From NCBI GenBank assembly GCA_026988515.1, contig JALSLA010000054.1, forward strand, positions 1 through 48,589: a stretch of 48,589 nucleotides of DNA. The letters are read 5' to 3'. Source of the DNA: Helicobacteraceae bacterium. GTDB lineage: Bacteria > Campylobacterota > Campylobacteria > Campylobacterales > Sulfurimonadaceae. A program made the translations under genes and the position numbers. Shown piece by piece: positions 1-48,589 of the stretch. The first letter of the stretch is position 1. Each line of letters opens with the position of its first letter. The notes beneath the pieces were generated by a model. The model did not search any database. It worked only from the letters and a program-made list of their open reading frames with translations, and was not told the origin of the DNA.

Positions 1-186
1 CTGAGTTATTTCTTTAAATATGAAGAAAAAGTTAAAGAGGTTGAGGAGCTCGTTATTATTATTCAACCGCATATTATTCGTAAAGAAAACAACAATATCT
101 CTTTAAAAGATCTTGGATACGAAGGTATTACCAATGAGATGGTCAACCTTCCAGCCAAAATTGACAAAGTAAGTAATGCGCAATAA
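1..186 (+). CDS. Secretin C-terminal end (MshL/PilQ/GspD-like), partial
   Basis: An open frame enters from the left edge and stops at 184-186, giving the last 61 residues of a protein. The stretch EELVIIIQPHIIRK resembles the final strand of the secretin domain (typically E-L-V-I-x-I-T-P-x-I), the ring that forms the outer-membrane pore of type II secretion systems and type IV pili. The next genes encode an ExeA/MshM-like ATPase, a GspE ATPase and a GspF membrane protein, which fits an MSHA-type pilus or type II secretion locus. The following ATPase gene starts inside this frame (ATG at 176), so the two are translationally coupled. The family call rests on a short tail plus context. Confidence 0.6.
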   Translation: MSYFFKYEEKVKEVEELVIIIQPHIIRKENNNISLKDLGYEGITNEMVNLPAKIDKVSNAQ

Positions 187-985
187 TCTTTTTGACAAGC
201 CAAAAGATGTCTTTTTGGACTTGGTTGATCCCAAAGAGTACGTTCAGCTTGAACGTATTGCAACCATCTATCAGTCATTAAGCGAGTCGGTTAAAAAGCC
301 GCTGAAAATGATTCTACTCTACGGAAAACCCGGTACCGGCAAGAGCATGCTCTTAAGCAAACTCTACAAAGATCTCTCGAGTGCTCAAAAAGTTGTTCTG
401 TACCAGTCTCCCATTCTTGATGACAGTGAATTTTTTCGCTCACTGGCAAAAGATGTCTATCAGTTTACGCCTGATAACGATATTAATTTTACGACCTTCA
501 TGACATTGACCGATAAATTCATACACAGTACCGTTCCCATTGTACTGCTCGATGAAGCGCAACTTTACTCTGATTCTCAAATGGAAAAAATTCGACTGCT
601 TTCAGATTCGCGCAAAATGAAATTTGTTGTTAGTCTGCACAAAACGGAAAAAGAGGATATTATTGCCAAAGAACATTTTCAAACTCGCATTTGGGAGAGT
701 ATTGAACTGATGAATGCCTCACCCGAAGAGCTGAAAATCTATATTCAAAAAAAATTGATGAAAGTCAACTGTTTTGATATTGCCAATATGTTTAACGATA
801 AAAATATTAAAACAATCTTTGCATTGACCGAAGGAAACTATCGGGACACCAATAAACTGCTCTACACCCTTTTTCAAATACTCTCATGGTACGAAGAGAA
901 TCAACCGACTAAAATAAATTATGCAACGATTTCAAACAAAAGCATTGAAATGGCTGCATTGCACACGGGGCTCATTCATGCTTGA
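176..985 (+). CDS. AAA ATPase, ExeA/MshM-like
   Basis: This 269-residue protein has a Walker A motif GKPGTGKS at about residues 50-57 and a Walker B with the following motif (VLLDEAQ) near 122-129. That is the pattern of the ExeA/MshM family of AAA ATPases, which help assemble or place the secretin in type II secretion and MSHA pilus systems. There is no signal peptide. The C-terminal half is helical and charged, with no peptidoglycan-binding domain like that of ExeA, so it is closer to MshM. The start overlaps the end of the secretin gene by 11 bases, and its stop overlaps the next start by 8 bases, showing a tightly packed operon. Confidence 0.75.
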   Translation: MRNNLFDKPKDVFLDLVDPKEYVQLERIATIYQSLSESVKKPLKMILLYGKPGTGKSMLLSKLYKDLSSAQKVVLYQSPILDDSEFFRSLAKDVYQFTPDNDINFTTFMTLTDKFIHSTVPIVLLDEAQLYSDSQMEKIRLLSDSRKMKFVVSLHKTEKEDIIAKEHFQTRIWESIELMNASPEELKIYIQKKLMKVNCFDIANMFNDKNIKTIFALTEGNYRDTNKLLYTLFQILSWYEENQPTKINYATISNKSIEMAALHTGLIHA

Positions 986-1865
986 TATTCGTCATTTAGA
1001 GCAGCAATGGTTACGTTACAAACTCAAAAAATATATTCCCTTTATGGTCACATTGGTTGCAGTAGTATTAATACTCACGTTGGCGTTGCTCTACTTTTTC
1101 AAACAACCTGCAATCAGTCAGCATACTACAGCATCCCAGACGCCTGCGTCCTCTACTGTCGTACCCCAAAAAAATTTACATGTAACCCTACCTCCGGCGG
1201 CACAAGAGAACACGACACCAAACATAAAAGCTCTCAATAAAGTAGCCGATCCGGTAAAAACTCCTCAAAACAGTACCGCTTCCAACACAGCGTACCAACC
1301 TAAAAAACTGGAACCTTCTTATGATTTTTTAAATAAAATCAGCTATGAAGCTGAAACCAAAAAAGAGTTGCCTCCAAAACTGAAACAGCCGTCGCAACCA
1401 AAACCAAAACCACAGCGACAGCAGCTTAATACCAATATTGCTCCCGCGGCAGAAGAAAAAATTGACACCATTTTACAACCGACACCAACCACAGCACCTA
1501 CAGCAGTCGCTTCAACACCTTCTGCTTCGATACCTAAGGGAATTAAAATCAGTCGCATTAAATCCCAAGGTGAAATTCAAGATATTATTCATCGCTTTAA
1601 AGCCAATAAATCTCCGGTTCTCGGACTCTATTTAGCACGCTATTATTACAAAATGCAACAGTACGAAAAGGCTTACAACTATGCTCTGAGTACCAATAAT
1701 ATTGATCCCAATATTGAAGAGAGCTGGCTTATCTTTGCATCATCATTAATGAAGCTTTCCAAAAAGGCTCAAGCCGTCAAAACCTTAAAAGCCTATATTA
1801 AAAACAGCGGTTCACTCAATGCGAAGAGCCTTCTGGACACTATTCAAAACGGAGCGTTCCAATGA
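978..1865 (+). CDS. MshN-like bitopic membrane protein with TPR repeats
   Basis: The ATG at 978 is preferred over an upstream in-frame start at 921 because it overlaps the ATPase gene by only 8 bases and gives a normal membrane-protein start (MLDIRHLEQQ). The 295-residue product has a short cytoplasmic head, one membrane segment at about residues 22-43 (VTLVAVVLILTLALLYFF), a long Pro/Thr/Gln-rich spacer to about residue 185, and a C-terminal TPR-like region (LYLARYYYKMQQYEKAYNYA). This is the plan of MshN/GspB-type accessory proteins that span the periplasm in MSHA/type II systems. One copy of the TTACATGTAA palindrome lies in the spacer (1176-1185). Confidence 0.6.
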   Translation: MLDIRHLEQQWLRYKLKKYIPFMVTLVAVVLILTLALLYFFKQPAISQHTTASQTPASSTVVPQKNLHVTLPPAAQENTTPNIKALNKVADPVKTPQNSTASNTAYQPKKLEPSYDFLNKISYEAETKKELPPKLKQPSQPKPKPQRQQLNTNIAPAAEEKIDTILQPTPTTAPTAVASTPSASIPKGIKISRIKSQGEIQDIIHRFKANKSPVLGLYLARYYYKMQQYEKAYNYALSTNNIDPNIEESWLIFASSLMKLSKKAQAVKTLKAYIKNSGSLNAKSLLDTIQNGAFQ

Positions 1866-2401
1866 AGCTATTGATACTGATGCTATTACCGTTTCTCGCG
1901 CTGCATGCCAACAGTAAAAATGAGATTGTTTCTCTTTTTAAGGCCAAGCAGTATAAAGAGGCCTGCCTGCAGGGTTTGTCTATAATAGACAAATATTCTC
2001 GTGATGAAAACTTCATGACTCTGTATGCTTTTTCATGTCTCAATTCTGACTATATCGATCGCTTAAATCTTCCTATAGCCAAATTAAAGTTTTCCAAAGA
2101 AGCACGTAGTAATGCCGCCTATTTTTCAGTCATATTAATGCAGAAAAAACTGCTGCTGCACTCCATGGTTGACGGTTATGATATTAGCAGTTTAAAACTC
2201 CCCACAACAGACTTTGTACTTTCCAAAGTCTTTGATTTTTACGTTCATGCTCCTATGGGAAAAGCATCTTACTCTTTTACTGATCCTAAAGAGAAAAACG
2301 TATCGTATAAGCTATATTTAAAACATGAACGCGGTGTTCATAAAATTGTCATTGAAGAGTATTATGATAAAATTATGCGTAACCGTCACTATTATTGGTA
2401 G
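1862..2401 (+). CDS. Unknown secreted protein in pilus/secretion operon
   Basis: This 179-residue protein begins with a clear signal peptide (MKLLILMLLPFLALHANS) and has no domain I can name. The N-terminal half (FKAKQYKEACLQGLSIIDKY, then LYAFSCLNSD) looks like one or two helical TPR-type hairpins. The C-terminal half is predicted to be strand-rich with many aromatic residues and ends in HYYW. It starts on the ATGA overlap with the MshN-like gene and is followed after 9 bases by the GspE-like ATPase gene, so it is almost certainly part of the same transcript. A periplasmic accessory role in pilus or secretin function is an inference from position only. Confidence 0.7.
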   Translation: MKLLILMLLPFLALHANSKNEIVSLFKAKQYKEACLQGLSIIDKYSRDENFMTLYAFSCLNSDYIDRLNLPIAKLKFSKEARSNAAYFSVILMQKKLLLHSMVDGYDISSLKLPTTDFVLSKVFDFYVHAPMGKASYSFTDPKEKNVSYKLYLKHERGVHKIVIEEYYDKIMRNRHYYW

Positions 2402-2410
2402 GATGTACAG

Positions 2411-4147
2411 ATGGATAGAGTAACGCTTGATCTTTTAGAAAAAGGGCATATACAACAACAGCAAATTGACCGGCTCACATCGCGAGGTCTTGATGATGAC
2501 ACGTTATTAGAAACCTTAACCAAGGTCGGTGCCGTTTCGGGTAACTTCGTCAAACGCTTTATTGTTGAACAGATTCGTCAGGGTCGCTACAAACTCGATA
2601 TTATCGAACACTACCACTTTTTAAACGAACATGATATTTTGCAACATTTAGCGCAAATGATGGAAGCAGAATTTATTGACTTAGACTCTATCGATATGGA
2701 CTACCGACTGGCTGAAAAGATACCGCTGGTACAGCTCCAACGCTTCAATGCTCTGCCGATCTCTCAAGACGACATGAGTGTGACTATTGTCTTTTCCGAT
2801 CCGCTGAACATAGAAGCCCAAGAGACCTTGCAACGTTTTTTCCCTCGAAAACCTATTCGTATTGCGTTGTCCATAAGTAAACAGATCTCATCATACCTGC
2901 TTAAAATGGAGATTAAAGACAGTGTCAAAGAGCTCGTTACCAATATTCGTAATGAACTCAACTCTATCTCCACCTTAGAGGAACAGCAAGAAGCTTCATC
3001 CATTTTACTACTGATTGATGTCATCCTAAAAGCCTGTATTAAAGGTCGTGCGAGTGATATCCACATTGAACCCACTGAAAACAATTGTGTTGTGCGCGGT
3101 CGTGTAGATGGTAAATTGGCCGAAATTTTTATTTTTGATAAAGACATCTATCCGCCGCTGGCGTCGCGTATTAAACTCTTGGCCAATCTTGACATTGCCG
3201 AAAAACGTAAGCCGCAAGACGGTCGTTTTTCTGCTACAGTCGCCGGATCAGAGTTTGATTTTCGTCTCTCTACCTTACCCATTCTTTACGGTGAATCCAT
3301 TGTCATGCGGATTCTCGACAAAGAGAAGGCCTTGGTAAAACTTGAAGATGCCGGTATGGATGAAGCTAGTTATGCAAAACTTATTAAAGGTCTACACGAA
3401 CCGTTCGGCATCATTTTGGTTACCGGTCCCACCGGTAGCGGTAAAACAACTACGCTTTACGGTGCACTCAATGAACTGCGTAATGTCGAAGAAAAAGTGA
3501 TTACCGTTGAAGATCCCGTGGAATACCGTATGAACCTCATTCAGCAGGTGCAGGTACGTTCTAGCGTCGGTCTCTCGTTTGCCGATGCGCTCCGTTCTAT
3601 ATTACGTCAGGATCCCGATAAAATCATGATTGGAGAGATTCGTGACCAAGAAACACTTGAAATTGCCATTAAAGCAGCACTTACCGGTCACCTCGTTATC
3701 TCCACACTCCACACCAACGATGCAGTAAGCTCTATTCCCCGAATGGTCGACATGGGCATTGAACCGTACCTCATCAGCGGTGCTTTAGTGGCGGTTCAAG
3801 CACAGCGGCTCGTGCGCAAAATTTGCCAACACTGCAAACGGACTATTGACATTCCCAAACCTACCTTGGAGGAGTATGCCGATTATATTCCTGAGGGCAC
3901 CGTATTTTATGCCGGTGAGGGGTGTCGCGAATGTAATGGAAGCGGCTACATGGGCAGAGAAATGATCTGTGAGGTACTGCCGATTTCTGAAGAGATCTCA
4001 AGCCTTATTGCCAAAGGTGCCTCTAAAGATGCCATTATGGAGCAGGCCAATCAAGAAGGCTTTGAAGATATGTTTACCAACGGCATGCGCAAAGCCATGG
4101 ACGGCATCACTACCATAGAAGAAATTTTAAGGGTGGCTAAAAAATGA
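2411..4147 (+). CDS. Type II secretion/pilus assembly ATPase, GspE/MshE-like
   Basis: The 578-residue protein is a complete GspE/PilB/MshE-type hexameric ATPase that powers pseudopilus or pilus extension from the cytoplasm. It has an N-terminal regulatory region of about 180 residues, the N2 domain (GRASDIHIEPTE), Walker [16 protein letters not shown] at about 338-352, the Asp box and Walker B region (PDKIMIGEIRDQETLE), the His box (GHLVISTLHTNDA) and a C-terminal four-cysteine zinc motif (CQHC and CREC). All of these are typical of extension ATPases and not of PilT retraction ATPases. The gene follows the unknown secreted protein by 9 bases and overlaps the GspF-like gene by 4 bases. Confidence 0.92.
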   Translation: MDRVTLDLLEKGHIQQQQIDRLTSRGLDDDTLLETLTKVGAVSGNFVKRFIVEQIRQGRYKLDIIEHYHFLNEHDILQHLAQMMEAEFIDLDSIDMDYRLAEKIPLVQLQRFNALPISQDDMSVTIVFSDPLNIEAQETLQRFFPRKPIRIALSISKQISSYLLKMEIKDSVKELVTNIRNELNSISTLEEQQEASSILLLIDVILKACIKGRASDIHIEPTENNCVVRGRVDGKLAEIFIFDKDIYPPLASRIKLLANLDIAEKRKPQDGRFSATVAGSEFDFRLSTLPILYGESIVMRILDKEKALVKLEDAGMDEASYAKLIKGLHEPFGIILVTGPTGSGKTTTLYGALNELRNVEEKVITVEDPVEYRMNLIQQVQVRSSVGLSFADALRSILRQDPDKIMIGEIRDQETLEIAIKAALTGHLVISTLHTNDAVSSIPRMVDMGIEPYLISGALVAVQAQRLVRKICQHCKRTIDIPKPTLEEYADYIPEGTVFYAGEGCRECNGSGYMGREMICEVLPISEEISSLIAKGASKDAIMEQANQEGFEDMFTNGMRKAMDGITTIEEILRVAKK

Positions 4148-5388
4148 AATATTTTACTGCAACAGTACTGCTGAAAGGAAAAAAGAATTTTCACAGTTTT
4201 TTTGCCGAAACAAAAAAAGAGGCACACTACATCTCTAAAATTAAATTTAGCGGGATGCTCATTAAAGTAGAAGAGACCGAACCTCCTTTTGAGATAAAGT
4301 TTCAAATGTTTAAAGACAATCTCTTTAAAAACATGAAGAAAAAAAAGATTAAACAAGATTCATTGATTGCATCCATGCGACAGCTTGCTGTTATGGCCAA
4401 TGCCGGTATCTCCATTCACGACTCACTTTATGAGATGGCAGAAGCCACCAATGACAAAAATCTGGCAACCATACTCAGTACGATTGCCGAAGATATCAAC
4501 TCCGGTCAAAGTCTCTCGGATTCTATGGAAAACTACCGTTTCCAACTTGGCAACCTGACACTGGCAATGGTTAAGCTGGGAGAACAGACGGGTAATATGG
4601 CCGAATCACTCTACAAGCTTTCCGATATGCTTGAAGAGATACGCCGCAATGTGATTAAATTTAAAAAAGCAATGGCATATCCACGAAACGTCATGATCGC
4701 TATGGCAGTTGCATTTACAATTCTAATCTCATACGTGGTACCCAAGTTTAAAACTATGTTTGACAAGTTCAACACCGAACTGCCGCTGCCAACACTCATT
4801 CTTCTTAAGTTGGAGTATATTTTCAACAATTACGGGTTGTATGTACTGGCCGGAATTTTTATTTTTATTATCGTGTTACGCTATTTCATCAACAACAGTA
4901 TGGCATTTCGATTTCGGTGGCACCAGTTCTTACTCAGAGTCTATCTCATCAAAAACATCATCCTTTATGCAACGCTCAACCGATTTACGCTGGTCTTTTC
5001 GGAATTGGTGCGTGCCGGTATTCCGATTGCCGAAGCGCTTGATACCGCCATTGAGATGATTGACAGCCTGCCGTTAAAAGAGAAGCTTCTTACCATCCGC
5101 TCTACAGTTGAAAAAGGGGGATCTCTTCACAACGGACTTGCCGATACCGAACTCTTTGAAAATATGATTGTACAAATGGTACGTGCCGGAGAATCCAGCG
5201 GTCAGCTCGATGCCATGCTTGACAAGGTTGCAGAGTACTATAAAATGAAATTTGACCGCATTATTGACGGACTCTCCGAAGCGATCGAGCCCATCATGCT
5301 CTTTATTATTGCTGCAATGGTTCTTCTGCTTGCTACGGGTATTTTCCTGCCGATGTGGAGCATCGGTGATGCCGTACTCAACAAGTAG
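4144..5388 (+). CDS. Type II secretion/pilus inner-membrane platform protein, GspF/MshG-like
   Basis: The 414-residue product has the two-fold repeated GspF domain: a first copy (RQLAVMANAGISIHDSLYEM, then LGNLTLAMVKLGEQTGNM) and a second copy (RFTLVFSELVRAGIPIAEAL, then ENMIVQMVRAGESSGQLD). Three membrane segments lie near residues 180-200, 235-255 and 380-405. This family forms the inner-membrane platform contacted by the GspE ATPase. The start is on an ATGA overlap with that ATPase gene. The stop lies two bases from the stop of the convergent helicase gene, so this is the 3' end of the operon in this direction. No pilin gene is visible inside the window. Confidence 0.9.
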   Translation: MKYFTATVLLKGKKNFHSFFAETKKEAHYISKIKFSGMLIKVEETEPPFEIKFQMFKDNLFKNMKKKKIKQDSLIASMRQLAVMANAGISIHDSLYEMAEATNDKNLATILSTIAEDINSGQSLSDSMENYRFQLGNLTLAMVKLGEQTGNMAESLYKLSDMLEEIRRNVIKFKKAMAYPRNVMIAMAVAFTILISYVVPKFKTMFDKFNTELPLPTLILLKLEYIFNNYGLYVLAGIFIFIIVLRYFINNSMAFRFRWHQFLLRVYLIKNIILYATLNRFTLVFSELVRAGIPIAEALDTAIEMIDSLPLKEKLLTIRSTVEKGGSLHNGLADTELFENMIVQMVRAGESSGQLDAMLDKVAEYYKMKFDRIIDGLSEAIEPIMLFIIAAMVLLLATGIFLPMWSIGDAVLNK

Positions 5389-5390
5389 CC

Positions 5391-7469
5391 TTACAGCTCT
5401 TTAGGTTCTGCCTTCTGCACCAAAGCGCTATAGGCATCATCTTTAGGAATCAATGACGCTTCATAAAGAAACTGTGACGCTAAAAAGTTGCTCTTTTTGA
5501 TTTTGTCATATTTGGCATAACTCAAAAAAAGACGATCTTTCGCCCGTGTTACGGCCACATAAAAGAGTCGACGTTCCTCTTCGATACTTCCACCCCGCTG
5601 CATCAGTTTTCGGTTGGGAAACCTACCGTCCATCAAATCAATAACATAGACATCCTGATACTCCAAACCTTTGGAAGCATGAATGCTTAAGAGGTGTACC
5701 CCTTCTCCTTGAGTTAAATCTTGCGAACCCAACACCATGGCATTTAAAAAACGCTCATGTTCGCGATACGGCTTAGAGAGTTCAAAAAGCACTAGTGATT
5801 TGCGTCGTATCCGCTCTGTTGATGCCGATTTCAATGTCGCATCAATACTTCCGTCAGCCAGCTGGGCGCGTTTGGTTGAAAGCGTCTCGACAATGTCTTT
5901 GTAAATCAGTGAGGCAGCAATTTTTTTGACCACGGTTTGAGGCTGTGAGACTGTTTTAAGCGCCTTGTATAACAGGTAGATATGGTAGAGAAACTCTGCT
6001 CCGTCACGATTGAGTTTGGGATGTTTTAAGACGGCATTGTTAAAAAACTGTCTTTCAAAATTCAACGTAACGAAACGGCCGCGACTTCCCAGTTCGGCAA
6101 AATCGTCAAACAGACCCAACTGATGGTTGAGTTTACGCTTTTCAAAAGGGTTTTCAATGCTACCGTCAGGCTCAAACAAACCGCGAAAGAAAGATCCGCT
6201 TCCCAGTTTTTGCAGTGCTATAAAGATCTCTTTGGCAATGGCACTGCCCACCCCCTTGGCATACTCAAAGAGATGGATGAATGCCATCATGTCGTTCTCA
6301 TTCACCAACAACGTGTAAATATCTAAAATAGCTTTGACCTCTTTCGAGTCAAAAAAACCGGTACCGCCACGTCGTCTGCATGCAATACCCTGCTCTCTTA
6401 ATGTCGCTTCAATACCGTCAGCAGAAGAGTTGTTACGAAAAATAACGGCAATCTCCTCAATAGGCGTCATACTCTGTTTAATGAGCATGGCAATGGCATG
6501 ATATTGATCAAAAAGCTCATCGTAGACAATCAGCTTCGGCTCTTGCGGACAATCGGTTCGTGTCACCTCCAGTTCTTTAGGATAGATGCGTTCATTGTAA
6601 GAAATCACCCGATTGGCAAGGGATAAAATCGGTACTGTGGAGCGATAATTTTTCTTTAGAGTGTGAATCACCGCATCATCAAATTTACATGTAAATGAAC
6701 CGATAATACTGATATCGGCACCGTTAAAGGCATAAATACTCTGGTCATAATCACCGACACAAAAAAGTGATTTGGGGTTCATGGCATCAATGAGGCTTCC
6801 TTGCAACAGATTGGTATCTTGATATTCATCGACCAATACCTCTTGATAACCCAAGTTGCGCTCTGAACAAAGTTGACGCATCTGCAGTAGCAAATCATTA
6901 AAATTTAAAAACCCGTACTGTAACTTTAGGGCTTCAAATTCATCGACAATATCAGCATAGATATGACAATAGACGTCATGCTCTGCATGCTGTCTGGCAA
7001 TCCATACTTCAAACTCCTGTACCATCTCCGTATTTTGATAATAGGAGTAGAGATCATACAGATAGTGTGCTCCGTACGGCGGTGTCGGTGAATCAATATG
7101 AGACAGTGAGCGTTTTTCGTAAACACTGCGAAAAAGTGTTTTAAGTTCACGCGGCTGCTTTAGCACCACCTTGCCTTCACGCCGTTTTAGCCAGCGATAA
7201 CTGATGGAATGAAATGTTCCCGCATCCATTTTTAACGCCACTTCGTTACCGAAATAGCTCGCTACCCGTTCAACCATCTCACCGGCAGCCTTGTTGGTAA
7301 ACGTTAACAAAAGAATCTCTTCGGGTTTAATATTACTCTTTAAAAGATGTGCGATACGCCCGACAATCGTCGAAGTTTTTCCCGTACCGGCACTGGCAAT
7401 AATGAGATTGTGCCCGAAAGGAGCGGTAGCGGCATGGTATTGCTCCGGGTTGAGTCGTGAAAGCGGCAA
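5391..7469 (-). CDS. UvrD/Rep/PcrA-family superfamily I DNA helicase
   Basis: The 692-residue protein carries the full set of UvrD/Rep motifs: motif I ASAGTGKTSTIV, motif Ia LTFTNKAAGEM, motif II VDEYQDTN, motif III VGDYDQSIYAFNGAD, motif IV LKKNYRST, motif V LLSIHASKGLEY and motif VI YVAVTRAKD. It is an ATP-driven 3'-5' single-strand DNA translocase/helicase of the kind used in repair and replication restart. Whether it is the UvrD, Rep or PcrA equivalent cannot be told by eye. The start is a TTG supported by a strong AAAGGAG ribosome site; no ATG is available nearby. It lies 33 bases after fliW on the same strand and may be co-transcribed with it. Confidence 0.93.
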   Translation of the reverse strand: MPLSRLNPEQYHAATAPFGHNLIIASAGTGKTSTIVGRIAHLLKSNIKPEEILLLTFTNKAAGEMVERVASYFGNEVALKMDAGTFHSISYRWLKRREGKVVLKQPRELKTLFRSVYEKRSLSHIDSPTPPYGAHYLYDLYSYYQNTEMVQEFEVWIARQHAEHDVYCHIYADIVDEFEALKLQYGFLNFNDLLLQMRQLCSERNLGYQEVLVDEYQDTNLLQGSLIDAMNPKSLFCVGDYDQSIYAFNGADISIIGSFTCKFDDAVIHTLKKNYRSTVPILSLANRVISYNERIYPKELEVTRTDCPQEPKLIVYDELFDQYHAIAMLIKQSMTPIEEIAVIFRNNSSADGIEATLREQGIACRRRGGTGFFDSKEVKAILDIYTLLVNENDMMAFIHLFEYAKGVGSAIAKEIFIALQKLGSGSFFRGLFEPDGSIENPFEKRKLNHQLGLFDDFAELGSRGRFVTLNFERQFFNNAVLKHPKLNRDGAEFLYHIYLLYKALKTVSQPQTVVKKIAASLIYKDIVETLSTKRAQLADGSIDATLKSASTERIRRKSLVLFELSKPYREHERFLNAMVLGSQDLTQGEGVHLLSIHASKGLEYQDVYVIDLMDGRFPNRKLMQRGGSIEEERRLFYVAVTRAKDRLFLSYAKYDKIKKSNFLASQFLYEASLIPKDDAYSALVQKAEPKEL

Positions 7470-7502
7470 AATACTCCTTTGTACTTCACCTTGAAGTACT
7501 GC

Positions 7503-7883
7503 TTAGCGAAATGATTGAATGGATTCAGCCATACCGAAATCGGGGTACTCCTCCGGTTTCAATATGATTTGCGCCATGGTTTGATTATCTTCGTTTAAAA
7601 TGAGCGGCGCTAAAAAATTAATTTTCGACGCATCAAGCGGATCTTGAATAATCACGATATTATATACAAGAATATTCGTTTCTTCATTAATATCGAGCAA
7701 AACTTTGACATCATCGGCCAAATCAAAAGCATATTCCCGTAAACGAAACGGATTCACCAAGGTAAAAGAGACCGCTTCATTGTCACTATCTTTTATGGTG
7801 GCAAACAGTTCGTCTATTTTATGAAACTCAACCGTTACCGTATCGCTAAAACCATATATGCGACCATCGACTTTATAAACCAT
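7503..7883 (-). CDS. fliW: Flagellar assembly factor FliW
   Basis: The 126-residue protein matches the FliW family in length and pattern: FTLVNPFRLREYAFDL in the middle, then VLVYNIVIIQ-like and INFLAPLILNEDNQTMAQIIL stretches. In Campylobacter and Bacillus, FliW binds flagellin and antagonises the translational repressor CsrA, coupling filament assembly to flagellin synthesis. It is transcribed away from valS, from a 177-base shared upstream region, and leads into the UvrD-like helicase gene. The usual partner csrA is not in this window. Its presence implies a flagellated, motile organism. Confidence 0.88.
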   Translation of the reverse strand: MVYKVDGRIYGFSDTVTVEFHKIDELFATIKDSDNEAVSFTLVNPFRLREYAFDLADDVKVLLDINEETNILVYNIVIIQDPLDASKINFLAPLILNEDNQTMAQIILKPEEYPDFGMAESIQSFR

Positions 7884-7911
7884 AGAAGTGCCCTTTAGTT
7901 ATTTTTTGTCT

Positions 7912-7917
7912 ATTTTA
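7912..7917 (-). promoter_or_regulatory. fliW: Candidate fliW -10 element
   Basis: On the reverse strand a TAAAAT hexamer follows a G run, about 30 bases upstream of the fliW ATG. Campylobacterota promoters often depend mainly on the -10 element, so the lack of a clear -35 is not decisive. This is a weak call by eye. Confidence 0.35.
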
Positions 7918-8017
7918 CCCCCAATTTCATTTGAACAATCTTAAGTGATTTCAACCATTTTAAAGACAAACCGCTATTTTACAGCCACCCTTTAGAGAGT
8001 TTTTACATCGGCTTCGC

Positions 8018-8023
8018 TATAAT
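8018..8023 (+). promoter_or_regulatory. valS: valS promoter -10 element
   Basis: A perfect TATAAT sits about 38 bases upstream of the valS ATG (8061) in the divergent fliW/valS region. No good TTGACA-like -35 is present at 16-18 bases, which is common in this phylum. Confidence 0.55.
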
Positions 8024-8060
8024 CGCGAAATTATATTAATTCCATTAAAAGTAGATTTTT

Positions 8061-10688
8061 ATGTCAAAACAAACATATGATCCCTCCTCCGTTGAAACGT
8101 GCTATTATAAAATATGGGAAGAACGTAACTATTTTGAAATTGACGGCAATCAAAACATACAACAACCTCATAAAACCTTTGCCTTGATGATGCCGCCTCC
8201 CAATGTAACCGGACGACTGCATATCGGTCATGCCCTCACCTTTACACTGCAAGACATCATCATCCGCTACAAACGTATGGACGGCTACAAAACACTCTGG
8301 CAACCCGGAACCGATCATGCGGGTATCGCCACACAGAATGTTGTTGAGAAGCAGCTGCTTGCCGAAGGAACCAGTAAGGAGCGCATCGGTCGCGATGCTT
8401 TTTTACAACGCGTTTGGCAATGGAAAGAAGAGTCTGCCGGTATCATGACCCGACAACTTCGTACAATGGGGGTCTCTCCTGCATGGAAACGGGAGCGTTT
8501 TACCATGGACAAAGGGCTGCAAAAAGCAGTAAAAGAGGCTTTTGTCCATCTTTACAACAAACAGCTCATTATTCGTGGTAACTATATGGTCAACTGGTGT
8601 ACACATGACGGTGCCTTGAGCGATATTGAAGTAGAACATGAAGAGCATCAAGGGAAGTTTTATCATATTCGTTATCCGTTTGCTGACGGCAGCGGACACA
8701 TTACCGTAGCCACAACACGGCCCGAAACCTATTTTGGCGATACCGCGGTCATGGTTCACCCTGATGATGTTCGCTACCGGCACATCATCGGAAAACAACT
8801 CAAACTTCCGCTTATTGAGCGTGAGATAACCATTATTGCCGATACCCATGTCGATATGGAATTCGGTACCGGTCTGGTGAAAGTAACCCCGGCACACGAC
8901 ACTAACGATTATGAGGTCGGAAAACGCCATGATTTGGAGTTTATTACCGTCTTTGATGAGCAAGGTATTTTGAATGAGTTTGCCGGTGAATTTCAAGGAC
9001 TTGAACGCCTGGAAGCACGCGATATCATTGTAAAACGTCTGGAAGAAGAGGGTTTTATTGAAAAAATCGAAGCACATACTCACCAAGTCGGTCACTGCTA
9101 CCGCTGCAAAAATATTGTTGAACCTTACATCTCCAAACAGTGGTTTATTCGCAGCGAAATTGCGAAGAAATCTATTGAAAAAACCAATGAAGGGTTCACA
9201 CGCTTTTTTCCGCCGCACTGGATTAACAGCTATAATGCATGGATGGGGGAGCTGCGTGACTGGTGTATTTCACGTCAACTTTGGTGGGGACACCGTATTC
9301 CGGTCTTTTACTGTGATGACTGCCGGCACGAATGGGCCAGTTTGGAGGATGCACCGACGCAATGCCCACACTGTTCAGCGCATAACATCACTCAAGATCC
9401 CGACGTGCTCGACACCTGGTTTAGCTCGGCACTGTGGCCATTCTCTACTTTGGGTTGGGGTCACGGCGATACCGAAGCCGACCGCCTGTTTCAAAGCGAT
9501 GATCTGCATGAGTTCTACCCCAATACGCTACTCATTACCGGTTTTGACATTCTCTTTTTCTGGGTAGCACGCATGATGATGATGGGAGAGACCTTTATGG
9601 GAAAACTGCCGTTTGATCATATCTACCTGCATGCATTGGTTCGGGACGAACACGGAGAAAAAATGAGCAAATCCAAAGGCAATGTTATCGATCCGTTGGA
9701 TATGATTGAAAAATACAGTGCCGATGCCCTGCGCTTTACTCTCGCTGTTCTTGCCGTACAAGGACGTGACATTCGTCTTTCCGAAGAGAAACTCGAACTC
9801 AGTCGTAACTTTACCAACAAACTCTTTAATGCCTCACGTTACCTCCAAATGAACGGTGACACCTTTAACGACCTTGCCGACATTGACATTGTCACCCCTT
9901 TAGGACGCTATATGCTTAGCCGCCTCGCCACCGCCACCCGAGAGACCCGAAATTTTTTAGATGAGTACCGTTTTAACGATGCCGCTACCGTCCTCTACCG
10001 TTACCTGTGGAATGAGTTTTGCGGTTGGGGTATTGAACTCTCTAAAGTCTCCAAAGAGAGTATTTTGGAACTGGGTGCCGTTTTTAAAGAGTCGCTGAAG
10101 TTACTCCATCCGTTTATGCCGTTTATTACCGAACATCTCTATCAGGAACTTTCCGGTACCTCACTGCAAAATAGCGACTCGATTATGATCATGCGCTATC
10201 CTGATGCTATACAACATGATGCAGAAATCGAACAACAGTTTGATGTTGCCATGGATGCTATTGTCGCCATACGTCGCGCTAAAACATTGGTTGATATGGC
10301 CAATCAAAAAATACCTCGTGCATACCTGAAAAGTGATGTTACCATTGATGAAGCAACCATGCTGCCGTTTATCTGTCGTTTGGCAAAAGTGGATGAAGTC
10401 AGCATGACAGCATGCAAAATTGATAACGCCGTCAGTGATGTCAGCATGTATGTTGACGTCTTTATTCCCACCGACTCTATTGATTTAAACCCTATTATTG
10501 CACGCCTTCACAAACAGAGCGAGAAACTCTCCAAAGAGATTGATAAGCTTAACGGTATGTTACAGAACCGACGTTTTGTCGAAAATGCTCCGCAAGACGT
10601 TATTGAGAAGAATCGGCATGATCTTGAAGAGGCACAAAGCAAACAACAAAAAATTCACGATCAGCTCGTCTCTTTGGAACCGTCATAA
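8061..10688 (+). CDS. valS: Valyl-tRNA synthetase
   Basis: The 875-residue class I aminoacyl-tRNA synthetase charges tRNA-Val. The HIGH-type motif is seen in PPNVTGRLHIGHAL near the N-terminus, the editing (CP1) domain contains TTRPETYFGDTAVMVHP, and the KMSKS motif appears as KMSKSKGNVIDP. The tungsten-type phrase WFSSALWPFSTLGW is typical of ValRS, and the last 60 residues form the coiled-coil arm that grips the tRNA (IARLHKQSEKLSKEIDKL). Length agrees with bacterial ValRS. Its last base overlaps the first base of the downstream transporter gene, so the two are probably co-transcribed. Confidence 0.98.
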   Translation: MSKQTYDPSSVETCYYKIWEERNYFEIDGNQNIQQPHKTFALMMPPPNVTGRLHIGHALTFTLQDIIIRYKRMDGYKTLWQPGTDHAGIATQNVVEKQLLAEGTSKERIGRDAFLQRVWQWKEESAGIMTRQLRTMGVSPAWKRERFTMDKGLQKAVKEAFVHLYNKQLIIRGNYMVNWCTHDGALSDIEVEHEEHQGKFYHIRYPFADGSGHITVATTRPETYFGDTAVMVHPDDVRYRHIIGKQLKLPLIEREITIIADTHVDMEFGTGLVKVTPAHDTNDYEVGKRHDLEFITVFDEQGILNEFAGEFQGLERLEARDIIVKRLEEEGFIEKIEAHTHQVGHCYRCKNIVEPYISKQWFIRSEIAKKSIEKTNEGFTRFFPPHWINSYNAWMGELRDWCISRQLWWGHRIPVFYCDDCRHEWASLEDAPTQCPHCSAHNITQDPDVLDTWFSSALWPFSTLGWGHGDTEADRLFQSDDLHEFYPNTLLITGFDILFFWVARMMMMGETFMGKLPFDHIYLHALVRDEHGEKMSKSKGNVIDPLDMIEKYSADALRFTLAVLAVQGRDIRLSEEKLELSRNFTNKLFNASRYLQMNGDTFNDLADIDIVTPLGRYMLSRLATATRETRNFLDEYRFNDAATVLYRYLWNEFCGWGIELSKVSKESILELGAVFKESLKLLHPFMPFITEHLYQELSGTSLQNSDSIMIMRYPDAIQHDAEIEQQFDVAMDAIVAIRRAKTLVDMANQKIPRAYLKSDVTIDEATMLPFICRLAKVDEVSMTACKIDNAVSDVSMYVDVFIPTDSIDLNPIIARLHKQSEKLSKEIDKLNGMLQNRRFVENAPQDVIEKNRHDLEEAQSKQQKIHDQLVSLEPS

Positions 10689-12226
10689 TGTTTGACATTC
10701 GCAAATATCGCTCACAAAATATCAAAAATGACATTCTCTCCGGCTTGGTTGTTGCCGTAGCACTGGTTCCCGAGGCCATTGCCTTCTCTTTTATTGCCGG
10801 TGTCAGTCCTATTGTCGGGCTCTATACCGCATTTATTTTAGGGCTTATTACTTCACTGTTCGGTGGTAAACCCGGCATGATCAGCGGTGCCACCGGTGCC
10901 GTTGCCATTGTTTTTGTCGGACTGGGCATCAAAGCCCATGAAATTCTTTTGGCACAAGGACTCAGCGGTGATGCTATTGCTATTGGCATATTACAGTACA
11001 TCTTACTTGCTACCGTTTTGGCCGGACTGATTCAGGTTGCCGTAGGGCTGTTAAAACTGGGAAAATTCATTCGTCTGGTACCCCAACCCGCCATGTACGG
11101 ATTTGTTAACGGGCTGGCTATTGTCATTGCCACGTCACAATTTAAATTTTTTGAGGGGCAAGGCATTACCATGTATCTACTGGTGGGGGTCACCATGCTC
11201 ATCATGTATCTACTGCCCAAATATACCAAAGCCATTCCCTCCGGACTTGTCGCCATCGTTGCCATCACACTTGTTGCCTATTTTACTGCACTCGATACCA
11301 TTTTGGTCGGCGGTCTTGCCGACCTCTCAGCATTTAAAGGAGAACTCCCCTCCTTCAATGTTCCACAGTACCTTCTAAGCTGGGATGCTATCATGCTGGT
11401 GCTTCCTTATGCTGTTATTGTTGCTCTTGTCGGTCTCATTGAATCCCTGTTGACACTCTCCGTACTTGATGAGATGAGCAATACCCGCGGCAGTGCCAAC
11501 AAAGAGTGTATTGCCCAAGGCAGCGGCAATATCTGTTGCGGTTTCTTCGGCGGTATGGCCGGATGTGCGATGATCGGTCAATCTATCATTAACTTCACTT
11601 CCGGCGGCTTGGGGCGCCTCTCCTCATTTGTCGCAGCAATAGGGCTTATTACACTGGTATCACTCTTTACCGATCTCTTAAATATCATCCCCGTTGCCGT
11701 GCTAGTCGGCATTATGTTTATGGTCAGCATTGGTACCTTTGAGTGGAGCAGCTTTTCTCATTTAAAACATATGCCGCGATCCGATGCCTTTGTCATGGTA
11801 GTCGTCACCGTCATAACAGTCATTGCCGATTTGGCCATAGCCGTCATCTCCGGTGTTATTATCTCTGCGCTTGTCTTTGCATGGAAGCATGCACGTATCT
11901 ACGCAACGACTCGTATTGAACAAGACGGCACTAAAGTCTATGAGCTTGAGGGACCGCTCTTTTTCGGTTCGGCCATGACCTTTCCGGATAATTTTGACAT
12001 TGCCAACGATCCGGAGCATGTAGTTATTGACTTTAAAAAAGCCCGCGTTATGGACTCGTCGGGTGTTGAGGCCATCGATTCACTTACTAAAAAATATGAA
12101 GAAGCCAAAAAGAACTTACGCCTGCGCCATCTGAGTCAAGATTGCAAAAATATTTTAAAAAAAGCCGGACCACATTGTGAATATGAAGAGGACGATCCAA
12201 CCTACAAAGTGGCGTACAACTATTAA
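10688..12226 (+). CDS. SulP-family anion transporter with STAS domain
   Basis: The 512-residue membrane protein shows the SulP pattern. The N-terminal core begins SGLVVAVALVPEAIAFSFIAG, many hydrophobic helices follow to about residue 400, and a C-terminal cytoplasmic STAS domain (VIDFKKARVMDSSGVEAID) closes the protein. SulP members carry sulfate, bicarbonate or other anions, usually with sodium or protons. The substrate cannot be read from the sequence, and bicarbonate is as plausible as sulfate in an autotroph. The ATG overlaps the last base of valS, indicating one transcript. An open reading frame continues past its stop codon (see the note at 12227-12328). Confidence 0.9.
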   Translation: MFDIRKYRSQNIKNDILSGLVVAVALVPEAIAFSFIAGVSPIVGLYTAFILGLITSLFGGKPGMISGATGAVAIVFVGLGIKAHEILLAQGLSGDAIAIGILQYILLATVLAGLIQVAVGLLKLGKFIRLVPQPAMYGFVNGLAIVIATSQFKFFEGQGITMYLLVGVTMLIMYLLPKYTKAIPSGLVAIVAITLVAYFTALDTILVGGLADLSAFKGELPSFNVPQYLLSWDAIMLVLPYAVIVALVGLIESLLTLSVLDEMSNTRGSANKECIAQGSGNICCGFFGGMAGCAMIGQSIINFTSGGLGRLSSFVAAIGLITLVSLFTDLLNIIPVAVLVGIMFMVSIGTFEWSSFSHLKHMPRSDAFVMVVVTVITVIADLAIAVISGVIISALVFAWKHARIYATTRIEQDGTKVYELEGPLFFGSAMTFPDNFDIANDPEHVVIDFKKARVMDSSGVEAIDSLTKKYEEAKKNLRLRHLSQDCKNILKKAGPHCEYEEDDPTYKVAYNY

Positions 12227-12238
12227 AATTTACATGTA

Positions 12239-12256
12239 GCAGTCTCCCGAGGAGAC
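12239..12256. other. Short perfect inverted repeat after SulP gene
   Basis: GTCTCC-CGA-GGAGAC forms a six-pair hairpin with a three-base loop just after the transporter gene. It is not followed by a T run, so it is not a classical intrinsic terminator. It could help 3'-end formation with Rho or be chance. Confidence 0.3.
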
Positions 12257-12362
12257 GTGCGGTATTGGTGGAGTAAAATGAATCACTTCAGTAGCACGAA
12301 GTATGGGGTTGATGTTATTGTAAAATAGTTGTGTTACAGTAATGTTAAATAAAGGAGCGCAG

Positions 12363-12776
12363 ATGCAAATTCGTGAAATCACACTCAAAGAACTCGATAT
12401 CGCCTATGAGCTGGTTAAAGAACTTCGAGAACTCAGCTATGATGCATTTGAAGATCTCATCTATGAAATGCGCCATCGTGACTATAAAATGTTCGGATTG
12501 TTTGAAGAGCGCCAATTGCAAACATATGCCGGTGTCGTGGTTCAAACCAACCTCTACCACAAAAAGCATCTTTACATTGACGACCTCATTACCAAAACAT
12601 CGTCACGCTCTCGCGGCTACGGCAAAGAGATGCTGGAGTATTTAAAAGATTATGCCATCATGTTTCAGTGTCAGTCGTTAGTGCTTTCCTCGGGTTTTGC
12701 TCGTGAATCGGCACACTCTTTTTATGAAAAACACGGTTTTGACAAAAAAAGTTTTCTCTTTGTAAAACCTCTTTAA
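12363..12776 (+). CDS. GNAT-family N-acetyltransferase
   Basis: The 137-residue protein has the GNAT fold pattern: an N-terminal MQIREITLKELDIAYELVKEL helix region, central strands (YAGVVVQTNLYHKKHLYIDDL), the acetyl-CoA loop SRGYGKEMLEYLKDYA (Q/R-x-x-G-x-G/A type), and the C-terminal FYEKHGF motif. It transfers an acetyl group to an unknown amine. The ATG at 12363 is chosen over the ATG at 12342 because AAAGGAG lies 5 bases before it and the longer version adds residues outside the fold. It stands alone between SulP and the helicase-like gene. Confidence 0.85.
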   Translation: MQIREITLKELDIAYELVKELRELSYDAFEDLIYEMRHRDYKMFGLFEERQLQTYAGVVVQTNLYHKKHLYIDDLITKTSSRSRGYGKEMLEYLKDYAIMFQCQSLVLSSGFARESAHSFYEKHGFDKKSFLFVKPL

Positions 12777-12789
12777 TACTCGCTTATTG

Positions 12790-12818
12790 TTGTAACGCTT
12801 CATAAAATACGATACAAT
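12790..12818 (+). promoter_or_regulatory. Promoter for the 12844 gene
   Basis: TTGTAA at 12790-12795 and TACAAT at 12813-12818 are separated by exactly 17 bases, a good sigma-70 match. The start codon lies 25 bases further on, after an AAGGA ribosome site. Confidence 0.55.
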
Positions 12819-12843
12819 CTCACCACCAGTTTAAGGACGTTCC

Positions 12844-13407
12844 ATGTCATCAGTCAAACGCCACAACCATCGGGTTCACCCCTGCACCACCGAACAAAAA
12901 AATGCACTGTTAAATGTTTTAATCGCTCAAAACACCATACCCTCCTCCATACTCATTGTTACGGCAAATGATCCACAGCATATTGAGATTACCAACAACA
13001 GTGATACGGTTACTGTGATGAGTGATGCCCATCTCGCTGCCGCCACCAATACGACTTGCAGTTTACTCATCAGTTATGATTTACCCCTTGACCCTGCTGC
13101 ATACATACTACGTCTTGAAAGAGCGTGCGATACTGCACTGATTCTGCTTGATGAAGATGAAAGAGCCCTGCTCTATCCCATTGAAAAGCTTTTGGGACGT
13201 ACACTGATCCAAGAACATATCAATGGCTTTGAAGCAACCTTTGCCATAAAACCCGCTCCCAAAGTACGCGTCAATAAAAAAATTTCCAATACAAAAGCTC
13301 TCGGTAACCCCCGTACTTTTAAAAGCGCCGTCAAAGCAGTCAACCCGAAAGGTAAAAGACGAAAAATCAGTAGTAAACGGTTCAAAGCGGCCAAAGAAGG
13401 AGCATAA
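12844..13407 (+). CDS. Degenerate DEAD-box-helicase-like protein with basic tail
   Basis: The 187-residue protein has no Walker motifs, but its middle lines up by eye with the second RecA domain of RhlE-type DEAD-box helicases. The phrase LLISYDLPLDPAAYILRLER matches the helicase pattern V-I-N-Y-D-L-P-x-x-x-x-x-Y-x-H-R-I-G-R, followed by LLDEDERALLYPIEKLLGR and then INGFE, as in the helicase C-terminus. Motif VI (HRIGRTGR) is reduced to LRLERACD, and the region that would hold motifs IV-V is strongly shortened. It ends in a Lys/Arg-rich tail of about 50 residues, like the RNA-binding tails of these helicases. It should be enzymatically dead but may still bind RNA. It has its own promoter and a good ribosome site, so it looks like a kept gene and not debris. 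Confidence 0.6.
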   Translation: MSSVKRHNHRVHPCTTEQKNALLNVLIAQNTIPSSILIVTANDPQHIEITNNSDTVTVMSDAHLAAATNTTCSLLISYDLPLDPAAYILRLERACDTALILLDEDERALLYPIEKLLGRTLIQEHINGFEATFAIKPAPKVRVNKKISNTKALGNPRTFKSAVKAVNPKGKRRKISSKRFKAAKEGA

Positions 13408-13414
13408 ATAGCAT

Positions 13415-13567
13415 TTAAATCTCTTTCGTGCGTACCTCTTCTTTGAGCGCTTCATCTGCTAATGTACGAATCCAGTCATTAAACTTCAGGCCGTTTTCCT
13501 TGCAAAAATCGCCGTAGCGTTGCAACTCCTCGGCACTAAGCATTAACTCTACTTCAATCAAAGGCAC
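13415..13567 (-). CDS. Small conserved-looking ORF, start uncertain
   Basis: A reverse-strand frame stops at 13415 and encodes a well-formed small protein: ...VPLIEVELMLSAEELQRY, then GDFCKENGLKFNDWIRTLAD and EALKEEVRTKEI. The pattern (a strand, then an amphipathic helix, then a second helix) resembles ribbon-helix-helix (CopG-like) DNA-binding proteins, though I do not recognise a named family. The frame is open from 13630. The only usual start codon upstream of the core is the GTG at 13567, which gives 50 residues. The 21 residues before it (including SAIGPIESIETLKARQ) also look coding. An ATG further upstream is cut off from it by a stop inside the palindrome at 13628-13643. It may be a 5'-damaged gene. 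Confidence 0.45.
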   Translation of the reverse strand: MPLIEVELMLSAEELQRYGDFCKENGLKFNDWIRTLADEALKEEVRTKEI

Positions 13568-13627
13568 CTGCCGTGCTTTGAGTGTTTCAATGGATTCAAT
13601 CGGTCCGATAGCACTTCCTTGGCAATT

Positions 13628-13643
13628 AATTTACATGTAAATT
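13628..13643. repeat. AATTTACATGTAAATT palindrome (intergenic)
   Basis: A 16-base perfect palindrome containing the recurrent core TTACATGTAA. It lies at the 5' end of the small reverse ORF and about 50 bases before the 3' end of the tRNA gene. Its TAA closes the frame that begins ATG TTC AAA ATT. Confidence 0.8.
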
Positions 13644-13690
13644 TTGAACATATTTTTAAGAAAATTTAGTGTCAACTATGAAAAAGTCTG

Positions 13691-13781
13691 TGGCGGACAG
13701 GGAGGGATTCGAACCCTCGGTACCGTTACCAGTACGCATCCTTAGCAGGGATGTGGTTTCAGCCAGCTCACCCACCTGTCC
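13691..13781 (-). tRNA. tRNA-Ser (anticodon GCU)
   Basis: On the reverse strand this folds as a class II tRNA of 91 bases. The acceptor stem GGACAGG pairs with CCTGTCC and is followed by G and an encoded CCA. The anticodon arm is CATCC-CTGCTAA-GGATG with anticodon GCU, the variable arm is long (CGTACTGGTAACGGTACC region), and the T arm contains GGTTCGAATCC. It reads serine codons AGC and AGU. It stands between the small reverse ORF and pyrF, all on the same strand. Confidence 0.97.
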
Positions 13782-13848
13782 GTGGTTATAAAAGAGGTTG
13801 TAATTTTACTCACATAACATAATAGTGAGCTTAAATGACCCCCTCCTC

Positions 13849-14535
13849 TTACCATTGCTCTAGAATCTTTTCAACAACTGCGGCAGGATTTTCGGCTTGG
13901 TAGATCGGACGGCCGACAACAATAAAATCGACCGCTTCTTGCTGTGCCATAGCTACAGTGGCGACACGCTGCTGATCACCGGCATCTTCGCCAAAAGGCC
14001 GAATACCCGGAGTTAAGGTTAAAAAATCGCTCTGTGTCACTTTTTTAATGGATGCGCTCTCAAAAACACTGCAGACCACCCCGTCGAGTCCGCTTTGGTA
14101 GGCATCGACAGCAAACTGATCGGCTCTGTTGCCAATACTGCTGCCGTACACCGATTGAAAATCTGCTTCATGAAACGATGTCAGTACGGTAACCGCCAAT
14201 ACCAGAGGACGATCTTCACAGGAAGCCAAACGCTTCATAACGGTTTGCATGGCCTCTTTCCCTGCCGAGGCATGAATATTGAACATATCTACATGTAAAT
14301 TGACAATAGACTCTGCCGCATCAGCCATCGTATTGGGAATATCATAAAGCTTAAGATCTAAAAAAATTTTAAAATTCGGGTTAATGTTCTGAATGGCATC
14401 TATAAACGCCCTGCCGTCACGGATATACGAACGTAGCCCTACTTTCAGCCAAACATCATAGGTTCGCAATGCTCGAACCAGCTTAAGATTCTCTTCTTGG
14501 GTCGGAAGATCCAGTGCGACACAAAGCTCCATCAT
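13849..14535 (-). CDS. pyrF: Orotidine 5'-phosphate decarboxylase
   Basis: The 228-residue enzyme makes UMP from OMP, the last step of pyrimidine synthesis. The catalytic Lys-Asp-Lys-Asp array is seen in FLDLKLYDIPNTMADA. The N-terminal ELCVALDLP and the C-terminal phosphate-binding phrases TPGIRPFG and DFIVVGRPIYQAENPA are also diagnostic. Two adjacent ATGs (14535 and 14532) are possible; the second has the better distance to the AAAGGA ribosome site, so the protein may begin MELCV. It is on the same strand as acs, 94 bases downstream, with a double TTACATGTAA palindrome in the gap. Confidence 0.96.
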   Translation of the reverse strand: MMELCVALDLPTQEENLKLVRALRTYDVWLKVGLRSYIRDGRAFIDAIQNINPNFKIFLDLKLYDIPNTMADAAESIVNLHVDMFNIHASAGKEAMQTVMKRLASCEDRPLVLAVTVLTSFHEADFQSVYGSSIGNRADQFAVDAYQSGLDGVVCSVFESASIKKVTQSDFLTLTPGIRPFGEDAGDQQRVATVAMAQQEAVDFIVVGRPIYQAENPAAVVEKILEQW

Positions 14536-14587
14536 ATTCCTTTAATTGTGATGGTGACAGTATAATAAAGAGTTTATTAGAAAGAGG

Positions 14588-14620
14588 AAAATTTACATGT
14601 AAATTTTTACATGTAAATTT
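14588..14620. repeat. Tandem pair of TTACATGTAA palindromes between acs and pyrF
   Basis: Two copies of the palindrome lie head to tail with centres 14 bases apart: TTACATGTAA at 14593-14602 (extended perfectly to 20 bases, 14588-14607) and at 14607-14616 (perfect for 12 bases). They sit ten bases after the end of the acs gene and 53 bases before the pyrF start on the transcribed reverse strand. Confidence 0.85.
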
Positions 14621-14629
14621 TTATGAACA

Positions 14630-16588
14630 TCATGCGTTGACAGCGTTTTGAATTTTTTCGACTACCGAAGGGTCTTCGAGTGTTGAGATATCCTGGGTAA
14701 TCGCTTCACCTTTGGCGATGGCACGTAAAATACGGCGCATAATTTTACCCGAACGTGTTTTAGGCAGTCCCGGAACAAAAACAATATCGTCACATAACGC
14801 AATATTGCCGATCTCTTGTTTAATAATACCGTTAATCTCTTGAGCCAGCTCTGCATTTCTGCCGACTGTATCATCCTTCTTCATAATCACATAAGCAAAA
14901 ATTCCCTCACCTTTGAGGTCATGCGGTTTGCCGACAACTGCCACTTCGGCAACACCGGGATGCTTGTTAATAGCAGCTTCAACTTCGGCAGTACCCATAC
15001 GATGTCCTGAGACGTTAATGACATCATCGGTACGCCCCGTAATAGTAATGTAACCGTCTTCATCGTACTCGGCACCGTCACCGGTAAAATAGACCGGCTT
15101 ACCCTCTTTGTTGACATCACCGAAATAGGATTTGACAAAGCGCTCTTCATCACCCCAGACACCGCGTATCATTGCCGGCCACGGACGCGTAACACACATG
15201 TACCCGCCTTCATGAACTTCGACTTTTTTACCCGTCTTGGGGTCTAATATTTCTGCCATAATCCCCGGAAGCGGAAACGTAGCACACCCGGGTTTAATGG
15301 GAGTAGCACCCGGAAGCGGTGAGACAATATGGCCACCTGTCTCCGTCTGCCAATAGGTGTCGACAATAGCACATTTAGAGTTTCCTACCGCTTCATAATA
15401 CCATTTCCATGCCGGCGGATCAATCGGTTCGCCCACGGTTCCAAGTACTTTTAATGAACTTAAATCATATTTTTGCGGCTCATCATTACCCATTTTATGC
15501 AATACGCGAATCGCCGTCGGTGCCGTGTAAAACTGGTTGATTCGGTACTCTTGTACCATCTTCCACGGACGACCGGCATCAGGATATGTCGGCACACCTT
15601 CAAACATTACGGTCGTTGCACCCATGGCAAGCGGACCGTAAACAATGTACGTATGTCCGGTAATCCAGCCCACATCGGCCGTACACCAGTAGATATCATG
15701 CTCTTTGACGTCAAACACCCACTCCATCGTCATCTGCGCCCAAAGAATGTAACCGGCGCTGTTATGCTGCACCCCTTTGGGTTTTCCGGTCGATCCGGAG
15801 GTGTAGAGTAAAAATAACGGATCTTCACTCTCCATGACTTCAGGTTCACACGCAATTGATTGCTTCTGAATAAGCTCACTGTAAGCAAAATCACGGCCGT
15901 CAACCCAAACGATCTCCTCGCCGTTACGTTCAATGACACAGACTTTTTCAACCGGTGTATCCCCTTCGAGTGCTTTGTCAACAACAGGCTTGAGCATATA
16001 AGGTTTGTTTTTTCGGTAGGCACCGTCAGACGTAATCACTACTTTTGCATCCGCATCAATAATTCTGTCACGCAGTGCTTCAGCAGAAAATCCCCCAAAG
16101 ACAATGGAGTGAATGGCACCCAAGCGGGCACATGCCAACATGGCATACGCTGCTTCGGGAATCATCGGCATATAAATAACAACACGATCACCCTTTGTCA
16201 CACCGAACTCATTTTTCAGCATATTGGCAAAGCGGTTTACGCTGTTATGAAGCTCCATATATGTAATGGTCTGCTTATCGCCGCGATCGCCCTCAAAAAT
16301 TATTGCCGCCTTGTTTTTTCGTTGCTCCAAGTGGCGGTCAATACACTGTACCGAAACATTGAGCTTTCCCCCTTCAAACCATTTGACAAAAGGAAAATTG
16401 CTCTCATCTAACACCTTGTCGAAAGGTTGCATCCATGTCAATTTCTCTTTGGCAAAGCTTCCCCAAAACCCTTCATAGTCTTCCGTCGCCCACTCTTGCA
16501 GTGTCTCATATTCACACATATTTTTAATGCGTGCTGTTGCCGCGAACTCACGATTTGGCTTATATACCGGCTTTTTCATCTCACTCAT
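14630..16588 (-). CDS. acs: Acetyl-CoA synthetase
   Basis: The 652-residue AMP-forming enzyme activates acetate to acetyl-CoA. Visible signatures are the P-loop-like [11 protein letters not shown], the A5 motif [27 protein letters not shown], the hinge and CoA region [11 protein letters not shown], and the C-terminal catalytic-lysine motif [13 protein letters not shown]. That last lysine is the residue acetylated in regulated Acs proteins. Length is normal for Acs. It lies downstream of actP and the DUF485 gene on the same strand, so the three form an acetate uptake and activation set. The 185-base leader between actP and acs holds a long hairpin. Confidence 0.97.
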
Positions 16589-16616
16589 ATTGTTTCCTTT
16601 GGCAGATCTGTCGTAA

Positions 16617-16643
16617 CTCGTGCTACTTTATTGTAGCAACGAG
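16617..16643 (-). other. Hairpin in the acs leader
   Basis: CTCGT-GCTAC, a six-base loop, GTAGC, one unpaired A, and ACGAG form a ten-pair hairpin between actP and acs, about 30 bases before the acs start codon. There is no T run after it on the reverse strand, so it is more likely a leader structure or RNA-processing site than a terminator. Confidence 0.45.
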
Positions 16644-16646
16644 AAG

Positions 16647-16652
16647 ATAATA
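16647..16652 (-). promoter_or_regulatory. acs: Candidate acs -10 element
   Basis: TATTAT on the reverse strand lies just upstream of the leader hairpin and about 60 bases before the acs ATG. It would allow acs to be expressed separately from actP. There is no clear -35. Confidence 0.35.
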
Positions 16653-16773
16653 CCGTTCTCATATCCCAAGAACTTTTTAAAAATTTGACACGATTGTATC
16701 AAAGCGTAAATCAATATTTCCTTGAACAATCCGTACACGCTTTATGCCGCCAAGAAGCTTTAAGTTTCATATC

Positions 16774-18438
16774 TTAATGCGCAAGAGCTCCTTCGGAACC
16801 AATACCCGTTTGTGAACGAATATTTTGTGCTTCAAAAGCAGACTGTTCACGTTTGGCAGCATCACTGTTGTCGGTTACAGAGACAACATAGATAGCTATA
16901 AAGGCAACCGTTACCGAAAAAAGTGCCGGATATTTATAGGGAAAAACCGGTTCGGCATATCCTAAAATCTCTACCCAGACAATCGGACCAAGTATGACCA
17001 GTATCACGGCCGTTACCAAACCGAGACTGCCACCGACAACCGCCCCGCGGGTTGTCAGTTTTGACCAGTAAATCGAGAGAAACAGAATCGGAAAGTTTGC
17101 CGATGCGGCAATGGCAAACGCCAATCCGACCACAAAGGCGATATTTTGTTTTTCAAACATAATGCCCAATACAATCGCCACAATGCCCAGTGCAACCGTA
17201 GCAATCTTGGAAACACGCATCTCCGCCATACTCCGGGCATTTCCCTTTTTATACACCGAGGCGTACAGGTCGTGTGAAATTGCCGACGCTCCCGCCAGAG
17301 TCAAGCCCGATACTACCGCTAAAATTGTTGCAAATGCAACGGCCGAAATGAATCCCAAAAACAGATCGCCGCCGACGGCGTGACTCAAGTGAATGGCTGC
17401 CATATTGCTACCGCCTAAAATAGGTGAACCCCCTTCTGCCGCTTGCTTGGCGACGTCCAAATATTCGGGGTTGGTAAAAACCATCACAATAGCTCCAAAA
17501 CCGATAATAAACGTCAGTATGTAAAAATAACCGATAAACCCCGTAGCATAGAAGACCGATTTTCGCGCTTCTTTAGCGTCACCGACAGTAAAAAACCGCA
17601 TGAGAATATGCGGTAACCCTGCCGTACCAAACATGAGTGCCACCGCTAAAGAGATGGCTGAAACAGGGTCACTGACCAAACCGCCGGGACTCATAATGGC
17701 CTCGCCTTTAAGATCAACCGCCGCTTGAAACAGCGCATTGAAGCTAAAATCGTAATGCAGCATTACCGCAACCGCCATAAACGTTGCTCCCGAAAGCAGC
17801 AAAAAGGCCTTAATAATCTGCACCCAGGTGGTTGCCAGCATCCCCCCGAACGTAACATATAAAATCATCAATACACCTACCAAAATAACGGCAGCTTCGT
17901 ACTGCAACCCAAACAGCAGTTCAATCAGCTTTCCTGAACCGACCATCTGTGCAATAAGATACAAAATCACCGTGGCAATAGAGCCTGAAGCCGCCAATAT
18001 CCGTATGGGTGTTTGTTGCAAACGGTACGCCGCTACATCGGTAAACGTGTACTTTCCTAGATTTTTTAACGGTTCGGCAATAAGAAAGAGAATAATCGGC
18101 CAGCCTACCAAAAAGCCGATCGAGTAGATAAGTCCGTCGTATCCTTTAAGATAGACCAGACCCGAAATACCTAAAAATGATGCTGCCGACATATAATCAC
18201 CTGCAATGGCCATACCGTTTTGAAATCCGCTAATACCGCCGCCTGCCGTATAAAAGTCTTTTGCCGTCTTGGTTTTTTTAGCCGCCCAATACGTAATCAA
18301 CAACGTGCCGCCGACAAAAAGCAAAAACATAATAATAGCTGCCATATTGAGCGGTTGCGGCGTTACATCCCCCGCAACATCACCAACAGCAAAAAGCAGT
18401 GTTGAAAATATGAAACCACTCAGTAGCACATACCTCAT
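16774..18438 (-). CDS. actP: Cation/acetate symporter ActP-like (sodium:solute symporter family)
   Basis: The 554-residue membrane protein belongs to the sodium:solute symporter family. It starts with a hydrophobic segment, has 13 or so further helices, and contains the phrase [20 protein letters not shown], followed by [13 protein letters not shown], typical of the ActP/acetate branch. Its position between a DUF485 membrane protein (YjcH-like, 4-base overlap) and acs is the same arrangement as yjcH-actP next to acs in other bacteria. That makes acetate or a similar small monocarboxylate the likely substrate. It resides in the inner membrane. Confidence 0.9.
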
Positions 18439-18758
18439 AACGTCATATCCCGTCGCATGTTCTCTTTGACCTGATGGCTTAAATCATCAAACTCACCGTT
18501 GGCGCGTCGCACATAGACACCGGTTAGTGCAAACGCAAACACAATAATGAAAATTCCGACAGGGATTCCCACGGTCGTCACACTTCCTGCACTCAACGGT
18601 GTTCCCAATACAGAAGGAACAAACGCAATGGTCACAATAAATACAAAATAAACCAATAACATGGCAACACTCAATCGTACGGCAAAAGCACGTCGTTTAC
18701 GAACGAGTTCCCGGTAGGAAGGGTCTGCTTTAATCGCCTTAATCATCTCTTGTGTCAT
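18435..18758 (-). CDS. DUF485 inner-membrane protein (YjcH-like)
   Basis: The 107-residue protein has a charged N-terminus ([19 protein letters not shown]), two membrane segments (about 31-50 and 65-85) and a charged tail, matching the DUF485/YjcH family. These proteins are nearly always encoded directly before ActP-type symporters and are thought to be accessory subunits; their exact job is not known. Its stop overlaps the actP start by four bases. It is the first gene of the acetate operon and is divergent from the Crp/Fnr gene. Confidence 0.85.
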
Positions 18759-18841
18759 GATATGCTCCTAAAAAAGCGTAGTGTACAATAAAAAGAGTTT
18801 GGGTTCAAATAGCAACTCTTTCCTCTTTTTAAACAAGTTTT

Positions 18842-18859
18842 TTACCTATTATGGGGTAA
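18842..18859. promoter_or_regulatory. TTACC-N8-GGTAA inverted repeat in divergent region
   Basis: A five-base-arm inverted repeat lies 44 bases before the Crp/Fnr start codon, in the 145-base region shared with the acetate operon. It could be an operator for either direction. It does not match the FNR consensus. Confidence 0.3.
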
Positions 18860-18903
18860 TATATTAAAGACAGCACACGAATTTAACACTTAAAGAAATA
18901 ATA

Positions 18904-19560
18904 ATGTATCAAACGGTCGATACGCAGTATCTCCAAAACATTCCTCTTTTTCACGGCCTCAGTCAAGAAGAATTAGAGCAGTTATGCCCTATTATTAAAG
19001 TCAAGTCTTTTGAAAAAGGAGAAATCTTATACTATGAAAAAGACAAACAGTCTGAAATATACTATCTGAAAAGCGGATTGCTTAAAATCTATAAAATTGA
19101 TCGCTTTGATAATGAAGTTTTCATGTATAACCTCTTTAACGATACACTTATTTCAGAAATCACCGACTTTGAAAAAGTCGGCTGTTTTGCCAATGCCGAA
19201 TTTGTTGTAGCGAGTGATGTACTGGTCATTGATTTCGAAGGTTTCAAAACAATTTATGAGCACAGCCCCAGACTTATGATGCAACTGCTCAAAGAGTTTG
19301 CCAAAAAGAGCAATATGATGCAGTGTATTATTAATAGAGAAATTGTATTCGACGGCACGGCGAAAGTGGCTTTTATGCTCATCAATGACTTGGAACGTTT
19401 CAACAGCTTAAAAAAAAGCGAGATTGCCTATATGCTTAATATCCAGCCTGAAACGCTCTCGCGTATTTTAAAAAAGTTAACACGCAACAAGATGATTGGT
19501 AGCCGTGACGGCAATATTGACATCAATGACCACGAGGCTCTTCGAGCCATTTTTGAGTAA
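18904..19560 (+). CDS. Crp/Fnr-family transcriptional regulator
   Basis: The 218-residue protein has an N-terminal cyclic-nucleotide-binding-like beta barrel (IPLFHGLSQEELEQL, then FEKGEILYYEKDKQSEIYYL), a dimer helix, and a C-terminal winged helix whose recognition helix reads PETLSRILKKL. Residues E183, S186 and R187 keep the E-x-x-S-R pattern with which FNR/DNR proteins read TTGA half-sites. The N-terminal cysteine cluster of oxygen-sensing FNR is absent, and the three cysteines present are scattered. That fits a DNR/NssR-like regulator with another signal. Boxes of this type lie before napA and the nor genes. The next gene, 11 bases on, is a nitrate-sensor-like membrane protein. Confidence 0.85.
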   Translation: MYQTVDTQYLQNIPLFHGLSQEELEQLCPIIKVKSFEKGEILYYEKDKQSEIYYLKSGLLKIYKIDRFDNEVFMYNLFNDTLISEITDFEKVGCFANAEFVVASDVLVIDFEGFKTIYEHSPRLMMQLLKEFAKKSNMMQCIINREIVFDGTAKVAFMLINDLERFNSLKKSEIAYMLNIQPETLSRILKKLTRNKMIGSRDGNIDINDHEALRAIFE

Positions 19561-19571
19561 GGGAAGGGACC

Positions 19572-20930
19572 ATGACTAAGATTACCTCACAAATCAAATT
19601 CATTGGCGGCGTACTCTCGCTGATGATTATCTCCATTGTGCTCATTACCATCTACATTAACCACATGTCGGCACAAGACTCTACGGTCATCAATGTGGCG
19701 GGAAAACAGCGTATGCTAACGCAAAAAATCACCAAAGAGGTCTTTTGGCTTCAGCATCACAGCAGCGATGACTATAGCACTTTAGATACCTCAATCGATG
19801 AGTTTAAACACTCCCTCAATGACCTGATTCACGGCAATGATGCACGCGGTATTTATGCACCGCCAAAACCGTGCATTGCCGAGCAACTCCATCAAATCGA
19901 TGCGTTGTGGCAAAACTTTAAAAACTATCTGCAAGAGTTTAAAGCACTCCTGCATGAGACCAAAACACTCAAAGAGGATGTTCCGAAAAAAAGTGAGTAT
20001 ATTCTCAATATTTCCGATAACGTTGTCAAAGCAATGGTTCATGCCCGTTTAGCCGGTAAACTCATTGACGATGCCGGTCGTCAACGTATGCTGACACAAA
20101 AAATAGCATTTCATCTTTCCCAGTATCTTATGAACGGTCAATCCGAGCATATTACCAGTTTTTTTCATGCTTTTGCACTGTATCAGTCAACATTGGAGCG
20201 TTTTTTACACAATCAAACGCTTATGGGTATCCCTGAACTCAATGCGGTTTTGACAAAAAACAAAACCGTGTGGTATGGCTACTCTGCTTATGTAATTGAG
20301 CTCATGGACAAACAGCGCGATCTCAATCAAACATTACTCAAAGTCAAAGATATTAACGTGGTACTTCTTAATGCCATGGACAATGCCGTCGATGCCTACT
20401 CCACATACTCCAGCCAACGGCACGAGCAGTTACAGCGTTTTCAATATATTGCCAGTATGATTGCTTTGATCTTTATGCTCTACTCCGCTTATTTGACACG
20501 TAATATTGAAGAAAATTTCAGTGACTTTTTAAAGCACTCCAAAGCAATGGCCGTCTCACTCGAAGGAGGCAATACGCACACGAACTATAAAGAAGCCGAC
20601 ACACTGGAAAATGACGAGCTCACCCTGGCTTCAATGCATATGAGTCACTTTGTCGACAAAATCAATACCGTCATTGAACATGCGCAACATGCTATCAATG
20701 AGTCGGAAAATGCTGCGCGCGAACTTGAAGCGGTAAGCCAAAACATTGATGGAAAATTAGAAAAACTAAAGCTGGATGAAGCATCAAAAAAAGATATCGA
20801 TAAAACCATTGATACAAGTGAAGATATTGTCATTCAAACACTCGAAGAGCTCTGTAACACCTCGCGCCTGCTCACGCAGTTACAGCATAATCTTAACAGT
20901 GTTGTAGAGAAAACACAGCGTAACAGATAA
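19572..20930 (+). CDS. Membrane sensor with two NarX/PilJ-type P-boxes, no output domain
   Basis: The 452-residue protein has a membrane segment at about residues 8-30, a large periplasmic helical region, a second membrane segment at about 297-315, and a cytoplasmic helical tail. The periplasmic part has two copies of the nitrate-sensor P-box: AGKQRMLTQKI from residue 43 and AGRQRMLTQKI from residue 168. This is the type IV pili methyl-accepting N-terminal (PilJ/NarX-like) domain. The cytoplasmic tail is predicted coiled coil but lacks the conserved chemoreceptor hairpin tip, a kinase, a GGDEF or any other known output domain. It follows the Crp/Fnr gene by 11 bases and ends 26 bases from the convergent end of the nap operon. 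A role in sensing nitrate or nitrite is likely by motif and context. Confidence 0.8.
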   Translation: MTKITSQIKFIGGVLSLMIISIVLITIYINHMSAQDSTVINVAGKQRMLTQKITKEVFWLQHHSSDDYSTLDTSIDEFKHSLNDLIHGNDARGIYAPPKPCIAEQLHQIDALWQNFKNYLQEFKALLHETKTLKEDVPKKSEYILNISDNVVKAMVHARLAGKLIDDAGRQRMLTQKIAFHLSQYLMNGQSEHITSFFHAFALYQSTLERFLHNQTLMGIPELNAVLTKNKTVWYGYSAYVIELMDKQRDLNQTLLKVKDINVVLLNAMDNAVDAYSTYSSQRHEQLQRFQYIASMIALIFMLYSAYLTRNIEENFSDFLKHSKAMAVSLEGGNTHTNYKEADTLENDELTLASMHMSHFVDKINTVIEHAQHAINESENAARELEAVSQNIDGKLEKLKLDEASKKDIDKTIDTSEDIVIQTLEELCNTSRLLTQLQHNLNSVVEKTQRNR

Positions 20931-20956
20931 TTAACCTTTAATGCATCTCACGCTGT

Positions 20957-21400
20957 TTACATGTATTTTACAATACGTTCACGTTCTCCTGCCTCACGAC
21001 GCATCGCATCATAGCGTTTTTGATACTCCAGCTTCTCTTCGCTGCGAATCGGTGTTCGAATCGATTTATACTCTACGAGTTCACCCTCTTTGTAAACGGC
21101 GCTAACTTCGGCATAGACCCAATAAAACCCGGTATCGCTTCGCATGTTTTTAACATATCCTCCCCATTTTTTACCCGCTTGAAGCGTTTGCCACAAATCT
21201 TTGAAAACTGCAGAAGGCATGTCGGGATGCCGAATCACATTATGCGGTTTTCCTATTAACTCTTCAGACGTATACCCACTGATGGCTGCAAACGTCTCAT
21301 TCACATAGGTAATGATTCCTTGCAGATCGGTTCGAGAAATAATCAGTTCATCCTCGGGAACCACGGTCTCAATTAAAAACTCTGATCTGTTATACTCCAT
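20957..21400 (-). CDS. PAS-domain protein, Aer/CetB-like
   Basis: The 147-residue protein is a single PAS domain (IISRTDLQGIITYVNETFAA, ISGYTSEELIGKPHNVIRHP, DMPSAVFKDLWQTLQAGKKW) with a short charged tail. The N-I-R-H-P-D-M-P phrase is typical of the FAD-binding PAS domains of Aer and of CetB, the Campylobacter energy-taxis protein. The start at 21400 is preferred because AAAGGA stands just before it; an in-frame start at 21430 would overlap napD. As the last gene of the nap operon it could report electron-transport state during nitrate respiration to a separate membrane partner. It carries no output domain. Confidence 0.78.
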   Translation of the reverse strand: MEYNRSEFLIETVVPEDELIISRTDLQGIITYVNETFAAISGYTSEELIGKPHNVIRHPDMPSAVFKDLWQTLQAGKKWGGYVKNMRSDTGFYWVYAEVSAVYKEGELVEYKSIRTPIRSEEKLEYQKRYDAMRREAGERERIVKYM

Positions 21401-21401
21401 A

Positions 21402-21788
21402 TTATTGTCCTTTATCCAACTGTTTGGCAAAAGCTTCCAGATCCATTTTTTGCTTTAAGTCACCATTGTAGATAATATCTTTAGCTTCAACGGTATCATC
21501 ATTAAGCATTGCCGGTACGGCATCGGAATGATTGATGACGTCAATATTACGGTCGAGTTCATCTTCGGAATATGCCATCTGCATATCGGCGGCAATTACG
21601 TGAGGTATGGCTTCAATAACACGCAATTTTTTCAACTCTTCATCAACGCTCTCACCCTCAATGGTAATAATAATGCGCCCTTTGGCATCATGCAGGTGAT
21701 AATCACACACGTCGCACGCTTTAATATCACGCAAGACTTCTTCTAAAAATTTCGGTGTGGTTTGTACCACGATACTTGAAATATTCAT
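21402..21788 (-). CDS. napD: Nitrate reductase chaperone NapD
   Basis: The 128-residue protein has the NapD pattern: MNISSIVVQTTPKFLEEVL, a D-Y-H-L-H-D-A-K-G-R-I-I-I-T-I-E strand pair, and V-I-A-A-D-M-Q-M-A-Y near residue 70. NapD binds the Tat signal peptide of NapA and holds export until cofactor insertion is complete. About 45 extra residues after the ferredoxin-like fold (from DRNIDVINHSD on) are longer than in enterobacterial NapD, as is common in Campylobacterota. It sits between napL and the PAS gene on one transcript. Confidence 0.9.
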   Translation of the reverse strand: MNISSIVVQTTPKFLEEVLRDIKACDVCDYHLHDAKGRIIITIEGESVDEELKKLRVIEAIPHVIAADMQMAYSEDELDRNIDVINHSDAVPAMLNDDTVEAKDIIYNGDLKQKMDLEAFAKQLDKGQ

Positions 21789-21798
21789 TCGTATTCTC

Positions 21799-22746
21799 CT
21801 ATTTTAATGTCCAAAAATTAATGGTTTGACTCTCACTGCTTGCAACAACTCGCCCTTCATCCAAAAATAGAATTTGGGTCAAGGTGGCATTTTGACCAAC
21901 CAGATTATACCTTTTGGCTTTGGTATGCGTCTTAAAAATGAGAATATCATTCTCTTCATTATAAGCCACGGCTGAGAGCGAGGCACTGGGACTCAAGGCA
22001 CAACTGTAGAGTAGAAAATGAAAAAGCATATAAGAGGCACTCCCGTCATTTTCGTAAACGACACACCGGCGGTCTTGACCTGCCGTTAAGATGACGCCCT
22101 GTTTGTAGTCAAGCTGATACACTTTATCAAGGTTTTGTCCTTCCAGTCTCTTTATTATCGCAGCGGTTTGCGTCTCGACCACGTGCACCACACCGCTCTC
22201 ATCGGTCGTGGCGTACGTTGTTTTGTCTTCACTGAGCATGAAGTCTGAAAATGACGATGCACTGATCTGTTTGTTATAGACCACCTTGTTTGCAGCCGTA
22301 TCGAAGAGTATCAGTTCATTACTCAACAGTGCAATGAGCAGATGCGTCTCATCCACGAACATGACTTTACGCATAAACCATTTTCGGTTCACATCAATGA
22401 CTTTTTTTACGGTTGCATTCTCTTCAATCCATAGATTCCGATACCCTCTGGTTCCTTCGGAAATAAAAACAATCTTTTTATTATGAACATCGAGCGAATA
22501 GATTTTTGAAGGTATCGTATCGCCCATAAAATCTTTAATCGGAGGGATTTTAATGCTACGTACCAATGTTTTTGTCAGCAGATTGAAAATCTCTACACTG
22601 CCATTACTTGTAGCCGCATACAACAGATTGTTTTGATGCACCATCGCTTGGACATTGCCGCTTGTCTGCAATGAAAAGCTGGGTTTAAGATTCTCTGCTG
22701 ATAACAATGCAACGGCCATATAACACACAATCAAAACTATTTTCAT
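21799..22746 (-). CDS. napL: NapL, WD40-like periplasmic protein of the nap operon
   Basis: The 315-residue protein has a signal peptide (MKIVLIVCYMAVALLSAENL) and then repeated strand-rich units of about 40 residues, for example GNVQAMVHQNNLLYAATSNG, SVEIFNL and LDYKQGVILTAGQDRRCVVY, that fit a WD40/beta-propeller fold. Position between napF and napD matches napL of Wolinella and other Campylobacterota, a gene whose exact task is unresolved and which is not strictly essential for nitrate respiration there. Its start overlaps the stop of the 88-residue gene by 4 bases. Confidence 0.85.
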   Translation of the reverse strand: MKIVLIVCYMAVALLSAENLKPSFSLQTSGNVQAMVHQNNLLYAATSNGSVEIFNLLTKTLVRSIKIPPIKDFMGDTIPSKIYSLDVHNKKIVFISEGTRGYRNLWIEENATVKKVIDVNRKWFMRKVMFVDETHLLIALLSNELILFDTAANKVVYNKQISASSFSDFMLSEDKTTYATTDESGVVHVVETQTAAIIKRLEGQNLDKVYQLDYKQGVILTAGQDRRCVVYENDGSASYMLFHFLLYSCALSPSASLSAVAYNEENDILIFKTHTKAKRYNLVGQNATLTQILFLDEGRVVASSESQTINFWTLK

Positions 22747-23009
22747 TGTCTCTCGATTCCCATTTCTACTTGATACGCGTGAATTGCCCGCTCTACTTCA
22801 TGAAAATGTTCAGGCGTCACATTGGGATCTTTACTCCATTGCACATCAATATCACCGCCGTAATCACTGCCCATCAATTCAATATTCTTCTCAAATTCCG
22901 TCATATCGTTACAAAACATTTCACGTCCGTCTACCGTATCGGTAAGACGAATCCACCAACCGCCGATTCCATTGGACTCTATATTCGATTTAATGACTAC
23001 TTTACTCAT
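22743..23009 (-). CDS. Unknown small protein between napF and napL
   Basis: The 88-residue protein (MSKVVIKSNIESNGIGGWWI, RLTDTVDGREMFCNDMTEFE, KNIELMGSDYGGDIDVQWSK) has no signal peptide, no membrane segment and one cysteine. I do not recognise the family. It overlaps napF by 8 bases and napL by 4 bases, so it is translated as part of the nap operon. The acidic, mostly strand-like sequence with one C-terminal helix suggests a small cytoplasmic folding unit. It could be a maturation helper alongside NapF and NapD; that is inference from place only. Confidence 0.75.
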   Translation of the reverse strand: MSKVVIKSNIESNGIGGWWIRLTDTVDGREMFCNDMTEFEKNIELMGSDYGGDIDVQWSKDPNVTPEHFHEVERAIHAYQVEMGIERQ

Positions 23010-23490
23010 ATGCGTTCACCTCTACTTTAATAGCATTTGTCGGACATACTCTAACACAAAAACCGCATGATGTGCATTTACTCATATCAATCTCAGGACA
23101 GAACAGTCCATCAAAAATTATAGCATCGTCCAAGCAAGGGTCTTTACACGAAAAACACATCACATGATGCCAGCTCATGCATGCTACCACATCAATCTCA
23201 AACGTTGCGGCGACAGGCGCTTTAAAATCTACATGTAAAACGCCGTACTCACACGCCAACGCACAGGCATCACAGTAGGTACACCCACTCTCACTAAAGA
23301 ACAAACAGGGTGTTTTATCTTCCCTTATGACAATTATTTGCTCTTCACAAACAGTGGCACACCGCCCCTCACACCCTGAACACTCGTCTTCAAAAGCCGT
23401 ATTGTCTCTTACATACGGCGGACGGATACAACGCTCTTGCTTAGGCACCAATGCTGAAGCAAGAGAACCCAAAAGTTCTCTTCTCTTCAT
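23002..23490 (-). CDS. napF: Iron-sulfur protein NapF
   Basis: The 162-residue protein contains four ferredoxin-type cysteine clusters: CSGCEGRCATVC, CTYCDACALAC, CMSWHHVMCFSCKDPC (less regular) and CTSCGFCVRVCP. It begins MKRRELLGSLASAL, as NapF proteins do. NapF is a cytoplasmic 4Fe-4S protein thought to help load the iron-sulfur or molybdenum cofactor into NapA before export. It follows napB by 4 bases and overlaps the 88-residue gene. A near-copy of the genome palindrome (CTACATGTAA) lies inside it at 23229-23238. Confidence 0.9.
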   Translation of the reverse strand: MKRRELLGSLASALVPKQERCIRPPYVRDNTAFEDECSGCEGRCATVCEEQIIVIREDKTPCLFFSESGCTYCDACALACEYGVLHVDFKAPVAATFEIDVVACMSWHHVMCFSCKDPCLDDAIIFDGLFCPEIDMSKCTSCGFCVRVCPTNAIKVEVNAYE

Positions 23491-23494
23491 ACGA

Positions 23495-24130
23495 TTACTT
23501 GAGTGTATCTAAGTATTCGGTAAATCGTGAACCGTTCCAGTTTGATTTGACCGCACCGTCCGGATCGGAATATTCCGGTTTAAACGTACTTTCAACCACC
23601 GGTGTACCTGTTGACTGCGGCGCATGACACTGCGAACAATTAAAGCGGGCACCGACCAATCTCTTTTTCGTTTTAATGGAAACATGCGCCATTGTTTCAC
23701 TCGATGTATTCACACCCTTGATAGCATACGATTCCGAGGGTCTAAAATCTGTAAAATGTGATGGTGGAATCGGTGTCGCACCCATATCTTTAGCGACTTC
23801 AGGCAGGTGACATCCCGTACACGCATTATTTTTAATGGTAATGGGTAACATCCCTTCGGTACTGTGCGGAATCATCGGCGGTGCATCCTGAAATGCTCTA
23901 GGAAATTTTTTAGACTCCCCTGCCGCACTTGTCGTATAGGTTGTTTTATCTGCCGTGGTATCGGCTTCGGTATACAGATTTGTCTTTCGTAATCCTAAAG
24001 ACTCTTCACTAATGACCTGCTGCGTTACCGACTTTTGAGCTGCCGGAGCAGCACTATTTGCTTCATTACATCCGGCTAAAAGCACAATGGCTGTTAGCAG
24101 TCCAATGCTTAGTTGATTTTCAAGTTTCAT
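23495..24130 (-). CDS. napB: Dihaem cytochrome c subunit of nitrate reductase NapB, with lipoprotein-type signal
   Basis: The 211-residue protein has two CXXCH haem-binding motifs (CTGCHLPEV and CSQCHAPQS) spaced as in NapB, plus surrounding histidines (PPSHFTDFRP). It passes electrons to NapA in the periplasm. The N-terminus MKLENQLSIGLLTAIVLLAG ends in a lipobox-like LLAG followed by C21, then a Ser/Ala/Thr-rich linker. This suggests that, unlike the soluble enterobacterial NapB, it may be anchored to a membrane by a lipid. It lies between napH and napF. Confidence 0.93.
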   Translation of the reverse strand: MKLENQLSIGLLTAIVLLAGCNEANSAAPAAQKSVTQQVISEESLGLRKTNLYTEADTTADKTTYTTSAAGESKKFPRAFQDAPPMIPHSTEGMLPITIKNNACTGCHLPEVAKDMGATPIPPSHFTDFRPSESYAIKGVNTSSETMAHVSIKTKKRLVGARFNCSQCHAPQSTGTPVVESTFKPEYSDPDGAVKSNWNGSRFTEYLDTLK

Positions 24131-24141
24131 CTTCTCTCCTA

Positions 24142-24984
24142 TTATATTTTTTCTTCTAACGGTTGTGATGCGGGGGCTTCAAGAAATTTTCGAATGGAAA
24201 ATTCCAAAGCCTCATCATCACACACTTCGACACAGCGACCACAGTTGGTGCACTCACCTGAGAGTACGGGCATACTCTTCTTGCCGATCATATGAAGCAC
24301 CTGAGATTCAGGACACACGACCTTACACTTCATACAGAGCGTACAGTGCGCTTCATTATGATGCACACGCACAAAACTGAATCGTCCCACTAACGAATAG
24401 ACACCGCCGATGGGACAGATGTGACCGCACCAGCCGTTTTTTAACACAAACAGATCAAAAAGAAAGATAACGAGCATGGCCGCCCAACCAAAACCAATAC
24501 CGAAAATAATACCGCGGTGTACCATGGCTACGGGTGAAATAAACTCAAAAGCCGCCACCCCAAAGGCTGCCGAAATGATGAGACTCAACCCAATAATCCA
24601 ATAGCGTATATGGCGTGATGCAGGCTGTTTTTTCTGTATTTTATCGAACTCAAACGTGCGTCTTAAGGCGTTGGCGGCATCGGTAATCATATTAACCGGA
24701 CAGACCCAACTGCAAAATGCACGTCCCCCAATGAGAAGATAAAACAAGGTAATGATAGCCGCACCAATGAGAATATTGCTACTTAACATCGCACCGGCGG
24801 CAAACATCTGCAATACGGCATACGGGTCACTCAAAGGAATCACTCCCAAAACGGATGAGGCACTTAAATTTCCCATCAATACCGTCCATCCCCAATAGTT
24901 GCCCGCCATATAAAGCAGGAGTAGCCCAATCTGTGTCAATCGTCGCAATATTAGAAAACGGTACGTATTGTATAGTCTATGCAT
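24142..24984 (-). CDS. napH: Quinol-oxidising membrane iron-sulfur protein NapH
   Basis: The 280-residue protein has four to five membrane segments, two CxxxCP motifs at the cytoplasmic face (CSWVCPVNM and CGHICPIGG) and two C-terminal 4Fe-4S clusters (CTLCMKCKVVCPE and CTNCGRCVEVCDDE). NapH takes electrons from quinol and, with NapG, replaces NapC as the route to NapB/NapA in Campylobacterota; no napC is found in the window. It overlaps the napG stop by one base. Confidence 0.94.
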   Translation of the reverse strand: MHRLYNTYRFLILRRLTQIGLLLLYMAGNYWGWTVLMGNLSASSVLGVIPLSDPYAVLQMFAAGAMLSSNILIGAAIITLFYLLIGGRAFCSWVCPVNMITDAANALRRTFEFDKIQKKQPASRHIRYWIIGLSLIISAAFGVAAFEFISPVAMVHRGIIFGIGFGWAAMLVIFLFDLFVLKNGWCGHICPIGGVYSLVGRFSFVRVHHNEAHCTLCMKCKVVCPESQVLHMIGKKSMPVLSGECTNCGRCVEVCDDEALEFSIRKFLEAPASQPLEEKI

Positions 24985-25805
24985 TAGTACAAATCCCCCG
25001 TATCATTCAACGAATCCACTGCCGATTTTTTACTGATCTCCGTCGTTGTTGTTCGGCTTGACGCACCTTCAAGGCGTTGCTCATCGTTTTGATCCCAACC
25101 TCTAATATAATGCGTACCGGCTCGTCCCATAGCTACCTCACGAGGCAACACAAATATGGCCGCCTTTTCCGTGACACACGCATGTTCACACAAACCGCAT
25201 CCGGTACAGGCATCAGCATGTACCACCGGCTTTAAAAAAGCATGTTTTCCGGTACGGGCATTTTTTTCGTACTCGACCGTAATGGCAACATCAAGAAGCG
25301 GACAGGCCCGATAGCAAGCATCGCATTGAATCCCCCAAAACGCAATGCAGCTTTCGTGATCAATGACAGCAAGCCCCATGTCGGCACTGTTAATATCGAG
25401 CTTATCATCACTACTGACACTCTCGACATCCAAAGCTCCGGTAGGGCATACCGGAACACACGGTATATCGGTACACATGTAACACGGTATATCGCGAGGA
25501 ATAAAATACGGTGTTCCCAACGGCTTTTGATCGCCCGGTTTTGCTAGCATTAACGTATCGTAAGGGCATGCTTCCACACACATACCGCATTTAATACATG
25601 TACGAAGAAACGCCTCCTCGTTCAGGGCACCGGGCGGTCGCAACAACAGTTCTGAAGCTTTCACCTCATCAACATACGCGCTCCAAACCAGTCCGCCCAT
25701 CGCAGCCAGCCCCACGGCTCGTGCTGCATTGAGTAAAAAAGCTCTTCGATCACTAACAGGTTGTTTTCTCATTTGTCTTTCTTTTTCAGGAAGCCTATTG
25801 CTCAA
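24984..25805 (-). CDS. napG: Periplasmic iron-sulfur protein NapG
   Basis: The protein has a Tat-type signal (SDRRAFLLNAARAVGLAAMG) and four 4Fe-4S motifs: CIKCGMCVEACP, CYMCTDIPCVPVCP, CDACYRACP (with an upstream cysteine) and CTGCGLCEHAC. NapG works with NapH as the quinol dehydrogenase of periplasmic nitrate reductase. A TTG at 25805 has a good AAAGGAG ribosome site 9 bases upstream and gives 273 residues. The ATG at 25772 lacks a clear ribosome site and would shorten it to 262 residues. Both keep the Tat motif. It directly follows napA. Confidence 0.93.
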   Translation of the reverse strand: MSNRLPEKERQMRKQPVSDRRAFLLNAARAVGLAAMGGLVWSAYVDEVKASELLLRPPGALNEEAFLRTCIKCGMCVEACPYDTLMLAKPGDQKPLGTPYFIPRDIPCYMCTDIPCVPVCPTGALDVESVSSDDKLDINSADMGLAVIDHESCIAFWGIQCDACYRACPLLDVAITVEYEKNARTGKHAFLKPVVHADACTGCGLCEHACVTEKAAIFVLPREVAMGRAGTHYIRGWDQNDEQRLEGASSRTTTTEISKKSAVDSLNDTGDLY

Positions 25806-25825
25806 GACAATATTCTCCTTTTCTT

Positions 25826-28636
25826 TTATGCTTTATAAATTTTAACGGCACATTTTTTAAAGTCTGTCTGTTTTGACTGCGGACAGGTTGCATCCAAACA
25901 TACTTTGTTGATAAATACCTTCTCATCAAACCACGGTACAAAGACCAAACCGCGGCTCGGTCGATTTCGCCCGCGTGTCTCAACCCGTGCTTTTACTTTG
26001 CCGCGACGTGATTCAACCCAGCACAAACCGCCTTGCTTCAAGCCTTTTTCTTTGGCATCTTGCGGATGCATGTAGCACAATGCTTCCGGAACCGCGCGAT
26101 AGAGTTCAGGCACACGCATGGTCATAGTTCCGGAGTGCCAGTGTTCTAGCACACGACCGGTACTCAACCATAACGGGTACTCTTTATCTGGCATTTCCGG
26201 TGGATCCATGTACGGACGTGCAAAGATTTTCGCTTTATTTTTAAGCGATTTTTTTGTTTTGTCTTTCACGCCGTTCAGGTCACCCTGCATCAACGCTTTG
26301 GCAAGTTTACCGTAGAAAGCATGGGTCGTACCGGTTTTTTCTCTGGCCGCATATGGATCATATTTCACATTAAAACGCCATTGGGTCTCTTTACCGTCAA
26401 CAACCGGCCACTTGAGTCCACGAACTTTATGGTAGGTGTCGAAATCAGCCAAGTCATGTCCGTGTCCACGGCCAAAATCTGCATACTCTTCAAACAGATA
26501 TTTGTGAATGAAGAACCCGTAACCTTTAAAAACTTTACCGTCAGAACCGACCACATTACGGCTATCACCCAAACACTCCGAGTTGTCAAAACCTGCTTGA
26601 ATCGGATCTTCAGGGTCCAGTTTATACGATCGTGCTCTGTCATTGGCAAACAAAATCTCATACATCGTCGTATTTTCATTGTATCCCATAGCTTTGGCTT
26701 TGGCAATCACATCAGGAAGTTTTTTACCGCCGCGTAGTGGTTGCTCACCCCATACATCTTTTACCGTAAAACGTTTGGAAAGCTCAACCCACTGCCACGT
26801 ATCAGACATAGCATCACCGACAGGAAGCACCTGCTGTCTCCAGTGCTGCGTACGACGTTCTGCATTACCGTATGCTCCCCATTTCTCATAGATCATTGCT
26901 GATGGCAAGATAAGGTCAGATACTTTTGCAGAGATACCCGGATAGCCATCAGAAGTAACAATGAAGTTATCCATCTCACGTGCCGCTTTAATCCAGTGAC
27001 TGGCACTTGCCGTATCTTGGTAAGGATTACAAACATTAACCCATGCAAACTTCACAACACCGTCTTCAATATCACGATGAATTTTCATGATGTGCTGATT
27101 ACCAACCGGATTGAGCGTTCCCTCAGGGATTTTCCAAGAGTGCTCTACAATTTTACGGTGTGCCGGATTTTTAACCATCATATCCGCAGGCAAACGGTGA
27201 CAGAAGGTTCCGACTTCACGTGCCGTACCGCACGCTGAAGGTTGACCGGTCAACGAAAATGCGCCCGAACCCGGTAACGCTTGTTTATTCAACAAGAAAT
27301 GGACATTGTAAGCGAGTGTGTTCACCCAGGTACCGCGTGTATGTTGGTTCATACCCATAGTCCAAAACGAGACTACTTTGCGCCCTTTTTCAATATAAAG
27401 ATCGGCTAACTCTTTTAGCTTCTTCTTAAACTCTTTAATATCTTCATCCGGATTGCCTTTGGAAATTTCGGCAACATAATCTAAAGTATACGGTTTGAGA
27501 AATTTTTTGTACTCTTCAAATGAAATTTCCCAGTGTGCCAATCCTGCCGGATTGTTCACCATGACATCACCCTCTTTGTACCCGTACGGTGCAAGAGCCG
27601 GTGCCTCTTTGGCAGAAACTACTTTTTTCATCTCTTTTGCCATAATCTCCATCTCTTTGGCGGAATATTTTCCATCTTTAAGAGACTTTTCACCTTCGCG
27701 ACGCATACCATAACCCATATTGACCGGACTTGCAGCAAACACAATGTGTTTCTTGACAAAATCCCAATCAATTGCATCAGGATGATTGTAAACAATTTCA
27801 TGCGCTATATAGTTCCACAGTGCCAGATCGGTATTGGGTGAAAAAATAATCTCCGTATCGGCTAAATCCGATGTTCGGTGACGATAGGTCGACATATTGA
27901 TCACTTTAACACGCTCCGGATCGGAAAGTTTACGATCGGTAACACGTGACCAGAGAATGGGGTGCATTTCTGCCATATTTGAACCCCAACTAACAATAGT
28001 ATCGGTTAACTCAATATCATCATAACAACCGGAAGGCTCATCAATACCAAAGGTCTGGTAGAACCCTACAACCGCTGAAGCCATGCAGTGACGGGCATTG
28101 GGGTCAATCGCATTCGAACGAAAACCGCCCTTCATCATCTTTTGAGCAGCATACCCTTCCATTACGGTATATTGTCCCGAAGCAAAGACAGCAACCCCCT
28201 CGGGTCCGCTGGCTTTAAGCGCTTTTTTAATGTGCGTTTCCATCTCGTCAAAAGCACGTTGCCACGATACCGGACGGAACTTTCCTTTCTTGTCGAAATT
28301 TCCTTTCTCATCCATGCGCAACAGCGGTGTTGTCAGACGATCGGCACCGTACATAATCTTGGCATTGAAATACCCTTTAATACAGTTTAGACCACGATTG
28401 ACCGGAGCTGCCGGATCCCCTTTGACAGCCACGATTTTTCCCCCTTTGGTTGCGAGCATAATCCCGCATCCCGTACCGCAGAAGCGGCATGCAGCTTTGT
28501 CCCATCTCCAATCGCTTTGTGCTGCGTTGGATTTGGCCTCTAAATCACTCGGAACAGCCATGCCGATGGCTGCCGCAGCTGATGCTGCCGCCGAACTCTT
28601 TAGAAAATCTCTACGTGAAATTGACATCTTTGACAT
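25826..28636 (-). CDS. napA: Periplasmic nitrate reductase catalytic subunit NapA
   Basis: The 936-residue enzyme reduces nitrate to nitrite in the periplasm. It starts with a Tat signal ([19 protein letters not shown]), then the 4Fe-4S site CRFCGTGCG, and has the molybdenum-ligand cysteine in [18 protein letters not shown]. The C-terminal molybdopterin-binding region includes [19 protein letters not shown]. Length is in the long class usual for Campylobacterota (enterobacterial NapA is about 830). The ATG at 28636 has an AAAGGAG site 5 bases upstream; a second ATG lies nine bases in. It is the first gene of the nap operon and is preceded by an FNR-type box and -10 hexamer. Confidence 0.98.
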
Positions 28637-28665
28637 CTTCTCTCCTTTTTTTTCGAGTCGAAAAG

Positions 28666-28671
28666 ATTATA
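28666..28671 (-). promoter_or_regulatory. napA: napA promoter -10 element
   Basis: A perfect TATAAT on the reverse strand. The gap from the centre of the FNR-type box (28694-28707) to its first base is 29 bases, which puts the box at -41.5 if transcription starts six bases after the hexamer. The untranslated leader would be about 23 bases. Confidence 0.75.
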
Positions 28672-28693
28672 ACTTTTATAAGAAAGCATACTC

Positions 28694-28707
28694 TTGACCT
28701 TAGTCAA
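28694..28707. promoter_or_regulatory. FNR/DNR-type box TTGAC-CTTA-GTCAA before napA
   Basis: A perfect 14-base inverted repeat of the Crp/Fnr operator type (consensus TTGAT-N4-ATCAA). Its spacing to the napA -10 matches a class II activator site. The encoded Crp/Fnr protein at 18904 has the recognition residues expected for TTGA half-sites. Confidence 0.75.
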
Positions 28708-28751
28708 TTTTTTAAAGTTTAGATTAAGGATATATTTTGTCTTATTTTAAG

Positions 28752-28757
28752 TATAAT
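28752..28757 (+). promoter_or_regulatory. -10 element for the cyclophilin gene
   Basis: A perfect TATAAT lies 30 bases before the start codon at 28788, in the divergent napA/cyclophilin region. Confidence 0.5.
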
Positions 28758-28787
28758 TACATATTAAATTTTTGAAAAAGGCAGACC

Positions 28788-29294
28788 ATGTTCAAAAAAG
28801 AAACAATGAAAACGTATGACTACACACCCGAAGAGATTGCTGCATTTGCGTGGGCAAAAATGACAACTTCCAAGGGCGTCATGTGGCTAAAACTCTACGG
28901 CGATGAAACCCCCAATACCGTAGCCAACTTTGCAACCTTGGCCAATGACGGTTTTTACAACAATTTAGCATTTCATCGTGTGATTCCCGGTTTTATGGCA
29001 CAAGGCGGTTGTCCGCACGGTACCGGTACCGGCGGACCGGGCTGGGCCATTCCGTGTGAAACGGCTCTCAATAAACACAAGCACGTCAAAGGCACACTCT
29101 CTATGGCACATGCCGGTCCCAATACCGGCGGTTCCCAGTTTTTTATCTGTTTTGTACCGTGTCCGCATCTTGACGGTGTCCATACGGTCTTTGGCGGTAT
29201 TGAAGCAGACGATGCCGACTCTATGGCAGTGCTTGATAGTATTGAAGGCAATGACAGCATTGAATCCGTAGAAATTCTGGCAGAACGTACCTGA
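28788..29294 (+). CDS. Peptidyl-prolyl cis-trans isomerase, cyclophilin type
   Basis: The 168-residue protein has the cyclophilin core: [13 protein letters not shown] (catalytic Arg and Gln), [30 protein letters not shown] and [12 protein letters not shown]. It has no signal peptide, so it works in the cytoplasm. The phrase GMA-type proline-isomerase loop is intact, so activity is expected. The ATG at 28788 is used because of the AAAAAGG site nearby; another in-frame ATG lies 18 bases on. Seven bases after its stop queH begins, so they are probably co-transcribed. Confidence 0.94.
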
Positions 29295-29301
29295 ATCAAC
29301 C

Positions 29302-30390
29302 ATGCTTGTCCATATCTGCTGCAGTGTCGATTCCCACTTTTTTTTAGAAAAACTGCAAGCAGACTACCCTCAAGAGAAGCTTGTCGGCTTCTTTTACGAC
29401 CCCAACATCCACCCCTACTCCGAATATCGTCTGCGCTATCTTGATGTAGAACGAAGTTGTAAAAAACTCGGTATTGAGCTGATTGAAGGCGCGTATGACT
29501 ATGAGAACTGGCTCAAAGCGGTAGAGGGCTTAGAGCGTGAACCTGAAAAAGGCAGACGCTGTGAGGTCTGCTTCGATCGTCGTTTTGAAGTAAGCGCCCA
29601 CAAAGCATTGGAACTGGGGGAACGTACCATGACGACAACCCTGCTGGTAAGTCCGTTAAAATCCCAAGAGCAGCTTAAAGCTAGCGGTGATGCTTTTTAC
29701 AAAAAATACGGTGTTGCGTTTATTGCCGTAGATTACCGATCCGGCAACGGAACGCAGATTCAATCCCGTGTCAGCAAAGAAGAGCGGCTCTATCGTCAAG
29801 ATTATTGCGGATGCATCTTCGGACTCACCATGCAGCGGGAACAACAAAAGCGCCTTATGGACGAACTGTTCTCACCGTTATCTGCCGATATCGTTCTGCC
29901 CGCCTCCATAGAAGAGCGTCTGCAGATCTATACACGGCGCCGACAGCTTGAAGAGGAAGGCATTGCCTACGAAATTATTAAAGAGAAGTTTCTCAACTAT
30001 CGCCAATTTACATGTAAATTAACTCTGGGACAATCAAACGTTGTTGCGGCTTATGCACTCTGTTACTCTACACTGCCTCGAAAAAACGTTCAAGGACGTA
30101 TTGAGCGTTCGGTAGCATCGGTCTATTTTCTCAACCGTGAGGAGGTTCGCTTTGTTACACTAAAGACCTTCAATGCACTGGCAGACAGCACGTACGAAAA
30201 TGTTCAAGAACTTATTTACCGGCCTCTGAGCTTTGACGATGAACTCAATGTGCGAAATCGTATTGTCGGCAATCCGTTCGACCTCTCTTGTATTATTGTT
30301 GTCGATACCATTCCGCATGAGAAAATCAGACTCGAATTACATGCTACCGTTTATGAAGATACAAGAGAACGTCTTTACCGTCTGCCGTAG
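29302..30390 (+). CDS. queH: Epoxyqueuosine reductase QueH with C-terminal extension
   Basis: The first 190 residues match QueH, the iron-sulfur enzyme that completes queuosine in tRNA: MLVHICCSVDS at the N-terminus, FFYDPNIHPYSEYRLR, GRRCEVCFDRRFEVSA (second cysteine pair) and TTLLVSPLKSQEQL, then DYCGCIFGL (third cysteine group). QueH proteins are usually about 180-210 residues, so the remaining 170 residues form an extension of unknown job. The extension contains few cysteines and is rich in strands and charges. A perfect 16-base copy of the palindrome (30005-30020) lies in the extension and encodes QFTCKL. Confidence 0.88.
   Translation: MLVHICCSVDSHFFLEKLQADYPQEKLVGFFYDPNIHPYSEYRLRYLDVERSCKKLGIELIEGAYDYENWLKAVEGLEREPEKGRRCEVCFDRRFEVSAHKALELGERTMTTTLLVSPLKSQEQLKASGDAFYKKYGVAFIAVDYRSGNGTQIQSRVSKEERLYRQDYCGCIFGLTMQREQQKRLMDELFSPLSADIVLPASIEERLQIYTRRRQLEEEGIAYEIIKEKFLNYRQFTCKLTLGQSNVVAAYALCYSTLPRKNVQGRIERSVASVYFLNREEVRFVTLKTFNALADSTYENVQELIYRPLSFDDELNVRNRIVGNPFDLSCIIVVDTIPHEKIRLELHATVYEDTRERLYRLP
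30005..30020. repeat. AATTTACATGTAAATT palindrome inside queH
   Basis: A 16-base perfect palindrome, identical to the intergenic copy at 13628-13643, lies within the queH coding region and is read as Q-F-T-C-K-L. Confidence 0.8.
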
Positions 30391-30488
30391 TCTCAAAACT
30401 TTGACTTGGCTTGCGCTTCTAAAGACTCTTTGATGCACATGCTATTTACCGATGTTGCCGTTTTTTCTATCACTTCCTCACAACGCCT

Positions 30489-30519
30489 AACCTACTATTA
30501 ACCTACTTTTAGGTAAAAT
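30489..30519 (+). promoter_or_regulatory. fabZ upstream element: repeats and -10
   Basis: The octamer AACCTACT occurs twice 11 bases apart (30489 and 30500), followed by the inverted repeat ACCTA-N4-TAGGT (30501-30514) that runs straight into a TAAAAT hexamer (30514-30519), about 38 bases before the fabZ start. The layout looks like an operator overlapping a promoter, but I cannot name a regulator. Confidence 0.4.
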
Positions 30520-30556
30520 ACCCCAATTTTAGTTTGCAAAGGCAGAATCACACATT

Positions 30557-31006
30557 ATGATAATGAATGTAGAAGAGATTCAAAAAATTATTCCTCACCG
30601 CTATCCGTTCCTGCTGCTTGACCGTGTCACCAAAGTAGTAGAAAACGAGCTTCTGGTCGGCTACAAAAACGTCACCATCGGTGACCAGATTTTTCAAGGA
30701 CATTTCCCCGGACACCCCATCTACCCCGGTGTGATGATTTTAGAAGGTATGGCTCAAGCCGGCGGTATTTTGGCATTTAAAAGCATGACCGACCTGAGTG
30801 AAGACGAAGTGGCCAACAAAGTGGTCTATTTTATGAGCATCGATAAAGCCAAATTCCGTAACCCCGTGACACCCGGAGATCGCTTGGAGTACCGTATTAA
30901 CGTCATAAAACATCGTGGAAATATCTGGGTTTTAAAAGGGGAAGCCTATGTCGATGACACCCTTGTCTCCGAAGCCGAACTCAAAGCCATGATTGTCGAT
31001 AAATAA
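30557..31006 (+). CDS. fabZ: 3-hydroxyacyl-ACP dehydratase FabZ
   Basis: The 149-residue hot-dog-fold enzyme dehydrates 3-hydroxyacyl-ACP in fatty acid elongation. The catalytic His is in [20 protein letters not shown] and the catalytic Glu in the same stretch (LEG). The N-terminus [14 protein letters not shown] is the family signature. ATGs at 30557 and 30563 are both possible. lpxA follows after two bases; this fabZ-lpxA pairing links fatty acid and lipid A synthesis and is common in Gram-negative bacteria. Confidence 0.97.
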
Positions 31007-31008
31007 TT

Positions 31009-31797
31009 ATGGCGTCTCATATATCTCAACACGCCATCATTGAAGCGGGTGCACGCATCGGCGATAATGTCACGATAGCCCCGTTTTGCTTCATCTCCAA
31101 AGAGAGTGTTATCGGCGAAGGAACCACCATTGCCCAAAATACATGTATTTACGGCAAAACAACCATAGGACGCAACAATACCATCTTTTCACATGCCGTT
31201 TTGGGATCCATTCCCCAAGATTTAAAATATGACGGAGAAGATGTCGAACTTATTATTGGCGACCATAACACCATTCGGGAATTTACCCTCTTCAACCCCG
31301 GTACCAAAGGCGGCGGCGGAAAAACCATTATCGGATCACACAATCTTTTTATGGGCTACGTCCATCTGGGTCATGACGTTATTATTGGCAATCACTGCAT
31401 TTTAGCCAATGCCGCCACCCTTGCCGGTCATGTTGAAATGGGTGACTTCGCCGTTATCGGCGGCATGACGCCGGTCCACCAATTTGTCCATATCGGCGAC
31501 TATGCCATGATCGGCGGTGCCTCGGCTCTGGCACAGGACATTCCGCCCTACTGTATGGCTGAAGGCAATCGCGCCTCGCTGCGCGGACTCAATCTAACCG
31601 GTTTACGCCGCGGGCTGGAACGTTCCGATATTGATGCACTTAAACATGCCTACAGAGAACTCTTTGAGTCGGGAAAGCCGCTTAAAGAACGTGCTTTGGA
31701 ACTTGTAGAGTCAACAGAGAATTTACATGTAAAAAACCTCTGTAACTTTGTGCTTAAAACCAAACGCGGTATTCCGTATGAAAGGAAAAATCTATGA
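31009..31797 (+). CDS. lpxA: UDP-N-acetylglucosamine acyltransferase LpxA
   Basis: The 262-residue enzyme makes the first acyl transfer of lipid A synthesis. The N-terminal two-thirds are left-handed beta-helix hexapeptide repeats ([20 protein letters not shown], then similar). The catalytic His is in [15 protein letters not shown], the phrase [20 protein letters not shown] is typical, and a helical C-terminal domain follows ([20 protein letters not shown]). It overlaps clpX by 4 bases. Copies of the palindrome occur at 31722-31733 (exact core) and a variant at 31137-31150. Confidence 0.97.
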
Positions 31798-33032
31798 TGC
31801 ACCGACACTGTAGCTTCTGTGAAGCCAAAGAGAGTGACGACAATCCGCTTATTGCCGGTAACGGCGTTTATATCTGCAAAAACTGTGTCTTCTCAGCTTA
31901 CAAAATTATGTTCGGCGATGAGGTTCAAGCTCCTGAAGATACCGCCAAAGTCGAAGCGGTAACTGAGCTGTTAACCCCTAAAGAGCTCAATGAGTTTTTA
32001 GGGCAGTACGTTATTGGGCAGGAGAAAGCTCGCAAACTGCTCTCAGTTGCAGTCTACAACCACTACAAACGTATTTTCAAAGCGGATCAAATCGAAGATG
32101 ACGACACCGAAATTGCCAAGTCCAATGTGTTGCTTATTGGGCCAACGGGAAGCGGTAAAACCTTAATGGCACAGACTATTGCACGCGTACTCAATGTTCC
32201 TATTGCCATAGCCGATGCCACAAGCTTGACCGAAGCCGGTTATGTCGGTGAGGATGTCGAAAATATTTTAACCAAGCTGCTTCAAGCAGCCGACGGCGAT
32301 GTCGAACGCGCACAGCAGGGTATTCTTTTTATTGACGAAATCGACAAAATCTCACGCATGAGCGAAAACCGATCTATTACACGCGATGTTTCCGGCGAAG
32401 GAGTGCAGCAGGCACTGCTTAAAATCATTGAAGGTGCCGTAGTAAACATTCCGCCTAAAGGCGGGCGCAAACACCCCAATCAAGATTTTATTCAGATCGA
32501 CACAACGGGCATTCTCTTTATCTGCGGCGGTGCTTTTGACGGTCTCAAAGAGATTGTTCAAAAAAAACAGGGCAACAACGTTTTAGGTTTCGGTCACGAC
32601 AAAAAAACCAAAAGCGAGCAAGAGGCTACCTACGATATGGTCGAACCCGATGACTTGGTACACTACGGTGTTATTCCTGAACTTATCGGACGGCTTCCCA
32701 TTATCGCCTCACTCAGTGAAATTAGCGAAGAAGATATGGTACGTATTTTAAAAGAACCCAAAAACTCCCTCGTTAAACAGTACACCAAACTTTTTGCAAT
32801 TGACAATGTCGCCCTCTCTTTTGAAGATGAAGCACTCAAAGCCATTGCATCCAAGTCTATTGAACGTAAAACCGGTGCACGGGGGCTGCGCTCTATTTTA
32901 GAGGAGATTATGATTGACATTATGTATGAACTGCCGGAATTTAGCGGCTATGAAGTCGTTATTACCAAAGAGGTGGTCACCGAAGGTGATAAACCGCTTT
33001 TTATCAAAAACAGTAAACAAAAAACAGCGTAG
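31794..33032 (+). CDS. clpX: ATP-dependent Clp protease ATP-binding subunit ClpX
   Basis: The 412-residue unfoldase feeds substrates to ClpP. It shows the N-terminal zinc finger (HCSFCEAK, then CKNC), Walker [16 protein letters not shown], Walker [12 protein letters not shown], pore loop [10 protein letters not shown], the IGF-like contact loop region after [12 protein letters not shown], and the sensor-2 phrase [14 protein letters not shown]. Two ATGs stand side by side at the start. It lies inside the lpxA-clpX-mreB run; clpP is not in the window. Confidence 0.97.
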
Positions 33033-33040
33033 GGAAATCG

Positions 33041-34078
33041 ATGATACTAAATAAACTCATTGGGATGTTTTCTAATGATCTCTCCATTGACTTAGGAACG
33101 GCCAATACGCTCGTTATTGCCAAAGGACAGGGTATTGTCATTAACGAGCCTTCGGTCGTAGCCGTGAAAACTGAAAAGTACGGTGTGCAAAAAGTATTGG
33201 CTGTCGGGCGTGAAGCTAAAGAGATGGTCGGGAAAACTCCCGGGAACATTAAAGCCATTCGCCCTATGAAAGACGGCGTTATTGCTGACTTTGACATGAC
33301 CGAACAGATGATTCGTAAGTTTATTGAAAAAGCCCATGGACGCAGCTCATTTATTAGTCCGCGTATTATTATCTGTGTTCCGTACGGTTTGACACAGGTC
33401 GAACGCAAAGCCGTACGCGAAGCCGCCATCAGTGCCGGTGCGCGAGAAGTCTTTCTCATTGAAGAGCCCATGGCAGCCGCTATTGGCGCTGGCGTCAATA
33501 TTCGCGAGCCTCAAGGCAATCTGGTGCTGGATATCGGCGGCGGCACAACAGAGATTGGCGTGGTCTCACTTGGTGGTCTGGTACTTTCAAAATCCATTCG
33601 TATTGCCGGAGACAGTCTGGACAAAGCGATTGTCGATTTTGTTAAACGAAAATACAATCTTCTCATCGGTGATCGCAGTGCCGAAGAGATCAAAATTGAA
33701 ATTGCCACAGCACTCCCGCTCGATAAAGAGCTTAAAAAAACGGTTACGGGGCGTGATCAGATTGAAGGTTTACTAAGCTCCATAGAACTCACTTCAGACG
33801 ATGCCAGAGAGGCTATAAAAGAGCCTTTAAAAGAGATTGGTGAAGCCCTCAAAGAAGTCTTGGAGAAAATGCCGCCGGATCTCGCAGGCGATATTGTCAA
33901 TAACGGTATTATTCTAACCGGAGGCGGTGCGCTCATTCGCGGATTGGACAAATACCTCTCTGACTTGATCAAAATCCCCGTATATGTTGCTGAAGAACCC
34001 CTTTTGGCCGTAGCACTTGGAACAGGAAAAGCTCTTGAAGAGATAGACCTTCTTCAAGAACTTTTTGAAGATGAATAG
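33041..34078 (+). CDS. mreB: Rod-shape-determining actin homologue MreB
   Basis: The 345-residue protein has the actin-fold phosphate motifs: LSIDLGTANTLV near the N-terminus, VLDIGGGTTEIGVVSLGG in the middle, and ILTGGGALIRGLDKYL near the end. MreB filaments on the inner face of the membrane guide side-wall peptidoglycan synthesis with MreC. The start is eight bases after clpX, and the stop overlaps the mreC start by 8 bases. A rod or curved-rod cell is implied. Confidence 0.97.
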   Translation: MILNKLIGMFSNDLSIDLGTANTLVIAKGQGIVINEPSVVAVKTEKYGVQKVLAVGREAKEMVGKTPGNIKAIRPMKDGVIADFDMTEQMIRKFIEKAHGRSSFISPRIIICVPYGLTQVERKAVREAAISAGAREVFLIEEPMAAAIGAGVNIREPQGNLVLDIGGGTTEIGVVSLGGLVLSKSIRIAGDSLDKAIVDFVKRKYNLLIGDRSAEEIKIEIATALPLDKELKKTVTGRDQIEGLLSSIELTSDDAREAIKEPLKEIGEALKEVLEKMPPDLAGDIVNNGIILTGGGALIRGLDKYLSDLIKIPVYVAEEPLLAVALGTGKALEEIDLLQELFEDE

Positions 34079-34832
34079 AAAGCTTCTTGGCTTCTTACTT
34101 ATTTTCGCCCTACTGGTTGCTTTTGCACTTAACAACAGCACCCTTATTCAAAACTCCGTTATCGGTCCGCTAAACAGCATTAAGCAGTTTTACCACACCT
34201 CTTTTACACAGATTCGTGATGCTGTCAACCAACATTTCAATCAAAAAGAATATTTACTTTACCTCCAAAAGAAGCTTGAAATATACGAAAAAAACCATCT
34301 GATTTCACATCAGATTGCCAGTGAACTCAATCGACTGTATGAAGAGAACAATGCCACGTTTGCATCCCATCCCGACGTGGCACTGGTACAAGGGCTCTCT
34401 TATGTTACCTTAGGTGATATGAATAAAATCTGGCTCCATATGGATGATTTCAACCGTTCAAAAATCTACGGCTTGGTACATAAAGAACGTGTTGCCGGCA
34501 TCGTCATTGCCAAAAACAATCAGCCTATGGCGCTGTTAAACAATGACCCGAAATGCTCCTATGCCGTCTCTATCGGTGAGAAAAAAGCTCCCGGTATTAT
34601 TCACGGACGCAATCAAAAAGAGATGCTGGTTGAATTTATCCCTTCATGGATGCCCGTTTCCGTCGGTGACGAGGTTGTCACCTCCGGTTTGGACAACCTT
34701 TTTTTTAGCAATGTTCTCGTTGGTGTCGTCACGCAAGTCAGTCAATCGCAAGGCTATCAAAATGCTGTGGTTCTGCCCTACTACCAAGAGAGCGACATCG
34801 GGTTTTTTCATGTCATTACTCAAGTGCGATAA
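34071..34832 (+). CDS. mreC: Rod-shape-determining protein MreC
   Basis: The 253-residue protein has one N-terminal membrane segment (LLGFLLIFALLVAFALNNST), a coiled coil around residues 55-100 (KEYLLYLQKKLEIYEKNHLI) and the periplasmic beta domains with GDEVVTSGLDNLFFSNVLVG, the MreC signature. The ATG at 34071 lies within the end of mreB and is preferred to the TTG six bases upstream. MreC links MreB to the cell-wall synthesis machinery. No mreD follows; carB comes after a 67-base gap holding a terminator-like hairpin. Confidence 0.92.
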   Translation: MNRKLLGFLLIFALLVAFALNNSTLIQNSVIGPLNSIKQFYHTSFTQIRDAVNQHFNQKEYLLYLQKKLEIYEKNHLISHQIASELNRLYEENNATFASHPDVALVQGLSYVTLGDMNKIWLHMDDFNRSKIYGLVHKERVAGIVIAKNNQPMALLNNDPKCSYAVSIGEKKAPGIIHGRNQKEMLVEFIPSWMPVSVGDEVVTSGLDNLFFSNVLVGVVTQVSQSQGYQNAVVLPYYQESDIGFFHVITQVR

Positions 34833-34840
34833 CAGATCAT

Positions 34841-34865
34841 AAAGCGCTTTTAAGTGCTTTTTACC
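34841..34865 (+). terminator. Probable intrinsic terminator after mreC
   Basis: AAAGCGC-TTTTAA-GTGCTTT forms a seven-pair stem (one G-U) followed by further T residues, nine bases after the mreC stop. The stem is AT-rich, so termination may be partial. Confidence 0.5.
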
Positions 34866-34899
34866 TATAATATTCAAATTTTATGAAGTAAGGGTGAGT

Positions 34900-37800
34900 A
34901 TGCCAAAACGTGACGATATCAAAACGATATTACTCATAGGTTCCGGACCGATTGTTATCGGCCAAGCTTGTGAATTTGACTATTCGGGAACTCAAGCCGT
35001 TAAAACGCTTAAAACCTTAGGCTATCGGGTTGTCCTTATTAACTCCAATCCTGCCACCATTATGACCGATCCGGAATTTGCCGACAGAACGTATATTGAA
35101 CCCATCAAAGAAGAGATTATTGCGCAAATCATCGAAAAAGAGAATGTTGATGCCATTCTTCCGACTATGGGAGGTCAAACAGCACTCAATGTTGCTATGA
35201 GCATGCATGAAAAAGGGATGCTTGAAGGCGTAGAGTTCTTAGGCGCAAATCCTGAAGCCATCAAAAAGGGAGAAGACCGTCAAGCTTTTAAAGAAGCCAT
35301 GATGAAGTTAGGTATGGATCTGCCGCACTCTTGCTATGCCTACAATATGGACGAAGCACTCAGTGCTGCCGAAGAGATCGGTTTTCCCCTGATTATTCGA
35401 GCCTCTTATACACTCGCCGGCGGCGGTAGCGGTGTTGCCTACAATATTGATGAATTCAAACAGTTGGCACAACGCGGACTTGATGAGAGCCCCGTCACGG
35501 AAATTCTTATTGAAGAGTCGCTTCTTGGATGGAAAGAGTACGAAATGGAAGTTATTCGCGACCGTGCCGATAACTGCATCATTGTCTGCTCTATTGAGAA
35601 CTTTGACCCTATGGGTGTACATACGGGGGACTCCATTACCGTAGCACCGGCACTCACACTGACCGATAAAGAGTACCAACGCATGCGTGACGCCTCTTTT
35701 GAAATTTTACGTGAAATCGGTGTCGATACCGGAGGTTCCAATGTACAATTTTCTGTAAATCCTCGGACGGGACGCATGATTGTCATCGAGATGAACCCTC
35801 GGGTCTCTCGCTCTTCGGCACTGGCTTCTAAAGCAACCGGCTACCCTATAGCCAAAGTTGCCACGCTGTTAGCCGTTGGGTTTACATTGGATGAAATTAC
35901 CAACGACATTACCGGAACGGCAGCGAGTTTTGAGCCGGTAATTGACTATATTGTTACGAAATTGCCGCGTTTTACCTTTGAAAAATTTCCCGAAGCTGAA
36001 AGTACACTCTCGACAAGCATGAAATCTGTCGGTGAGGTGATGGCAATCGGACGTACCTTCAAAGAGTCCATGCAAAAAGCACTCTGCTCTTTAGAGACGG
36101 ACTTATGCGGATTCAACCCTGTTGATGGCGATCTGGAATTCATCAAACATGAGATTCGCCGCTCCAATGCCGAACGCATGCTCTATGTTGCCGAAGGCTT
36201 TCGGCGGGGTCTAAGCGTCGAAGAGATCTTTGACTTATGTGCTATTGACCCGTGGTTTCTCTACCAAATTGAAGAGCTTGTCGCCCTTGAAGAGCATATT
36301 GATATTGATGTACTTAACAACGAAACGGCATTACGTCACATTAAAGTTGACGGCTTTTCCGACAAAAACATTGCCCGTCTCATTCGTAAAAACTCAAATG
36401 TTGACCTCAGTGAAAACGATGTCTATAATGCTCGCAAGCGTTTAGGTATTGCGCTGGAATACTATGAAGTTGATACCTGTGCCGCCGAGTTTGAAGCACT
36501 GACACCTTACCTCTACTCGAGTACCAATATCACCAAACTTCCTTTGCAACAGCGTCGGGTTAGCGCGACCAAAAAAGTTCTTATTCTTGGCGGAGGTCCC
36601 AACCGTATCGGTCAGGGCATTGAGTTTGACTACTGCTGTGTCCATGCTGCTTTTGCGCTCAAAGATATGGGGATTGAGACTATTATGTACAACTGTAATC
36701 CCGAAACCGTCTCCACAGATTACGATACTTCCGATGTACTCTACTTTGAACCTATTGACTTTGAACATGTTCGTGAAGTGATTGACCATGAACAGCCCGA
36801 TGGCATCATTGTTCATTTCGGCGGGCAAACACCACTCAAACTGGCCAATGCACTCACTGCCATCGGTGCCAATATTTCAGGAACTTCGGCAAAAGTTATT
36901 GATTTGGCGGAAGATCGAGAAAAATTTTCTGCTTTTGTTGAAGCCCATCAACTCAAACAGCCCCAAAACGGTCTTGCAACCACTAAAGAGCAGGCCGTTA
37001 CTGTTGCCGCTGCCTTGGGTTATCCGGTCTTGGTGCGTCCCTCTTTTGTTTTAGGCGGTCGTGCCATGCGCATTGTCTATAACGAAAATGAACTCAATAG
37101 TTACATGGATGAAGCCGTCTCCGTCAGTAATGATGCACCGGTACTTGTCGATAAGTTTTTGGATCAGGCCATAGAACTTGATGTTGATGCCATTTCTGAC
37201 GGTACTAACGTCTATATCGGATCGGTGATGCAGCATATTGAAGAGGCAGGTATTCACTCTGGCGACAGCGCCTGTTCACTGCCTCCGGTCAATCTTTCCG
37301 ATGCCCTTATTAACGAAGTTGAGCAGCAGAGTAAAAAAATTGCTCTTGGTTTAGGCGTAGTGGGTTTAATGAATGTCCAATATGCCATTTTTCAAGACGA
37401 GATCTATCTCATTGAAGTCAACCCGCGAGCCTCGCGAACCGTTCCCTTTGTTTCCAAAGCCACCGGCATACCTCTGGCTAAAGTTGCAACTCGCGTCATG
37501 ATGGGGGAATCCATTGAAGATGCTCTTGCTTTTTATGATCACTACCGTGTCGTTACAACGAGCAATGGCGTTTTAAAGCCGCGTCTTAAAGAGCACATTG
37601 CCATTAAAGAGGCCGTTTTCCCGTTTAACAAGCTTTACGGTGCCGACCTTGTACTCTCACCCGAAATGAAGTCTACCGGTGAGGTGATGGGTATTAGCTC
37701 CAATTTTGGTGTGAGTTTTGCCAAGTCTCAGATGGCAGCAGGCAATATTATTCCTACAAGCGGCACCTGCTTTTTATCGTTTATTGACATGGATAAAATC

Positions 37801-38157
37801 CATGCTCCGGAGATTGCGCGCGGTCTTCACGACAACGGCTTTACACTGGTTGCAACCGGCGGCACACAACAAGTGATTGAAGCGGCCGGTATTCCCTGTG
37901 AACGTGTCCTTAAAATTTCTGAAGGTCGTCCCAATATTGAAGATGTTATGAAGAATGGTGAGATCCATATGGCCATCAATACTTCCGACAATAATACTTC
38001 AAAAAAAGATGCTGTAGTGATTCGTCAAATTGTTTTGAGTCGCAAAATCCCGTACTTTACAACGCTCTCGGCAGCACGGGCAACCATTGCCGCACTCTCA
38101 CATATCGGTAATGACTCTTGGAACCGTCCGCAGGCATTGCAAGATTATTTAAACTAA
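34900..38157 (+). CDS. carB: Carbamoyl-phosphate synthase large chain
   Basis: The 1085-residue enzyme makes carbamoyl phosphate for arginine and pyrimidine synthesis. It contains two homologous ATP-grasp halves, each beginning with a similar phrase ([20 protein letters not shown] and [20 protein letters not shown]), paired metal and ATP sites such as [20 protein letters not shown] and [20 protein letters not shown], and a C-terminal allosteric (MGS-like) domain with [19 protein letters not shown]. The ATG at 34900 follows an AAGGG site and is preferred to the GTG six bases upstream. The small subunit gene carA is not in the window. Confidence 0.98.
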
Positions 38158-38158
38158 A

Positions 38159-38596
38159 ATGAAAGATCTCGTGCTCCTCGCACAAACCGACACAACTGTC
38201 GGTTTTTTGTCTCAGGATGCCTCCAGACTGCATGCTATTAAGCAACGGCAATCTGACAAACCCTTTCTAAAAGTCTATGCATCACTTGCGGCATTTAAAA
38301 CAGATCATGCACATATTCCTGCACGTTACAAATCCATGCTGCGACGTGCTAAAAAAAGTACGTTCATCTCTAAAAATCAGGCCTTTCGTATTGTCCGCGA
38401 CAAGGCACACAATCAGTTGCTGAAACGTTTTAGCTTTATGTACTCAACGTCAGCCAATCAAAGCGGTCACCGCTATCATAAAGAGTTTTGTAGCCGCAAT
38501 AGTGATATAATAGTCCAAGACGACAGAGGCCTCTTTGAGGGAGAACCCTCACGCATTATCAAATTGGGCAAGCAAAAAAAAAGGAGAATACGATGA
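38159..38596 (+). CDS. Short YrdC/Sua5-like protein
   Basis: The 145-residue protein keeps pieces of the YrdC/TsaC/Sua5 fold: VLLAQTDTTVGFLS (family pattern P-T-E-T-V-Y-G-L), IKQRQSDKPFLKVY (family K-x-R...K-P-L), and YSTSANQSGHRYHKEF (S-A-N-x-S-G). Normal TsaC proteins, which make threonylcarbamoyl-AMP for the t6A tRNA modification, are about 185 residues or longer; this one is shortened in the middle. It is therefore either a compact version or a paralogue with another role. It starts one base after carB and overlaps the next gene by 4 bases. Confidence 0.7.
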   Translation: MKDLVLLAQTDTTVGFLSQDASRLHAIKQRQSDKPFLKVYASLAAFKTDHAHIPARYKSMLRRAKKSTFISKNQAFRIVRDKAHNQLLKRFSFMYSTSANQSGHRYHKEFCSRNSDIIVQDDRGLFEGEPSRIIKLGKQKKRRIR

Positions 38597-39039
38597 GCAC
38601 GCTAGTTTTAGCACTCCTCTCAGGACTGTTTTTCACCTTTATTTTGGACTTTTTTCTTTTCTTAAGTTTTAAGCTGCATTACATCGACACCTATGAAATC
38701 GATCTCTACTATAATATTCTCTTTGCCGACAATCAAAACATTGTACTGTACCTTCTTATGACTCTGATTTTAGGTTATTTTACTGTCTATTTTAAAAATA
38801 TGAAAATTACAGCAGTGATTTTAGGCACACTTTTTTGCAGCGTCATTGCCCTCAACATCATCCCCTCTTTGGGCGAATACGTCGCTAAAATGGTACTGAT
38901 GAAACCCAACCAACGCCTCTTTGACGGTCGCCATATTTACCATGGTGATATATACTACGAAGGTAGAAACAAAATTTACATGTATGACAATGACCTTCAG
39001 CGCATCATTACTCTTGACAAAAAGGATATAAAATCGTGA
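38593..39039 (+). CDS. Unknown inner-membrane protein
   Basis: The 148-residue protein has three likely membrane segments (about residues 3-28, 50-68 and 75-95), with a polar C-terminal part of about 45 residues (DGRHIYHGDIYYEGRNKIYM) that is strand-like and probably outside the membrane. I do not recognise a named family. It overlaps the YrdC-like gene and the UPF0323 gene by 4 bases each, so it is part of a tight run with them. A near-copy of the palindrome (TTACATGTAT, 38976-38985) encodes IYMY here. Confidence 0.75.
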   Translation: MSTLVLALLSGLFFTFILDFFLFLSFKLHYIDTYEIDLYYNILFADNQNIVLYLLMTLILGYFTVYFKNMKITAVILGTLFCSVIALNIIPSLGEYVAKMVLMKPNQRLFDGRHIYHGDIYYEGRNKIYMYDNDLQRIITLDKKDIKS

Positions 39040-39611
39040 AATCTATTTCGACTATCGGCTCCAACATACTCCTAGGCTCCGTCGGCATTACGGTTATGAG
39101 TGTCTTAAGCGGTTGTGAAGCACCCCAAGAAGAGGCACAAAACAAATTTTTGGTAATTGAACAGCAACCCAATGGAAAATATGTTGTCATTGAAGAGCTT
39201 CCTACCGAAGGGGCAAGCCGAGCGATCATTCGTGAACGGGATGAAAACGGTAACATCACCGAACGTTTTATGAACGAAGCCGAGATGCAAGCCCTTGCAC
39301 AACAGGAATATGAAAAAATGCAACAGGGAAACTCTGAGCTCAATGCAGCTCCTTCAGGCGCTGATGCCGGCATGGGGCTTGCCGGAACCATTTTAGCCGT
39401 GGCTGCAGGATCGCTTTTGGGAAACATGATCGGTAATGCGCTCATGAATAACAAAAACTTTAAACAACATTCCAATCGTGTGAACAAATCGGCTTACAGC
39501 CGCTCAGCTGCCGGCGGTAAATCCACAGCTAAAAGCAGTGGCAAGAAAAGCTTTTTCGGTGGCTCCCGAACAGGTGCATCTAAATCACGAGGGGGCTTCT
39601 TTGGCGGTTAA
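39036..39611 (+). CDS. UPF0323-family lipoprotein
   Basis: The 191-residue protein has a signal with lipobox LSGC (C27), an acidic N-terminal domain (FLVIEQQPNGKYVVIEELPT, then ERDENGNITERFMNEAEM), a glycine/alanine-rich hydrophobic stretch (GMGLAGTILAVAAGSLLGNM) and a Ser/Gly/Lys-rich tail ending SKSRGGFFGG. This is the UPF0323 family seen in Campylobacter and Helicobacter. The tail and the following ATP-grasp gene recall the ygiB (DUF1190)-ygiC pair of E. coli, though homology to DUF1190 is not certain. The next gene starts inside its last codons. Confidence 0.85.
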   Translation: MKSISTIGSNILLGSVGITVMSVLSGCEAPQEEAQNKFLVIEQQPNGKYVVIEELPTEGASRAIIRERDENGNITERFMNEAEMQALAQQEYEKMQQGNSELNAAPSGADAGMGLAGTILAVAAGSLLGNMIGNALMNNKNFKQHSNRVNKSAYSRSAAGGKSTAKSSGKKSFFGGSRTGASKSRGGFFGG

Positions 39612-40782
39612 ACTCAAAGAGGTGAACCCTCTTAATGATGCATCACTTAATGAACTCGGTTTTACATGGCATACCGACAGCGACGGCAGTAAATATGTTG
39701 CCGATGCACTCGTCTGCGTCAGCGATGCTGAAGCCGAAGCGTACTATAAAGCTGCCAATGACATTTATGATATGTACGTTGAGGCTGCCGAATATGTCAT
39801 AGAAAATGATCTTTTTTTTGATTTGGGCATTCCTTTTAACCTCATTGAAAGTATTAAAAAAAGTTGGGAAAATGATGTTCACTGGCATATTTACGGACGC
39901 TTTGATCTTGCCGGCGGCATTGACGGACAAGCTATCAAGCTCATAGAGTTCAATGCCGATACCCCGACGGGACTTTATGAAAGTGCCGTCCTGCAATGGG
40001 CATTATTGAAGCACAATAATATGGACGAGGCGCGCCAGTTCAACACCATTTACGAAGCAATTCAACAAAACTTTAAACGTCTCATTACCCTCTTTGACGA
40101 TACGGAACTCTTTGAGGAACGTTACGACGGCTGGAAAATTCTCTTCTCATCGGTTGAAGGTAACGATGAGGAAGAGATGACCACCAAGTTGCTACGACAA
40201 ATTGCAACCGATGCCGGCTTTAACACGGCTTTTGAATTTCTACACAACGTTCATTTTAATGATGAAGGTATCTTTGATGCACAAGAACATCCATACGAAT
40301 ACTGGTTTAAGCTCTACCCATGGGAAGATATTGGAACAGATGAGCCTGAATTGGCTGTCACATTAACCTCGATTATGAATAACCAAAAAGCCATTATTTT
40401 AAATCCGGCGTATACCTTACTCTTTCAATCGAAAGGCATGATGGCCATATTATCACAACTTTTTCCCGACTCGCCGTATCTGCTTACAACATCCTTTGAA
40501 CCGCTAGAGGGAGTCAAACACGTTGAAAAACGGGTCTTTGGACGGGAGGGGGCCAATACGAAAATTATTGAAGCTGACGGCACAATCAGCTATGCCTCCG
40601 AAGGTCCTTATGAAAATTACAAAGCGGTCTATCAGGAGTATGTTCCCTTTGCCACAGACACCCAAGGGAATAACTACCAAGCCGGCGTTTTCTTTGCTTA
40701 TGAAGCCTGTGGTCTCGGTTTTCGCCGCGGAGGTCAGGTGCTTGACAATATGAGCAAGTTTGTCGGTCATGTTCTGACATGA
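39601..40782 (+). CDS. ATP-grasp ligase, glutathionylspermidine synthase family
   Basis: The 393-residue protein matches the glutathionylspermidine synthase/YgiC-like ATP-grasp family: FDLAGGIDGQAIKLIEFNAD followed by TPTGLYESAVLQW, then EHPYEYWFKLYPWEDIG, the NNQKAIILNPAYTLLFQSKG phrase, and YQEYVPFATDTQGNNYQAGV near the end. These enzymes form an amide bond between a carboxylate and an amine; the true substrate of this branch is unknown and there is no amidase domain. The TTG at 39601 (after GAGGGGG) is preferred because the other start (GTG at 39538) would overlap the lipoprotein gene by 74 bases. Confidence 0.85.
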   Translation: MAVKLKEVNPLNDASLNELGFTWHTDSDGSKYVADALVCVSDAEAEAYYKAANDIYDMYVEAAEYVIENDLFFDLGIPFNLIESIKKSWENDVHWHIYGRFDLAGGIDGQAIKLIEFNADTPTGLYESAVLQWALLKHNNMDEARQFNTIYEAIQQNFKRLITLFDDTELFEERYDGWKILFSSVEGNDEEEMTTKLLRQIATDAGFNTAFEFLHNVHFNDEGIFDAQEHPYEYWFKLYPWEDIGTDEPELAVTLTSIMNNQKAIILNPAYTLLFQSKGMMAILSQLFPDSPYLLTTSFEPLEGVKHVEKRVFGREGANTKIIEADGTISYASEGPYENYKAVYQEYVPFATDTQGNNYQAGVFFAYEACGLGFRRGGQVLDNMSKFVGHVLT

Positions 40783-40799
40783 TGCTGCAAGGAGATACT

Positions 40800-41597
40800 A
40801 TGAAATACACCATATCATTAGCGCTGATACTGCTACTGTTTAGCGCTTGTGAGCCCATTGAAGAAGAGAGCGACATAACAGTAGATACCGCCTATACGCC
40901 CAATGCGGTCAATACATGTAATTTAAGTGAAGAGACAACGTTAGGCTGTTTTGGATCCGGTTTGGAATTTGGCGACAATGAAAAACTGGATGAAGGTTAT
41001 TGGAGCCTCTATGCCAAACGTGATACTAACCTTGTGTACTACAATACCTACCTCTTCAGCTACCAGTTTTCCGGAAACGGCTATGCCCAAACACTTAATA
41101 AACCGCAAAACTATTACGTGTTATCTTGGGGAATTGATCGTGACGGCAGTAAAATCACTACCGATCTTGAAGGTACGATTACCTATGTTGGTATTTTTGA
41201 CAGCGATCCGTCATGCTACAAAGTCAAACTCAGCACTTTTGGCAACGAAGAGCTTAAAATGTGTCACGACAAAAGAGTTGACGGTCTTAAAAACAGTTTG
41301 GGGTACTATGCTAAAGAGATTACATTCGGTAACTATACTTACGGCGACTATAGCGTTGTCGGTACATGGAAGGTCACAAACTATGATGATGGCAGTACGG
41401 TTGCAACACATATGCTAGATGCCAACGGCAGTGTTAAAGAGGGAGGAATCTGGGGCGTTAGCGAAGACGGAAAAGTGTTACATGTCAATGAAGCATCCTA
41501 TCTGGTCAATCAGTACCTTGACAACAACTGTCTCATCTGTTTCAATACGAACGGCAGTCGAACAACACCGCTAAAACTTTGTAAAGTGGCGCCCTAA
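40800..41597 (+). CDS. Unknown lipoprotein
   Basis: The 265-residue protein has a lipoprotein signal (MKYTISLALILLLFSAC, lipobox FSAC, C17) and a strand-rich, aromatic, acidic body with four further cysteines in the body and near the C-terminus (for example CHDKRVDG and NNCLICFN). I do not recognise a domain. The ATG at 40800 has AAGGAG five bases before it. It follows the ATP-grasp gene by 17 bases and closes this operon; rho begins 121 bases later behind its own promoter. A role in the same envelope process as UPF0323 and the ligase is inferred from position only. Confidence 0.75.
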   Translation: MKYTISLALILLLFSACEPIEEESDITVDTAYTPNAVNTCNLSEETTLGCFGSGLEFGDNEKLDEGYWSLYAKRDTNLVYYNTYLFSYQFSGNGYAQTLNKPQNYYVLSWGIDRDGSKITTDLEGTITYVGIFDSDPSCYKVKLSTFGNEELKMCHDKRVDGLKNSLGYYAKEITFGNYTYGDYSVVGTWKVTNYDDGSTVATHMLDANGSVKEGGIWGVSEDGKVLHVNEASYLVNQYLDNNCLICFNTNGSRTTPLKLCKVAP

Positions 41598-41607
41598 ATC
41601 GGCACCC

Positions 41608-41637
41608 TTGACACAGCATATAAAAAAGTTGTAAAAT
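41608..41637 (+). promoter_or_regulatory. rho: rho promoter
   Basis: TTGACA at 41608-41613 and TAAAAT at 41632-41637, separated by 18 bases, form a strong sigma-70-type promoter. It leaves a leader of about 75 bases before the rho ATG, room for the autoregulation known for rho genes. Confidence 0.65.
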
Positions 41638-41718
41638 ACTCTCTATAAATTCATTCTTTCAGATGGGTCTACAACTATTTCTGCAATGCATACTTTCACA
41701 TATTAAGGTAATTACAAT

Positions 41719-43035
41719 ATGAGCGAACCCAAACGCAACCATAAAAACTCTAAATCCCGTACCCATGTTCCTGTCGAAGGGCTCACTATTGAAGAGCTGC
41801 GCACCAAAACGCTTGAGGTACTCATTAACCTTGCACTCGAACTTAAAATAGAACACCCTCAAGAGCTCAAACGTCAAGATCTAATCTTTGAAATTTTAAA
41901 GTCTCAGGTAGCCCAAGGCGGTTTTATTCTTTTTACCGGTATTTTAGAAGTTATGCCCGACGGTTACGGTTTTTTACGCTCTATTGACAAAAGTTTTAGC
42001 GACTCCCTCAATGATGCGTATGTGTCAGGTACGCAAATCAAACGTTTTGCTCTGCGTAACGGTGATGTCGTTACCGGTCAGGTGCGTCCTCCAAAAGAGC
42101 AAGAGCGCTACTATGCCCTGCTTAAAATAGAGGCTATTAACTATATGCCGCCTGAAGAGAGTAAAAAACGCCCGCTGTTTGAGAATCTCACCCCACTTTA
42201 CGCACTCGAGCAACTCAAGCTCGAATACGGCGAAGACAGACTCACCGGACGCATGATGGATCTGTTTTCACCCATCGGCAAAGGACAACGCGGTCTGATT
42301 GTTGCCCCGCCACGCTCAGGAAAAACGGAACTGTTAAAAGAGATTGCCCACGGTATTTCCGCCAACCATCCCGATGCCGACTTAATGGTACTACTGGTAG
42401 ATGAACGCCCCGAAGAGGTTACCGATATGGAACGATCCGTAAAAGGTGAAGTCTACAGCTCAACCTTCGATATGCCGGCAAAAAATCATGTCAAAGTAGC
42501 AGAGATGGTTATTGAACGGGCAAAACGACATGTTGAACTGGGTAAAGATGTCATCATTTTACTCGACTCTATTACCCGGTTGGCCCGTGCCTACAATACC
42601 GTCACACCCTCCAGCGGTAAAGTCCTTAGCGGTGGCGTTGATGCCAATGCACTGCACAAACCCAAACGTTTTTTCGGTGCAGCCCGTAACATTGAAGAGG
42701 GGGGAAGCCTTACCATTATTGCTACCGCACTGGTAGAGACGGGAAGCCGTATGGATGAGGTGATTTTTGAAGAATTCAAAGGTACCGGTAACTCCGAAGT
42801 GGTACTAAGCCGAAAGATCGCTGAGCGTCGTATCTACCCCGCTATTGACATTTTAAAATCGGGTACGCGTAAAGAAGAGTTTCTTGTTAGCCCGGAGATT
42901 TTGCAAAAAGTCTTTATTTTACGCTCGATGCTCCATAAACAAGATGATGAAGTCGAGGCACTCAAGTTTCTCTATAACACCATGAAAAAGACGAAAACCA
43001 ATACTGAGTTTTTAGAAAGTATGAACGCCCAATAA
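41719..43035 (+). CDS. rho: Transcription termination factor Rho
   Basis: The 438-residue hexameric RNA helicase ends transcription at Rho-dependent sites. It has an N-terminal helix-extended domain, an OB-fold RNA-binding domain ([15 protein letters not shown]), Walker [16 protein letters not shown], Walker [18 protein letters not shown], the Q-loop/R-loop region ([20 protein letters not shown]) and [10 protein letters not shown] near the end. Length fits the family. murI starts one base after its stop. Confidence 0.98.
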
Positions 43036-43036
43036 G

Positions 43037-43780
43037 ATGCGAATCGGTGTTTTTGACAGTGGGGTCGGCGGTCTTAGTGTTGTCAAATCACTTGTACACC
43101 ACCAACTTTTTGAAGAGATCATCTACTTTGGAGATACCGCTCGGGTACCTTATGGTGTCAAAGATAAAAACACCATCATACGCTATGCTTTAGAAGCTGT
43201 TGAATTTTTCAAAAACTTTGACATTGATCTGCTCATCACCGCATGCAATACTGTCAGTGCGTATGCTCTCGATGAGATGCGTGACGCATCACGCTTCGAT
43301 ATTGTCGGTGTCGTCAAACCCGGAATTATCGCTACCGAAAATGCTCTTCGTTCCCTGGAGTCTGAAATTCTCATTATCGGTACACAGGCCACCATTGCTT
43401 CACGGGCTTATGAGCAACCTCTACGTGCTTACGGTTTTTGCAATATTACCTCCAAAGCCACCGGACTCTTTGTACCTATGGTTGAAGAAAATCTCTATAG
43501 CGGTCCTCTCCTGCAAGCCACCATGGATCATTACTTTCACAATCTTAAAACGCCCGATGCCATTATTTTAGGCTGTACCCACTTTCCAATGATTTCCGAT
43601 GCCATCAAACACTATTTCAACCATCAAAGCACCATGATTCATTCCGGTGAGGCTATCGTGGAGTATCTCGAACGCCACTACGCTTTAAATCAAAAATTTC
43701 CTACCACAGCATTAAAGTTTTTTGCTTCCGAAAATCCGGAAGGGCTTAAAAAGGTTGCCGACAAGTGGCTCGCTTTATAG
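43037..43780 (+). CDS. murI: Glutamate racemase
   Basis: The 247-residue enzyme makes D-glutamate for peptidoglycan. The start MRIGVFDSGVGGLSVVKSL and the phrase IIYFGDTARVPYG are family signatures. The two catalytic cysteines are in LLITACNTVSA and AIILGCTHFPMI. It follows rho with a one-base gap and is probably translated from the same message. dnaX begins 44 bases later behind its own -10 element. Confidence 0.97.
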   Translation: MRIGVFDSGVGGLSVVKSLVHHQLFEEIIYFGDTARVPYGVKDKNTIIRYALEAVEFFKNFDIDLLITACNTVSAYALDEMRDASRFDIVGVVKPGIIATENALRSLESEILIIGTQATIASRAYEQPLRAYGFCNITSKATGLFVPMVEENLYSGPLLQATMDHYFHNLKTPDAIILGCTHFPMISDAIKHYFNHQSTMIHSGEAIVEYLERHYALNQKFPTTALKFFASENPEGLKKVADKWLAL

Positions 43781-43787
43781 TGTAATA

Positions 43788-43796
43788 TGCTACAAT
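43788..43796 (+). promoter_or_regulatory. dnaX: dnaX extended -10 promoter element
   Basis: TGCTACAAT, an extended -10 of the TGN-TACAAT type, lies 28 bases before the dnaX start, just after murI. Confidence 0.5.
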
Positions 43797-43824
43797 TTTG
43801 TATTTATCCTGAGGCATATCCAAT

Positions 43825-45456
43825 ATGAAAACAACATCTGAAGTATTAGCAAGAAAGTATCGTCCCCATAATTTTCAAGAGCTTATTGGGCAGGAGAGCA
43901 TTACCCAAACACTCTCCTTGGCTCTTGACTCCAACCGTCTTTCTCACGCTTACCTGCTCTCAGGACTTCGAGGTTCGGGTAAAACCTCTACGGCACGTAT
44001 TTTTGCCAAAGCGCTCATCTGTGACAGCGGGCCTACCTCCAAACCGTGCGGAACATGTACACACTGTAGCATGGCAGATGAGAATCGTCATATTGATATC
44101 ATCGAGATGGATGCGGCATCAAGTCGCAAAATAGATGATATTCGAGATTTAATTGAAAACACCAAATACAAACCTTCTGCTGCACGTTTTAAAATCTTTA
44201 TTATCGATGAAGTGCATATGCTTACCAAAGAGGCATTTAATGCCCTCTTAAAAACACTTGAAGAACCACCCGATTATGTTAAGTTTATTTTAGCTACAAC
44301 CGATCCGCTCAAACTTCCCGCCACAATTTTAAGCCGGACACAGCACTTTCGTTTTAAAAAAATATCCCACCAAAATATCGTGCAGCATTTGTCCCATATA
44401 TTACACTTGGAACAGATTGAATACGAACACGAAGCATTGGAAATATTGGCGCGAAGCGGTTCAGGGAGTCTGCGTGACACTTTGACACTGCTCGATCAAG
44501 CCATTATTTATTCTAAAAGCTACGTCGACATTAAAACGGTGACAACGATGCTTGGTTTGGTTGACCCCGAGTTTATTCATTCAGTATTCCATGCAATTTT
44601 TGCCCAAGACCATGCACGCATTATTGAATACTTAAAAAAACTTGAAGATTATGAAGCAGAAATGGTTGTTGATGAACTTATTGCCTTTTTAAAAGAACGC
44701 CTCTATGAACGAGCACCAAACTACTCGACACTCATTCTTGATCGATGGTTCCGAATTTTAAGCGATTCCAAATCACTGTTTGCAATGAATGCCGAAAGCT
44801 CTTTTGTACTGAGTCTGCTTTTCTTTAAAATGATGGAAGCGCTACGCATTAAAGAGATTGACCAGATGATTGAATCGCTTGAATCTGAAATTAAACGCCC
44901 TGCTTCCATTCCCGTCGTGCACCACAATACTGTTGAAGAAGAGAGCAACCTGTCTCGTAATGCGCCATCGGCTGATACAGAAGACCCTGATACTATAGAT
45001 CATCATAAAAAATTCAAAACCCTGTGTGATCTCATTATGGATCGTAGCACCGACTTGGGAGAGTGCTTTCAAGAACAGATACACTTTGTCTCATTTGAAA
45101 ATAAACTCCTTACATGGGAAAGTTGTGCCACTGATACCTGTAAAGCGCAATTGCGTCACGGCTACAGTGTCATCAAACATTTTGTTCAGGAGGTTTTCGG
45201 ATTTGATACAAAAATAAAATCCATACCCTGCTCCCAAAATCCGGATAAGAAGACTTCCGTAACAGACCAAAAGAAATTGCCCGAGCCTCTCTCCATGATT
45301 GAAGAAAATGATCTTGGCAACGGCAGCTGTGTCAGTAATGCGCCAAATGAAGCTACTGTAGCCATGACTACTCCTGACCTTCTCGAAGAGCCGATGGTTA
45401 AAAAAGCAACCGAACTTTTTGAGGCAACTAAAATTACAATTCAGTCAAAAATTTAA
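43825..45456 (+). CDS. dnaX: DNA polymerase III subunit gamma/tau
   Basis: The 543-residue clamp-loader subunit has the AAA+ module: RPHNFQELIGQESI, Walker A GLRGSGKTSTARIFAK, four zinc-binding cysteines (CDSGPTSKPCGTCTHC), Walker B FIIDEVHML, and the sensor/arginine-finger phrase ATILSRTQHFRF. A C-terminal region after about residue 360 is low in conservation, as in short tau proteins of this phylum. I saw no clear slippery A-rich frameshift site of the E. coli kind in the expected place. It is the last gene before the nor cluster. Confidence 0.96.
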   Translation: MKTTSEVLARKYRPHNFQELIGQESITQTLSLALDSNRLSHAYLLSGLRGSGKTSTARIFAKALICDSGPTSKPCGTCTHCSMADENRHIDIIEMDAASSRKIDDIRDLIENTKYKPSAARFKIFIIDEVHMLTKEAFNALLKTLEEPPDYVKFILATTDPLKLPATILSRTQHFRFKKISHQNIVQHLSHILHLEQIEYEHEALEILARSGSGSLRDTLTLLDQAIIYSKSYVDIKTVTTMLGLVDPEFIHSVFHAIFAQDHARIIEYLKKLEDYEAEMVVDELIAFLKERLYERAPNYSTLILDRWFRILSDSKSLFAMNAESSFVLSLLFFKMMEALRIKEIDQMIESLESEIKRPASIPVVHHNTVEEESNLSRNAPSADTEDPDTIDHHKKFKTLCDLIMDRSTDLGECFQEQIHFVSFENKLLTWESCATDTCKAQLRHGYSVIKHFVQEVFGFDTKIKSIPCSQNPDKKTSVTDQKKLPEPLSMIEENDLGNGSCVSNAPNEATVAMTTPDLLEEPMVKKATELFEATKITIQSKI

Positions 45457-45495
45457 ATATTTACTCACAACAAATCTTAATAAAAAGCCTCTTAT

Positions 45496-45510
45496 TGTCA
45501 ATAATTGACA
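45496..45510. promoter_or_regulatory. TGTCAAT-A-ATTGACA palindrome upstream of nor
   Basis: A 15-base perfect palindrome lies in the dnaX-nor gap, 44 bases before the FNR-type box. The half-site GTCAA/TTGAC is the same as in that box but the arms face the other way (GTCAA first), with a three-base spacer, so it is not a normal FNR box. It could be a second operator. Confidence 0.4.
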
Positions 45511-45554
45511 TAAAATCTAAATCTTTTTTAAAATAATTAAATTAACTCTCATAA

Positions 45555-45568
45555 TTGATGTATGTCAA
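45555..45568. promoter_or_regulatory. FNR/DNR-type box TTGAT-GTAT-GTCAA before the nor genes
   Basis: This differs by one base from the perfect FNR consensus TTGAT-N4-ATCAA. The position 29 bases after its centre reads TAAACT (45591-45596), a 4 of 6 match to the -10 hexamer, giving the same class II geometry as at napA and a leader of about 38 bases to the first gene. Confidence 0.6.
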
Positions 45569-45639
45569 TTATTTTTTAAATGAAACATATTAAACTACTT
45601 ACAATTCTTACAATCTATAACACTCAAAGGAGATCCAAA

Positions 45640-45966
45640 ATGATTGATCCGTCAGTTGTCAGACCTGAAATAGCACTTGATGATTTTCTACCGATTTTTG
45701 TATCTTCTGCGCTTGTTCTAGTATTTGGAGGATTTTACGTTGGTATATATACAGCTGTAAAAGTCAACATACTAAAGAAATGGACAATGCCATTTGCCTA
45801 TCTGTTTTGGATGCTCACGGCATATTGTCTTTATACGATGGGAAGCTTAATGCACGTCGGCGATTTTACAGCTAAAGCGTTGGTAATTGCTGCAATTGGA
45901 TTATTATTGCTTCCACATGCAGTTTATTATATGCAAGATCGTGTTCATAAAGAAAATGAACATTAA
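45640..45966 (+). CDS. Unknown three-helix membrane protein preceding norC
   Basis: The 108-residue protein has three membrane segments (about residues 16-38, 50-66 and 77-95) joined by short loops. I do not recognise a family. The ATG at 45640 is chosen because AAAGGAG lies just before it; a longer frame begins at 45580 in what should be the leader. It is the first gene of the nor transcript, 38 bases before norC, and directly follows the FNR-type box. It could be a small assembly factor for the NO reductase, comparable in place but not in sequence to NorE-like proteins. Confidence 0.75.
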   Translation: MIDPSVVRPEIALDDFLPIFVSSALVLVFGGFYVGIYTAVKVNILKKWTMPFAYLFWMLTAYCLYTMGSLMHVGDFTAKALVIAAIGLLLLPHAVYYMQDRVHKENEH

Positions 45967-46004
45967 GAAGATGTATATTTTACAACAAAAAAAGAGGAGT
46001 ACAC

Positions 46005-46691
46005 GTGGCTAAGAGATCTGTATGGAGTGATAATCGCTTCTGGCAACGTTCAGCAGCTTGGATTACAGGGTTTGCATCCGTACTATTAATTTGGTTAACG
46101 TTTGATACGATGGCTCAAATTACAATAGGTACCGATGCAGATATAAAAAACGGCGTAACAAAAAGAGTTCCTGCTCCTACTGTTATTAACTATAAAATCA
46201 CCTACGAAATGAGCACAAAACGTGGTCATGAAGTACCCATTATCGGTGGCAATGACGGTCAAGGAATGTCACTCTTTCAAGAAAAAGAGCTATTCTTTGG
46301 ACGTGATGACTGGTCTGAAGAAGAAGCCGCTGAACTACTGCATTTAGGAAAACTGGGTTCACAGGTTAAAAACTGTATGAATTGTCATACGCTTCTAGGA
46401 AACGGTGCCTATTATGCACCTGATCTCACAAAAGCATGGCTTGACCCGCAGTGGGGGCCTGACGGATCCATGCAGGCAATGACAGGAAAAAACACCAAAG
46501 AAGAGGCAATGGCAGAGTTTTTACAAAATCCTTCCAAATATCCTACCCATGCTCGTCAAATGCCAAATCTCGGTATTACTGCTGAAGAGGCCAAGGGGTT
46601 GGTTGCTTTCTTAAAGCACATGTCATCCATTGATACCAACGGTTTCCCAAGAAACTTTGGAAAAATAGAAGGAGCAGTTCATGGCAAGTAA
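46005..46691 (+). CDS. norC: Nitric oxide reductase cytochrome c subunit NorC
   Basis: The 228-residue protein has one N-terminal membrane anchor (about residues 15-36), then a periplasmic cytochrome c domain with CMNCHTLLGNGAYYAPDLTK, the NorC signature, and an axial methionine near MPNLGITAEEAKGLVAFLKH. It accepts electrons and passes them to NorB. The start is a GTG with a GAGGAG site. The protein is somewhat longer than typical NorC (about 150), with an added segment of 60-70 residues between the anchor and the haem. It overlaps norB by 11 bases. Confidence 0.94.
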   Translation: MAKRSVWSDNRFWQRSAAWITGFASVLLIWLTFDTMAQITIGTDADIKNGVTKRVPAPTVINYKITYEMSTKRGHEVPIIGGNDGQGMSLFQEKELFFGRDDWSEEEAAELLHLGKLGSQVKNCMNCHTLLGNGAYYAPDLTKAWLDPQWGPDGSMQAMTGKNTKEEAMAEFLQNPSKYPTHARQMPNLGITAEEAKGLVAFLKHMSSIDTNGFPRNFGKIEGAVHGK

Positions 46692-48114
46692 TCATTTAAC
46701 AGGTATTGGAAGGGAATCAAAACAGTTGGCCACATGGTATTTTACCTTTGCGGCTATTCTTTTTGGGGCACAACTTCTTTTTGGTCTGGTCGCAGCGATT
46801 CAGTATGTCATGCCCGCATTCTTATTTGAAGTACTTGACTTCTCTGTTGCGCGAATGCTACACATTAATGCACTCGTTGTATGGATGGTCTTTGCGATGT
46901 TTGGTGCCGTTTATTGGCTACTGCCGGATGAAACCGGTATTGAAACCGTCGGTATTAAAATCGGTAAACTACTTTTTTGGGTATTTGCCGCAGCCATTGT
47001 CGTTGTTGTTTTGGTCTATCTGTTTATTCAGGTCGGACCGGCAGATGAAATGTCCATCTGGTTTATTCATGAAGGACGCGAGTATATTGAAGCACCGCGT
47101 TGGGCAGACTTTGGTATTGTCGTGGTAGCACTTGGTTTTGTTGCCAACCTTTTCTTAACCGGAATAAAAGGCAAACAAACCGGTATTGTTACCGTATTGA
47201 TGGCCGATATGATTGCCTTTTCCGGCTTGTACCTGTGCGGTATGTTTTTTACCGACAACATCTCGATGGATCAATACTGGTGGTGGTGGGTCATTCACCT
47301 CTGGGTTGAAGCCACATGGGAAGTTTATGTCGGAGCTCTGGCTGCTTACGGTCTCATTACCATGCTTGGAGCTCACCGTAAAGTCGTTGAAATGTGGTTA
47401 TGGATTGAAGTCACCATGCTTTTTGGCTCTGGGATTTTAGGTCTTGGTCACCACTACTTTTGGATCGGTACACCGGAATATTGGTGGGAGATTGGAGCAC
47501 TCTTTAGCGCACTTGAGCCGTTACCGCTAGTTGCTATGTTCATTCACGTTCTCTACGACTGGGGGAAAACACAGGGGGAACAAGACGCACAGGGCAAAGA
47601 GGTCTCGGTTATTCGAAACAAACCGGCGTTTACATGGTTTGTTCTGAATGCATTCGGTAACTTTTTAGGTGCCGGTATCTGGGGATTCTTTCACACGTTG
47701 CCACAAGTCAACTTGTATACACACGGTACACAGTTTACTTCGGCACACGGGCACCTTGCATTCTATGGTGCCTATGCAACCATACTTGTTGGTATGATGT
47801 ATATCGCCATTCAAGGAACCAACGGCATTAAGGTTATGAATCATACCAAATCATCCATCTGGGCAGTAAGTCTGCTTACAGGCGGCATGATGGGAATGAC
47901 CGTGGCACTCACCATTGCCGGATACGTTCAGGTTCTGGTTTCTCGCGCACAAATGGGCGCTACCTGGGCAGCTTATTTTGACGGGCAATCCGGCATCTGG
48001 TTTGCGCAAGCGATGGACTGGAGACTCATTATGGGTGTTGTCATGTTCGCAGGCTTTGCTTTACTGGCAAAAGATTTCTTAACAACTGGTAAAGCTCCAG
48101 TACATCAAAGATAA
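46681..48114 (+). CDS. norB: Nitric oxide reductase catalytic subunit NorB
   Basis: The 477-residue protein has twelve membrane segments and belongs to the haem-copper oxidase superfamily. It reduces two NO to N2O. The signature HLWVEATWEVYVGALAAYG contains the metal-ligand His and the conserved glutamates of cytochrome c-type NOR, and GLGHHYFWIG holds the pair of histidines for the non-haem iron. ARMLHINALVVWM near the N-terminus and TSAHGHLAFYGAYAT near the end carry the haem ligands. There is no N-terminal quinol-oxidase extension, in keeping with a NorC partner. Confidence 0.97.
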   Translation: MASNHLTGIGRESKQLATWYFTFAAILFGAQLLFGLVAAIQYVMPAFLFEVLDFSVARMLHINALVVWMVFAMFGAVYWLLPDETGIETVGIKIGKLLFWVFAAAIVVVVLVYLFIQVGPADEMSIWFIHEGREYIEAPRWADFGIVVVALGFVANLFLTGIKGKQTGIVTVLMADMIAFSGLYLCGMFFTDNISMDQYWWWWVIHLWVEATWEVYVGALAAYGLITMLGAHRKVVEMWLWIEVTMLFGSGILGLGHHYFWIGTPEYWWEIGALFSALEPLPLVAMFIHVLYDWGKTQGEQDAQGKEVSVIRNKPAFTWFVLNAFGNFLGAGIWGFFHTLPQVNLYTHGTQFTSAHGHLAFYGAYATILVGMMYIAIQGTNGIKVMNHTKSSIWAVSLLTGGMMGMTVALTIAGYVQVLVSRAQMGATWAAYFDGQSGIWFAQAMDWRLIMGVVMFAGFALLAKDFLTTGKAPVHQR

Positions 48115-48123
48115 GGAGAGATT

Positions 48124-48279
48124 ATGTTTGAACCGTTTGTAGATGTCGTTCCGAGTTTTTTCGGTTGGTTAAACCAAGGACCGTTAACCTTGACAATTTT
48201 TCTTCATACCATTATTATACTTCCAATGATCTGGATTTATAGACAGGAAAAGAAGAGAATCGAACAAGAAGAAAACTAG
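48124..48279 (+). CDS. Small single-span membrane protein after norB
   Basis: A 51-residue protein (MFEPFVDVVPSFFGWLNQGP, then a hydrophobic segment of about 20 residues, then YRQEKKRIEQEEN) starts 9 bases after norB with a good AAGGAGAG site. It has one membrane helix and a charged tail, the size and form of the small CcoQ-like subunits of haem-copper oxidases. A role as a small NorCB subunit or assembly factor is inferred from size and place. Confidence 0.75.
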   Translation: MFEPFVDVVPSFFGWLNQGPLTLTIFLHTIIILPMIWIYRQEKKRIEQEEN

Positions 48280-48282
48280 ACA

Positions 48283-48302
48283 AAAGCGGGTTAGCTCGCT
48301 TT
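48283..48302 (+). other. Hairpin between the nor genes and the cytochrome gene
   Basis: AAAGCGGG-TTAG-CTCGCTTT forms an eight-pair stem with one G-U pair and a four-base loop, just after the stop of the small membrane protein. Only a short T stretch follows, so it may act as an attenuator or RNA-stabilising structure and not a full terminator. Confidence 0.45.
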
Positions 48303-48328
48303 CAATCTTATTAAAGGGGGAAAAAATA

Positions 48329-48589
48329 ATGAGATTACACAAAATTGTTACTTCAGTTGCTGCTCTTGCAGTTGTGTCAACCGGACTCGTTGCCGGTACA
48401 TCCAACATGGACGTTGAAAAGGTGTTTGAGAAAGAGTGTCAAGGGTGTCATGGACCCAACCACGAAGGAGGTGTCGGTTCTGACCTGCGCCCAAAAGTTA
48501 TTTCCAAGAAAAATTCGTACGTACTTTCCGAAGCAATTTTAAACGGTAGAGCTGGTACGGCAATGCCACCGTTTAAGGAAAAATTCTCT
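48329..48589 (+). CDS. Secreted c-type cytochrome, N-terminal part (possibly cytochrome cd1 nitrite reductase)
   Basis: The frame starts at 48329 after an AAAGGGGG ribosome site and runs off the right edge. The 87 visible residues show a signal peptide (MRLHKIVTSVAALAVVSTGL), one haem site (CQGCHGPNHEGGVGS) and a likely axial methionine in AMPPFKEKF. The haem c domain has the look of the N-terminal domain of NirS/NirN proteins (C-x-x-C-H-G, then G-R-x-x-x-x-M-P-P-F), so it could be the start of nitrite reductase NirS, or a small electron-carrier cytochrome for NorCB. The sequence available cannot decide. Confidence 0.8.
   Translation, partial: MRLHKIVTSVAALAVVSTGLVAGTSNMDVEKVFEKECQGCHGPNHEGGVGSDLRPKVISKKNSYVLSEAILNGRAGTAMPPFKEKFS

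Follow-up and report, generated by a model that had tools for sequence, protein, structure and literature searches.

A membrane protein encoded directly behind a Crp/Fnr-family regulator and next to the periplasmic nitrate reductase (nap) genes of a member of the Campylobacterota is, in our judgement likely, a phosphorylation-free nitrate receptor which would control the co-encoded NssA-type Crp/Fnr protein through a degenerate HAMP domain and a helical hairpin. The features that carry this reading (Table 1) lie in the window, the whole stretch of 48,589 nucleotides that was analysed.

The open reading frame of the sensor starts with ATG 11 bases 3' of the stop codon of the Crp/Fnr gene, and the nap cluster, arranged as napA-G-H-B-F-L-D followed by a gene for a PAS-only protein and running from 28636 down to 20957, converges on it, so that both neighbourhoods named in an earlier note on this DNA agree with the coordinates. 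The protein, the sole PilJ protein of the window genome, matches PF13675 in two stretches with a whole-protein E-value of 2.1e-27 and 95.9 bits against a gathering cut-off of 26.6. Both boxes, INVAGKQRMLTQ and IDDAGRQRMLTQ, fit with their GxxR motif the published N-box pattern [IVL]-[ND]-x-A-G-x-Q-R-M-L-[ST]-Q, which was derived from the nitrate chemoreceptor McpN (PMC6381276), and not even one N-box arose in any of 20,000 shuffles of the sensor. Since hydropathy places transmembrane helix 1 (TM1) at residues ~11-29 and transmembrane helix 2 (TM2) at ~290-308, the two boxes share one periplasmic region; the suggestion of two P-boxes close to the NarX/NarQ type within a single periplasmic part is therefore well founded.

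Table 1. Features of the window, with coordinates counted from its first letter
Feature	Coordinates	Strand	Description and basis
Crp/Fnr-family regulator, NssA clade	18904..19560	+	218 aa; PF13545 and PF00027 above cut-off; tree; proposed direct target of the sensor
Cys94 codon of regulator	19183..19185	+	aligned with Arg82 of E. coli CRP, effector pocket; profile alignment
Cys141 codon of regulator	19324..19326	+	C-helix, next to the CRP adenine contacts; profile alignment
P-box membrane sensor gene	19572..20930	+	452 aa; TM1, PilJ, PilJ, TM2, degenerate HAMP, helical hairpin; without enzymatic output domain
Transmembrane helix 1 (TM1)	19602..19658	+	residues ~11-29; hydropathy, model
First PilJ domain	19653..19967	+	residues 28-132; Pfam match
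N-box/P-box 1, INVAGKQRMLTQ	19689..19724	+	residues 40-51; GxxR at 44-47
Second PilJ domain	20052..20237	+	partial PF13675 match
N-box/P-box 2, IDDAGRQRMLTQ	20064..20099	+	residues 165-176; exactly 125 residues past box 1
Transmembrane helix 2 (TM2)	20439..20495	+	residues ~290-308; hydropathy, model
Degenerate HAMP domain	20508..20663	+	residues ~313-364; hhalign
Rest of C-terminal helical hairpin	20664..20921	+	helices 349-398 and 403-450; conserved SED..IQ.LEEL; candidate contact surface for the regulator
PAS-only protein	20957..21430	-	overlaps napD at its end; assigned to the nap cluster and not to the sensor-regulator pair
napG, napH, napB, napF, napL-type WD40 protein, napD	21402..25805	-	
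napA, catalytic subunit of periplasmic nitrate reductase	25826..28636	-	TIGR01706, 1359 bits; proposed target operon
Palindrome TTGACTAAGGTCAA	28694..28707		candidate regulator site, 57 bp upstream of the napA start

Most homologues of the sensor carry a single PilJ domain and the window protein carries two, with a spacing of 125 residues from box to box in 43 of 44 double-PilJ proteins. Residues G44, R47 and M48 are kept in 108, 107 and 108 of the 109 sensors of the nap and other non-nos types. In McpN, which binds one nitrate on the dimer axis, the arginine of the box forms two hydrogen bonds to the ligand. In NarX/NarQ, even an exchange of this arginine for lysine abolishes the response (PMC8199190). 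Fold searches returned PilJ as the best PDB match of the double-PilJ model and McpN and NarQ sensor-transmembrane fragments as the best matches of the single-PilJ model; from the exact N-boxes and this McpN/NarQ-like fold, we infer that nitrate binds at the GxxR boxes. Related arrangements occur elsewhere in the phylum: proteins of ~560-600 aa encoded in genomes of other families (G210, G312, G462, G378) carry PilJ-like segments three or four times in tandem, and another locus (L072:7014-10275, minus strand) encodes several short proteins in a row that probably have signal peptides. Three or more of these short proteins have a PilJ N-box and none has a TM2 or output part; they are possibly soluble periplasmic nitrate binders.

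The cytoplasmic part had been described in the earlier note as coiled coil only, with no kinase, chemoreceptor tip or GGDEF domain. The second half of this description stands, as neither HisKA, HATPase, MCPsignal nor GGDEF is among the top Pfam families matched by 24 homologues, and HMM, profile-profile and fold searches of the sensor gave no recognisable output domain, including the HisKA_3 DHp and HATPase domains of the NarX/NarQ kinases. The first half gives way to a degenerate HAMP domain and a helical hairpin. Compared profile to profile (hhalign) with HAMP domains of Campylobacterota genomes, the region after TM2 scored 93.7% (P 1.8e-7, 45 of 49 HAMP columns), against 0.5% for the reversed sequence and at most 1.4% for all reversed and other segments of the sensor; by this comparison solely is the HAMP domain visible, Pfam giving none among the top families of the 24 homologues. 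No MA-type tip appeared alongside it, and profile comparison with reversed controls ruled out that the tail is a reduced form of an MCP tip or of a DHp domain. The best-conserved residues of the tail are on the second helix of the hairpin, where E417, D418, I421, E425, L427, L434, L437 and L441 are kept in 91-97% of 117 proteins. Two AlphaFold2 models, one of the double- and one of the single-PilJ form, share the order TM2 helix, flexible linker and two long helices, with modest confidence in the tail (pLDDT ~67-75). As judged from profiles and models, the cytoplasmic part is thus a degenerate HAMP domain followed by a helical hairpin of no recognised family.

Within the family of the window genome, 69 of the 121 genomes searched encode a homologue of the sensor, and homologues are widespread in the phylum. 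Throughout Campylobacterota, 125 distinct pairs with the Crp/Fnr gene directly upstream of the sensor gene on the same strand were collected, in genera that include Sulfurimonas, Sulfuricurvum, Sulfurospirillum, Arcobacter, Aliarcobacter and Helicobacter; the intergenic distance is -12 to +18 bp in 118 of them, often with overlap of the genes, and the other seven distances mostly result from the choice of start codon by the longest reading frame. The paired regulators form one clade (SH-aLRT 100) apart from the unpaired NssB-like and NssC-like ones. As the first loci had been selected by the sensor, a census of 397 genomes was made with a regulator profile, and loci were fetched for matches without an already known neighbouring sensor. 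A match with an E-value of 1e-50 or better was present in 127 genomes, one of them NssB-like, and the regulator lacks the sensor in about four of ~126 genomes (G003, G361, G374, G464). These four are long-branched, separate losses nested among paired lineages, two of them with the regulator adjoining napA, so that the regulator can be retained alone; their loci (L318, L319, L320 and L321) offer natural tests of a regulator of the NssA type acting by itself. The statement that the regulator never occurs without the sensor, which came from the sensor-selected loci, was abandoned in view of the census.

With 125 adjacent pairs, a single regulator clade and so few exceptions, the Crp/Fnr protein is the supported one among the three partners proposed in the earlier note, the others being the PAS protein and a chemoreceptor array. 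Evolutionary distances between regulators and those between sensor tails correlate with r 0.80, or 0.67 after correction by NapA, values which come from related sequences and hence carry no P-value. Residue coupling over 117 concatenated pairs (effective number 82) gave inter-protein scores above those of shuffles, but these scores are dominated by phylogeny and no interface was derived from them. No paper describing the sensor-Crp/Fnr pair was found among the open-access papers searched.

The window regulator, in which Pfam recognises a cNMP-binding fold and a Crp helix-turn-helix, groups with the Wolinella succinogenes regulator assigned NssA and apart from the NssB- and NssC-like ones (SH-aLRT 100). 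The genome concerned (G275) was assigned to W. succinogenes because its FrdA agrees in all of 656 residues with the fumarate reductase of structures 1e7p/2bs2, the Wolinella enzyme. It has three Crp/Fnr genes at the search threshold, and only the one that fits NssA has a sensor beside it, a double-box protein of 460 aa encoded 3' of the regulator, the pair being one gene away from napA. Towards the three W. succinogenes regulators, the nap-side regulators of four genomes of one family (f8) show 45-46%, 28-31% and 24-28% identity and the nor-side regulators of f8 genomes 32-36%, 50-51% and 27%, while two Nitrosophilus labii regulators have been reported with 44.8/29.2/26.1 and 33.3/50.0/28.2% towards NssA/NssB/NssC (PMC11539149). 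As identities of ~45/29/26 match the published 44.8/29.2/26.1, NssA is, by sequence comparison, very probably the paired regulator of W. succinogenes. When nitrate is present, NssA raises the expression of the reductases for nitrate, nitrite and N2O, and it is required for the induction by nitrate (PMC6682613); a 2021 review called the mechanism by which Crp/Fnr regulators of the Nss type sense nitrate, NO and N2O unknown, with a need for further study in the case of nitrate (PMC8139620). The window genome has a second Crp/Fnr gene (G000:C75:4380-5012, L193), which is unpaired and NssB-like.

The pairs occur with nap, nrf, nos or nor-nir genes. Of the non-nos pairs, 82 have 6 kb or more of flanking sequence in both directions; 60 of these are located by napA, eight more by nrfA and 14 elsewhere, some of the latter, in Arcobacter and Aliarcobacter, preceding genes for cytochrome c, COX1-family and cytochrome d1 proteins, that is norCB-nirS. 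NapA is encoded in 115 of 117 genomes with the sensor versus 215 of 280 without (Fisher P 6e-9), and NapA without the pair is common, as in family f3 and much of f2. The association of the sensor with the regulator and with N-oxide respiration, read by the earlier note from a single locus, thus persists in other species. The PAS-only protein also recurs in nap clusters and resembles PAS domains of the NifL/Aer type.

A palindrome of the form TTGAY-N4-RTCAA is found with at most one mismatch in 96% of 84 napA upstream regions versus 6% of shuffles, and exactly in eight of eight nosZ upstream regions. The window genome holds four perfect sites, of which only that at napA is clearly in a relevant promoter, and W. 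succinogenes five: napA is preceded by two and nrfH by one, another is near a NIT-domain gene, and the fifth is intragenic. TTAAC-N4-GTTAA, tested as an alternative site, was not enriched. The regulator presumably acts at TTGAC-N4-GTCAA upstream of napA. The W. succinogenes NIT-domain gene with a perfect site nearby (L259, G275:C1:968595) encodes a nitrate-sensing type of receptor protein.

Taken as a two-protein, phosphorylation-free module, the pair would work as follows. The sensor would serve as the periplasmic nitrate receptor, with nitrate bound by the GxxR boxes where the PilJ helical bundles meet on the dimer axis, and the signal would pass from TM2 through the degenerate HAMP domain, visible in sequence and fold and with a putative role in transmission, to the C-terminal hairpin. 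The hairpin would contact the co-encoded NssA-type Crp/Fnr protein, probably directly, and switch its activity in one of two modes: the unliganded sensor may sequester the regulator, or the nitrate-bound sensor may activate it. The switched regulator would then bind TTGAC-N4-GTCAA upstream of napA and activate nap.

That the Crp/Fnr protein instead senses a signal of its own (NO, redox state or a ligand), with the sensor merely co-transcribed and acting elsewhere, seems unlikely. Cys94 and Cys141, which may face each other in the effector pocket and form a possible redox or NO switch, are located at the ligand pocket of CRP and are kept or lost together, with both present in 96 of 109 non-nos pairs, one in two and neither in 11. 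This cysteine pair suggests that the regulator may itself sense something too, and the four genomes with the regulator alone are in line with such a role. The two cysteines are, however, absent from the nos-type regulators and from several Helicobacter and f6 pairs, and so cannot be the core mechanism. The phosphate-binding Arg82 of CRP is absent from the window regulator, Cys94 aligning there, and in place of the four cysteines of the FNR 4Fe-4S cluster the window regulator has three (28, 94 and 141) and the nos-type regulators have zero to two (none in L066 and L071), few and at varying positions, so that an FNR-type cluster is absent. Co-expression alone would also leave the near-universal 1:1 pairing and the separate co-duplication at nosZ unexplained.

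Ranking next, and likewise improbable, is a relay from the sensor to a third protein encoded elsewhere, such as a histidine kinase or a c-di-GMP enzyme, with the regulator as a separate branch; there are known examples of sensors that work with an accessory or a separate kinase, and the hairpin could bind other helical proteins, but only the Crp/Fnr gene recurs beside the sensor in nap, nrf, nos and nor contexts. We regard it as very unlikely that the sensor, though it lacks a tip of its own, is a receptor within chemoreceptor arrays. CheW-domain proteins are encoded in the window genome, and a related orphan sensor of another genome (L137:8001-9311), without an adjacent Crp/Fnr gene and next to a CheV-like gene, is perhaps the same receptor rewired to chemotaxis. 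Yet an MCPsignal domain with its conserved tip was found in the sensor neither by Pfam nor by profile comparison, its hairpin matching the MCP signalling hairpin at 1-3% in hhalign, no better than reversed, and the genes with which the sensor is linked are Crp/Fnr and N-oxide genes rather than che genes. The PAS protein, although the next gene, convergent and at the end of the nap cluster, is a highly improbable partner, since it belongs to that cluster, is present in 39 of 76 loci with napD (a lower bound owing to locus ends) and seems to have no link with the pair at nrf, nos and nor loci.

Beside the nitrate receptor proposed for nap, Sulfurimonas species possess a second sensor-regulator pair upstream of nosZ. 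In both the regulator and the sensor tree, the eight nosZ-side members form one clade nested among single-PilJ nap-type ones, and all eight sensors have N-K-A at the positions of G44-R47-M48. At 16 further loci with an adjacent regulator, GxxR is lost and lysine replaces the arginine, with nosZ in the fetched stretch of 15; together, all 24 sister pairs examined have exchanged Arg for Lys and lost the Gly, and 23 are seen beside nosZ. Because the arginine is lysine there, and in view of the NarX/NarQ mutant data, nitrate is an unlikely ligand of the nos type; going by their boxes, these sister sensors probably detect something else, perhaps N2O or NO. The same transmission parts would be used with a changed ligand site. 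That the nosZ pair is a dedicated transmembrane sensor of N2O (or NO), with a remodelled P-box (loss of Gly, Lys for Arg and a small or polar residue for Met) and phosphorylation-free coupling to its own Crp/Fnr protein, is a tentative reading to which we attach a rather low probability. Such a pair is not general, as the regulator directly before nosZ in W. succinogenes (L200) is unpaired.

Each component of the module is of a known kind. McpN of Pseudomonas aeruginosa (PDB 6gcv), the best PDB sequence match of the sensor and best fold match of the single-PilJ model, likewise combines the PilJ fold with an N-box containing GxxR, but has an MCP signalling domain and steers chemotaxis, whereas the sensor has two PilJ domains, a degenerate HAMP domain and a hairpin without an MCP tip. 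With the NarX/NarQ and NarL/NarP systems it has in common the P-box, a helical periplasmic sensor part, two transmembrane helices, a HAMP domain past TM2 and the control of nap, which is proposed for the sensor, yet it is devoid of the S-helix, the GAF-like, the DHp and the ATPase domains, and the partner of NarX/NarQ is a response regulator where a Crp/Fnr protein is proposed here. NasS-NasT and NreA-NreB also depend on protein contact between a nitrate receptor and the separate regulator or kinase under its control, but their receptors are soluble proteins of the cytoplasm, while in the present case the receptor is transmembrane and the proposed target a Crp/Fnr activator. PilJ, the chemoreceptor of type IV pili (PDB 8wdf, 7zjr), has two tandem PilJ domains in one periplasmic region like the sensor, but its N-box is unconserved in either domain and it does not bind nitrate (PMC6381276), whereas both boxes of the sensor are intact. 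NssA of W. succinogenes and the NssR family are close as well: the gene assigned NssA adjoins nap and is accompanied by the same sensor as the window regulator, a member of its clade. The reviews consulted mention no sensor partner for NssA, and regulators of the NssB-like and NssC-like kinds are unpaired.

Specialists would be surprised by a P-box receptor that has no kinase and is tied to a Crp/Fnr protein. If true, it would represent a transmembrane route by which a NarX/McpN-like sensor acts on a Crp/Fnr activator without kinase, phosphotransfer or second messenger, and the sister pair at nosZ would, if the tentative reading holds, be a receptor-type N2O sensing system; it is in any case a concrete candidate for the receptor through which N2O or NO would control nitrous-oxide reductase, by which N2O is removed. 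A separate receptor in the periplasm offers a directly testable answer to nitrate sensing by NssA-type regulators, in a phylum that matters in vents, sediments, sulfidic waters and guts.
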